43,156 nt of DNA from an uncultured Ruminococcus sp. GTDB lineage: Bacteria > Bacillota > Clostridia > Oscillospirales > Acutalibacteraceae. Within the stretch, counting starts at the first letter, position 1. Every line of letters starts with the position of its first letter. The translations under genes and the position numbers were made by a program. Positions 1 through 43,156 of the stretch are shown one piece after another. The notes beneath the pieces were generated by a model. It was given only the letters and a program-made list of their open reading frames with translations. It made no database searches and was not told the DNA's origin. Where the stretch lies: contig CADCKR010000032.1 of the NCBI GenBank assembly GCA_902802105.1, positions 1 through 43,156 of the forward strand, given 5' to 3'.

Positions 1-1
1 G

Positions 2-748
2 GTGGCAAAAATAAACAGCCAGATAATCAAAAGCGGTATGTCCGAGTTCGATAAGGTAAAGGCTATCCATGACTGGATCGTTCTCAACACTGATTATGAT
101 GTTAAGGGTGTAATGTCAGGCAATGTACCTGCAAGCTCATTTACTGCCGAAGGGCTTATTGATAATCATATTGCAGTGTGCGACGGCTACTCAAAGACAT
201 TTGAGGCTATGGCTAAGCAGGCCGGTCTTGAGGTCACACGTGTAACAGGCGTTGCATACAATAGCAGCGGCAATCCGGAAAATCATTCATGGAACCAGGT
301 AAAGGTGGACGGAAAATGGTACAATATTGATGTAACATGGGATGATCCGCTTAACGGCACTGAGCCCGGCAATTTCCTCTACTATAACTATTTCCTCGTT
401 CCTGATTCTGAGCTGAACAAGAACCATACGGCTCAGTCTGCAAAGAAGAGCTGCACAACTGCGCAGCCAGTAGAGAAGCTTATAGCTGTTTTTGTTGAAG
501 CTGAAAAAGAAGACGGAAGCATAGTATATCTTTGCGAAACAGATGCAAGCTTCAAGGCATCTATCGCAAAAATGTCACCTGACAAGTCTGCTGTTTATAA
601 GTTCATCTATAAGACAAATACAGATGCAAATATTGTACAGATGATAAAGGATAACCGTCCGGCAGGCTACTATAAGACGAGCATGGCATGGATACAGTGG
701 AAGGTCAACGGTTATTATATTGTTACGGTTACGATAACTGCACTTTGA
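2..748 (+). CDS. Transglutaminase-like domain protein, C-terminal part
   Basis: The gene runs in from the left edge, so the true start is outside the window and the GTG at base 2 is only the first possible codon. The visible 248 residues carry a transglutaminase-like (papain-fold) core: Cys60 in AVCDGYS, His95 in ENHSWNQV and Asp110 in NIDVTWDDP form the expected Cys-His-Asp triad. In bacteria this family includes cysteine proteases and peptidoglycan or protein-modifying enzymes, often secreted; the substrate cannot be told from sequence. The last ~100 residues match no family I know. It ends 39 bp before the sirtuin gene with no terminator seen between them, so the two may be co-transcribed. 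Confidence 0.8.
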   Translation: MAKINSQIIKSGMSEFDKVKAIHDWIVLNTDYDVKGVMSGNVPASSFTAEGLIDNHIAVCDGYSKTFEAMAKQAGLEVTRVTGVAYNSSGNPENHSWNQVKVDGKWYNIDVTWDDPLNGTEPGNFLYYNYFLVPDSELNKNHTAQSAKKSCTTAQPVEKLIAVFVEAEKEDGSIVYLCETDASFKASIAKMSPDKSAVYKFIYKTNTDANIVQMIKDNRPAGYYKTSMAWIQWKVNGYYIVTVTITAL

Positions 749-787
749 TCTGTTGAATAATATTCTGAGCAGAAGGGATGGATAGTG

Positions 788-1504
788 ATGTATGATGAAC
801 TGAAAAGCGTCATAGAGCAAAGCAGCAATATTGTGTTTTTTGGCGGAGCAGGAGTGTCTACCGAGAGCGGCATCCCTGATTTCAGAAGTGTTGACGGCCT
901 GTATAACCAGAAGTACAAATATCCGCCCGAAACGATACTTAGCCATAGCTTCTTTATGACTAAGACAGGAGAGTTTTACGAGTTTTACCGCGATAAAATG
1001 ATATGCACCTCTGCAAAGCCGAACAAGGCGCATCTTGCACTTGCAAGACTTGAACAACAGGGCAAGCTGAAAGCTGTGGTCACTCAGAATATTGACGGTC
1101 TGCATCAGGCGGCAGGCAGCAAAAAGGTCTATGAGCTCCACGGTTCGGTAATGAGAAATTACTGCATGAAGTGTCACAAGTTCTATGACCTCTCTGTAAT
1201 AACTGACAGCAAGGATATCCCGAAATGCACCTGCGGCGGCATTATAAAGCCCGATGTGGTGCTTTATGAGGAGGGGCTTGACGACAAGACCGTAAACGGT
1301 GCTGTCCGTGCTATCGCAAAGGCAGATGTAATTATTATTGGCGGTACATCACTTAATGTTTATCCTGCGGCAGGCTTTCTGAACTACTTTAACGGCAGCA
1401 AGACAGTTTTGATAAACAAGTCAGCCACATCCTTTGACGGTCAGGCGGATATAGTCATTCGTGACCCGATAGGGCAGGTGCTTGATGCCGTAGTTCCGTA
1501 TTAA
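788..1504 (+). CDS. NAD-dependent protein deacylase, Sir2 family (sirtuin)
   Basis: Sirtuins remove acyl groups from lysines, consuming NAD and releasing nicotinamide and O-acyl-ADP-ribose. All core motifs are present (numbered from the GTG at 785): GAGVSTESGIPDFRS at 21-35, TQNIDGLHQAAGS near 100-112, catalytic His119 in ELHGS, zinc cysteines C127/C130 and C148/C150 (the second pair is CxC, not CxxC), and GGTSLNVYPA for NAD binding. The motif usually read as PDVVxFGE is PDVVLYEE here. Length (238-239 aa) is normal for bacterial CobB/SrtN. Both GTG 785 and ATG 788 are possible starts; an AAGGG-type site lies upstream. It converges with the pncB-pncA-recG operon, whose PncA would recycle the nicotinamide made here; that link is an inference. 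Confidence 0.95.
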   Translation: MYDELKSVIEQSSNIVFFGGAGVSTESGIPDFRSVDGLYNQKYKYPPETILSHSFFMTKTGEFYEFYRDKMICTSAKPNKAHLALARLEQQGKLKAVVTQNIDGLHQAAGSKKVYELHGSVMRNYCMKCHKFYDLSVITDSKDIPKCTCGGIIKPDVVLYEEGLDDKTVNGAVRAIAKADVIIIGGTSLNVYPAAGFLNYFNGSKTVLINKSATSFDGQADIVIRDPIGQVLDAVVPY

Positions 1505-1525
1505 AAACAAGATAATGCAATAAAG

Positions 1526-1566
1526 AGCGCTCAAGTCTGAATAATAACAGGCTTGAGCGCTTTTGT
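1526..1566 (+). terminator. Rho-independent terminator after the sirtuin gene
   Basis: A perfect 10-bp stem pairs AGCGCTCAAG (1526-1535) with CTTGAGCGCT (1552-1561) and is followed by TTTTGTGTG. It sits between the convergent sirtuin and recG genes and fits the plus strand best. Confidence 0.85.
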
Positions 1567-1614
1567 GTGATTTTATTTGATTATTTCTTTGGACTGCCGC
1601 GATGTATTTTTCGG

Positions 1615-3645
1615 TCATGCGCCGCCTGTGTTATTGAACAGACGTGCGACTTCAAATTTCAGGGGAGCGTGTTCCCGCTGAGAAAGCTCAGGGTCATTGG
1701 CAAGTAATTTCTGAGCGGCTTCACGTGCAGCCTCGACAGATACCATGTCGGTAAGCTTTGCGGTGCGCAGTTCGGGAAGTCCGTGCTGACGTGTGCCGAA
1801 AAAATCGCCGGGTCCGCGCAGACGCAGGTCCTCGTCTGCGATCGTGAATCCGTTGTTTGTGCTGCACATTACCTTCAGGCGTTCAAGAGTAGCCTGAGAT
1901 GATGCATCGGACACCATGATGCAGTAAGCTTTGTCGGAACCTCTGCCGACACGTCCCCTCAGCTGATGGAGCTGAGAAAGTCCGAATCTTTCGGCGTTTT
2001 CGATGACCATAATAGTTGCATTCGGAACATTTACGCCGACCTCTATAACAGTAGTTGAAACAAGTATATCAATTTCTCCTGCGGCAAAGGCGCTCATTAT
2101 GCGGTCCTTTTCGGCGGGCTTCATGCGGCCGTGAAGTATCCCTATGCGGCAGTCGGACAAAACGGTCTTGTCAAGACGTTCTGCGTATTCCTCGGCGGAA
2201 ACAAGCTCGGAATCGTTTTGCTCAACAAGCGGGCACACAATATAGCATTGATTGCCGTTTGTTATATGCTTCCGGATAAAGCCGTAAAGCCGACTGCGCT
2301 TTTCGCTGTCGATAAGATAAGTGTCTGTGGGCTTGCGTCCCGGCGGCATTTCATCTATAACGGACAGATCGAGGTCGCCGAATATCATAAGCGCCAATGT
2401 CCTTGGTATCGGTGTGGCTGACATTACTATTATATGCGGATATCTGCCCTTTGAGTTGAGGGCTGCCCGCTGGGCAACGCCAAAGCGGTGCTGCTCGTCG
2501 GTTATGACCAGACCAAGCCTGCTGAATTCTACATTGTCGGAGATGAGTGCATGAGTACCGATAACAATGTCGATGCTTCCGCTTTTCAGCCCGGAGAGTA
2601 TCTGCTTTTTGGCGGCCTGCTTTGTTGAACCTGTAAGCAGGGCAATATTCAGTCCTGTGCCTGCAAAAAGTCCGCTCAGGCTTTGAAAGTGCTGCTCGGC
2701 AAGTATCTCGGTGGGAACCATAAAAGCACATTGCAGTCCGTTTTTAGCGGCCGTGTGACATATCGCGGCGGCGACTGCGGTCTTTCCGCTGCCAACATCT
2801 CCCTGTATAAGTCTGTTCATCGGGCGGCAGGTGCTTTTCATATCTGTTATGCACTGCCCGATCACCCTTTGCTGTGCGTTGGTGGGCTTATAGGGCAGAA
2901 GGGATAAAAATTCTTTGGTGTAGTCAGCCGTAATATTCTGCGGGGTGACATTCAGTCTGTCGCTGCTTCTTAGCCCCACACCAAGCTGAAGGACAAACAG
3001 CTCTTCAAAGACAAGGCGTTTCCGGGCAAGCTCACAGGCGTTATGGTCAGAAGGGAAATGTATGTTCTTTATCGCAAAGCCAAGATCACAAAGTCCGAAC
3101 TCTTCACGGATATGCTGAGGGATGGGGTCGTTCGTTTTTTCAGGCAGCATTGCCACCGCCTGCCGGACGGCTTTTTCGATCTGACGGCTGCTCAGCTCGG
3201 CGGTTTGCTGATAGATGGGACGGATGGCTGCCATAGACGGTTCTTCGACCTGCGGTGAAGCCATTTCATAGTCGTGGGCGGAGGCTTTCAGCATACCGTA
3301 AAAGATGAAATCTCCGCCGGACTTTATGCGGTCGTAGGTGTATTTCTGGTTGAAAAATGTAACCGTCATACGGCTGTCGCCGTCAGTGACCGTTACACGG
3401 AAAATAGTCATGTTTCCGCGGATCCGTGCAGGCGGCTTAGCACTCTCTACGGTGCCGCGTATACAGACGTTTTCGCAGCGCGGAGCTTCGGCGATTTTGC
3501 AGGGTCTGCTCCAGTCCTCGTAGGTGCGCGGATAAAACCTAAGCAGTGCGCCGATGCTGCCGATACCAAGCTTACTGAACTGCTCGGCTTTTTTTGAGCC
3601 TATTTTATCAAGCTGTGTCAGCGGAATTTTAAATAGTGACGCCAA
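1615..3645 (-). CDS. recG: ATP-dependent DNA helicase RecG
   Basis: RecG is a superfamily 2 DNA translocase that regresses stalled replication forks and processes branched recombination intermediates. The 676-residue length is typical. The N-terminal third is the OB-fold wedge region; then come helicase motif I GDVGSGKTAVA, motif II DEQHRFGV, motif III MSATPIPRTLAL, and the C-terminal STTVIEVGVNVPNA and QLRGRVGRG motifs. The start is a TTG at 3645 preceded by AAAGGCGG at about 6 nt. It is the last gene of an apparent pncB-pncA-recG operon, 24 bp after the pncA stop. In many Firmicutes recG follows fakA; here fakA lies ~7 kb away without it. Confidence 0.97.
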   Translation of the reverse strand: MASLFKIPLTQLDKIGSKKAEQFSKLGIGSIGALLRFYPRTYEDWSRPCKIAEAPRCENVCIRGTVESAKPPARIRGNMTIFRVTVTDGDSRMTVTFFNQKYTYDRIKSGGDFIFYGMLKASAHDYEMASPQVEEPSMAAIRPIYQQTAELSSRQIEKAVRQAVAMLPEKTNDPIPQHIREEFGLCDLGFAIKNIHFPSDHNACELARKRLVFEELFVLQLGVGLRSSDRLNVTPQNITADYTKEFLSLLPYKPTNAQQRVIGQCITDMKSTCRPMNRLIQGDVGSGKTAVAAAICHTAAKNGLQCAFMVPTEILAEQHFQSLSGLFAGTGLNIALLTGSTKQAAKKQILSGLKSGSIDIVIGTHALISDNVEFSRLGLVITDEQHRFGVAQRAALNSKGRYPHIIVMSATPIPRTLALMIFGDLDLSVIDEMPPGRKPTDTYLIDSEKRSRLYGFIRKHITNGNQCYIVCPLVEQNDSELVSAEEYAERLDKTVLSDCRIGILHGRMKPAEKDRIMSAFAAGEIDILVSTTVIEVGVNVPNATIMVIENAERFGLSQLHQLRGRVGRGSDKAYCIMVSDASSQATLERLKVMCSTNNGFTIADEDLRLRGPGDFFGTRQHGLPELRTAKLTDMVSVEAAREAAQKLLANDPELSQREHAPLKFEVARLFNNTGGA

Positions 3646-3669
3646 GGTATCGCCGCCTTTCGTGAATGA

Positions 3670-4203
3670 TCAGTTATCGTTTATTACATTGATGTGGCAG
3701 CTGCGCATAGTAGCGAGGGCGGCTTCGTGAGCCTGGGGAGTTACACCGGCGCAGCAGGCAGCATCAACGGTTATATCCGTTTCGCAGAAGTGAGCCTTGA
3801 GCAGCAGTGCGTTAGATACAACGCAGATATCGGTGCATAGGCCGATAACCTCTATGCTCATTTCCTCGCCGCCGGCAGCTTTTTCGATCAGCAGCGGCAG
3901 CGTCACGGAGCCGAAGGTGATCTTTTCTACGGGAGTGTATGTCTTTTTGTTCAGTGCGGCTGCCACAGCTTTGTCAAACTGCCAGCCGTCGGTGTCCTTT
4001 ATGCAGTGGGGAACAGGCAGCTTTTTGCCCTCCATCGTGCTGAGATAATCATCATAGTGTGTGTCAAGCGTTGCAAAGATCGTACCGTCAAATTCTTCGA
4101 TTTTCTTTACAACAGCGGGAACGATAGCTTCGGCTTCTTTTGAGCCGAGAGCACCGTCCACGAAATCCTTTTGCATATCAACTACTACAAGAAACTTTTT
4201 CAT
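3670..4203 (-). CDS. pncA: Nicotinamidase / isochorismatase-family cysteine hydrolase
   Basis: This enzyme family hydrolyses nicotinamide to nicotinate and ammonia. The 177-residue protein shows the catalytic triad Asp9 (VVVDMQKDF), Lys94 (VEKITFGS) and Cys127 (GLCTDICVVSNA), and metal-site candidates D47/H49 (LDTHYD) and H66 (VPHC). The family also contains isochorismatases and other amidases, but the position 5 bp downstream of pncB, whose product uses nicotinate, strongly supports nicotinamidase. The ribosome binding site AAAGGAG lies inside the 3' end of pncB, suggesting translational coupling. The protein is shorter than E. coli PncA but similar in size to Gram-positive forms. Confidence 0.9.
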   Translation of the reverse strand: MKKFLVVVDMQKDFVDGALGSKEAEAIVPAVVKKIEEFDGTIFATLDTHYDDYLSTMEGKKLPVPHCIKDTDGWQFDKAVAAALNKKTYTPVEKITFGSVTLPLLIEKAAGGEEMSIEVIGLCTDICVVSNALLLKAHFCETDITVDAACCAGVTPQAHEAALATMRSCHINVINDN

Positions 4204-4208
4204 GAATT

Positions 4209-5414
4209 TTACTCCTTTCTGTCGGCTTCACGCTTTATGCGGAAAGCAACCGAGCTTTTGAGATAATCAAGATATTCGCTGTCACGGCACATGGCTTTTT
4301 CGGGGTTGTCAGAAAGCTTTGCTACAGGTCTGCCGTTGACATATTGAAGCTTGATGACGATATTCAGCGCGTTTTCGCTTGTGTCATTGGAGCAGAAGGT
4401 GCCGATGCCGAAGGAAACCCTTGCTCTGCCGATAAAGTGGTCATAGAGTTTCTGCGCTTTGTCGAAATCAAGGCTGTCGCTGAAAAGCAGGAGCTTTGTT
4501 CGGGGGTCTGCTCCGTATTTCTGATAGTGGCGTATCATTTTTTCGCCCCATTCAAAGGGGTCTCCGCTGTCGTGACGAACGCCTGTGTAGTTGTTTACCA
4601 TAGAGCGGTTGAAGTCGAGCAGGAAAAGATCGGTGGTGATTGTATCGGTCAGTGCGGTGCCGTTGTCGCCCTTGTATTCGTCATACCAGTCGTTCATTGC
4701 ATATTGGTTTGTGTAAGCAAGAGGTATACGGTCGATACCCTGATACATCTGAACGAACTCATGTGCATAGGTGCCTATGGGTGTGAGGTCGTATTTCATT
4801 GCAAGATATACGTTTGAGGTGCCTACACAATTATTTGTCTCGCTTGTCAGGCGTTTTACAACGGTGTTCTCCCATTCTCTTGAGAGCCTTCTTCTGCATC
4901 CGAACTCTGCAAATTTAAAAGTGTATTTGCCGGAGCTAAAATCCTTGATCTTCTGGTCAAGTCTTTCTTCGGCGGAGCGTTTCAAGGTTTCGTAGTCATA
5001 GTTCATTCTGAAATACACCTCGTTTACGATCTCAAGGAGATATATTTCAAACTGCATGGCGGAAAAAAGCGGGCCGCTTACAACTATATCAAGCTCTCCG
5101 CTTTCGCTGCGTGAAACGGTAACGTATTCCCTGATAGGCCTCCACAGGCGTAGAAATTCAACATAGTCACTCTTGATAAAACGAATGGAGCGCAGGTAGT
5201 CAAGCTCCTTCTTTGTGAATCTCAGTGTGCACAGGTGGTCGATTTGCTCGTTTATCTCCCGGACTACCTCTTCTGAAAATGTAACGCCATTGTTGCGGCA
5301 TTTAAAGTAGTATTCGCCGCACAGGTCGGTGTGCTTGTGAAATATCACCTGATCCATATTGAACTTGTAAAGATCGGTGTCAAGCAAAGAGGTGACTATT
5401 GGTTCAAGCTTCAT
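4209..5414 (-). CDS. pncB: Nicotinate phosphoribosyltransferase
   Basis: PncB joins nicotinate to phosphoribosyl pyrophosphate, driven by ATP, to give nicotinate mononucleotide, the committed step of NAD salvage. The 401-residue length matches the E. coli-type enzyme. Recognised signatures are SLLDTDLYKFNMDQ at the N-terminus, the phosphorylatable-His loop GVRHDSGDPFEWG, LLLFSDSLDFDKA, and SFGIGTFCSND near the C-terminus. The ATG at 5414 has an AAAGGAACG site 9-10 nt upstream. It is the first gene of the pncB-pncA-recG unit. Its only upstream region is the AT-rich TAC-N5-GTA array, whose nearest copy begins 27 bp from the start codon, so its promoter must lie in or among those repeats. Confidence 0.96.
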   Translation of the reverse strand: MKLEPIVTSLLDTDLYKFNMDQVIFHKHTDLCGEYYFKCRNNGVTFSEEVVREINEQIDHLCTLRFTKKELDYLRSIRFIKSDYVEFLRLWRPIREYVTVSRSESGELDIVVSGPLFSAMQFEIYLLEIVNEVYFRMNYDYETLKRSAEERLDQKIKDFSSGKYTFKFAEFGCRRRLSREWENTVVKRLTSETNNCVGTSNVYLAMKYDLTPIGTYAHEFVQMYQGIDRIPLAYTNQYAMNDWYDEYKGDNGTALTDTITTDLFLLDFNRSMVNNYTGVRHDSGDPFEWGEKMIRHYQKYGADPRTKLLLFSDSLDFDKAQKLYDHFIGRARVSFGIGTFCSNDTSENALNIVIKLQYVNGRPVAKLSDNPEKAMCRDSEYLDYLKSSVAFRIKREADRKE

Positions 5415-5440
5415 TTCTGATCGTTCCTTTCATGGCTAAA

Positions 5441-5931
5441 TACAATTTGTAAAATAATTCAATAATATACTATTTGTAAAAACGCGGGAATACTATCATT
5501 ATTTTAAGCGGCAGGTTTTCCGGTGTAGCTGCACACTATTCCCTGCACCCGTTTTGTATGCAATCAATTATAATAATATACATATAGTATATATAATAGA
5601 ATAATATACAATTTGTAAATATGCGCTTTGATATACTTATAGTATAAAATAACATAATATTTACAAATAGTAAAAATAATATACTTTTAGTAAAACTTAT
5701 TGAATATATACTATAAGTAAACTACAAAAAGTATAATAAATATATATAATACTATATGTATTTATTTGCGTGTAGAAATAATACATATAGTATATATAAT
5801 AGTACTTATGCAAATAAATATACAATAAGTAATATACTTATAGTATAAAATCTTAATAATATACAATAAGTAAGATGTAAGATCAAAATAAAATACAAAA
5901 AGTATATATATAAAATAATATACGATAAGTA
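5441..5931. repeat. Array of 16 TAC-N5-GTA dyad sites
   Basis: This gene-free, extremely AT-rich stretch contains 16 exact TAC-N5-GTA motifs, starting at 5441, 5468, 5579, 5607, 5634, 5662, 5682, 5709, 5723, 5750, 5782, 5821, 5835, 5862, 5894 and 5921. Every five-base spacer is pure A/T except one G. Flanks often extend the dyad to TATAC-N5-GTAAA or GTATA. Eight of the 15 start-to-start distances are 27 or 28 bp, two are 14 bp. A degenerate seventeenth site with a 4-nt spacer lies at 5803. It fills the space between pncB and the pduL terminator. The arrangement resembles a protein-binding (operator, iteron or centromere-like) array, but I know no regulator with this site. Confidence 0.85.
5479..5555 (-). 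promoter_or_regulatory. Foldable GC-richer island within the array, possible pncB leader RNA
   Basis: The only large gap (111 bp) in the array holds nested complementary segments. On the minus strand, read toward pncB, AAAACG pairs with CGTTTT (outer, 5550-5555 with 5479-5484), GGGAATA pairs with TATTCCC (5537-5543 with 5486-5492), and GTGT-N6-ACAC forms an inner hairpin (5523-5536). GCAGG pairs with CCTGC (5542-5546 with 5511-5515) as an alternative to GGGAATA. The 3' arm runs into TTTTT. Mutually exclusive stems ending in a U-run are the usual layout of a switching leader or attenuator. I do not recognise a known riboswitch class, and transcription through here is inferred from the position of pncB. 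Confidence 0.4.
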
Positions 5932-5973
5932 ATTTATATATGTACCGGCACATTGCAGCCTGCCGATCAGGTA

Positions 5974-6014
5974 TAAAAAAACCGTTTGCCCGCAGGATCA
6001 GACAAACGGTTTTT
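5974..6014 (-). terminator. Terminator of pduL (bidirectional shape)
   Basis: AAACCGTTTG (5979-5988) pairs with CAAACGGTTT (6003-6012). Runs of A on the left and T on the right make it usable on both strands. For pduL on the minus strand the stem is followed by seven T residues. It also insulates the repeat array from pduL. Confidence 0.85.
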
Positions 6015-6062
6015 GCTTATGGGTGCAAATGATAAACAGACTGTCCGGATGGGAGCCTGCTG

Positions 6063-6629
6063 TCAGACTATGATCTCACCTTCGGTGTTGCCTGTGATAG
6101 CAGCAGCATTAGCTTCGTCTGTATCAATGTGCATAGCGGGAGCAAATCTGGGGCTTACTCTTACTACTACATCACCGAAAACGAGTTTTCTTCCTTCGCC
6201 GCCGACAGCAACACTTACGATCTGCTTGTCTTTAAAGCCGTTGTCTTCAGCTGTCTTTGTGTCAAAATGGATATGTCTCTGAGCTGCGATAACGCCCTCA
6301 GCGATCTCGACCTCACCCTTGGGTCCGATAAGCTTGCAGCCGGGTGTGTTTGCAACGTCGCCTGACTCTCTTACAGGAGCGGCTATGCCGAGCTTGCGGG
6401 CGTCTGTCATAGATACCTCTACCTGACATGCGGGTCTTACAGGGCCGAGGATAGAGCAGTTGAGCTCACCCTTGGGGCCGACTACTGTTACCTTCTCGAA
6501 GCAGAGGAACTGTCCGGGCTGAGAAAGATCCTTTTTGTTGGTAAGCTCAGCGCCCTTGCCGAAAAGTATCTCAAGAGCTTCCTGAGTAACGTGTACGTGA
6601 CGAGCTGATGTTTCAACAAGAATTTTCAT
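6063..6629 (-). CDS. pduL: Phosphate propanoyltransferase, PduL type
   Basis: PduL is a zinc-dependent phosphotransacylase that exchanges CoA for phosphate on acetyl- or propionyl-CoA, unrelated to classical Pta. The 188-residue protein starts with VETSARHVHVT and later has AAQRHIHFD, the paired His motifs that bind metal, and a conserved GPVRPACQVEVS segment. The ATG at 6629 follows AAGGGAGAAG. No bacterial microcompartment shell genes, acetate kinase or diol dehydratase are nearby and there is no N-terminal encapsulation extension, so it is probably the housekeeping cytosolic enzyme for acetyl-phosphate formation (inference). It appears to be a single-gene unit. Confidence 0.95.
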   Translation of the reverse strand: MKILVETSARHVHVTQEALEILFGKGAELTNKKDLSQPGQFLCFEKVTVVGPKGELNCSILGPVRPACQVEVSMTDARKLGIAAPVRESGDVANTPGCKLIGPKGEVEIAEGVIAAQRHIHFDTKTAEDNGFKDKQIVSVAVGGEGRKLVFGDVVVRVSPRFAPAMHIDTDEANAAAITGNTEGEIIV

Positions 6630-6669
6630 TGTATCTTCTCCCTTTTTGTTTACTTGCAGTTGTGCCTGC

Positions 6670-6699
6670 CTTATATTTTATTCTACAACTATTTGACAA
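6670..6699 (-). promoter_or_regulatory. Candidate sigma-A promoter of pduL
   Basis: On the minus strand TTGTCA (6694-6699) is 18 nt from TATAAG (6670-6675), about 40 bp upstream of the pduL start. The 124-bp gap to the upstream gene makes a separate promoter plausible. Confidence 0.5.
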
Positions 6700-6753
6700 A
6701 AAAGTAAATATCCACGGAAAAGAAATAAAAATTTTTCCCGCCAAAAATTGTAT

Positions 6754-7347
6754 TTATTTCTGTTCATCGTATGTATGGTCACATATTTCTTTGATTTTTT
6801 CCTGAAGCTTCAAAAAATCCTCAAAGGCAGCGGGCTTGTTGTTGGGGTTTCTCAGCAGGGCTGCCGGATGAAGTATCGCCATCATAAGTATACCGTTTTT
6901 CTCGAAGAAGATCCCGTGTTCCTTTGAGATCTTTATATCCGGCTTGATTATCCTTGCTGCGGCTATCCTTCCAAGACAGACGATTATTTTCGGACGCAGC
7001 ACGGCAAACTGCTTCCTCAGCCACTTTATGCACTGCTCCTGCTCCTCCGGCAGCGGGTCGCGGTTTTTGGGCGGACGGCACTTTACTATGTTTGCGATGT
7101 AAATGTTTTTATGTCTGTCAAGATCAACAGCCGCAAGCATTTTATCAAGAAGCTGACCGCCTCTGCCCACAAACGGCTCGCCCTGAAGGTCCTCGTTTTC
7201 TCCTGGTCCTTCGCCTATGAACATTACCTCTGCGTTGTCAGCTCCGACACCGAATACTACGTTTGTTCTTGTTGCGCACAGACCGCAGTTCTCACAATTA
7301 AGGCATTCCTGCCGCAGCTTTTCAAATTCCTCGTTCTTGTTTGACAT
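6754..7347 (-). CDS. Uracil-DNA glycosylase, family 4 (iron-sulfur)
   Basis: This enzyme removes uracil from DNA at the start of base excision repair. The 197-residue protein has the family 4 motif GEGPGENEDLQGEPFVG and the C-terminal HPAALLRNP motif. Four cysteines cluster at 15, 18, 21 and 24 and two more occur in IVKCRPP and EEQEQCIKW; a CxxC pair near the N-terminus plus the latter two normally hold a [4Fe-4S] cluster. The start ATG follows GGAGG at 7 nt. It has its own promoter and lies 124 bp from pduL. Confidence 0.95.
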   Translation of the reverse strand: MSNKNEEFEKLRQECLNCENCGLCATRTNVVFGVGADNAEVMFIGEGPGENEDLQGEPFVGRGGQLLDKMLAAVDLDRHKNIYIANIVKCRPPKNRDPLPEEQEQCIKWLRKQFAVLRPKIIVCLGRIAAARIIKPDIKISKEHGIFFEKNGILMMAILHPAALLRNPNNKPAAFEDFLKLQEKIKEICDHTYDEQK

Positions 7348-7376
7348 TATGCCACCTCCTGCAATATTACAAGGCT

Positions 7377-7405
7377 ATTATATCATACAGTGCTGCTTTT
7401 GTAAA
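7377..7405 (-). promoter_or_regulatory. Sigma-A promoter of the uracil-DNA glycosylase gene
   Basis: On the minus strand TTTACA (7400-7405) and TATAAT (7377-7382) are separated by exactly 17 nt, about 30 bp upstream of the start codon. Confidence 0.7.
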
Positions 7406-7425
7406 ACAGAGAAATAATACTAGTA

Positions 7426-7454
7426 TAAGTCTGCTTTTTATCAGGAATTAGTAT
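7426..7454. repeat. 29-bp dispersed repeat, solo copy
   Basis: The 29 bases here are identical to 15506-15534, where they form the right end of an inverted-repeat element. The unit begins TAAGTCTGC and ends TTAGTAT. Here only one end is present, so it is a solo end or a remnant. Confidence 0.8.
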
Positions 7455-7481
7455 AAAACTATGTGCTGCGCTTTCAAAAAT

Positions 7482-7519
7482 AAAGCCCTGTTCGGGCTGT
7501 TTACCTGAACAGGGCTTTT
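7482..7519 (-). terminator. Terminator of the zinc-ribbon membrane protein gene
   Basis: AAAGCCCTGTTC (7482-7493) pairs with GAACAGGGCTTT (7507-7518), a 12-bp stem. On the minus strand it follows the stop at 7544 by 25 bp and is trailed by TATTTTTG. Confidence 0.85.
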
Positions 7520-7543
7520 GCATACGGCGTTAAGGCCTGCGTA

Positions 7544-9289
7544 TCAATACTTAGCAGGAATTCCGATACTGCCAAATATCTTCTTGAGATCTGATGATTT
7601 TGTTGTGAGCAGATTGTTGTTTGATGAAAGCTCATTGATCTCGGCTTTGCCGGATATATAATATTCAAACTTCATTTCAGTGCCATCATAAGCAGGCTCT
7701 GTGTAGGTAATGGTCATTGAATCGTCTGTGAGCTTCATGTTGCCGCTGATGCTCATATTGGGCGCCTGATCCTGTGCAGGAACTGTCTGTCCCTGGCCGG
7801 CGCTGAGAGCTTTCATGGGGTTGTTCATATTGTTTGTAATTGTGAAGTCGCCTGTTGCTGTGTCTCTTGTATAGGTCGTGCTGCCTGTGAGGAGCATACC
7901 TGTATAAGTAGCAACGAACTTATCCTGAGCTGCAGTGCTTTCGTTAGTAACGGTGATAGTCTGGAGTACGGATTCTGCTGCACCGCCCTGTGTTGAAGCC
8001 TTGATGGTTATCTTCTTTGAAGAAGCCGGGTCTGCACCAAAGGTAAGTGTGAGCTTTATGCCCTGACCGTTCACGTTTGCAAGTATCTCAGCCTGCATGA
8101 GAGCGTTGTCTTTGTTGACATAGTGCTTGAATACTATCTCGAAGTTCTTAACGGAAGAATTGATCTGTGCAGCGATCTGGGATACATCAATTTGGCTGAG
8201 GACCTTATCAACAGCTGCATTGACCTCATCATCGATAATGTTATTGACGATGCTGTTCTTTATCCAGTCCTTGACGTCGGTAAGTAAGGATGTAACGATA
8301 TCGGTGTTGTTGAAGGTGTGGCTGATAACGTAAGCATCGGTCTTTGTACCGTCGATATCAACATTTTCATTAGCTACAGAAACATTTCCGCACTTGTCAA
8401 AGTCATCCTTGAGCTTGTTGGCAAGCGTTACAATACCAAATGGATCGCTGTCATTTTTCAGGTTGTTATAGATGAAATCATAAACGTCCATCGCGATGTC
8501 GAAGGTCTTCTGGTCGATATTGAAAATATTTTCGCCCTTGGGGCCGAATGCTGAATAAGCAGCTTCTTCTCTGAGGTTGTCAAGGTTGATATAATAGTCG
8601 TAGCTTTCATTGTCAAAGCTAAACTTTGCAACGGCCTTGTCCATATCGGAGAAAAACTCTGTCGTGATATTTTCAGGGCCTGAATAGTACTTCTTCATCT
8701 CATCGGAGATCTTCTGTGAACGCTCGATCCTGTAGTAGAATTTCTTTGTAAGTGCATCAACGGAGTATATTGTGGACTGTGAAGAGTCGTTGTATGAAAT
8801 GGTGGTCTTTACTGTTTTTTGTTCATTGGTTGAAGCAGTAGCAGACTTTACGACAGCGTTGTTGGCAGTCATGCTTTCTGCTGTGGCGCGGTATGAATCA
8901 AAGACATACTTTGTGGGATCCTCCTGTATGCTTTTTACTGTATTACCGCTGATTATGGAACGGATAATGAAGAACGAGGCAACTCCGAGGCCGATCACAG
9001 CAGCGATAGCTATAATTGCGATTATAAGTTTTTTCCTGCTCTTTTTAGCTACCACATCAGACATTGTGTATTCCTGATATCTTGAAGTATTGTTATTAAG
9101 GTCTTTGATATCATCCTGAGAAAGATTCTCGAAGGTCATTGGCTGAGGAGCATCGGATGTTTCCGAAAAGTTCAGCGCATCATTAGTTCCGGAGCTTTCA
9201 GCTGAAGAAAAATCCGGAATGAATGAACCGCATGATTTGCAGTGACGTACAGATGGATCGTTTTCTTTTCCGCAGTTTGGGCAAAACAT
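7544..9289 (-). CDS. Zinc-ribbon, single-pass membrane protein of unknown function
   Basis: The protein begins with a zinc ribbon (FCPNCGKEN...HCKSCGS, two CxxC pairs) in the cytoplasm, then a ~60-residue polar linker, one strong membrane segment near residue 90-112 (LIIAIIAIAAVIGLGVASFFII) and a ~460-residue outside domain. That domain is rich in Asp, Ser, Thr and Asn and matches no family I recognise. The longer frame starts at 9298, but AAGGAG abuts that ATG with no spacing, while the ATG at 9289 has it 9 nt upstream, so the start is placed at 9289 (581 aa). The build resembles TcaA-like or other zinc-ribbon surface proteins of Firmicutes that sense or maintain the envelope; this comparison is architectural only. 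It is a single-gene unit. Confidence 0.85.
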   Translation of the reverse strand: MFCPNCGKENDPSVRHCKSCGSFIPDFSSAESSGTNDALNFSETSDAPQPMTFENLSQDDIKDLNNNTSRYQEYTMSDVVAKKSRKKLIIAIIAIAAVIGLGVASFFIIRSIISGNTVKSIQEDPTKYVFDSYRATAESMTANNAVVKSATASTNEQKTVKTTISYNDSSQSTIYSVDALTKKFYYRIERSQKISDEMKKYYSGPENITTEFFSDMDKAVAKFSFDNESYDYYINLDNLREEAAYSAFGPKGENIFNIDQKTFDIAMDVYDFIYNNLKNDSDPFGIVTLANKLKDDFDKCGNVSVANENVDIDGTKTDAYVISHTFNNTDIVTSLLTDVKDWIKNSIVNNIIDDEVNAAVDKVLSQIDVSQIAAQINSSVKNFEIVFKHYVNKDNALMQAEILANVNGQGIKLTLTFGADPASSKKITIKASTQGGAAESVLQTITVTNESTAAQDKFVATYTGMLLTGSTTYTRDTATGDFTITNNMNNPMKALSAGQGQTVPAQDQAPNMSISGNMKLTDDSMTITYTEPAYDGTEMKFEYYISGKAEINELSSNNNLLTTKSSDLKKIFGSIGIPAKY

Positions 9290-9358
9290 ATCAAACATCT
9301 CCTTTTCTTATTTTTGCCGCAGTTTATTTTTTCTCTGAGGTGCGAACCCCTTATTAAT

Positions 9359-9387
9359 ATTTTATACGAAAAATGTCGCATTGTAAA
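9359..9387 (-). promoter_or_regulatory. Sigma-A promoter of the zinc-ribbon membrane protein gene
   Basis: On the minus strand TTTACA (9382-9387) and TAAAAT (9359-9364) are 17 nt apart, giving a leader of about 60 nt. Confidence 0.6.
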
Positions 9388-9440
9388 TAGAAATACACAA
9401 ATTTTTTTAAGGAAAACGGCGTATTTTTCCGTTTTTTGGA

Positions 9441-9469
9441 TTGACATAACAACAAAATAATTCTACAAT
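9441..9469 (+). promoter_or_regulatory. Sigma-A promoter of ymdB
   Basis: TTGACA (9441-9446) and TACAAT (9464-9469) are separated by exactly 17 nt, about 30 bp before the GTG start. Confidence 0.8.
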
Positions 9470-9498
9470 TATAATGTTCTGATAAATGGGGTGATACA

Positions 9499-10269
9499 GT
9501 GAATATTCTTGCGATAGGTGATGTTGTAGGTTCGGTCGGATGCCGCTTTCTGCGTGAAAAGCTGCCCGCTCTCAAGAAGAAGGAAAATATAGGCCTTGTT
9601 ATTGCCAACGGGGAAAACTCCTCAGACGGCAACGGTATAACGCCGGCGTCGGCTGAGTTTCTCTTCAGCAGCGGAGTGGACGTTATCACGGCAGGCAACC
9701 ATACGTTCCGCAGACGTGAAAGCTATGATATGTTTGATGAGTGTCAGACACTTATAAGGCCGGCAAATTATCCGCAGGCCACTACTCCGGGCAGGGGATA
9801 TACCGTTTACGACCTCGGCAGACAGCAGGTGGCGGTCATCAATCTTATGGGCTGTCTGTTTATGGAGCCGCTTGACGACCCTTATATAACCATTGACAGG
9901 ATATTGTCAGAGATAGACACCAAGCTGATAGTCCTGGACTTTCATGCAGAGGCTACAGCTGAGAAGCTTGCTCTTGCCTATTACCTTGACGGCAGGATAT
10001 CCGCATTTTTCGGTACACACACTCATGTTCAGACCGCTGACGAAAGGATACTCCCAAAGGGTACGGGATATATAACAGACCTCGGCATGACAGGCCCCTA
10101 TGAATCGGTGCTTGGCGTAAAGCCTGAGCTTGCAATAAAGAAATTCAGGGAAAAGCTCCCTGTCAGATTTGAGCTTGCTTCGGGCAGCTGCGAGATGGAT
10201 TGCGTACTTTTCTCGGTGGATGAACGCTCGGGAAAGACCGTTTCTGTAAAAAGGTTAAAGATTTTATAA
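9499..10269 (+). CDS. ymdB: YmdB-family metallophosphoesterase
   Basis: YmdB hydrolyses 2',3'-cyclic nucleotides and in Bacillus subtilis affects biofilm formation and late-adaptive behaviour. The 256-residue protein has the calcineurin-like metal ligands in order: GDVVG at the N-terminus, ANGENSSDGNG, AGNHTFRR, DFHAEAT and FGTHTHVQTADE. The GTG start at 9499 is preceded by GGGG at about 7 nt. spoVS follows after 129 bp, an order widely seen in Firmicutes (ymdB-spoVS). A separate promoter for spoVS lies between them, and no terminator is visible after ymdB. Confidence 0.95.
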   Translation: MNILAIGDVVGSVGCRFLREKLPALKKKENIGLVIANGENSSDGNGITPASAEFLFSSGVDVITAGNHTFRRRESYDMFDECQTLIRPANYPQATTPGRGYTVYDLGRQQVAVINLMGCLFMEPLDDPYITIDRILSEIDTKLIVLDFHAEATAEKLALAYYLDGRISAFFGTHTHVQTADERILPKGTGYITDLGMTGPYESVLGVKPELAIKKFREKLPVRFELASGSCEMDCVLFSVDERSGKTVSVKRLKIL

Positions 10270-10309
10270 AAAATTCATAAATTTATAACATTTTCTTTAA
10301 ACTAACCAC

Positions 10310-10338
10310 TTGAATAATTGTGATATTGAATATATAAT
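10310..10338 (+). promoter_or_regulatory. Candidate promoter of spoVS
   Basis: TTGAAT (10310-10315) and TATAAT (10333-10338) are 17 nt apart, 60 bp before the spoVS start. In B. subtilis spoVS is sigma-H dependent; this site looks sigma-A-like and no clear sigma-H sequence was seen. Confidence 0.6.
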
Positions 10339-10398
10339 AATTGTGTGTTTATATATGTGTATTTTGAATGGTCATTTTTTATTTGGGAGGACGAAGTT

Positions 10399-10659
10399 AT
10401 GGAAGTTTTGAAGGTTTCTTCAAGATCGGCACCAAACTCGGTAGCGGGTGCTATCGCAGGTGTCGTAAGAGATTACGGCTGCGTAGAGGTCCAGGCTGTG
10501 GGTGCCGGAGCGACTAATCAGGCGCTTAAATCCGTTGCGGTCGCAAGGGGATATCTTGCTCCTATGGGTATTGACCTTGTGTGTATTCCGGCTTTCACCA
10601 GCATTGAGATCGAAGGCACAGAGCGGACAGCCATGAAGCTGATCGTTGAAATCAGATAA
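10399..10659 (+). CDS. spoVS: Stage V sporulation protein S
   Basis: SpoVS is a small Alba-like protein needed for coat assembly and spore completion, and influences septation in B. subtilis. The 86-residue sequence MEVLKVSSRSAPNSVAGAIA through GTERTAMKLIVEIR is almost entirely the conserved family core. The frame is open from 10345, but the ATG at 10399 has GGGAGG 8 nt upstream and gives the standard length. It precedes fakA by 24 bp. Confidence 0.97.
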   Translation: MEVLKVSSRSAPNSVAGAIAGVVRDYGCVEVQAVGAGATNQALKSVAVARGYLAPMGIDLVCIPAFTSIEIEGTERTAMKLIVEIR

Positions 10660-10683
10660 TTTGTTAAGGAAGTGCAGATAAAA

Positions 10684-12372
10684 ATGATAAACGGTACATA
10701 CTACAAAAACGCGCTAATTTCCGGTGCAAACAACATAATAAAGCAGAGAGAGGAGATCAACTCTCTTAATATCTTCCCTGTGCCTGACGGCGATACGGGT
10801 ACAAATATGTCGGTTACTATTGAGGCTGCTGCCAAGGCTCTTGCCGAGTCTGATGCAACAAGGATAGACGAGGTGGCGTCTGAGGCTGCATCTGCAATGC
10901 TTAAATCCGCAAGAGGAAACTCTGGCGTTATTCTTTCGCTTCTTTTCAGAGGTATCGCCAACGGATTCAAGGGTAAAAGCGAGATAAGCGGCAAGGATCT
11001 TGCCGATGCTTTCAAGATCGGTGTTGACACTGCGTATAAAGCAGTAATGAACCCCACAGAGGGTACTATGCTCACCGTTGCAAGAATGTGCTATGAGGCA
11101 GGCAAGACAGCGGCTGATGTTGAGCAGGATCCGGTGATCGTTTTCAGTTCTATATGCTCCGGCGCAAATGACGCTCTCAACCGTACTCCCGAAATGCTGC
11201 CCGTGCTTAAAAAGGCAGGCGTGGTAGATGCAGGCGGCAAGGGTCTTTGCGTTATATTTGAGGGTATGCTTTCAATGTTCCGTGACGGCGTTATGGTCGA
11301 GCTTGACAAGGCGGCTATGTCTCCGGAGGCTGAGGATAAGGCGGCTGAGTTCTTCCGCAATGCAGCGGCTGAGTTCGATGCGGTGATCAATTTCACATAT
11401 TGCACAGAGTTCATTATCGGCAAGGCACCCGACCTTGACAAGGATGCTCAGGAGCTGAGAGCCTTCCTTGAAACAATGGGAGACTGCGTAGTCGTTGCTG
11501 ACGATGATGATATAATAAAGGTTCATGTTCATACAGAGCATCCCGGCAAGGCGATCGAAGAGGCACTCACCTTCGGTCAGCTCCTTACCGTTAAGATAGA
11601 GAATATGAAGGAGCAGCACAGAAAGGCTGCCGAGAAAAACGAGAAGGAAAAGGCTCGCCGTGAGGCTGAGGAGAAGAAGAAAGAGGCTCTCAAGCCGGTA
11701 TCACCTGTTGACGAGGTCGGCTTTGTTGCTGTTGCCGCCGGTGAGGGACTTGAAAACGTATTCAAGGATCTTGGCTGTCAGCACGTTGTCAGCGGCGGAC
11801 AGAGCATGAATCCCAGCACAGACGACATTTATCAGGCTGTTATGGCTACTCCTGCCAAGAATGTATTCGTTCTTCCGAATAACAAGAATATAATTCTTGC
11901 AGCAAAGCAGGTCATTCCGATGATAACCGACAGGAATGTATTTGTCCTGCATACAAAGACTATTCCGCAGGGTCTTGTGGCTATGCTGTCATACGACCCG
12001 GATGCTACAGCAGAGCTTAATGCTGAGTTTATGCTTACAGCAGCAAAGAATGTATCTACCGGTCAGGTGACCTATGCTGCAAGAAATGCAGAGTTTGGCG
12101 GCACGAAGATCAAGGAGGGCGATATAATCGCTCTCAGCGACGGTAAGCTTACACTCAAGAGCAAGGATCCTGTCCATGCTGTTGTAAAGCTTGCTAAGGA
12201 AATGTCAAGCCGTGATACATCCTACATCTCCGTAATTTACGGTGAGGGAATATCTGAGGAGCAGGCAAATGCTGCACTTGAAGGCATCAAGTCAAAGGTC
12301 GGCGGTGATATAGAAGTCACTCTTATCAACGGCGGTCAGCCTGTATATTATTTCATCCTCTCTGTTGAATGA
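10684..12372 (+). CDS. fakA: Fatty acid kinase catalytic subunit FakA (DAK2/YloV family)
   Basis: FakA phosphorylates fatty acids presented by a FakB (DegV-type) carrier so that exogenous or recycled fatty acids can enter phospholipid synthesis. The N-terminal ~200 residues are a DhaL-like kinase domain with PDGDTGTNMS (Mg-binding Asp residues) and ARGNSGVILS. A central domain follows, then a charged helical linker rich in Lys and Glu (about residues 315-340), then the C-terminal FakB-interacting domain. ATG 10684 is preferred to GTG 10672 because AGGAAG lies 11 nt before it and family members start this way (MINGTYYKNAL); 562 aa is normal. No fakB is in the window. A strong terminator follows. 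Confidence 0.94.
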   Translation: MINGTYYKNALISGANNIIKQREEINSLNIFPVPDGDTGTNMSVTIEAAAKALAESDATRIDEVASEAASAMLKSARGNSGVILSLLFRGIANGFKGKSEISGKDLADAFKIGVDTAYKAVMNPTEGTMLTVARMCYEAGKTAADVEQDPVIVFSSICSGANDALNRTPEMLPVLKKAGVVDAGGKGLCVIFEGMLSMFRDGVMVELDKAAMSPEAEDKAAEFFRNAAAEFDAVINFTYCTEFIIGKAPDLDKDAQELRAFLETMGDCVVVADDDDIIKVHVHTEHPGKAIEEALTFGQLLTVKIENMKEQHRKAAEKNEKEKARREAEEKKKEALKPVSPVDEVGFVAVAAGEGLENVFKDLGCQHVVSGGQSMNPSTDDIYQAVMATPAKNVFVLPNNKNIILAAKQVIPMITDRNVFVLHTKTIPQGLVAMLSYDPDATAELNAEFMLTAAKNVSTGQVTYAARNAEFGGTKIKEGDIIALSDGKLTLKSKDPVHAVVKLAKEMSSRDTSYISVIYGEGISEEQANAALEGIKSKVGGDIEVTLINGGQPVYYFILSVE

Positions 12373-12382
12373 AAGATCAGAA

Positions 12383-12420
12383 CCGACCTCTGAGCCAGGT
12401 GCTTCAGGGGTCGGCTTTTT
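12383..12420 (+). terminator. Strong terminator after fakA
   Basis: An 11-bp stem (12383-12393 with 12404-12414, one G-U pair) starts CCGACC and ends GGTCGG, followed by CTTTTTT. The 145 bp from here to the ATPase stop codon hold nothing else I can identify. Confidence 0.92.
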
Positions 12421-12565
12421 TGACGATACAAGAAACGCTCGCAGCTTTTAGAGTTTTACGGCAGACAGTATCACAAAATTATCAAAATTCAGCGGTTTTG
12501 GGAAAAGGGTTTTCTCGTGGACCTGCCGGCGAAAAAATTGATCTCAGCGGATCTGCTGTATCTCC

Positions 12566-15235
12566 TCATTTTCTTGGAGGACTATGCTTCGGGTCATTCC
12601 CGGCCTGACGGATGCCCGAAATAAGCTTTTCAGCTTCGCTCAGTACCATTGGCGCCAGGGAAAGAAGTATTACTATCGTCCATTGAAGTGCTGTCAGCGG
12701 AGCTGTTCTGAATATTGCACAGAGAAACGGAAGGGAGATCACCGAGATCTGCATTATACAGCCTATGACAAAAGCGCCGACCAGTTTAAGGTTGTTGAAT
12801 ATGCCTGTCCTGAAAAGAGAATGCTCGCTTTTAAGGTCAAAGGCGTGTACAAGCTGGCTGAGGCTCAGCACGGCGAAGGTCATTGTCCGGCCGATAACAG
12901 GCTCGCTGCCGGTGTCAAAAAAGACACGTCCGATAGTAAAGGCAAGAAACGCAAGAGCGCCTATCAGACAGCCTTCGGCAAGCATACTTATGACCATGTG
13001 CCTGTCAAATATGCCTTTTTTGGCTGAAACGGGAGGTCTGTCCATAATGCCGCCGTCTACAGGTTCAACGCCGAGTGCAAGTGCCGGCATTGAATCGGTG
13101 ACAAGATTTACCCACAAGAGCTGCAGGGCAAGCAGAGGAGTAGGCAGCTTCATCAGAAAAGCGCACAGCACTGTAAGTATCTCGCCGATATTGCAGGCAA
13201 GAAGAAAATGTATTACCCGTTTTATATTTGAGAAAATGCCGCGCCCCTGTTCGACGGCTTCGACTATAGTTGAAAAGTTGTCGTCAGTCAGCACCATATC
13301 GGCAGCGCCCTTTGCCGCGTCTGTGCCGGATATGCCCATAGCGCAGCCGATGTCCGAGCAGCGCAGGGCGGGAGCGTCATTTACGCCGTCACCGGTCATT
13401 GCAACAACTGCTCCGTTAGCCTGATACGCCTTGACTATACGTACCTTGTGCTCAGGCGATACCCTTGCAAAAACCGAGTATGACCACACACGGTCCTCAA
13501 GCTCTTTTTGCGAAAGCTTGTCAAGCTCTGCGCCGGTAAGCGCTCTGCTGCCCTTGGTGCATATACCCAATTCTGCTCCGATGGCGGAGGCTGTCATAAC
13601 ATGGTCGCCGGTTATCATTACAGGACGTATGCCGGCTTTTTTGCAGGCTGCTACAGCGGCCTTTGCCTGCGGTCTTGGCGGGTCGGTCATGCCTATCAGT
13701 CCGCAGAAGATGAGTTCACTTTCGGCTTGTTCGTCTTTTTCGGGCAGATATGTGCAGTCTTTGAAGGCGACTGCTAACATCCTCATAGCATTGGAGGCAA
13801 GAGCTTCGTTTTTTGAGAGCAGTTTTTTTCTGTCCGCAGGAGTAAGCGCGGCCGCGCCCGATGAACGCTGTATCTTTGTACACAGCGAAAGCAAAATATC
13901 CGGTGCGCCCTTTGCGATTACTCGGTACCCGCCTGTAGGCAATGCGTGGACAGTTGCCATACGCTTGCGTTTTGAATCGAACGGTATTTCCCTTAGCTGA
14001 GGAAAGCGGCTGTCAAGTGCGCTTTTCAGCTGGCCGGCTTCTGCGGCTGCCGTGAGTATGGCTTTTTCGGTCGGCGAGCCTGTAACGGCAAAGTCTCCGG
14101 CTTTTCCCGTAACGCTGCCTGTGCAGCAGAGAGCCGCTAAGGAGAGTATTTTTGCACCCTGCGGTGAATGTGCGCTGACTGTTCCCTCGGCGTCGGAGAT
14201 ATTTGTCACTGTCATTTTATTCTGAGTGAGTGTGCCTGTCTTGTCGGAGCAGATGACATTTGTACAGCCGAGGGTCTCAACGGCCGGCAGGTGCCGCACT
14301 ATTGCACGATGGAGAGCCATTTTCCTTACACCGAGGGCAAGCACGATTGTCACCACTGCGGGCAGTCCCTCCGGTATAGCCGCTACGGCAAGGCTTATGG
14401 ATATCATAAACATTTCAAGCGGCGGAACATTCTGCATCATGCCGAGTATAAATATCAGTGCGCATATTCCGAGAGCTGCGGTACCGAGTATGCGTCCTGT
14501 TTTGGAAAGCCCCTTCTGAAGCGGAGTAGAGGGGCTTTCTTCATTGTCTATCATTTCGGCTATCCGGCCTACTCTTGTGTTCATGCCGGTTTCGGTAACG
14601 ACTGCTGTGCCGTGACCGGATGAAACTATTGTTGACGCATAGACCATATTTGAACGGTCGCCGAGAGGTATGCTTTCGCCGAGTACTGCATCGTGAGTTT
14701 TATCGGCAGGGACAGATTCTCCTGTGAGAGAGGATTCTTCAACGCTGAGGGCGGTGCTGCTGATAAGGCGTGCATCGGCGGGTATCAGGTCGCCTGTGCT
14801 GATTATCATTATGTCGCCCGGCACTACCTGTGCAGACGGGATAGTTGATGCTTTGCCGTTCCTGATAACCTGTGCATGAGGTGACGACAGCTTTTTCAGA
14901 GCATCAATGGCGTTTTCTGCCCGGCATTCCTGCACAGTGCCTACTGCCGCGTTAAGCACTACGATCAGCAGTATCATTATCGGGTCGGTAAAGTCCTCAC
15001 CGCTCATAAATGCAGTCACAAAAGATATTCCCGCAGCGGCAAGCAGTATCAGCACCATGAAATCTGCAAACTGCGAAAGGAATTTATATACTATACCGTG
15101 TTTTTTCTTCTGATCGAGCTGATTCTTACCGTATTTTGCAAGGCGTTCTGCGGCAGCTTTGTCGCTGAGTCCCTTTTTATCATCGGTACTGAGCCTCTGC
15201 ATACATTCTTTGCCCGATATACTGTGCCATTCCAA
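12566..15235 (-). CDS. Calcium-type P-type ATPase (P-IIA)
   Basis: This 889-residue membrane pump couples ATP hydrolysis to cation export, most likely Ca2+. Motifs in order: actuator TGES (SLTGESVPADK), M4 ion site AAIPEGLPA, phosphorylation site CSDKTGTLTQNKM, P-domain MITGDHVMTASAIG and MTGDGVNDAPAL, M5 ACNIGEILTV and M6 VNLVTDSMPALALG. The PEGL and NLVTD elements are those of SERCA/PMCA-like bacterial Ca2+-ATPases. Ten membrane segments are expected (four plus six). The start is a TTG at 15235 with GGGAGAG 9 nt upstream. It is a monocistronic unit, convergent with fakA. The leader was checked for a yybP-ykoY (Mn2+) riboswitch and none was seen. Confidence 0.95.
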   Translation of the reverse strand: MEWHSISGKECMQRLSTDDKKGLSDKAAAERLAKYGKNQLDQKKKHGIVYKFLSQFADFMVLILLAAAGISFVTAFMSGEDFTDPIMILLIVVLNAAVGTVQECRAENAIDALKKLSSPHAQVIRNGKASTIPSAQVVPGDIMIISTGDLIPADARLISSTALSVEESSLTGESVPADKTHDAVLGESIPLGDRSNMVYASTIVSSGHGTAVVTETGMNTRVGRIAEMIDNEESPSTPLQKGLSKTGRILGTAALGICALIFILGMMQNVPPLEMFMISISLAVAAIPEGLPAVVTIVLALGVRKMALHRAIVRHLPAVETLGCTNVICSDKTGTLTQNKMTVTNISDAEGTVSAHSPQGAKILSLAALCCTGSVTGKAGDFAVTGSPTEKAILTAAAEAGQLKSALDSRFPQLREIPFDSKRKRMATVHALPTGGYRVIAKGAPDILLSLCTKIQRSSGAAALTPADRKKLLSKNEALASNAMRMLAVAFKDCTYLPEKDEQAESELIFCGLIGMTDPPRPQAKAAVAACKKAGIRPVMITGDHVMTASAIGAELGICTKGSRALTGAELDKLSQKELEDRVWSYSVFARVSPEHKVRIVKAYQANGAVVAMTGDGVNDAPALRCSDIGCAMGISGTDAAKGAADMVLTDDNFSTIVEAVEQGRGIFSNIKRVIHFLLACNIGEILTVLCAFLMKLPTPLLALQLLWVNLVTDSMPALALGVEPVDGGIMDRPPVSAKKGIFDRHMVISMLAEGCLIGALAFLAFTIGRVFFDTGSEPVIGRTMTFAVLSLSQLVHAFDLKSEHSLFRTGIFNNLKLVGAFVIGCIMQISVISLPFLCAIFRTAPLTALQWTIVILLSLAPMVLSEAEKLISGIRQAGNDPKHSPPRK

Positions 15236-15270
15236 GACGGTTCACTCTCCCTTTTTATAATTGCTCTCTG

Positions 15271-15534
15271 ATACCAATACCTAACAAAAAGCAGACAATT
15301 TTTGCGGTCTGATTTCCGCAATACTTTGTTGTCGTTCTCTGGATCCGTCAGGATTCCTGCGTCCTCCGCCGCGTCTTGCGAAAATCATCCTCGCAAACCT
15401 AAGGCAACACCGCACAAAGACCGCCTAACGGCTTAGCACCACTAACACGGGAGCGCAGGCTCTGCGCCGGCGCATCTGCGGCACTATCTTTGTGCGGTAT
15501 TGCCCTAAGTCTGCTTTTTATCAGGAATTAGTAT
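15271..15534. mobile_element. MITE-like element with 26-bp terminal inverted repeats
   Basis: The left end (15271-15296) and the reverse complement of the right end (15509-15534) match at about 22 of 26 positions, sharing AAAAAGCAGAC. There is no coding capacity. The element lies between the divergent ATPase and ytaF genes and contains a second palindromic element at 15401-15506. A solo right end is at 7426-7454 and a more diverged one near 27024-27052. Apart from this element, the 15236-15667 gap holds only the two ribosome binding sites and no clear promoter. Confidence 0.6.
15401..15506. mobile_element. 106-bp palindromic MITE-like element (AAGGCAAYACCGCA ends)
   Basis: The ends (15401-15420 and reverse complement of 15487-15506) agree at 18 of 20 bases. 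The left half continues into a segment containing CCGCCTAACGGCTTAGCACC and the right half into one reading, in reverse complement, GATAGTGCCGCAGATGCG. Both arms recur in inverted orientation at 33322-33562, and the left arm recurs as a remnant at about 24483-24510. Confidence 0.75.
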
Positions 15535-15667
15535 GACTTGAAGTTCCGTTGATCGAAAACATTGCTTTGATTCTATGTATATAGGCCTACAGCTGTTGTT
15601 ATGACATCTGGCGGATATTCTCACCTTATAATGCTTTCCGGCATAGTATGGTACGGGAGTTGAGAAG

Positions 15668-16318
15668 ATGGAACTGATGGGTATAATACTGCTTTCGGCA
15701 GCTCTTAGCATAGACGCATTCAATATTGGCATCTCGTGCGGGTTTGGCGGTGTGAGGATAGGCAGGGTACCGAGACTGGTGACCCTGGCGGTGTCTATGG
15801 CAGTCACGGGAGCTGCGGTGCTTGCAGGAGAGCTGCTTCGGGGCGCAGTGCCGCCCTTTGCCGGAAAACTGGCCGGCGCTGCACTGATGATCTGCCTGGG
15901 AATATATATGTCTGCCGGAGCCGTAAAAAAAGCCTTGAAAAGACGCGCGGGCGGCAGGAAGGAAATATCATGCAGCCGGCGTTCCGAACACAGCATGATA
16001 ACGGATACCGTAAAGATGATAGGCGATGCGGACGGGTGCGATACAGACGGCTCAAAGACAATAGACTGCCGTGAAGCGGTGATGATCGGTGCGGCGCTTT
16101 CGGCGGATTCGTTTGCTGCGGGACTTGGCGCGGGTATATGCACAGGAGAGGCGCTGTTTATTCCGCTGCTGTGTGGGATATTCCAGATGGTCTTTCTTTG
16201 GACAGGCGAAAAGCTTGCGGGAACGGTAAGACGCATAGGCAAAGTAAAGCCGGAGATATTCGGACTTGTCGCCGGCGGGATACTTGTCATCACTGCGATA
16301 ATAAGGCTTGTGCTGTAA
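15668..16318 (+). CDS. ytaF: YtaF-type sporulation membrane protein (MntP superfamily)
   Basis: The 216-residue protein belongs to the DUF204/MntP superfamily of small six-helix proteins: it has two related halves, each with a helix containing ALSIDAFNIG (residues 12-21) or ALSADSFAAG (143-152). The acidic Asp in each is the likely ion-binding residue. Between the halves lies an acidic loop, DADGCDTDGSKTID (120-133), followed by REA. This EF-hand-like insert is typical of the sporulation protein YtaF rather than plain MntP Mn2+ exporters, so YtaF is preferred. The ATG follows GGGAG at 8 nt. Function in spores is unknown; divalent cation transport is inferred from the family. Confidence 0.8.
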   Translation: MELMGIILLSAALSIDAFNIGISCGFGGVRIGRVPRLVTLAVSMAVTGAAVLAGELLRGAVPPFAGKLAGAALMICLGIYMSAGAVKKALKRRAGGRKEISCSRRSEHSMITDTVKMIGDADGCDTDGSKTIDCREAVMIGAALSADSFAAGLGAGICTGEALFIPLLCGIFQMVFLWTGEKLAGTVRRIGKVKPEIFGLVAGGILVITAIIRLVL

Positions 16319-16335
16319 ACAGCAGATGATATCAG

Positions 16336-16365
16336 GGCTCCGGCGGGTGTCAGTTCTCCGGAGCC
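16336..16365 (+). terminator. Hairpin after ytaF
   Basis: GGCTCCGG (16336-16343) pairs with CCGGAGCC (16358-16365). There is no T-run after it, so termination is uncertain. The next ~250 bp up to the malE promoter show nothing else recognisable. Confidence 0.45.
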
Positions 16366-16616
16366 TGTTGACGCTATTCAAACCATTTTAATATGCAGGC
16401 AAGATAAATACATGGGATCAGGTTCATCGCATCGTGCAAAGACCTTACAAAACTCTTTTAGCCATCGGATAATCGTTCTATGATGTTTCTCACTTTATAA
16501 AGCTCAATGTCATATTCCCAAGGATCCAAGCGGTTTTTCTTCGTGGAACAACAGGTTCTACATGATTTTTCACACTGATTTTTGAAATTGTGTAACATTG
16601 CAGAACAGAATCGTAC

Positions 16617-16646
16617 TATAATTATAGTAAGCGCTTTTTAAAAGCG
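16617..16646 (+). promoter_or_regulatory. Promoter and operator candidate for malE copy 1
   Basis: TATAAT (16617-16622) has no good -35 element, as expected of an activated promoter. Just downstream, CGCTTTT-T-AAAAGCG (16632-16646) is a perfect 15-bp dyad in a context resembling catabolite-response or LacI-family operators. The regulator is not encoded nearby. Confidence 0.5.
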
Positions 16647-16850
16647 GGATGCGAAAAAAGTTGAGTTAGTGCGTATTGATATTGATAAAAATGACAATGA
16701 ACTGTTGGAATCTGACGGATGCTGTGCTATTATTAATACAGCGGCGGAGTATGTCGGGCTTTTTGTGTTGCCAAAAAACGGAAACCTCTGACATTTACGC
16801 CAAGGGCACGGTTCCGTGCGAAAAAATTTTTAAGAAAGAGGGTTATTATT

Positions 16851-18129
16851 ATGGCAAGTAAATCCAAAAAGGTCGCTGCTCTTATTCTTGCTGCAATGAT
16901 GGCTGTTACTGCTCTTGCAGGATGCGGCGGTTCTGACAGCAAGTCCGGTTCAACGAGCACTCCCGCTTCTGCTGCATCCAATACAGCTTCGACAGCTGAA
17001 GCAAAAACTGTTGATCTCAACGATGCTGAAACAGTAACATTCATCAAGGGCAAGCTCAAGGAAGAGGCTAAGGACGGCAAGATCGAGCTCGTACTCTGGT
17101 GACGAAGCGGGCGGCGCTATCATCGAGAACGCTAAGAAGGGCGGCGACGTATTCAGCTTTGCTGACGACCAGCTCAAATCTCTTAATCAGAACGGCGCTA
17201 TTGCTGCCGTTGATAAGTACTATGAGATAAGCGTTAAGGACGAGAACAGCGAAGAGTCTATCACCGTAAGCTCACTGGGCGACAAGCTCTGCGCTTTTCC
17301 GAAGACATCAGATAACGGCTGCATTATGTACTATGATAAGAGAGTGTTTGACGAATCTGACATCGAAAGCATGGATAATATGATCGGGAAGGCTAAGGCT
17401 GCCGGCAAGAACGTATATTTCAATATGGGCAACGCATGGTACAGCACAGGCTTCTTCTTCACAGCAGGCTGCACTATCAAGTATGAGAACAAGGTTCAGA
17501 CAGCTACTCTCGGCACACCTGAGGGTCTTTCAGCTGCCAAGGCTATGGCTCACATCTGTGAGAGCCAGGATAACGGCTTCCTCGGCTCGCCCATATGGAG
17601 CGGTGAATACGTTTCCGTAGCAGAGGGCTTCAAGTCGGGCAAGCTTGCAGCAGCTGTTACCGGTACATGGGATGGTCCTGCGATCAGGAAGGCGATCGGC
17701 GAAGAGAATACCGGCGCATGCAAGCTTCCGACAGTTCTTATGGATGGTGAGCAGAAGCAGCTCGATTCATTCGGCGGCTATAAGCTCATCGGTGTAAACG
17801 TATACTCAGAGTATCCCTTCGCAGCTCAGACACTCGCATACTTCCTCAGCAGCAAGGATTCACAGCTCAAGAGATACGAGACCAGAGGTCTTATTCCTAC
17901 CAACAAGGAAGCGGCTGCTGACGAAAAGGTAAAGAATGATCCCGCATTCAAGGCTATCGAAGACCAGAGACCCTATTCACATCCGCAGTGCACATCTGCT
18001 GGCGCTGTATACTGGGCTTCGGGCGTAGGCTCGATCGGCGTTGACCTCGTTGCAGCTAAGGGCGGGATCAGCGATGACGACCTGATGGCTAAGCTTAAGG
18101 GCGTTGAGGCTAACTGCAAGCAGGCTTGA
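16851..18129 (+). pseudogene. malE-like maltodextrin-binding lipoprotein, copy 1, frameshifted and deleted
   Basis: The first 83 codons encode a lipoprotein signal peptide with lipobox ALAGC (Cys25), a Ser/Thr linker and the start of the mature domain, ending at a TGA (17100-17102) after ELVLW. The remaining domain, open from 17101 to 18129, lies in another frame. Compared with copy 2, 82 bp are missing at the junction, with a 2-bp GA microhomology. The rest of the domain has no stop codon and is mostly identical to copy 2, with a diverged patch near 17590-17700. It cannot give a full-length binding protein. Its promoter differs from that of copy 2. The decay looks recent because the long second frame is intact. 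Confidence 0.85.
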
Positions 18130-18178
18130 TCTGACTGAATGCTTTTCTCCTATGGAGATCGAATGACCGGTCAATAAC

Positions 18179-18204
18179 AAACGGTCGGGCATATCCGGCC
18201 GTTT
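18179..18204 (+). terminator. Intergenic hairpin after malE copy 1
   Basis: AAACGGTCGG (18179-18188) pairs with CCGGCCGTTT (18195-18204), a 10-bp stem with one G-U pair. No real T-run follows. It is duplicated after copy 2. Confidence 0.6.
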
Positions 18205-18453
18205 GCGTTTCCGGAAAGATAACAGCAGATAAAAAGGAGTTGTATATGCTCAGAAAAAGTCTGAAAAATTTTCAGTTATTTTTACGATTATTGCACAAAA
18301 TATGCTGTGAAATCTTATACATAAGAATGAAATTGTTTTGCTCCGGATCATTTGTGTATTTTGACAGATAATTTGGAGCCGCTTTTATTTTTTGTTCTTT
18401 TTTGGAACAATTTTTACAGAAAGAATGCTCTTATTGGGATAAAATAAATAAAG

Positions 18454-18510
18454 TTGCAAAACGCTTATTGTTATAGTGCACAAACGGCAAATGTGCATTA
18501 TTGATATAAA
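18454..18510 (+). promoter_or_regulatory. Promoter and operator candidate for malE copy 2
   Basis: An extended -10, TGATATAAA (18502-18510), lacks a -35. Its -35 region is covered by the dyad TGCACA-N9-TGTGCA (18477-18482, 18492-18497), and TTGCAAAACGC further up (from 18454) resembles a LacI-family half-operator. Neither is present upstream of copy 1. The region 18249-18450 is AT-rich with nothing else recognisable. Confidence 0.5.
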
Positions 18511-18766
18511 ATAATCGTACAAATATGCAAAAGCAACAAAATGTCAAAATAGTGTTGTGATGAACAACAAAATAACACTTTGTTATTTATTGATATTGAT
18601 AAAAATGACAATGCACTGTTGAAATCTGACGGATGCTGTGCTATTATTAATATAGCGGCGGAGTATGTCGGGCTTTTTGTGTTGCCAAAAAACGGAAACC
18701 TATGACATTTACGCCAAGGGCACGGTTCCGTGCGAAAAAAAAATTTTAAGAAAGAGGGTCATTATT

Positions 18767-20127
18767 ATGGCAAGTAAATCCAAAAAGGTCGTTGCTCTTA
18801 TTCTTACTGCAATGATGGCAGTAACAGCTCTTGCAGGATGCGGCGGTTCTGACAGCGAGCCCGGTTCACCGAGCACTCCCGCTCCTACTACCTCCAATAC
18901 AACTTCGACAGTTGAAGTAAAAACTGTTGATCTCAACGATGCTGAAACAGTAACATTCATCAAGGGCAAGCTCAAGGAAGAGGCTAAGGACGGCAAGATC
19001 GAGCTCGTACTCTGGTGAAGACACTCGTTAAGGAGTTCAAAGAGAAGTTTGAAGGTGACGGCCTTGAGATCAAGATCAAGACCACCACTAAGGGCGAGGA
19101 CGAAGCAGGCGGCGCTATCATCGAGAACGCTAAGAAGGGCGGCGACGTATTCAGCTTTGCTGACGACCAGCTCACATCTCTTAATCAGAACGGCGCTATA
19201 GCTACAGTTGCTAAGTACTATGAGACAAGCGTAAAGGGTGACAACAGCGAAGAGGCTATCACCGTAAGCTCACTCGGCGACAAGCTCTATGCATTCCCGA
19301 AGACATCAGATAACGGTTACTTCATGTACTATGATAAGAGAGTATTTGACGAATCTGACCTCGACAGCATGGATAAGATGATCGAGAAGGCTAAGGCTGC
19401 CGGCAAGAACGTATATTTCAATATGGGTAATGCATGGTACAGCACAGGCTTCTTCTTCACAGCAGGCTGCACTATCAAGTATGAGAACAAGGTTCAGACA
19501 GCTACTCTCGGCACACCTCAGGGCCTTTCAGCTGCCAAGGCTATGGCTCACATCTGTGAGAGCCAGGACAACGGTTTCCTCGGCTCACCCGGAATGATCG
19601 GTGACAACGCTTTCGTAGCACAGGGCTTCGCAGAGGGCAAGCTCGCTGCAGCTGTTATCGGTACATGGGAAGGTCCTGCAATTAAGAAAGAGATCGGCGA
19701 AGAGAATACCGGCGCATGCAAGCTTCCGACAGTTCTTATGGATGGTGAGCAGAAGCAGCTCGATTCATTCGGCGGCTATAAGCTTATCGGTGTAAACGTA
19801 TATTCAGAGTATCCGTTCGCAGCTCAGACACTCGCATACTTCCTCAGCAGCAAGGATTCACAGCTCAAGAGATATGAGACCAGAGGTCTTATTCCTACCA
19901 ACAAGGAAGCAGCTGCTGACGAAAAGGTAAAGAACGATCCCGCATTCAAGGCTATCGACGACCAGAGACCGTATTCACACGCTCAGGGTACATCTGTAGG
20001 CGCTGTATACTGGGGCTCAGGTGCAGGCTCGATCGGCGGTGACCTCGTTACAGCTAAGGGCAAGATCAGCGATGACGACCTGATGACTAAGCTTAAGGGC
20101 GTTGAGGCTAACTGCAGGCAGGCTTGA
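18767..20127 (+). pseudogene. malE-like maltodextrin-binding lipoprotein, copy 2, with a -1 frameshift
   Basis: The product would be the extracellular binding protein of a carbohydrate ABC importer (solute-binding family 1). The signal peptide has lipobox ALAGC. The frame from ATG 18767 stops at TGA 19016-19018 after ELVLW, exactly as in copy 1. The rest of the protein, 370 residues starting VKTLVKEFKEKFEG, is uninterrupted in the -1 frame from GTG 19015, and GTG and TGA overlap. One extra base (TGGGTG for TGGTG) would restore a single ~454-residue lipoprotein. No slippery heptamer or internal ribosome binding site is visible. It could be a true pseudogene, a sequence error, or a bypassed shift; with malF, malG and the amylase intact, the protein would be expected to be needed. 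Confidence 0.8.
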
Positions 20128-20176
20128 TCTGACTGAATGCTTTTCTCCTATGGAGATCGAATGACCGGTCAATAAC

Positions 20177-20203
20177 AAACGGTCGGAGCATATCCGGCCG
20201 TTT
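20177..20203 (+). terminator. Hairpin between malE copy 2 and malF
   Basis: AAACGGTCGG (20177-20186) pairs with CCGGCCGTTT (20194-20203). Without a strong T-run it more likely acts as a partial terminator or mRNA-protecting stem, keeping binding-protein mRNA above permease mRNA, as the malE-malF intergenic repeats do in enteric bacteria (inference). Confidence 0.6.
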
Positions 20204-20248
20204 GTGTTTCCGGAAAGATAATAGTAGATAAAAAGGAGTTGTATATGA

Positions 20249-21799
20249 ATGGATTATCTTGACTATGTCCAGATGACCAAAGGGCAGCGCTTTGTCTACA
20301 AGGTTAAATCTTTCTTTACGGGTATTCCGAAGGCTCTTGGCAATTTCTTCAAGGCAATCGGATATTTCATCAAGAAGTTTTTCTTGGGCATCGGTAACTT
20401 TTTAAAGAACTTCGGTTCGAGATTTGCAAAGGGCGATGCAGGCACAAAGCTTTCATACATAATCATGGGTTCCGGCAGTATGCTTCATGGTCAGATCGTG
20501 AAGGGTCTGATCTTCCTGGCTACTGAGGTTGCCTACATATTCTTTATGTGTACATTCGGTGCACATTACATTTCAAGGATTTATACCAGCAAGCTCGTTC
20601 TTCTTGACTCTGATGTCGACGCTCATACCGGTTACTACAAGTACGGTACAGGCGCTATCGGTAGAGAGGTTATGATGAAGGAAGAGGGTATGTTCGGTAC
20701 AGAGGTTGTCAACAAGAATACAATGGACGACTCTAACCAGATCCTCCTTTTCTTCATTCTTACTATTCTTATTACTATTGTATTTCTGGCAATCTACGTC
20801 GCAAATACGAAGACAGCCTATAACACACAGCTTCTTCGTGCAGAGGGCAAGAAGCCTCTTTCCTTCGTTCAGGAAATGAAGACCTTCCTCGATGACAGAT
20901 TCCACATCACTCTTCTTACTTTCCCGATCCTTCTCCTTATGATGTTCACTGTGCTGCCGATCATCTTTACGATCTTCATGGCATTCACAAACTATGATGT
21001 TGATCATCAGGCGCCGCAGAAGCTGTATCAATGGGTCGGCTTCACAAACTTCGCAGAAGTATTCTACTCAGATGCCAAGAAGTCAGCTACATTCGGTCTT
21101 ATCCTTGTGTGGACACTTATCTGGGCATTCTTTGCAACATTCTCAAACTTCATTCTTGGTATTATCGTTGCTCTTCTTATCAACAAGAAGGACATCAAGT
21201 TCAAGGGCTTCTGGAGAACCTGCTTCGTTATCACAGCAGCTGTTCCTCAGTTCGTTACACTCCTTGTTATGAGACTTCTCCTCGATGATAAGTCGGGTGC
21301 TCTTAACCAGGCATTCGGTACAAGCTTCCCGTTCCTTACGGACTGGGCAAGAGTTACAGTTATTATCGTAAACATCTGGATCGGCGTACCTTATACAATG
21401 CTTATCTCATCCGGTCTTCTCATGAACATTCCTGAGGATCTCTATGAGTCAGCTCGTATCGACGGTGCAAACGCCGTTCAGCAGTTTACAAAGATCACAT
21501 TCCCGTACATCTTCTTCGTTCTTACTCCTTACCTCATTCAGACCTTCGTTGGTAACATCAATAACTTCAACGTTATCTTCTTCCTTACAAACGGCGGACC
21601 TGAAGACCCGACCCAGTATGCGAACAAGGCAGGTAGGACTGACCTTCTCGTTACATGGTTGTATAAGTTGACTAAGGATCAGAGCGACTTCCGATTGGCG
21701 GCTGTTATCGGTATTCTTATCTTTATCATCTGCGCAGTCGGTTCCTTGATAGCATTTAATATGTCCAAGGCATCAAAGAATGAGGAGGAATTCTCATGA
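20249..21799 (+). CDS. malF: Maltodextrin ABC transporter permease, MalF type
   Basis: The 516-residue membrane protein forms half of the import channel. The first ~75 residues are amphipathic and basic, then come about eight membrane segments and the EAA loop that contacts the ATPase (EDLYESARIDGANAVQQF, in the C-terminal third). The leader-like region and GSGSMLHGQIVKG resemble Clostridial MalF proteins. Two overlapping ATGs (20245 and 20249) follow AGGAG; only 20249 is in frame, 10 nt away. The position matching the start in the malE copy 1 tail is 20245, so a small indel may have moved the start. It overlaps malG by four bases (ATGA). Confidence 0.92.
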   Translation: MDYLDYVQMTKGQRFVYKVKSFFTGIPKALGNFFKAIGYFIKKFFLGIGNFLKNFGSRFAKGDAGTKLSYIIMGSGSMLHGQIVKGLIFLATEVAYIFFMCTFGAHYISRIYTSKLVLLDSDVDAHTGYYKYGTGAIGREVMMKEEGMFGTEVVNKNTMDDSNQILLFFILTILITIVFLAIYVANTKTAYNTQLLRAEGKKPLSFVQEMKTFLDDRFHITLLTFPILLLMMFTVLPIIFTIFMAFTNYDVDHQAPQKLYQWVGFTNFAEVFYSDAKKSATFGLILVWTLIWAFFATFSNFILGIIVALLINKKDIKFKGFWRTCFVITAAVPQFVTLLVMRLLLDDKSGALNQAFGTSFPFLTDWARVTVIIVNIWIGVPYTMLISSGLLMNIPEDLYESARIDGANAVQQFTKITFPYIFFVLTPYLIQTFVGNINNFNVIFFLTNGGPEDPTQYANKAGRTDLLVTWLYKLTKDQSDFRLAAVIGILIFIICAVGSLIAFNMSKASKNEEEFS

Positions 21800-22668
21800 A
21801 TAAAAGTTCTGCAACTGAAATGAAAGCAGGATACGCTGCCAAGAGAAGAGCTACCAACATACTTGTGTATGTTATCCTTTCGGTAATGGTAGTTATCTGG
21901 CTGTTCCCGATCCTGTGGCTGGTTCTTCAGTCATTCAACACGGTTGACCGTGTATCTACGCATCTTTTCCCTGATGGTTTTACCCTCGACCACTATAAGA
22001 CGCTGTTTACCGATCCTGACGTTCCCTACGGCACATGGATCATGAACACATTTATGGTTGCTGTTTTCTCCTGTATTATCTCCACACTGTTCATCCTCAT
22101 GGTCAGCTATGCACTTTCACGTCTCCGCTTCAAGAGCCGCAGAAAGCTCCTGAACATGGGTCTTATCCTCGGTATGTTCCCCGGCTTTATGTCAATGGCT
22201 GCTACATACGCTATCATGGAGCTTCTCCACATGGAAGGACAGCTTATCGGTCTTATCATCGTTTATTCTGCCGGCGCCGGCCTTGGCTATCAGGTCGCAA
22301 AGGGCTTCTTCGACACGATCCCGAGATCACTTGACGAGGCTGCTCAGATCGACGGCGCTACAAAGAACAGAATATTCTGGGTAATTATTCTTCCTCTTTC
22401 AAAGCCGATCGTAGTTTATACCGCTTTGACCACATTCCTTGGTCCGTGGGCAGACTACATCTTCGTCAGCTACTTCATGAAGACGAATGAACAGAACTTT
22501 ACAGTTGCTCTTGGTCTTTACAAGATGCTGGATAACAACCACATCAACAGATACTTCACAACCTTCTGTGCAGGCGCTGTGCTTATCGCTGTACCGATCA
22601 CGATCCTCTTCGTAATCATGCAGAGATTCTATGTTGCCGGCGTAACAGGCGGTGCTGTAAAGGGCTGA
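21796..22668 (+). CDS. malG: Maltodextrin ABC transporter permease, MalG type
   Basis: The 290-residue permease has six predicted membrane segments and the EAA loop PRSLDEAAQIDGATKNRIFW. It starts within the last codons of malF (ATGA overlap), which implies translational coupling and equimolar synthesis. The C-terminus ends VAGVTGGAVKG, as in the MalG family. No MalK/MsmX ATPase follows; Firmicute maltodextrin systems commonly borrow a shared ATPase encoded elsewhere. Confidence 0.94.
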   Translation: MNKSSATEMKAGYAAKRRATNILVYVILSVMVVIWLFPILWLVLQSFNTVDRVSTHLFPDGFTLDHYKTLFTDPDVPYGTWIMNTFMVAVFSCIISTLFILMVSYALSRLRFKSRRKLLNMGLILGMFPGFMSMAATYAIMELLHMEGQLIGLIIVYSAGAGLGYQVAKGFFDTIPRSLDEAAQIDGATKNRIFWVIILPLSKPIVVYTALTTFLGPWADYIFVSYFMKTNEQNFTVALGLYKMLDNNHINRYFTTFCAGAVLIAVPITILFVIMQRFYVAGVTGGAVKG

Positions 22669-22679
22669 TACTCAAAATC

Positions 22680-22714
22680 AAAGCAGGGATGTGCATTCGC
22701 CTCCCTGCTTTATT
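22680..22714 (+). terminator. Terminator or attenuator between malG and the amylase gene
   Basis: AAAGCAGGGA (22680-22689) pairs perfectly with TCCCTGCTTT (22702-22711), followed by ATTCTT. The short T-run suggests partial termination, letting some transcription reach the amylase gene. Confidence 0.75.
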
Positions 22715-22736
22715 CTTACACAAAAGGAGAGCTAAT

Positions 22737-24482
22737 ATGTCCAAGCTAAAGATAAGCGCTATATTGCTTGCAGGCTGTATGATTTCTTCAGCAATGCTTG
22801 CGGGCTGCGGCGGAAGCAAGAACAATGACTCCGCAGGCAGCACTCAGACAAGCAGCACACAGACAAGTGCTGCTTCATCGGATAATAAATCTGCTGACCT
22901 TCCCGAAGACGGCGGCTTCAAGACAGTTGAGTATAAAAGCTCAAATGACAAATACAGGACCTTTTATGAGATATTCCCCTATTCATACTATGACTCGGAC
23001 GGAAACGGCAAGGGCGATCTCAACGGTATCACCATGAAGCTCGACTATCTGAATGACGGCGACCCCAAAACTACCGATGATCTTGGCATAGACGGTATAT
23101 GGCTGACGCCTATAATGAAATCGCCGTCCTATCACAAGTATGACGTAATTGACTATTACACCGTTGACGAGGCTTTCGGCACTAATGACGACTTCAAAAA
23201 GCTGCTTGACGAGGCTCACAAGCGCGGCATAAACGTAATAATCGACCTTGTTGTAAACCATTCATCAAATCAGCACGAGTGGTTCAATAAGGCTAAGGAG
23301 GAGCTTGCCGAGGGTAAGACCGACGGTTATGCTGATTACTATCACTTTAAGGAGAACAACAAGATCGACGGCTGGTCAAAGGCTAATGTCGGTGACTGGT
23401 ACTATGAGTGCGATTTCGTTGCAGAGATGCCCGACCTTAATCTGAAAAGTCCCGCACTTAGAAAAGAGCTTGAAGATATAGTAAAGTACTGGCTTGATTT
23501 CGGCGTTGACGGTTTCCGTCTGGATGCTGTAATGTGGTTCGAGAGTATTGACGGCGTTAAGGGCGCACATGACCATCAGGGCTCAATAGAGGATCTCAAG
23601 TGGCTCTATGATTATGCGAAGACCGTCAAGCAGGATGTCTACATGGTGGGCGAGTGCTGGGCAGACAGTCCCACAACAGTTGTAGACTATTACAAGTCAG
23701 GTATTGACAGCTTCTTCAACTTCGGCACTCAGGGCGCACAGGGCAAAATAAATAATTATGTCAACACCTCTGACGCTGCCAACTATGTGAAATATCTTGA
23801 GTCGTGGCAGAGTCAGATAAACGCAAACAATCCTGATGCTATTGATGCTAAATTCCTTTCCAACCATGATACAAACCGTTCCGCAGCATTCCTGCTGACA
23901 AACACCAAGAAGAGAATGGCTGCTGCACTCTATATGCTCTCGCCGGGTTCACCCTTTATTTACTACGGTGAGGAGATCGAGATGGACGGCACAGACAGCG
24001 ACCCCAACCGCAGACGCGGCATGGTATGGTCACTGACGGACGATACCGGATTTGTTTCCAAGGTTCCCGGTGCAAACAAGGGTGACGAACCTACAATTTC
24101 TGTAGAAACTGCTCAGAAGGATGAAAAATCTCTTCTCAATTACTACAAGAGGATAATTGCTCTGCGCAACCAGAACCCGGAGATCGCCAGAGGTACTGTC
24201 AAGCCCGTTACGCTTCAAAAGGACGAAACTGCCGGATACGTCGCAGAATACGACGGTTCAAGCGTGTTTGTGCTCCTGAATCTCGGCAATGAGGCTGCTG
24301 AGGTAACCATACCCAAGGATTCATTCTCGGCAAAGGAAGTACGCGGTTATATTCTTTGCCATGACCCGAAGGATCCCGGCGCTGACGAAGAATACGATGA
24401 CAACATTACAGTTTCACGCGGCAGTGATTCTGTGATCGAGAAGATGACTATTCCGGCACACAGCGTATTTGTATTGAAGTAA
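22737..24482 (+). CDS. Extracellular GH13 alpha-amylase-family lipoprotein
   Basis: The enzyme hydrolyses alpha-glucosidic bonds in starch-derived oligosaccharides. The signal peptide carries two possible lipoboxes, LLAGC (Cys14) and MLAGC (Cys24); the second is better placed and is followed by a Ser/Thr/Gln linker. The (beta/alpha)8 core shows DGIWLTPIMKSPSYHKYD, DLVVNHSS, the nucleophile Asp in DGFRLDAVMWF, the acid/base Glu in MVGECWAD and the third acid in SNHDTNR. ATG 22737 has AGGAG 7 nt upstream; the frame's earlier start at 22689 lies inside the hairpin and is rejected. It would feed maltodextrins to the importer encoded just upstream. Exact specificity (alpha-amylase, neopullulanase or oligo-glucosidase type) is not clear. 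Confidence 0.93.
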   Translation: MSKLKISAILLAGCMISSAMLAGCGGSKNNDSAGSTQTSSTQTSAASSDNKSADLPEDGGFKTVEYKSSNDKYRTFYEIFPYSYYDSDGNGKGDLNGITMKLDYLNDGDPKTTDDLGIDGIWLTPIMKSPSYHKYDVIDYYTVDEAFGTNDDFKKLLDEAHKRGINVIIDLVVNHSSNQHEWFNKAKEELAEGKTDGYADYYHFKENNKIDGWSKANVGDWYYECDFVAEMPDLNLKSPALRKELEDIVKYWLDFGVDGFRLDAVMWFESIDGVKGAHDHQGSIEDLKWLYDYAKTVKQDVYMVGECWADSPTTVVDYYKSGIDSFFNFGTQGAQGKINNYVNTSDAANYVKYLESWQSQINANNPDAIDAKFLSNHDTNRSAAFLLTNTKKRMAAALYMLSPGSPFIYYGEEIEMDGTDSDPNRRRGMVWSLTDDTGFVSKVPGANKGDEPTISVETAQKDEKSLLNYYKRIIALRNQNPEIARGTVKPVTLQKDETAGYVAEYDGSSVFVLLNLGNEAAEVTIPKDSFSAKEVRGYILCHDPKDPGADEEYDDNITVSRGSDSVIEKMTIPAHSVFVLK

Positions 24483-24510
24483 AAGCCGTCAGGCGGTCTT
24501 TGCGCAGTAC
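24483..24510. repeat. Remnant of the AAGGCAAYACCGCA element
   Basis: About 25 of 28 bases match the arm of the palindromic elements at 15401 and 33562, in the part reading AGGCGGTCTTTG. It lies directly after the amylase stop codon. Confidence 0.5.
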
Positions 24511-24551
24511 TGAATACAGTATCTGCCTGCATATTTGTCGATCAAAAAATT

Positions 24552-24588
24552 AAAAGCGGAACCGACTATTGTTTTCGGTTCCGCTTTT
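24552..24588. terminator. Bidirectional terminator between amylase and TetR genes
   Basis: A 14-bp perfect stem (24552-24565 with 24575-24588) begins AAAAGCGG and ends CCGCTTTT. It can serve both convergent genes. Confidence 0.93.
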
Positions 24589-24589
24589 A

Positions 24590-25153
24590 TTATTTCGGAA
24601 GATATTTTGCTGCGACAAAGCTCTTGAATTCGTTGACGACCTCCTGCAGGTGTCTGACTGTATCCTCCGGGCTTTGCTTCATGCCTGTTTTTACCCAGTT
24701 CGTTACCGAGCCTGATACTCCATAGGACAGGAACTCGGCAATAAACTGCTTGTCATCCGGATTGACTGTCTGTCCCTCGGCTATCTGATCAATGACGCCG
24801 CACAATACCTCGGTTACGGCGTTGAACAAAAACTGTCTGAATTCATCTCCATGAGTTGTGTTGAATGCGTTGGAATAAAAACGTGAATTTTTCTTTACAA
24901 CTATAAGTATGCCAAGCAGCTTTTGGTTCCAGTTATCAATAGTAAGATCCTCAGTAAACGGAGTGATGACTTCGGTATAGAGTATCCAGTTGAGCAGCTC
25001 ATACTTGTCCTGGAAATGGTAGTAGAATGTCTGGCGGTTAAGCCCGCACTGATCCGTAATGTCAGAGATAGTGATCTTTTCAAAGCTCTTTTTAGCCATC
25101 ACAGCTCTGAAACCGTCTGCGATTATTCTTTTTGTGAGGATTGATTCTGACAT
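24590..25153 (-). CDS. TetR/AcrR-family transcriptional regulator
   Basis: The 187-residue protein has a TetR-type helix-turn-helix in the first ~55 residues (KITISDITDQCGLNRQTFYYHFQDKYELLNWI). The long FYYHF...NWI form and the C-terminal pattern resemble the DhaS-like subgroup, whose members regulate dihydroxyacetone kinase or unknown targets. The ligand is unknown. It converges on the amylase gene and is probably not its regulator. Upstream, TATAAT-A-ATTATA (within about 25180-25195) is a perfect dyad overlapping its likely -10 region and could be an autoregulatory operator. Confidence 0.9.
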   Translation of the reverse strand: MSESILTKRIIADGFRAVMAKKSFEKITISDITDQCGLNRQTFYYHFQDKYELLNWILYTEVITPFTEDLTIDNWNQKLLGILIVVKKNSRFYSNAFNTTHGDEFRQFLFNAVTEVLCGVIDQIAEGQTVNPDDKQFIAEFLSYGVSGSVTNWVKTGMKQSPEDTVRHLQEVVNEFKSFVAAKYLPK

Positions 25154-25234
25154 ATCTGACCACCCGGATTCCTTGTTAAGATATAATTATTATAACACAT
25201 TTAAAAAAAAATCTCAATAATAAATGTAAGCAGC

Positions 25235-25663
25235 TTATGCTCTGAGTATATTAAGCGCCTTATCGTATTTTTCAAGACGGCTCTTTGCGGCTTCGTCAAT
25301 GCAGTGGAGTCTGCTGCGGTCGCTGTTGTGCATGAGATCGGCAAGCTTGACGGCAACAGCGGCGGGATCGCTTTTTATCGCTTCGATATATTCAAAATAT
25401 GGTACAGCGGGGTCGTGGGTGAGCAGCCGCAGAGGTTCAATCACCTCATCCGGAAAACCAAGCTTTTGCAGATCCTCAAAGGTGCAGTCGCTGTCTTCTA
25501 CAACGTCATGCAGGAGCGCAAGCGTTACGGTGAGCTCGTCCTTCATCTGCTCCGCAAGATTGAACGGGTGAAAAACATAGGGCAGGCCTGATTTGTCAAG
25601 CTGGTCTTTGTGCACTGAAAAGCAGAGCTTGAGCGCTTTTTCTGTCATAGGCGTGTATATCAT
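25235..25663 (-). CDS. Small standalone HD-domain hydrolase, RelA/SpoT-HD or MESH1-like
   Basis: This 142-residue protein is essentially one HD domain: His in YVFHPF, the HD pair in LALLHDVVEDSD and Asp in KLADLMHNSDRSR. These match the hydrolase half of Rel/SpoT and the standalone alarmone hydrolases (MESH1/SAH type), so (p)ppGpp or a related nucleotide is a likely substrate (inference). It has no synthetase, TGS or ACT domain. GGAGG lies before the ATG. It sits 78 bp downstream of dnaJ, with the dnaJ terminator between, so expression would be by readthrough or an unseen promoter. Confidence 0.85.
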   Translation of the reverse strand: MIYTPMTEKALKLCFSVHKDQLDKSGLPYVFHPFNLAEQMKDELTVTLALLHDVVEDSDCTFEDLQKLGFPDEVIEPLRLLTHDPAVPYFEYIEAIKSDPAAVAVKLADLMHNSDRSRLHCIDEAAKSRLEKYDKALNILRA

Positions 25664-25679
25664 CGTATTACCTCCGGAT

Positions 25680-25719
25680 AATAAAAAGGTGCGGTAAGCT
25701 TTTGGGATTACTGCACCTT
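25680..25719 (-). terminator. Terminator of dnaJ
   Basis: A 12-bp stem with one G-U pair (25686-25697 with 25708-25719) is followed on the minus strand by TTTTTATTATCC. Confidence 0.85.
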
Positions 25720-25741
25720 GAATTATTATTGGCTTAGAAAA

Positions 25742-26899
25742 TCACTGATTCTTTTCGCGCTTTTTGATCCTGTCAAAGAAGCTGGTGCCCTTGGGATAGT
25801 TTGTGGAACTGCTTGCTTCATCAAATTGTTTGAGAATATCCTTTTGCTTGGACGTAAGAGAACGCGGCACTTCAATGGTAATGCGCACATACTGATCTCC
25901 GCGTCCCTTCATGTTAAGATGCGGCACGCCCTTGTCTTTGAGCTTGAAGATATCGCCCGGCTGAGTACCCGGATGCACCTTGTAGCGGACCTTGCCGTCA
26001 AGCGTGGGAACTTCGATCTCGTGGCCAAGAGCGGCCTGAGAGAAGGTTATCGGGAACTCGCACCATACATCGTCGCCCTTGCGCTCGAAGATGTCGTGCT
26101 TCTTGACGTTAACATAAATATTCAGATCTCCGGCAGGGCCGCCGTTGTAGCCGCTGTGACCGTGACCGCTGATATTGAGCACCTGATCCTGGTTTATGCC
26201 GGCAGGTATCGTTACCGAAACGGTTTTTGAAGTGCGGATGCGTCCTGCGCCTGAGCAGGTCGGGCAGGGCTTTTCGATTATCTTGCCTTTGCCGCGGCAC
26301 TTATCACAGGTCTGTGATGTATGTACCGTACCAAAGGGAGTGCGCTTCTGTACCATTACCTGACCTGTACCGTTACAGTTGGGGCAGGCCTTTAGCTGAG
26401 TGCCCTTTGCTGCACCGGTGCCGCTGCAGTCCTTACAGGTGTCCACGTTCTGATAGGTAACGTCCTTTTTGCAGCCTCTGGCAGCCTCTTCAAAGCTGAT
26501 AGTAACTGATGCCTCAACATCAGAGCCGCGGCGCGGAGCATTCTGGCTTTTGCCTGTTCTGCCGCCGAAGCCGCCGAAAAAGCTGTTAAAGATATCGCCG
26601 AGATCAATATCTGCGCCTGCGCCGCCGAATGGACCGCCGGGACCGCCGTAGCCTGCATTAAAGTTTGGGTCAACGCCTGCAAATCCGAAACGGTCATAAC
26701 GTGCTCGCTTATCCTTGTCGGAAAGCACCTCATAAGCCTCGTTGACTTCCTTGAACTTAGCTTCGGCTTCTTTATTCCCGGGGTTCAGATCAGGATGATA
26801 TTTTTTTGCCTGTGTACGGTAAGCTTTCTTTATTTCATCGTCTGAGGCACCGCGCTGTACGCCGATCACCTCGTAATAGTCTCTTTTATTTTCTGCCAA
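25742..26899 (-). CDS. dnaJ: Chaperone protein DnaJ
   Basis: DnaJ delivers unfolded substrates to DnaK and stimulates its ATPase. The 385-residue protein has a full J domain with HPD ([10 protein letters not shown]), a Gly/Phe-rich region ([18 protein letters not shown]) and four zinc-binding CxxCxGxG repeats ([32 protein letters not shown]), then the substrate-binding C-terminal domains. The start is a TTG at 26899, with GGGGTGA 6 nt upstream. It lies 456 bp downstream of dnaK, behind the dnaK terminator and its own promoter, so it is not simply the last gene of the hrcA operon. Confidence 0.97.
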
Positions 26900-26917
26900 G
26901 TCAAATCACCCCAACTC

Positions 26918-26939
26918 GTCCTCGGGAGCTCCCGAAGAC
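26918..26939 (-). promoter_or_regulatory. Palindrome in the dnaJ leader
   Basis: TCGGGAGCTCCCGA is a perfect 14-bp core, extended on both sides by GTC/GAC with one mismatch. It sits about 20 nt before the TTG start of dnaJ and could be an operator or an RNA hairpin that limits ribosome access. It is not a CIRCE. Confidence 0.5.
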
Positions 26940-27023
26940 TCAACTGTATAATATAATTTTATTCTGATACTTCTGCCGTTTTTGCCGGCAGATATATGGT
27001 GCTTTGCTGCTGCACCCTTTTGT

Positions 27024-27052
27024 CTGCTACTTTATCAGAAAACAGTATGAAG
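27024..27052. repeat. Diverged solo copy of the 29-bp dispersed repeat
   Basis: The stretch beginning GTCTGCT, passing through TTTATCAG and ending CAGTAT resembles the repeats at 7426 and 15506 with several changes. It lies within the dnaJ leader. Confidence 0.4.
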
Positions 27053-27097
27053 TATGTGAATTATGCTGCTGATAATATCACAATTATGCATACATAT

Positions 27098-27126
27098 ATA
27101 ATAATACAAGTCTGACGATTTTTCAA
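27098..27126 (-). promoter_or_regulatory. Candidate promoter of dnaJ
   Basis: On the minus strand TTGAAA (27121-27126) and TATTAT (27098-27103) are 17 nt apart. The leader would be about 190 nt and include the palindrome at 26918. The stretch 27130-27275 shows no further feature beyond GC-rich imperfect repeats. Confidence 0.6.
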
Positions 27127-27275
27127 GTATAAAGTTCAGCAGACCGCGGAAATCCATTATTCGCCGGCAAGTTACACGGGGGAAAATCTTTTCCGGCGGG
27201 AAAAGGGTTCTCAGCCGAGCCCCTTCCTGAAACCGCTGAATTTTCTGTGTCAGCAGGCTGCGCCTATCAGAACAT

Positions 27276-27305
27276 AAAAGGGGAAAGCTCTGTTGAACTT
27301 TCCCC
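27276..27305 (-). terminator. Terminator of dnaK
   Basis: GGGGAAAG (27280-27287) pairs with CTTTCCCC (27298-27305). On the minus strand TTTT follows, about 50 bp after the dnaK stop. Confidence 0.8.
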
Positions 27306-27354
27306 GGAAGCATCGGTCAGAATTCAATCTTAGCTGAGCTTCAATGATTCAGTA

Positions 27355-29178
27355 TCAGTTGTTATTGTCGTCAACATCGGTGTAATCAGCATTGTATACG
27401 CCGTTGTCACCCTCGGGAGCCTGATTCTGAGCTGCTCCCTGTGCAGCAGCATCCTGATAAAGCTTCTCGGAAACTGCATACATATCCTTCTGGAGCTCAT
27501 CCTTGGCGATCTGGATGTCGTCAATATTGTTTCTGGAAAGAGCAGACTTGACATTTGCGATCTTGCTGCGGAGATTATCCTTATCAGAATCGGAGATGTG
27601 CTCGCCGTTCTCGTTGATAAGCTTCTCAACAGCATAAACGAGGTTCTCAGCTTCGTTCTTCTTGTCAACCTCTTCACGGCGCTTCTTGTCTTCGGCAGCA
27701 TAAGCCTCTGCATCGTGGATAGCCTTATCTATGTCATCCTTGCTCATGTTGGTGTTTGAGGTGATGGTGATGTGCTGCTCTCTGCCTGTGCCGAGATCCT
27801 TTGCGGATACGTTAACGATGCCGTTAGCGTCGATATCGAATGTTACCTCGATCTGCGGAACGCCTCTCATTGCAGGAGCGATACCGTCAAGCTTGAACAG
27901 ACCGAGCTGCTTGTTATCTCTTGCGAACTCACGCTCACCCTGAAGAACATTTACTTCAACCTGTGTCTGGTTATCGGCAGCGGTTGAGAAGATCTGGCTC
28001 TTCTTTGTGGGGATGGTGGTATTTCTCTCGATGATCTTTGTCATGATTCCGCCCTGTGTTTCAACACCCAGTGAAAGGGGAGTAACATCAAGGAGAAGCA
28101 GACCCTGAACATCGCCGCCGAGTACGCCTGCCTGGATGGCAGCACCGATAGCAACGCACTCATCGGGGTTGATGCCCTTGAAAGGCTCCTTGCCGATAAG
28201 ACCCTTTACTGCATCCTGAACAGCAGGGATTCTTGAAGAACCGCCGACCATGAGAACCTTGTCTATCTCGCTGATCTTAAGACCCGAGTCTGCAAGAGCC
28301 TGACGTACAGGACCCATTGTCTTTTCTACGAGGTCTGCGGTAAGCTCGTTGAACTTAGCTCTTGTGAGTGTATAGTCAAGGTGCTTAGGACCTGTTGCAT
28401 CTGCTGTGATGAAGGGGATGTTGATCTGAGCTGTGGTGATGCCGGAAAGCTCGATCTTTGCTTTTTCGGCCTCGTCCTTCAGACGCTGCATAGCTGTCTT
28501 GTCGCCGCGAAGGTCAATGCCGTTGTCAGCCTTGAAGCTCTCTACGAGCCAATCCATGATCTTCTGGTCGAAGTCATCGCCGCCGAGACGGTTGTTGCCT
28601 GCTGTAGCAAGAACCTCCTGAACGCCGTCGCCCATCTCTATGATGGAAACATCGAAGGTACCGCCGCCGAGGTCATAGACCATGACCTTCTGGTCGTTCT
28701 CCTTGTCAACGCCGTAGGAGAGAGCAGCTGCTGTAGGCTCGTTGATGATACGCTTTACATCAAGACCTGCGATACGGCCTGCATCCTTTGTAGCCTGACG
28801 CTGTGAGTCTGTGAAGTAAGCCGGAACGGTGATAACTGCCTGTGTAACAGGTTCGCCCAGGTAAGCCTCAGCGTCCTTCTTGAGCTTTGTGAGTATCATT
28901 GCGGAGATCTCCTGAGGAGTGTACTCCTTGGAGTTGATCTTTACTTTATAGGATGTACCCATCTGTCTTTTGATTGATGCGATAGTGTGGTCGGGATTGG
29001 AAACAGCCTGACGCTTTGCTACCTGACCTACAAGTCTTTCACCGTTCTTTGCGAATGCAACAACGGAAGGAGTTGTTCTGGAGCCTTCTGCGTTAGCGAT
29101 AACTACAGGCTCGCCGCCTTCGATAACAGCTACGCATGAGTTTGTTGTACCAAGGTCAATACCGATTGTTTTTGCCAT
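27355..29178 (-). CDS. dnaK: Chaperone protein DnaK (Hsp70)
   Basis: DnaK is the ATP-driven Hsp70. The 607-residue length is typical of Firmicutes. The N-terminus [14 protein letters not shown] is the phosphate-1 motif, followed by [41 protein letters not shown] and [11 protein letters not shown]; the substrate-binding domain contains [14 protein letters not shown], and the C-terminus is an acidic, Asn-rich tail (DVDDNNN). It is third in the hrcA-grpE-dnaK operon. The 94-bp gap after grpE contains a stem CAGACC-ATCC-GGTCTG (29242-29257) that may stabilise the dnaK mRNA. Confidence 0.99.
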
Positions 29179-29272
29179 AAAAAATTACCTCCGATAATAA
29201 TTTGGATTTTATTTTGTTTATTCAGGAAAACATTGATTTATCAGACCATCCGGTCTGTGATGCTCTTTTGTA

Positions 29273-29845
29273 TTACTGACCGTTTGAGATCTGCACCATT
29301 GCGTGGCGGATAATGCGTTCGCCGATCATAAAGCCCTTCTGATATACAGATGCGATATGATCTTCTTCGATCTCAGGGTCATCAACTCTTGAAATGGCGT
29401 TGTGGTAATCAGGATCAAACTTCTCGCCGCGCTCGCCAAAGGACTTTACTCTGAGCTTTTCGAGTGCCGAGTCCAGCTTTTTCTGGATCAGCTCAAGCCC
29501 CTTTCTGAATTCATCGGGCATATTCTGTCCGGCATCGAGAGCTAGTGCAAAATTATCCACTACGGGCAGGAAAGCTTCAACAGCAGTTGCCACTGCGTTG
29601 TCGTATGTGGCAAGCTTTTCTTTTTCTGTGCGCTTGCGGAAATTGTCATACTCGGCTGCCATTCTAAGGAACTGATCCTTCTGGGTCTCATATTCCTTTT
29701 TGAGAGCCTCAAATTCCTCTGCGGACACCATGTCAACAAGCTCTACTTCGGTCTGTTCCTCGTCCTGAGCTTTTTCTTCGGGTTCATCGACCACGGATGT
29801 TGTTTCTGTATATTCGTCATCGCTGACTTTCTTCTTCTTTCCCAT
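29273..29845 (-). CDS. grpE: Nucleotide exchange factor GrpE
   Basis: GrpE releases ADP from DnaK. The 190-residue protein has an acidic, disordered N-terminus, a long coiled-coil (about residues 45-100, with AAEYDNFRKRTEKEK), and the C-terminal beta domain with the GLELIQKKL...VKSFGERGEKFDPDYHNAI pattern and the closing IGERIIRHAMVQIS. It lies between hrcA and dnaK. The 87-bp gap after hrcA contains a hairpin CTGTGC-N6-GCACAG (29892-29909). Confidence 0.97.
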   Translation of the reverse strand: MGKKKKVSDDEYTETTSVVDEPEEKAQDEEQTEVELVDMVSAEEFEALKKEYETQKDQFLRMAAEYDNFRKRTEKEKLATYDNAVATAVEAFLPVVDNFALALDAGQNMPDEFRKGLELIQKKLDSALEKLRVKSFGERGEKFDPDYHNAISRVDDPEIEEDHIASVYQKGFMIGERIIRHAMVQISNGQ

Positions 29846-29932
29846 CGTGATCTCTCCTTTCGCTGTGTTTTGTCTTTAATATGCTGTACAGCTGTGCGGT
29901 TTTGCACAGACTGAAACGGACATTCTGTCTGA

Positions 29933-30961
29933 TCATATATCAAGCAGTTCGGAGAGTGATTCTCCTACGATATCGGCTGCGCTTATAAGTATTGAAACTA
30001 CTCTCGGATAGTTCATCCTCAGCGGGCCTATAAGTGCAAGCGAGCCTGTGCACTGCGGTGCAGCGGTGTAATTTGCTGCGATAACGCTCAGGTTCTTTAG
30101 TGCAGGATGACTGAGCTCACTGCCGATGAGTGCGCCTGATCTTGCTTCCGCTGCCGAAATCAGCTTGTTGAGCTCTCTCGGCTGTTTGAGCAGCTCCATT
30201 ACCTTTTTTCCGTTTTCGGGGCTTAGCTCCGGCATTGAAAAAAGGTTTTCATGACCCCTTATTGCCGTTCCGTCGGCTGAGGCTTCTTTTGCAGCTTCGC
30301 TGACGGCAAGAAGCACGCTCGGCATTATCATCGACATATCCCCGAAGGATACGGCCGTTGACTGTATGAAGGCGGGTGTAACTGCTGTTACAGGCATACC
30401 GCCCAGTCTTTCGTTGATAGCCTTGTCGAACATTTCAAGCAGGGAAGGGGTTATGGAGTATTCACACCTGAAAAGCTTAGGCTTGACAGAACCAAGTGAG
30501 GTTATCAGCACTGCCATTGCAGTGTAGCTCCCCGTGTGTACAAATCTTACGTGACGGATAGTTGCGTTCTCGCCCGGAGGTGAGGTCGCGACCGCCGCAC
30601 AGCCGGTTATCCTTGAAAGGATGTCCGCTGCTGTTTCAAGCAGCTTTTCGGGAGTGTCGGCACAGGTGTCAAGCTTATCCTTGATAGCTGTCAGCTCCTT
30701 TTTTTGCAGAGGCTGCGGCTTCATAAGATCGTCAATATACACACGATAGCCAAGCTCTGTAGGTACTCTGCCCGAGGATGTATGGAGCTGTTCAAGAAGT
30801 CCCAGTCCTGCAAGCTCTGCCATATCGTTTCTTACGGTTGCTGACGAAACATTGAAATCAAGCACATCACAGATAGCTTTTGAGCCTATCGGGTCGCCTG
30901 TTTTTATATATGCCTCAACAACCGCTTCAAGAATTTTCATTTTTCTTTCAGTCGGTTCCAT
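29933..30961 (-). CDS. hrcA: Heat-inducible transcription repressor HrcA
   Basis: HrcA binds CIRCE and represses the class I heat-shock genes. The 342-residue protein has an N-terminal winged helix (ILEAVVEAYIKTGDPIGSKAI...SSATVRNDMAELAGLGLLEQLHTSSGRVPT), typical of the family, and a C-terminal GAF-like dimerisation domain. A GTG at 30970 would overlap the ribosome binding site GAGGTG, while ATG 30961 has GAGG 8 nt upstream, so the latter is used. A perfect CIRCE in its own promoter indicates autoregulation. Confidence 0.98.
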   Translation of the reverse strand: MEPTERKMKILEAVVEAYIKTGDPIGSKAICDVLDFNVSSATVRNDMAELAGLGLLEQLHTSSGRVPTELGYRVYIDDLMKPQPLQKKELTAIKDKLDTCADTPEKLLETAADILSRITGCAAVATSPPGENATIRHVRFVHTGSYTAMAVLITSLGSVKPKLFRCEYSITPSLLEMFDKAINERLGGMPVTAVTPAFIQSTAVSFGDMSMIMPSVLLAVSEAAKEASADGTAIRGHENLFSMPELSPENGKKVMELLKQPRELNKLISAAEARSGALIGSELSHPALKNLSVIAANYTAAPQCTGSLALIGPLRMNYPRVVSILISAADIVGESLSELLDI

Positions 30962-30977
30962 ATCAGCCACCTCTTTG

Positions 30978-31004
30978 TTAGCACTCTTACAGGTCGAGTG
31001 CTAA
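30978..31004. promoter_or_regulatory. CIRCE operator
   Basis: TTAGCACTC (30978-30986), nine bases, GAGTGCTAA (30996-31004): a perfect match to the HrcA operator, covering the predicted transcription start of the hrcA operon. Confidence 0.98.
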
Positions 31005-31013
31005 TCTATTAAT

Positions 31014-31042
31014 AATTTACCATTATCTTATCCGATTGTCAA
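31014..31042 (-). promoter_or_regulatory. Sigma-A promoter of hrcA-grpE-dnaK
   Basis: On the minus strand TTGACA (31037-31042) and TAAATT (31014-31019) are 17 nt apart, directly upstream of the CIRCE. Confidence 0.8.
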
Positions 31043-31186
31043 TACCTTTATACCGTGTTTTTGAAAAATATTTGCGGATTTTCTCAGATTTTTTTATGTG
31101 TCATGTCGGTGAGAACCGCTTTTATACAGTATTACGGGCTATTCCGGAAGAATTTGACTTTTTTAGCAGTCAAATGGAACGTCTGC

Positions 31187-31752
31187 CGCCGGCGGCGCAG
31201 AGCCTGCGCACCCCTGTCCGCTCCGCTCGTTTACACTCGCTTTGTTCTGCTCATTCTTTAGTCATTCCCGTAGAAGCAGGTGCATTCGCGGTGCTTTGCA
31301 AAAACTTCTTTAGCAGACGCTGATTTACTTGCCGCGGCGGTACGGACTGCAGTATGTGTTGAACAAGAAGCGAATCGGCACCGGCGGCTCGCCGGCGCTC
31401 CGGTCGTCGTAGAAGCAGGTGCATTCGCGGTGCTTTGCAAAAAACTTTTTTTAAAGACGCTGATTTACTTGCCGCCCGTAGAAGCAGGTACATTCGCGGT
31501 CTTTTACCAAAACTTCTTTAGCAGACGCTGATTTACTTGCCGCCCGTAGAAGCAGTTACATTCGCGGTCTTTTACCAAAACTCCTTTAGCAGACGCCGAT
31601 TTACTTGCCGCCCGTAGAAGCAGGTGCATTCGCGGTGCTTTGCAAAAACTTTTTTTAAAGACGCTGATTTACTATTCTGTGCGGTACGGACTGCAGTATG
31701 TGTTGAACAAGAAGCGAATCGGCACCGGCGGCTCGCCGGCGCTCCGGTCGTT
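31187..31752. repeat. Composite repeat tract with five ~68-bp tandem units
   Basis: A GC-rich segment (from about 31187, containing GCGCAGAGCCTGCGC and CTCGTTTACACTCGC) leads into units that each begin GTAGAAGCAG at 31270, 31409, 31478, 31546 and 31614. Unit spacing is 68-69 bp, except the first (139 bp), which is enlarged by a ~70-bp module containing GTGTTGAACAAGAAGCG; that module recurs after the last unit at about 31681-31751. A shorter version of the whole composite is at 39243-39475. Frames through it give only repetitive, low-complexity peptides, so I do not call a gene. Confidence 0.85.
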
Positions 31753-31857
31753 CAAGGAAACAAGCACAGAAAAAACGGGCACGTTTGATGCGGTTATTAT
31801 CTGGTAAAGCACCGGTATTGCTGCCGCAGCTGCGATATGCCGGTGAAATGATAATAA

Positions 31858-31889
31858 CAGACTTCCCCGAAAGTTTTCGGGGAAGTCTG
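31858..31889 (-). terminator. Probable original terminator of fabV
   Basis: A near-perfect 15-bp stem (31858-31872 with 31875-31889) beginning CAGACTTCCCC is followed on the minus strand by TTATTATC. It lies ~230 bp past the fabV stop because an inverted-repeat element sits between them. Confidence 0.6.
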
Positions 31890-31920
31890 AAAGCATACGT
31901 GTCCGTTTGAATTATATAAA

Positions 31921-32114
31921 TTACCTGAATCCGTGAAATTCAAATTGCCAAGTAAGGCTGAAAGACTGATAAACACTGCTTTTTCTCCAAAAATTTTGAT
32001 GTTTGAATTTGCACCAAATGGGCAGAAAAACATATATAATAAAATGCCTGAAACACTTGATTTCATGCGAGGTTCAAGCGTTATTTATCAATCGAGTTTC
32101 ACGGATTCAGGTAA
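31921..32114. mobile_element. 194-bp MITE-like element with perfect 18-bp inverted ends
   Basis: TTACCTGAATCCGTGAAA (31921-31938) is matched exactly by its reverse complement at 32097-32114. The interior is AT-rich and codes for nothing recognisable. Similar ATTATA runs flank both ends. Its right end abuts the fabV stop codon. Confidence 0.75.
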
Positions 32115-32115
32115 A

Positions 32116-33285
32116 TTATAATATCTCTCTGTTAGGGTCGGTGTCGGCATCGTAATCAACGCCGTCTATGCCGAAGCCGAAGAGCTTGTAAAAGTCGCTG
32201 AAATAACCGTCAAGGTCTGCATGGGTAGAAAGATTTTCGGTCGAGATCGTGCTCCAGAGCTGATCTACCTCAGACTGTATCTCAGGCTGCATTTCAAGGT
32301 CGTCAAGGCGGATGCGGTTCTGATCGTCTGTTACAACAGCGCCGGTGTCGTTGTATAGCTTTTCATTAAGAAGGCGGTACATCTGCTCTATGCAGCCTTC
32401 GTGTACATTGTGCTCCTTCATTACCTTATAAAGAATTGAAATGTAAAGCGGTACTATCGGGATGGCTGCGCTTGATTGTGTGACAAGAGCCTTGTTTACA
32501 GAAATATATGCCTTTATGCCATCAGCGGTTATTTCCTTGGAGGTTGCAAAAAGGTGATCCTTTGCCTTGCCGATTGAGCCGTCAGCATACATCGGGTGGG
32601 TGATCTCAGGGCCGATGTAGGAGTAAGCGACCGTGACGGCGTTTTCGTCAATAGCATCTGCGGCTTTGAGTGCGTCTATCCATGCTTTCCAGTCCTCGCC
32701 GCCCATTACCTTGATCGTGGCGGTTATTTCCTCGTCAGAAGCAGGTGTGACTGTGATATCGCTTACAACGCGGTTTTTCAGGTCGATAGTCTTGTTTGTA
32801 TATGGTTCGCCGACTGTTTTGAGCACTGATGTATATGTGGAGCCGTCAGGCATTGTGCGGCGGGGTGCGGCAAGACTGTATATCACAAGATCCACCTTGC
32901 CGAGATCCTGCTTGATGAGGGAGATCGTCTGCTGCTTTATATCATCGGAGTAAGCATCGCCGTTGACGGTTTTGGCATAAATACCGTCCTTGCGGGCGAA
33001 TTCCTCAAAGGCGGATGTGTTGTACCATCCGGAGGAGGCTGTTCTTGCGCCTGATGCGGGTTTGTCGAAAATAACCCCCACAGTTGCGGCACCGAAGGAA
33101 TATGCTGCCGTGATGCGTGATGCAAGACCGTAGCCCATAGATGCGCCGATCACGAGAACCTTTTTGGGACCCTGTGCGTGTTTGTGTGCTTTTACATATT
33201 CGATCTGCTCTTTTACGGATGCCTTACAGCCGTCGGGATGGGCGGTCGTGCAAATGAATCCTCTTACTTTTGGCGTGATTATCAT
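32116..33285 (-). CDS. fabV: Enoyl-[ACP]/trans-2-enoyl-CoA reductase, FabV type
   Basis: FabV reduces the trans-2 double bond of enoyl-ACP or enoyl-CoA with NADH, in fatty-acid synthesis or as a fermentative crotonyl-CoA reductase. The 389-residue protein has the family N-terminus MIITPKVRGFICTTAHPDGC, the cofactor site VLVIGASMGYGLASRI, and the Tyr-x8-Lys active site (MYADGSIGKAK), which separates FabV from FabI (Tyr-x6-Lys). ATG 33285 with AAAGGAG 8 nt upstream is chosen over the frame's start 78 bases earlier. It is a single-gene unit with repeat elements on both sides. Confidence 0.96.
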   Translation of the reverse strand: MIITPKVRGFICTTAHPDGCKASVKEQIEYVKAHKHAQGPKKVLVIGASMGYGLASRITAAYSFGAATVGVIFDKPASGARTASSGWYNTSAFEEFARKDGIYAKTVNGDAYSDDIKQQTISLIKQDLGKVDLVIYSLAAPRRTMPDGSTYTSVLKTVGEPYTNKTIDLKNRVVSDITVTPASDEEITATIKVMGGEDWKAWIDALKAADAIDENAVTVAYSYIGPEITHPMYADGSIGKAKDHLFATSKEITADGIKAYISVNKALVTQSSAAIPIVPLYISILYKVMKEHNVHEGCIEQMYRLLNEKLYNDTGAVVTDDQNRIRLDDLEMQPEIQSEVDQLWSTISTENLSTHADLDGYFSDFYKLFGFGIDGVDYDADTDPNREIL

Positions 33286-33321
33286 AAACACAGCTCCTTT
33301 TTGTTTAATAAAATGAGAGTT

Positions 33322-33562
33322 AAGGCAATACCGCAAAAAGATAGTGCCGCAGATGCGCCCCAATTCCGCGCACTACGACCGTCAAAAACGACGTTAGTTG
33401 GTTGGTGTCGCTCCTTCAGATCGTATAGAGATCCCGCGGCATACTGACGTATGTCGAGGGATTTCTGTGCAAGATGACGGAAAAAGTGTACCCCAAGGGC
33501 ACTTCCTTCGGGCGCAGCAGATGTGGTGCTAAGCCTTTAGGCGGTCTTTGCGGTGTTGCCTT
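33322..33562. mobile_element. 241-bp MITE-like element (AAGGCAAYACCGCA ends)
   Basis: The ends (33322-33341 and reverse complement of 33545-33562) are inverted repeats related to those of 15401-15506, in the opposite orientation. The interior is longer and unlike that copy. It fills the gap upstream of fabV. No long frame with a ribosome binding site is present. Confidence 0.75.
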
Positions 33563-33640
33563 GAGTCTGCACCGGACAAGTGATGCAGTCCATACTCTCA
33601 TTTTAACACATTATTATCGTTTTGTAAAACATAATGTCTA

Positions 33641-34399
33641 TTATTTGATCTCGATATGTTCGGCAGCATCATCCGGCGAGACTGTGAATATATGTCCCTG
33701 CCCGTCAGCAGATACATAAAAGCGGCTGAACAGCTCGATGTGATCTGTATATTCAAGCTTGGGAGTATATACATAGCATGGGAGGCCGTCGATCTCAGCA
33801 AGGGTAGGATCTACCTCGAATGTATATGTTGAGATACTGTGCTTGAGCCCAAGGCTGCTTTCCTTTTCCACCAACTGTTTGAGAGCTTCGTTGGGGCTTA
33901 TTGAGGCATCCGGGCAGCGGGTATTCCAGTCCTTGTCCAGGCCGGCGGTGTTCTGATCTACAGCTTCATAGCCGCCCATCCAGTTCTGTGCAAGTACGGC
34001 ATTGCCGCTGCATGAAACAAGGACGTTTGTTCCGAGGAATATCTGTTTGCCGTTGATATCAAGGTATGGATATATAGAATAATACTGCTCGCCCTTGTAG
34101 GTGATAGTACCGAAATAGTATTTTTTATAGTCCTTCATGCTCTGAGCAATGTAGAACGGCTCAATGCCGCAGGTGTCGGCCATTTTGCAGGCCTGCTCAA
34201 AGCTTATGCTGCCGTCAGGTGCGCTTACCTCAGACGAAGCTTTTCTTTCTATAAGCTGATTTTGCAGCGGCTTCTGGGAAGTATCCGAAACATATATCAC
34301 GTTGCTGTCGTCAGGAGCGGTATTGTTTTTCTCTTTTTTTGCGCAGCCGCACAGAGCAAGGGCACAGCACAGCAGAGTGACAAAAATAGCTTTTTTCAT
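33641..34399 (-). CDS. Hypothetical lipoprotein
   Basis: The 252-residue protein has a short signal peptide with lipobox LCGC (Cys19), then a Lys/Asn/Asp-rich linker and a ~190-residue domain with many Tyr and Gly residues (YYFGTITYKGEQYYSIYPYLDINGKQIFLGTN). No known family is recognised. It is the last gene of the run that begins with the HAD hydrolase, 30 bp after rlmA, and has a weak GAGG site. Its end lies ~80 bp from the repeat element at 33562. Confidence 0.8.
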   Translation of the reverse strand: MKKAIFVTLLCCALALCGCAKKEKNNTAPDDSNVIYVSDTSQKPLQNQLIERKASSEVSAPDGSISFEQACKMADTCGIEPFYIAQSMKDYKKYYFGTITYKGEQYYSIYPYLDINGKQIFLGTNVLVSCSGNAVLAQNWMGGYEAVDQNTAGLDKDWNTRCPDASISPNEALKQLVEKESSLGLKHSISTYTFEVDPTLAEIDGLPCYVYTPKLEYTDHIELFSRFYVSADGQGHIFTVSPDDAAEHIEIK

Positions 34400-34429
34400 G
34401 TTTATCCTCGATTCTTTGGAAATTGTATG

Positions 34430-35239
34430 TTATTTCTTTTTAAGAACTCTCACCCAATAATGTACAGTCAGGTCAAGAGAGTCTGTTGCTTCAAGCAGCT
34501 CGCGTCTTTCCTTGCGTATGCGCCAGAAGTGAGGCGTCATAAGCAGCAGGTCTTTCAGAGAGGGATTGTCAAGAGTTATCTGAAATCCGTGCTCCTGACG
34601 GTGCACTTCTTCAAAAAGTCCGTTATAGTCGGCGGGATGCTTGTCCTGCGGGAAAACCTCATCGTATATGATGCTTTTCAGCTCTTTGAGGTGGTCGTTT
34701 CCGACAGTGACCTCGATCACACAGCCGTTCTTTTTAAGCACACGGGCGTATTCGTCGGGCATAAGCAGGGAAAACATCGCACAAACACAGTCGAGCTGAC
34801 TGTCGGCTATGGGCAGGCGCGAAGCTGTAGCAACAAGAAACAGGATGTCCTTATCTCTTGAACAGGCCATTCGTGCGCCTTCCTTTGAGATGTCTATGCC
34901 GATATATTCGCCCGGCCGGAGAGCTTTGAGCCTTGCGGTATAATATCCTTCGCCGCAGCCGATATCAAGCACCTTGGGGGCTTGCGGCGTATATTTTTCC
35001 ATTGCTTCAAATACGCTCTGACAGATGGGGGTATATTTTCCGCTGTCAAGAAAGCGGCGCCGCGCCCTGAGCATTTCTGCCGTGTCGCCTGGATCAAGCG
35101 AATGCTTGAACTGAACGGGCAGCAGGTTTATGTAGCCCTGTCTTGCTCTGTCAAAGCTATGGTTTTTGCTGCATTTCAGAGTTTTTCCATCGTCTGTCAG
35201 CTCCTTGCCGCAGACGGGACATTTCAGCTTTATATCCAT
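34430..35239 (-). CDS. rlmA: 23S rRNA (guanine-N1)-methyltransferase, RlmA family
   Basis: RlmA enzymes methylate N1 of a guanine in hairpin 35 of 23S rRNA (G745 or G748), near the macrolide-binding exit tunnel. The 269-residue protein starts with the family's zinc finger (C7, C10, C23, H27: KCPVCGKEL...KCSKNHSFD), then DRARQGYINLL, and the SAM-binding motif VLDIGCGEGYYT. Whether it modifies G745 or G748 (the TlrB type linked to tylosin resistance) cannot be decided here. AAAGGAG is 8 nt from the ATG. It follows the SprT-like gene by 35 bp. Confidence 0.92.
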   Translation of the reverse strand: MDIKLKCPVCGKELTDDGKTLKCSKNHSFDRARQGYINLLPVQFKHSLDPGDTAEMLRARRRFLDSGKYTPICQSVFEAMEKYTPQAPKVLDIGCGEGYYTARLKALRPGEYIGIDISKEGARMACSRDKDILFLVATASRLPIADSQLDCVCAMFSLLMPDEYARVLKKNGCVIEVTVGNDHLKELKSIIYDEVFPQDKHPADYNGLFEEVHRQEHGFQITLDNPSLKDLLLMTPHFWRIRKERRELLEATDSLDLTVHYWVRVLKKK

Positions 35240-35274
35240 GATGATCGCTCCTTTGCCTTGCGGGTATCATGCCG

Positions 35275-35775
35275 CTACTTTATGCGCTTTAAAGTACCTC
35301 CGCAGCGGCAGCGGTAGCGTGACGGACAGGCAATTACAGGAGAAAGCTTCATGCGTGTTATACGCTGTCCGCATTTCTGACATTCAAGGATGTAGTTGAC
35401 GGTTTTTTCCTGCCGCACTGCGGTTATGCCCATTTCTTCGGGAGAGTTTGTGCGGCTGATCGAATAGCCGTACCGCTTGTTCATTATTGCGGCGTATTTC
35501 TTGAACAGATCGCCGTGATTTCCGCAGCCCGGACAGGTATGTATAAGCTCGTGAGCCAGTGTCTGACAGCATGAGCGCTCAGGAGCATTGAGAAGTATTG
35601 CCGAAAGCTCTATAGTATATTGTCCGCTGCGGCAGGTACATTGCCCGAAACGCTTTTTAGCTCTTGTGTTGATCCTTACGTGAGGGTCGATGTTTGCTGA
35701 GATAGGCAGCTTTGCGGCCTTTGCCTGCTTCATTACAAGGAGCATGAGCCTGTCGAAGTCGTTTGTGTCAGTCAT
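35275..35775 (-). CDS. SprT-like zinc metalloprotease-domain protein
   Basis: The 166-residue protein contains the metalloprotease motif HELIH (in LAHELIHTCPGCGNHGDLF) and a C-terminal zinc ribbon (CQKCGQ...CRCGG), the standard SprT/SprT-like layout. SprT-domain proteins include the DNA-protein crosslink protease SPRTN; the bacterial ones are mostly uncharacterised. It sits 14 bp after the tRNA-editing gene in the same transcription unit. Confidence 0.9.
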   Translation of the reverse strand: MTDTNDFDRLMLLVMKQAKAAKLPISANIDPHVRINTRAKKRFGQCTCRSGQYTIELSAILLNAPERSCCQTLAHELIHTCPGCGNHGDLFKKYAAIMNKRYGYSISRTNSPEEMGITAVRQEKTVNYILECQKCGQRITRMKLSPVIACPSRYRCRCGGTLKRIK

Positions 35776-35789
35776 GTCATTCTCCTTGC

Positions 35790-36332
35790 TCAGAGGTCAA
35801 CAAATGTGGGCTTGCAGCCTAAATGCGGCAGTATCTTTTCCATAAGGTCTGAGGTGCGTATTCTCAGGCTTGAAGTATTGATGCACGGATGACAGCCGAA
35901 AAATTCTGAGCTGAGCAGGTCTTTGTCTATGATAAGCCTTACCTTATGAGCTGTATCGTTCATCAGCCCCATAACGCTGACCGAGCCGGGAGTAAGGCCG
36001 AGCAGTTCCTTCATAAAGTCCTCACTTGCAAAGGAAAGTCTTGCAGTATTGATCTGATGAGAGAGATCCTTTGTTCGGAATTCCTTGCCGGCGGGCATGA
36101 GCAGAAGGTAAAAGTCAGTTTTCTGTCGGTTGCACAGGAAAAGGTTTTTGCAAAGCTCAACTCCTAAGAGTTTGTCGGCGGCTATGCAGTCCTCCATTGT
36201 AAGAGCGGCCTTGTGGTCTGTGCGTATGTATTCGATATTAAGAGCTTCGAGCATATCATAAACGGCAAGCTCCACAGGGAGCCTGCCGTCAGTTGGTTTT
36301 GTATTAAAGACAGCGTTTTGTATATTTTCCAT
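35790..36332 (-). CDS. Ala-tRNA(Pro) editing protein (PrdX/ProXp-ala type)
   Basis: This trans-editing deacylase removes alanine wrongly attached to tRNA-Pro. The 180-residue protein is a YbaK/INS-like domain, with LCNRQKTDFYLLLMPAGKEF and the PrdX-type segment FFGCHPCINTSSLRI. PrdX itself was named next to proline reductase genes in Clostridia; no such genes are here. ATG 36332 is preferred over 36347 because GGAGG lies 8 nt before it. The 136 bp upstream contain a GC hairpin (CCGGCA-AGC-TGCCGG, 36431-36445) after the HAD gene. Confidence 0.9.
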   Translation of the reverse strand: MENIQNAVFNTKPTDGRLPVELAVYDMLEALNIEYIRTDHKAALTMEDCIAADKLLGVELCKNLFLCNRQKTDFYLLLMPAGKEFRTKDLSHQINTARLSFASEDFMKELLGLTPGSVSVMGLMNDTAHKVRLIIDKDLLSSEFFGCHPCINTSSLRIRTSDLMEKILPHLGCKPTFVDL

Positions 36333-36468
36333 TCCCTTTTCCTCCATATTTCAACTGCGTATATCATATCATAAATGCAGTGATGATTTCAATAGGTGTT
36401 TGCAAAATTACCCTGAAATCAATTTCTGGCCGGCAAGCTGCCGGCGGAGGCTCTGCGCTGCCGGAAGA

Positions 36469-37302
36469 TCAGAGCATAGCAAGCGAAGGAAATACGGAGC
36501 GACCCATTTCTTCGAGCAGGTTGGCGATACCGTCCTCGTCGTTTGAGCCGGTAACATAGTCAGCCTCTCTTTTTACGGTGTCGGAAGCGTTGTTCATTGC
36601 AATGCCAAGTCCTGCATAACGTATCATTGTAATGTCGTTGAAGCCGTCACCAAAGGCAATGCACTCGTCTGTAGAAAATCCGAGAGTCTTGAGGAGCCTT
36701 TCAAGCGACTGAGCCTTATCGACTGTCTTTGGGACGATCTCAAGGAAGAACGGTTCTGACTTGAATATTCCAAGCTCATTGCCGAAACGCTCAGAAAGTA
36801 TCACTTCAAGCTCCGAAATGACCTCCGGTTCACCGTGAAGAAGACATTTCGGTACATCTTCTGTGATGCTCTCTGCAAAATTCGGGTCGAATTCAAGCTC
36901 CATGAAGTTTATGCGGGCTTCAAGCTCTGTGTATTTATTTATCTGCTGACCTGCAAGGATCTTTCCGTCCTTGTAGGTGTTTATGCCTACAGGATAATCC
37001 TTGATCATGCTGCATATCTGCGGGATGTATGAGTGCGGGAGAAAATTGCGGTAAAGTATGTTTCCGGTGCTGCATTCAGTGATGCATCCGCCGTTATAGG
37101 GCATAATGTAGCCGCCCAGTTCCTTTAGCCTGAGCGCATCGGCGTAGGGCATTACTCCCTGAGTTGGACGTCCCGATGCAAGGACGATCTTTCCGCCGTT
37201 TTTCTGGAAGGCTATTAGCTTGCTTTTGGTGCGGGCGGATATGGTCTTGCGTGAGTTTGTAAGAGTACCGTCAATGTCCAGAGCAATTAATTTGAATAGC
37301 AT
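36469..37302 (-). CDS. Cof-type HAD-IIB hydrolase
   Basis: The 277-residue protein is a haloacid dehalogenase-type phosphatase with a C2B cap: motif I ALDIDGTLTNS (nucleophile Asp10 region), motif II LASGRPTQG, and motif IV FGDGFNDITMI. Such enzymes dephosphorylate sugar phosphates, pyridoxal phosphate or flavin mononucleotide; the substrate is not predictable. It is the first gene of the minus-strand run to 33641. The 380-bp gap upstream (37303-37682) is AT-rich and divergent; only the plus-strand promoter at 37595 was identified. Confidence 0.93.
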   Translation of the reverse strand: MLFKLIALDIDGTLTNSRKTISARTKSKLIAFQKNGGKIVLASGRPTQGVMPYADALRLKELGGYIMPYNGGCITECSTGNILYRNFLPHSYIPQICSMIKDYPVGINTYKDGKILAGQQINKYTELEARINFMELEFDPNFAESITEDVPKCLLHGEPEVISELEVILSERFGNELGIFKSEPFFLEIVPKTVDKAQSLERLLKTLGFSTDECIAFGDGFNDITMIRYAGLGIAMNNASDTVKREADYVTGSNDEDGIANLLEEMGRSVFPSLAML

Positions 37303-37594
37303 AGATTGTCAGACTTCCTTCCCGGTTTTTCGTGAATGCAGGGTATCCCTGCCTATTCATGTGCTTTTGTGCCATATATCAGATTTGTTGGAATATCAGG
37401 CAAAAAATGGCGTATCTGTCAGCACAAATGCACGATAATATTCCGGATTTATTTTAAAAGAATAATACGGATTCGTCAATAGCATTAGTGCTGCATAATA
37501 AATATCATTTTACATAATTTTTGTTTCTTTCGGAAATAGCAGCAAAAAATAATAGACATATTCAACAATTTTTTAAAATTATTTAAAAAATATA

Positions 37595-37622
37595 TTGAAA
37601 AATTTTTCTGAAAGTGTATAAT
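37595..37622 (+). promoter_or_regulatory. Sigma-A promoter of the Glu/Ser-repeat lipoprotein gene
   Basis: TTGAAA (37595-37600) and TATAAT (37617-37622) are 16 nt apart with TG immediately before the -10; the start codon is 60 bp further on. Confidence 0.7.
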
Positions 37623-37682
37623 TATATATAGTGTATGATATGAGTATAAAAGTCAGATCATAATATAACGGAGGTATTGTAT

Positions 37683-38318
37683 ATGAAACGCAGACAGATC
37701 ACAGCAATTATTGCAGCGCTTGCTTTGGCGGTAACTTCGACGGCTCTTCTGACAGGTTGTGTGGGTAAGTCGTATTATTATAAGGTAAATGACGACGGAT
37801 CACTTGAGCGTGTAGGAGAGATCAAAAAGAGCACAGAAGAGGCCGCTTCAACTACATCTACAGAGACATCCTCAACTGATCCAACAGAAGAATCAAAATC
37901 TGAGGAGCCTGCTGATGATTCATCAGAGGAGCCTGCTGATGAATCATCAGAGGAGCCCGCTGACGAGTCATCCGAGGAAGCTTCAAGCGATAGCGGTGAA
38001 ACCGATGACAACACACTTGCAGTTCTCACTGTTGAGATGCCTACAGACTGGGACGCTCAGGATGTTGTTTTCAAGATCTCTGACAGCAACGCTAAGTCAA
38101 GCAGCCCGGAAGTCAAGAGCGAGGGTGACGGCGTGTTCTCATGCACCGTTTCCAAGTTTGCAGACGACGGCGAGGCTTTTGTAGATGCTAAGTTCAATGT
38201 TGTCTTCAAGAAGGGCGAGAGCGGCACCACAAAGACAACAGAGGATACTGTTATTTCCGGCAGCAAGACATATACTGCAGTTCAGGAAGGCAAGAAGTAT
38301 ATTCTTACAGAGAAGTAA
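37683..38318 (+). CDS. Lipoprotein with Glu/Ser-rich repeat linker
   Basis: The 211-residue protein has lipobox LLTGC (Cys26), a short KSYYYKVNDDGSLERVGEIKK region, a ~65-residue acidic linker with three tandem 8-residue repeats (SEEPADES type, encoded by 24-bp repeats at about 37910-37980), and a ~95-residue C-terminal domain. That domain (VFKISDSNAKSSSPEV...GDGVFSCTVSKF) may be an immunoglobulin-like fold, but I recognise no family. GGAGG is 7 nt before ATG 37683. The repeat number could vary between strains. A terminator follows. Confidence 0.85.
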   Translation: MKRRQITAIIAALALAVTSTALLTGCVGKSYYYKVNDDGSLERVGEIKKSTEEAASTTSTETSSTDPTEESKSEEPADDSSEEPADESSEEPADESSEEASSDSGETDDNTLAVLTVEMPTDWDAQDVVFKISDSNAKSSSPEVKSEGDGVFSCTVSKFADDGEAFVDAKFNVVFKKGESGTTKTTEDTVISGSKTYTAVQEGKKYILTEK

Positions 38319-38352
38319 TACATATCAGGCACAATAGCAGAGTTGTTTTTTG

Positions 38353-38384
38353 AGGACACGGCTTGTTTGTCGTGTCCTTTTTTA
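38353..38384 (+). terminator. Terminator after the lipoprotein gene
   Basis: AGGACACG (38353-38360) pairs with CGTGTCCT (38371-38378), followed by TTTTTTATA. Confidence 0.92.
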
Positions 38385-38457
38385 TATTTGGAGGATTTAT
38401 GCATTTTCGTGAATAAGCTTGTATTCCTGAGCAATACTAACAACGGAGGTGCATAAT

Positions 38458-39240
38458 ATGAGAACAAAAAACAGAAATGAGGAAAGCAGGCCAAAGGGCG
38501 CCAAAAACAATGCGGGTTTTTATATTGCCCTTGCTATCTGTATTATGACTGTTGCAGCTGCGGCATGGACTACTTATGGCAGCATAACAACAGATATAGA
38601 GAATAATAATGAAAGCTCTGTCGGCGATATGCAGACCGCCAATGACGTGAGCGGCGAAAGCTATGATAAGGCGGAATCATCTGATTTACAGGAAAGCTCA
38701 GCGGCAGATGAAAGCTCTGAGCAGAAGGAAAGCAAGAAGTCATCTGAAAGTCCGGCTTCTTCATCGGCTCCGGAGGTAAGCACAAAAGCTGCGGAAGCCA
38801 AAAAAGAAAGTGCGGTTCAGGAGCCTAAGGTGTTTTTTCCTGTTGAAAACGGTGATGTAGTGAAGCCTTTCAGCGTTACAGCGCCGGTTTATTCAAAGAC
38901 GATGGCTGACTGGCGCGCTCATAAGGGAATAGACATCAAAGCCAAGGAGGGTGCGGCGGTGCGGTCTGTCACTGAGGGTATCGTAATGGATGTTGCGGCC
39001 GACCCGCTGTACGGCAATACAATAATTATTGCTCAGAGCGGCTGCACTGTAAGATACAGCGGGCTTAGCGAAAAGTCCGTTGTCAAAAAGGGAGACCATA
39101 TAGACGCAGGTACGGTGATAGGCTATGTTGGTACTGTGCCGTGCGAGCAGCTTGATGCTTCGCATATCCACATGGAAGCTATCAGCGGCGAAAGATATAT
39201 CGACCCTATGACGCTTTTTGATAAAAAGCTCTCTAAATGA
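38458..39240 (+). CDS. spoIIQ: SpoIIQ-like LytM/M23 peptidase-domain protein
   Basis: In sporulation SpoIIQ in the forespore membrane docks with SpoIIIAH across the intermembrane space. This 260-residue protein has one N-terminal membrane segment (FYIALAICIMTVAAAAW), a ~85-residue Ser/Glu linker and a C-terminal LytM domain. Its WRAHKGIDIKA segment closely resembles the SpoIIQ sequence, and both metal-binding elements, HKGID and HIHME, are complete, unlike B. subtilis SpoIIQ, which lacks one His. ATG 38458 has GGAGG 8 nt upstream; the GTG at 38449 overlaps that site. No spoIIIA genes are in the window, so a general cell-wall endopeptidase remains possible. Confidence 0.75.
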   Translation: MRTKNRNEESRPKGAKNNAGFYIALAICIMTVAAAAWTTYGSITTDIENNNESSVGDMQTANDVSGESYDKAESSDLQESSAADESSEQKESKKSSESPASSSAPEVSTKAAEAKKESAVQEPKVFFPVENGDVVKPFSVTAPVYSKTMADWRAHKGIDIKAKEGAAVRSVTEGIVMDVAADPLYGNTIIIAQSGCTVRYSGLSEKSVVKKGDHIDAGTVIGYVGTVPCEQLDASHIHMEAISGERYIDPMTLFDKKLSK

Positions 39241-39242
39241 TC

Positions 39243-39475
39243 TGCGCCGGCGCCGGCGCAGAGCCTGCGCACCCGTGCCCGCTCCGCTCGTTTACACTCG
39301 CTTTGTTCTGCTCATTCTTTAGTTATCCCCGTAGAAGCAGGTGCATTCGCGGTCTTTTGCCGAACATTCTTTTACAGACGCTGACTAAGGTATGTGTTTA
39401 ACAAGAAGCGAATCGGGTGCGGCAGCTTGCCGCCGGTGCTTTGCAAAAACTTTTTTTAAAGACGCCGATTTATTG
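39243..39475. repeat. Second composite repeat tract
   Basis: Starting three bases after the spoIIQ-like stop, this stretch repeats the GC-rich lead (GCGCAGAGCCTGCGC, CTCGTTTACACTCGC) and one GTAGAAGCAG unit of the tract at 31187-31752, then a diverged version of the module containing AACAAGAAGCG. The rest of the gap to 39664 includes a palindrome GGTGTCCGGCGGACACC (39527-39543), with nothing else identified. Confidence 0.85.
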
Positions 39476-39664
39476 TTTTAACTTTTCACTTTTAAATTTT
39501 CAGTACGGCTTTCGGGGGCGCGAGGTGTCCGGCGGACACCTCTGCCGTAAGGCAGAAGCCCTGACAAAAATTGTTTATGTGGAAATAGAAAGAAAACTCT
39601 TTACATTATTTATATAAAATAGTAAAATAGATATGATAAGTATTGAAAACAGGAAGTGGTGACT

Positions 39665-41536
39665 TTGTCAAAAAAGATCAGCGCAGTTATACTTGTAGTA
39701 GTTACATTGCTTTCGGTGCTTGCTTTTGCATCGTGCCGTAATAAAACGGAAGAAAAAGTTGATATCAAGACCTCTCTGTCGGTGGACGGTTCATTTGTCG
39801 GTAAGCGTACAATGGTGATGACCTTCCCGCAGAGCGTGATCAAGACAGGCTCGGAGGCTGAAGCGAACCTTGAAAAGGTCGTGCAGAAGTATTGCCCTAA
39901 TGCATTGACACCCTCTAAGGGCTATTCCGAAGGAAATATACAATACAGTTTTGAGCTTTCGTTTGAATCAAAACAGGAATACATGGAAAAGGCAAGCCGT
40001 ATCATCGGTCAGCAGGCACTCGTGTCGTTTTCGCGCCCGAATACGATAATGACTAGGGGCTGGAAGCTTGAGGAAAATTTCACAAGCGAAAATCTACTCA
40101 CAGACTGGATAAGTCAGGGCGCAAAGAGCGAAAATTTCAGCGGACTTGACTTTGCCGTTCAGGAAGATAAGGCTTCTGTTTCACTTAATGACGATACTCA
40201 GAGCTCAGAACCGCTTATCTCGGTAAACTGTCTTGACGGCTACCCGTTGCAGCGCATAAGGATAGAAACTGTTAAGAAAAAGGGCAGCTATGACGATTCC
40301 AAGATATACTATGACCGTACAATTATTTTTACTATAGCACAGTCTACATTTGACAGCGACAGCGAAAACATAAGAAAGTATTTTACAGAGAATACTCCGC
40401 CTGCGGCATCGGCAGAGTGGCCGATATCAAACAATTCCTACAACTATACAGTAAAGTTCAAGAATCTTGACCAGTCGCAGATGCGCAGCTACACACAAAA
40501 GCTCCTTCACACAGAATACGGCGAGGTCGAGTATATGGACAGGTCGCTCGGCAGCACGATACTTGCAGAACAGAACTCCTACAATGAAGAGGTAGACTTC
40601 TCGAATTACATAGGAAACAACAGCACAAATGTACCTGTTGAATACATTTATTCTGTATCCGGAAATACAGAGCTGAGTGAGTGTCAGCTATATGAAAACG
40701 GTACATGGAAAATAGCCGACAGCTTCCTTGAAGAAAATCAGTACGGCAAAAAGTCGGCGTTCAAATATGACGGATCATATATGAAGCTGAGAATAAACGA
40801 CGGTCAGCAGTATAAGGCTACATCTATCGAGATAGAGACAGAGCCGCTGGAGGCCGATAACCTCCGCAAGACCGTTACGCTCAGATATGACAGGGGAGCC
40901 GGAGGAGACGAAGCCTCTGATTATGCAAGGTCGTACATGGAGCACCTTGGCTACGGAGCAGTGCAGTCTGTTATAAACGATGAATGTATGTGCACATATA
41001 CGACAAGCGGTACTCCAGAAGCGCTGAATGAGACCTTTACAAAGATATTCAGCGGCAAGAATTCAACAAAGTATTCAAGCGAGGGTCAGTTTATGACGCT
41101 GCGCACGATGAAGCACTATAAAGACCACCTTGACCTTGCATCGGTCGTTATCGGAAAGAACTCGGAGACGCCTGTTATCTATAAGATAGCAACCCAGAGC
41201 GGTGATATCTTAAAGAGCTTTTCATACAGCTCCGAGACCGCTTCGGATAAGTCTGATCTTGCCAAAAACGAGGACGGCACAGTTTCTATGCAGCTCAACG
41301 GTACAGAACTGGAGATAGAATTCAACGTGACATCACCGAATATGTCTGATATAATTTTCTTCTCCATCATTTCAGGCATTTTTGTTCTTATCGCAGTGAT
41401 ACTGATACTGATACTCAGGAACAAGCCGCTGCCTGCTGCTGCGCTTGGCGGCGGAAGCACCGGACAGGGACTGCCGGGCTCAAAGAGCGGTCTTGCTGCG
41501 GTGAAAAAGCAGAACGGTACAATTAAAAAGAAGTGA
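39665..41536 (+). CDS. Large surface lipoprotein with a C-terminal membrane anchor, unknown function
   Basis: About 623 residues. The N-terminus has a signal peptide with lipobox FASC (Cys24). A ~540-residue outside region without Cys-rich or enzyme motifs follows, then one membrane segment (IIFFSIISGIFVLIAVILILIL) and a short Gly/Lys-rich cytoplasmic tail ending KKK. Parts of the ectodomain look repetitive in fold (several stretches with KKYFTEN, RSYTQKLL, ARSYMEHLG), but no family is recognised. GTG 39656 and 39659 overlap the AGGAAG site, so TTG 39665 (8 nt away) is preferred. The next gene follows after 62 bp. Confidence 0.8.
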   Translation: MSKKISAVILVVVTLLSVLAFASCRNKTEEKVDIKTSLSVDGSFVGKRTMVMTFPQSVIKTGSEAEANLEKVVQKYCPNALTPSKGYSEGNIQYSFELSFESKQEYMEKASRIIGQQALVSFSRPNTIMTRGWKLEENFTSENLLTDWISQGAKSENFSGLDFAVQEDKASVSLNDDTQSSEPLISVNCLDGYPLQRIRIETVKKKGSYDDSKIYYDRTIIFTIAQSTFDSDSENIRKYFTENTPPAASAEWPISNNSYNYTVKFKNLDQSQMRSYTQKLLHTEYGEVEYMDRSLGSTILAEQNSYNEEVDFSNYIGNNSTNVPVEYIYSVSGNTELSECQLYENGTWKIADSFLEENQYGKKSAFKYDGSYMKLRINDGQQYKATSIEIETEPLEADNLRKTVTLRYDRGAGGDEASDYARSYMEHLGYGAVQSVINDECMCTYTTSGTPEALNETFTKIFSGKNSTKYSSEGQFMTLRTMKHYKDHLDLASVVIGKNSETPVIYKIATQSGDILKSFSYSSETASDKSDLAKNEDGTVSMQLNGTELEIEFNVTSPNMSDIIFFSIISGIFVLIAVILILILRNKPLPAAALGGGSTGQGLPGSKSGLAAVKKQNGTIKKK

Positions 41537-41598
41537 TCAATCGGGAGAGATCGGAAAATCGGTCATCTCCCGATAATATTCAGGAAAGGAATAATAAT

Positions 41599-42273
41599 AT
41601 GATAAAGCTTTGTATTTTTGATTTGGACGGTACTCTTATAAACTCACTTGCCGATCTTGCAGGAGCCATGAACCATGCGCTTGAAGCTGTCGGATTTGAA
41701 GGGCACCCGGTAGAGAGCTACCGCAGGATGGTCGGCAACGGAGTTTCTGTGCTTGCAGACAGGGCTGCCGGAGGAAAGGATAAGCTCACTCCCGAAAAAA
41801 AAGAACGGCTTCTTGCTGAATTTTCGGAATATTACACGGAGCATTGCCTTGACAATACAAAACCTTATGAAGGTATAGCCGAAATGCTCAGCAAACTTAC
41901 TGCGATGGGAGTGCGCTATGCCGTAAATTCAAACAAGCCGGATGCTTTCTCAAAAAAGATAGTCAGCGCTTTGTTTCCGGAACACTGCTTTGCGGAAATA
42001 TGGGGCAAGCGTGACGGCTGCGAGCGCAAGCCTGCGCCTGACGGCGTGAACGGTATTATGAAGCTGTTCGGCGCAGAATGCAGCGAGGTGCTTTATATAG
42101 GTGACAGTGATGTAGATGCCTATACGGCTAAGAATGCATCGGTGCGGTTCTGTGGGGTAAGCTGGGGTTTCCGCGGTGTGGATGAGCTTGTGTCGGCAGG
42201 AGCTGAATTTGTGGCTTCATCGGCTGAGGATATAATTTCTTATGTTAAGAGTGCGGGTGGGCATGATGAATAA
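41599..42273 (+). CDS. HAD-family phosphatase, phosphoglycolate-phosphatase-like
   Basis: The 225-residue protein is a class I HAD enzyme with an alpha-helical cap: motif I FDLDGTLINSLADLAGAMNHAL, motif II AVNSNKP, Lys in CERKPAPDGV, and motif IV YIGDSDVDAYTAKNA. The pattern is that of Gph/PpaX-type phosphatases acting on phosphoglycolate or pyrophosphate. ATG 41599 with AGGAAAGGA 8 nt upstream is preferred; the frame is open further upstream to 41533 without a good site. Its end overlaps the start of queH. Confidence 0.93.
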   Translation: MIKLCIFDLDGTLINSLADLAGAMNHALEAVGFEGHPVESYRRMVGNGVSVLADRAAGGKDKLTPEKKERLLAEFSEYYTEHCLDNTKPYEGIAEMLSKLTAMGVRYAVNSNKPDAFSKKIVSALFPEHCFAEIWGKRDGCERKPAPDGVNGIMKLFGAECSEVLYIGDSDVDAYTAKNASVRFCGVSWGFRGVDELVSAGAEFVASSAEDIISYVKSAGGHDE

Positions 42274-42898
42274 GATAAACTATAAGCTTGTACTTGAGAA
42301 AACTCTCAGTGAGATAAAGTCAGGCGGGAAACGTCCCACACTGCTTCTTCACGCCTGCTGTGCACCGTGCAGCAGTTATGTTTTGGAGTACCTTACGGAA
42401 TACTTTGATATTACCGTATTCTTTTATAACCCGAATATTTTTCCGGAGACGGAATACAGGCACAGGGTCGATGAGCTGAAAAGGCTTGTAAGCGAGATGT
42501 GCCCGCAGGTGCATATTCTTGAAGGCAGATATGACCCGCAGGAATTTTTTGACATGGCGAAGGGGCTTGAAAAAGAACCGGAGAGAGGAAAGCGCTGTCA
42601 TAAGTGCTATCGTCTGAGACTGAGTGAGGCCGCTGCCGCTGCAAAGCAGGGCGGCTTTGATTATTTTACCACAACGCTCTCTATCAGCCCTTTGAAGGAC
42701 AGTGCGGTGCTGAATGAAATAGGCCGTGAGATAAGCGATTCCTCAGGAGTGGCTTATCTTTTTTCGGATTTCAAGAAAAACGGCGGTTACAAGCGTTCTA
42801 TAGAGCTTTCGGCACAATACTGTCTTTACCGTCAGAATTACTGCGGATGTGTATATTCAAGAGCCGGAAGAAATGCAGCCGATGTGAAAAATGACTAA
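42266..42898 (+). CDS. queH: Epoxyqueuosine reductase QueH
   Basis: QueH performs the last step of queuosine synthesis, reducing epoxyqueuosine in tRNA, and replaces the cobalamin-dependent QueG. The ~211-residue protein shows the adjacent-Cys motif LLHACCAPCSSY, the RCHKCYRLR pair and the C-terminal YCLYRQNYCGCVYS, all QueH (DUF208) hallmarks that bind an iron-sulfur cluster and a second iron. ATG 42263 or 42266 overlaps the last codons of the HAD gene by 8-11 bp, so translation is probably coupled; only a weak GGGTGGG-type site is visible. No preQ1 riboswitch was seen upstream and no other queuosine gene is in the window. Confidence 0.95.
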   Translation: MNKINYKLVLEKTLSEIKSGGKRPTLLLHACCAPCSSYVLEYLTEYFDITVFFYNPNIFPETEYRHRVDELKRLVSEMCPQVHILEGRYDPQEFFDMAKGLEKEPERGKRCHKCYRLRLSEAAAAAKQGGFDYFTTTLSISPLKDSAVLNEIGREISDSSGVAYLFSDFKKNGGYKRSIELSAQYCLYRQNYCGCVYSRAGRNAADVKND

Positions 42899-43003
42899 TA
42901 AAGATCTATTGTGGAAATGTATATATTCAACGGTTTAAAATGTACTTTATGAACAAAAAATCGGCTTTCGATGATAGCTTTTGACAAAACTGACATAAAC
43001 ACA

Positions 43004-43032
43004 TTGACAAAAGTGAAATTAAATGATACAAT
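43004..43032 (+). promoter_or_regulatory. Near-consensus promoter of the last gene
   Basis: TTGACA (43004-43009), 17 nt, TACAAT (43027-43032) with an extended TGA before the -10. The leader is ~90 nt and contains one TAC-N5-GTA match at 43078-43088. Confidence 0.85.
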
Positions 43033-43127
43033 AATTGCAGATTTTTTTCTTATGATATAAAATTTTTGTATACCTTGTACGGATAGTATTGCAGTATATT
43101 AATCTCAGCGTAAAGGAGCTAATTGCC

Positions 43128-43156
43128 ATGAGCAGAGTTGTAAAGAGGAGACTATA
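43128..43156 (+). CDS. Start of a gene cut by the right edge
   Basis: AAAGGAG (43112-43118) is 9 nt before ATG 43128. Only nine codons (MSRVVKRRL) are visible, so the product cannot be named. The strong promoter upstream supports it as real. Confidence 0.6.

What the first reader, a model, noticed from the sequence alone, without database searches (positions are those of the whole stretch)
5441..5931. Sixteen-copy TAC-N5-GTA array with 27-bp phasing upstream of pncB
Sixteen exact TAC-N5-GTA sites occur in 491 bp; by base composition far less than one would be expected. Spacers are pure A/T with one exception. Start-to-start steps are 27, 111, 28, 27, 28, 20, 27, 14, 27, 32, 39, 14, 27, 32 and 27: eight of fifteen are 27-28 and two are half that. 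Arms extend to TATAC and GTAWA. This is too regular for random AT-rich DNA and too degenerate in the linkers to be a simple tandem repeat, so selection on the dyads is likely. Candidates are a large operator array for an unknown dimeric regulator of NAD salvage, a nucleoid or chromosome-anchoring site, or an iteron-like region. I know no described motif of this form.
Basis: partly seen in the sequence, partly recalled or inferred. Interest (0 to 1): 0.88.

Follow-up and report, generated by a model that had tools for sequence, protein, structure and literature searches.

The report
Origin-side arrays of tiny DNA palindromes
In rumen Ruminococcus bacteria, gaps between genes around the origin of DNA replication carry dense rows of a tiny palindrome at strict spacings, which look like docking strips for an unknown protein that may mark or organise that part of the chromosome.

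Summary
Sixteen exact TAC-N5-GTA dyads lie in 5441-5931 (2000 shuffles: mean 0.40, largest 4), all with spacer 5. They belong to a family of arrays: 34 of 64 genus genomes have three or more three-site matches (reversed control 6 of 64); other genera of the family show isolated matches at most. Over 62 arrays (446 sites) the steps are quantised: 14, 16-17, 27-28, 41.

Two results move the reading away from an NAD operator. Arrays occur in tandem, divergent and convergent gaps. And they concentrate on the dnaA side of the chromosome: 11 of 20 distinct array loci have an orthologue on dnaA contigs of other species against 2 of 20 control stretches (p 0.006; one stretch per locus 9 of 20, p 0.03); the four non-coding pair loci examined in this genome all look origin-side. 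Canonical parS exists as well.

Best reading: a genus-specific platform for a cooperative dimeric protein that marks or organises the origin domain, working like RacA-ram, RefZ-RBM or Noc-NBS. The binder is unknown; a genus-restricted 104-aa protein (c3) with sites just before its start in 27 of 52 loci is a lead. Local regulation of pncB and c3 is not excluded.

The parts
5441..5931 (.). array of 16 TAC-N5-GTA dyads (starts 5441, 5468, 5579, 5607, 5634, 5662, 5682, 5709, 5723, 5750, 5782, 5821, 5835, 5862, 5894, 5921); 12 of 15 steps are among the genus-wide favoured or near-favoured ones
5491..5501 (.). one-mismatch dyad TACTATCATTA, the only one in the region
5977..6014 (-). 12-nt perfect inverted repeat followed on the minus strand by a T run: probable terminator of the pduL-type gene, so pncB would need its own promoter in the array gap. 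The tool's terminator scan did not list it
   Evidence: (repeat I14), sequence; one search found 0 terminators
4209..5414 (-). pncB, nicotinate phosphoribosyltransferase; its start faces the array
   Evidence: Pfam NAPRTase
3670..4203 (-). pncA-like isochorismatase-family gene downstream of pncB
1615..3645 (-). recG, next downstream
6063..6629 (-). pduL-type phosphate propanoyltransferase; its 3' end faces the array
24590..25153 (-). TetR-family regulator (TetR_N, TetR_C_8), considered as binder and not supported

Best explanation
The array is a platform for cooperative binding of a dimeric, sequence-specific protein: each dyad takes one dimer and the quantised steps let neighbours touch. It is one of a few such platforms in gaps between genes on the origin side of the chromosome in this genus. 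Its main job is to mark or organise the origin domain (anchoring, segregation, or coupling to division), as RacA-ram, RefZ-RBM or Noc-NBS do; promoters inside a platform, such as those of pncB or c3, may be controlled by the same protein. Shown here: dyads, spacing rule, genus restriction, indifference to gene orientation, origin-side enrichment. Inferred: that a protein binds, as a dimer and cooperatively, and that the function is chromosomal. Unknown: the protein.
For: Dyads far above shuffles. Genus restriction: 34 of 64 genus genomes with three or more three-site matches, control 6 of 64; 16 of 291 non-genus family genomes in the sample with any match, mostly a single one. Quantised steps in 62 arrays: 14 seen 56 (expected 20.4), 16 54 (17.9), 17 43 (17.0), 27 62 (8.4); 11-13, 15 and 19-26 depleted. 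Orientation: gaps with 3 or more sites 40 tandem, 7 divergent, 9 convergent (2 of the 9 on a spurious ORF) against 116, 29, 29 for gaps without. Origin side: own c3 array 48 kb from dnaA on one contig; clusters or pairs on 6 of 7 dnaA contigs; 11 of 20 loci against 2 of 20 controls, p 0.006, one stretch per locus 9 of 20, p 0.03; closed genome G070: 32 proteins near dnaA, 2 elsewhere in the sample, controls 3 and 1. The pncB array keeps its place in G005 and G030 while its letters are no more alike than those of unrelated arrays.
Against: No binder identified. No closed genome of the genus was held; references were chosen around dnaA, which can only show proximity, and controls come from one genome. 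About 8 or 9 of 20 loci were not placed by the main test, among them a 20-site array (G010 L073); one 3-site cluster (L130) has weak homologues near the G070 terminus. The partly read dnaA contig of G059 has only one pair. 15 of 64 genus genomes show no three-site match, including nearly complete ones (G042, G047, G050). Conserved nearest sites upstream of c3 and pncB suit an operator. MAG binning is imperfect.
Confidence: 0.47

Rival explanations
1. Operator arrays: a genus-specific repressor or silencer binds cooperatively over promoters of a small regulon (c3, alkD, recQ, pncB-pncA-recG, tatD, metG and others), and the origin side is simply where these genes lie.
For: Nearest site starts 24-32 bp before the c3 start in 27 of 52 loci (shuffle mean 0.16) with a second at 50-58 in 16 of 52; before pncB at -37, -35, -36 in three species; most arrays are in tandem gaps.
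Against: Up to 20 sites per gap; convergent gaps carry arrays (7 after leaving out 2 spurious); sites resume 0-5 bases after the c3 stop codon in 12 of the 20 loci that have a site within 150 bases after it (54 examined); share of tandem, divergent and convergent gaps is close to that of gaps without sites.
Confidence: 0.3
2. Titration or timing locus: the arrays are origin-side sinks for a protein that limits replication initiation, so that site number doubles soon after initiation, as proposed for DnaA-box clusters and datA.
For: Origin-side enrichment; many sites in few places.
Against: Motif is not a DnaA box (TTATNCACA, recalled); nothing ties the unknown binder to initiation; several closely related genomes lack arrays.
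Confidence: 0.13
3. Mutational or selfish product: the dyads are spread by a recombination or repair process and have no function for the cell.
For: Arrays differ in length and gap between close species, and 15 of 54 stretches have an array within 800 bp of a contig end, which suggests hard-to-assemble or variable DNA.
Against: Copies share no sequence beyond arms and steps; a copying process would leave alike spacers and linkers; exact arms with free spacers suit recognition by a protein.
Confidence: 0.06
4. RNA hairpins: the dyads act as small stem-loops in transcripts.
For: Sites lie just before ribosome-binding sites in many c3 loci.
Against: Bases next to the arms pair less often than expected (52 of 130 against 67.6 at -1/+11; 52 against 66.2 at -2/+12); convergent gaps carry them; no Rfam family at its threshold in the window.
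Confidence: 0.02

Closest known systems
RefZ and its RBM sites (Bacillus; passages of PMC6657595)
   Same: near-palindromic sites outside oriC, placed relative to the origin and conserved in place across a genus
   Different: five single sites there, dense arrays with a spacing rule here; binder here unknown; RBM sequence not compared
RacA and ram sites (Bacillus; passages of PMC6593407)
   Same: many sites, dense near the origin, bound by an oligomerising protein (shown there, inferred here)
   Different: ram sites also lie all over the chromosome; motif and protein not shown to be related
Noc and NBS (passages of PMC5540599)
   Same: sites enriched on the origin side, also in a coccus (S. 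aureus)
   Different: 41 dispersed loci over about half the S. aureus chromosome there, a few dense arrays here
DnaA-box clusters and datA (passages of PMC5295017)
   Same: multi-site loci outside oriC whose dosage affects initiation
   Different: bound by DnaA; motif here is another
DitR operator, TetR family (passages of PMC9342713)
   Same: inverted repeat CATACnnnnnGTATG, the same TAC-N5-GTA core, two boxes in a row
   Different: single promoter operator in Stenotrophomonas, no array, no chromosomal role

Membership tests
   0 matches in the window with up to 2 mismatches; perfect parS sites lie near dnaA in G000, G003, G006, G030, G044, none in the parts fetched of G010 and G037 or G059
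RefZ-RBM | sites outside oriC placed relative to the origin | tested here: inconclusive
   origin-side enrichment, but no closed genus genome
RefZ-RBM | RefZ (TetR-family) orthologue and RBM sequence | not tested
   own genome has two TetR_N matches, one over the cut-off; neither compared with RefZ; RBM not searched
RacA-ram | RacA orthologue and ram sequence | not tested
   no search made
Noc-NBS | Noc orthologue and NBS sequence | not tested
   no search made
TetR-family operator (DitR type) | TAC-N5-GTA core bound by a TetR dimer | not testable with these tools
   core matches; binding needs an experiment; the window's TetR gene and its orthologues have an upstream site in only 2 of 30 loci read
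Simple tandem repeat or iteron array | repeated units alike over their whole length | tested here: not met
   Tandem Repeats Finder reports only a two-copy 27-mer at 5885-5940; copies share arms, not linkers
Known structured RNA | match to an Rfam family | tested here: not met
   no match at gathering thresholds in the window

The most novel reading that the evidence does not exclude
A genus-specific chromosome-domain system working beside ordinary ParABS: an undescribed dimeric protein (possibly the genus-restricted 104-aa c3 protein or a partner of it) assembles along quantised TAC-N5-GTA arrays in several gaps around the origin and marks, anchors or condenses the origin domain, while array sequence turns over fast and only the 3-bp arms, the 5-bp spacer and the step lengths are kept.
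Probability: 0.33. Interest if true: 0.9.

Novelty: new variant of a known kind. Interest (0 to 1): 0.75.

Why it matters
Marking of the origin domain by site-specific proteins is known in a few models and rests there on isolated sites. A genus that uses dense arrays with a spacing code, whose letters turn over while the code stays, would show how such systems arise and move. The array is also a ready DNA bait for finding an unknown chromosome-organising protein in fibre-degrading rumen bacteria.

Tried and rejected
Simple tandem repeat, Rfam families and RNA hairpins are not supported. Genome-wide regulon: single sites outside the arrays are at background in the own genome. Replacement of parS: parS is present. 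The window's TetR protein as binder: upstream sites in only 2 of 30 loci read; orthologues also in array-less species.

Sister comparison: window against G026 contig C185 shows 0 of 96 arm, 4 of 80 spacer and 9 of 446 linker changes, but that contig is about 99% identical while the two genomes' c3 proteins are 54% identical, so it is probably mis-binned or transferred, and the arm difference alone is not significant. G017 against G024: 0 of 30 arm, 4 of 25 spacer, 32 of 120 linker. The pooled count is driven by the motif itself and is not used. Tree of c3: 104 columns, poorly resolved; the array label (two or more three-site matches) changes 12 times, shuffled mean 16.0, 15 of 500 as low.

Full report
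The feature. Window 5441-5931 lies between the 3' end of a pduL-type gene (6063-6629, minus) and the start of pncB (4209-5414, minus); pncA and recG follow. In 2000 dinucleotide shuffles of the region the mean is 0.40 and the largest 4; no other spacer length is enriched; 16 of 19 TAC and 16 of 22 GTA of the region are in dyads. In the own genome (G000: 2.0 Mb, 50 contigs, 89.5% complete; the window is the whole of contig C32) TAC-W5-GTA occurs 36 times, 15 of them here and 3 in one other small array, against 34 for the reversed control.

Relatives. The three-site pattern occurs in 49 of 64 same-genus genomes. Genomes with three or more matches are 34 of 64 against 6 of 64 for the reversed control; in all 368 against 39 matches (tally). 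The control is not clean everywhere: G033 has 6 control against 5 real matches. In a family sample of 297 genomes (90% complete or more) a stricter form hits 19. Three of these are in the genus; the other 16 have one match each except G149 with three; some are G+C-rich and repeat-like, about half are A/T-rich single clusters (two each in genera g24, g36, g45 and g65 among them). A fixed 14-then-16-to-18 pattern over the named collection gave 16 stretches: 13 from Ruminococcus, Ruminococcaceae, Clostridiales or Clostridia MAGs (12 genomes), 3 from unrelated bacteria. Many bear RUG names (rumen genomes, recalled) and one is titled goat rumen.

Anatomy. Over 62 arrays of at least four sites (446 sites, 384 steps; the near-identical G026 copy left out) the steps are: 14 seen 56 times (20.4 expected for random placing), 16 54 (17.9), 17 43 (17.0), 27 62 (8.4), 28 16 (8.3), 31 11 (6.8), 41 11 (3.5), with 11-13, 15 and 19-26 depleted; leaving the window out as well changes little. 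In G010 a run alternates 17 and 14, a sum of 31, about three helical turns. Read on both strands the consensus is about ATAC-WRWYW-GTAT in A/T-rich flanks. Bases next to the arms pair less often than expected, so these are DNA dyads rather than RNA stems. Regular steps between separate dyads are what neighbouring dimers in contact would need; that is inference.

Where arrays sit. In the array-selected stretches there are 4.3 sites per kb in gaps and 0.24 in coding DNA; control stretches of the own genome have 0.13 per kb. Gaps with three or more sites are 40 tandem, 7 divergent and 9 convergent, against 116, 29 and 29 for gaps with none; 2 of the 9 (L117, L120) rest on a spurious antisense ORF over c3. 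The commonest place is the run lepA, c7, GIY-YIG, recQ, alkD, c3, ABC transporter (29 of 57 stretches), with arrays in one or several of its gaps. The pncB gap carries 12 sites in G005 and 20 in G030, the nearest starting at -36 and -35 against -37 here, although G030's array is no more like the window's (61% identical) than unrelated arrays are (60-66%). Place, motif and steps are kept while letters turn over.

Origin side. A DnaA match was found in 64 of 64 genus genomes, over the family cut-off in 62; dnaA is taken as the mark of oriC. In G000 dnaA is at C14:56418, on the same contig as the c3 array (8609-9143) and a pair at 45648. Of seven dnaA contigs read in whole or part, six carry a cluster or pair within about 50 kb of dnaA (G000, G003, G006, G010, G030, G044) and G037 does not; 280 kb of control DNA holds one pair as close. 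An eighth, G059, read in part (46 of 83 kb), shows one pair. Genes that flank arrays in other species map to these contigs: tatD, SDR, M16 and transporter genes (69-87% identical) 36-62 kb from dnaA in G044 (ytaF, c23 and c24 only as weaker homologues), metG 47 kb in G003 and 65 kb in G128, lepA 96 kb in the closed genome G070.

The origin test. The 57 array stretches group by shared genes into 19 loci, or 20 once the mis-binned L110 and a spurious link to L130 are removed. Of these, 11 have an orthologue (65% identity or more) on a dnaA contig of another genus member, against 2 of 20 control stretches (first 14 kb of 20 own contigs, C14 not among them): p 0.0022 for 19 loci, 0.0057 for 20; taking one stretch per locus 9 of 20, p 0.031. 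By protein it is 75 of 478 against 3 of 219 (not independent, one locus supplies most). In G070, 32 array-locus proteins fall within 200 kb of dnaA and 2 in sampled terminus and mid regions (360 against 220 kb sampled); controls 3 and 1.

The own genome taken alone. The pair search of the whole genome gives C14 8.6-9.1 kb, C14 17980 (inside an ORF), C14 45648, C30 6795, C32, and a repeat on C33 that I did not examine. Leaving out the ORF and C33, four loci remain. C14 bears dnaA. Five C30 genes map in order to G044 C2 49.9-54.3 kb; G044 has its own pair at 55.5 kb, 33 kb from dnaA, just after the same aminotransferase gene, while in C30 the pair is about 0.7 kb after it. For C32, the window, ORFs between 12.6 and 24.5 kb hit G044 54-62 kb from dnaA (six ORFs, two of them at one place); single genes lie 28 kb from dnaA in G003, 43 in G006, 18 in G010, 91-94 in G070, 27, 28 and 125 in G128, and the TetR gene 39 kb in G059. 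Gene order is not fixed, but all four loci look origin-side.

Limits. No closed genome of the genus was held; references were picked around dnaA; controls come from one genome; several MAGs are incomplete. Of 54 stretches whose contig lengths I listed, 15 have an array within 800 bp of a contig end, so true lengths may be larger. Nine of 20 loci had no hit in the main test; some of these look origin-side by other references (L113 by G000 and G070, L098 by G070 at 130-135 kb), others (L073, L076, L097, L107, L108) could not be placed, and L130 has weak homologues near the G070 terminus.

What it does. For an operator: the nearest site starts 24-32 bp before the c3 start in 27 of 52 loci (0.16 expected by shuffling), with a second at 50-58 in 16 of 52, and at -35 to -37 before pncB. 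For a chromosomal role: unrelated neighbours, all orientations, sites resuming 0-5 bases after the c3 stop codon in 12 of the 20 loci with a site within 150 bases (54 examined), and the shared origin side. I favour the second as the main function (0.47), with local regulation as a by-product; operators alone get 0.30 and a titration or timing locus 0.13. Perfect parS sites beside dnaA in five species show that ordinary parS is not replaced.

The binder. c3 (104 aa) shares the genus restriction of the arrays: 57 of 64 genus genomes; 3 of 150 in a family sample, two of these in the genus and one in sister genus g66. Neither sequence nor its weak model says what it does. Some species keep c3 without any three-site match (G036, G042, G047, G050). 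The window's TetR protein was considered because DitR, a TetR-type repressor, has the operator CATACnnnnnGTATG (passages) and because RefZ is of that family (passages); but its orthologues have an upstream site in only 2 of 30 loci read.

Comparison. It would work most like RefZ-RBM, RacA-ram or Noc-NBS, and could resemble DnaA-box clusters or datA; of each paper I saw passages only. Membership in none is shown. What differs is the architecture: few places, up to 20 dyads each, a spacing code, fast turnover of letters. Searches listed no description of such arrays; the library holds open-licence papers only and I read their listings, not all papers.

Noticed in passing
G134 and G218 (family genus g72): The reversed control pattern (ATG-N5-CAT three times in a row) matches 21 and 16 times in two genomes of this sister genus: another dyad array, or a coding repeat.
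   Followed up: no
L190 1-480 (G003), L199 13600-14200 (G030), L202 750-1300 (G010): In the same gap beside a GNAT-type gene 18-32 kb from dnaA, TAC-N5-GTA sites are interleaved with a second inverted repeat, TTTTCAACAT / ATGTTGAAAA, in three species.
   Followed up: partly
L187 6764-18561 (G003 contig C14): Seven perfect parS sites at roughly 1-3 kb spacing, about 10-22 kb from dnaA.
   Followed up: no
L110 (G026 contig C185): About 99% identical to the window although the two genomes' c3 proteins are 54% identical: probably a mis-binned contig, or a recent transfer.
   Followed up: partly
G000, whole genome: Only two TetR_N matches in 2.0 Mb, one of them below the family's cut-off; the better one lies in this window.
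   Followed up: partly
window 31408-31673: A 68-bp tandem repeat of 3.9 copies between hrcA and the gene at 32116.
   Followed up: no
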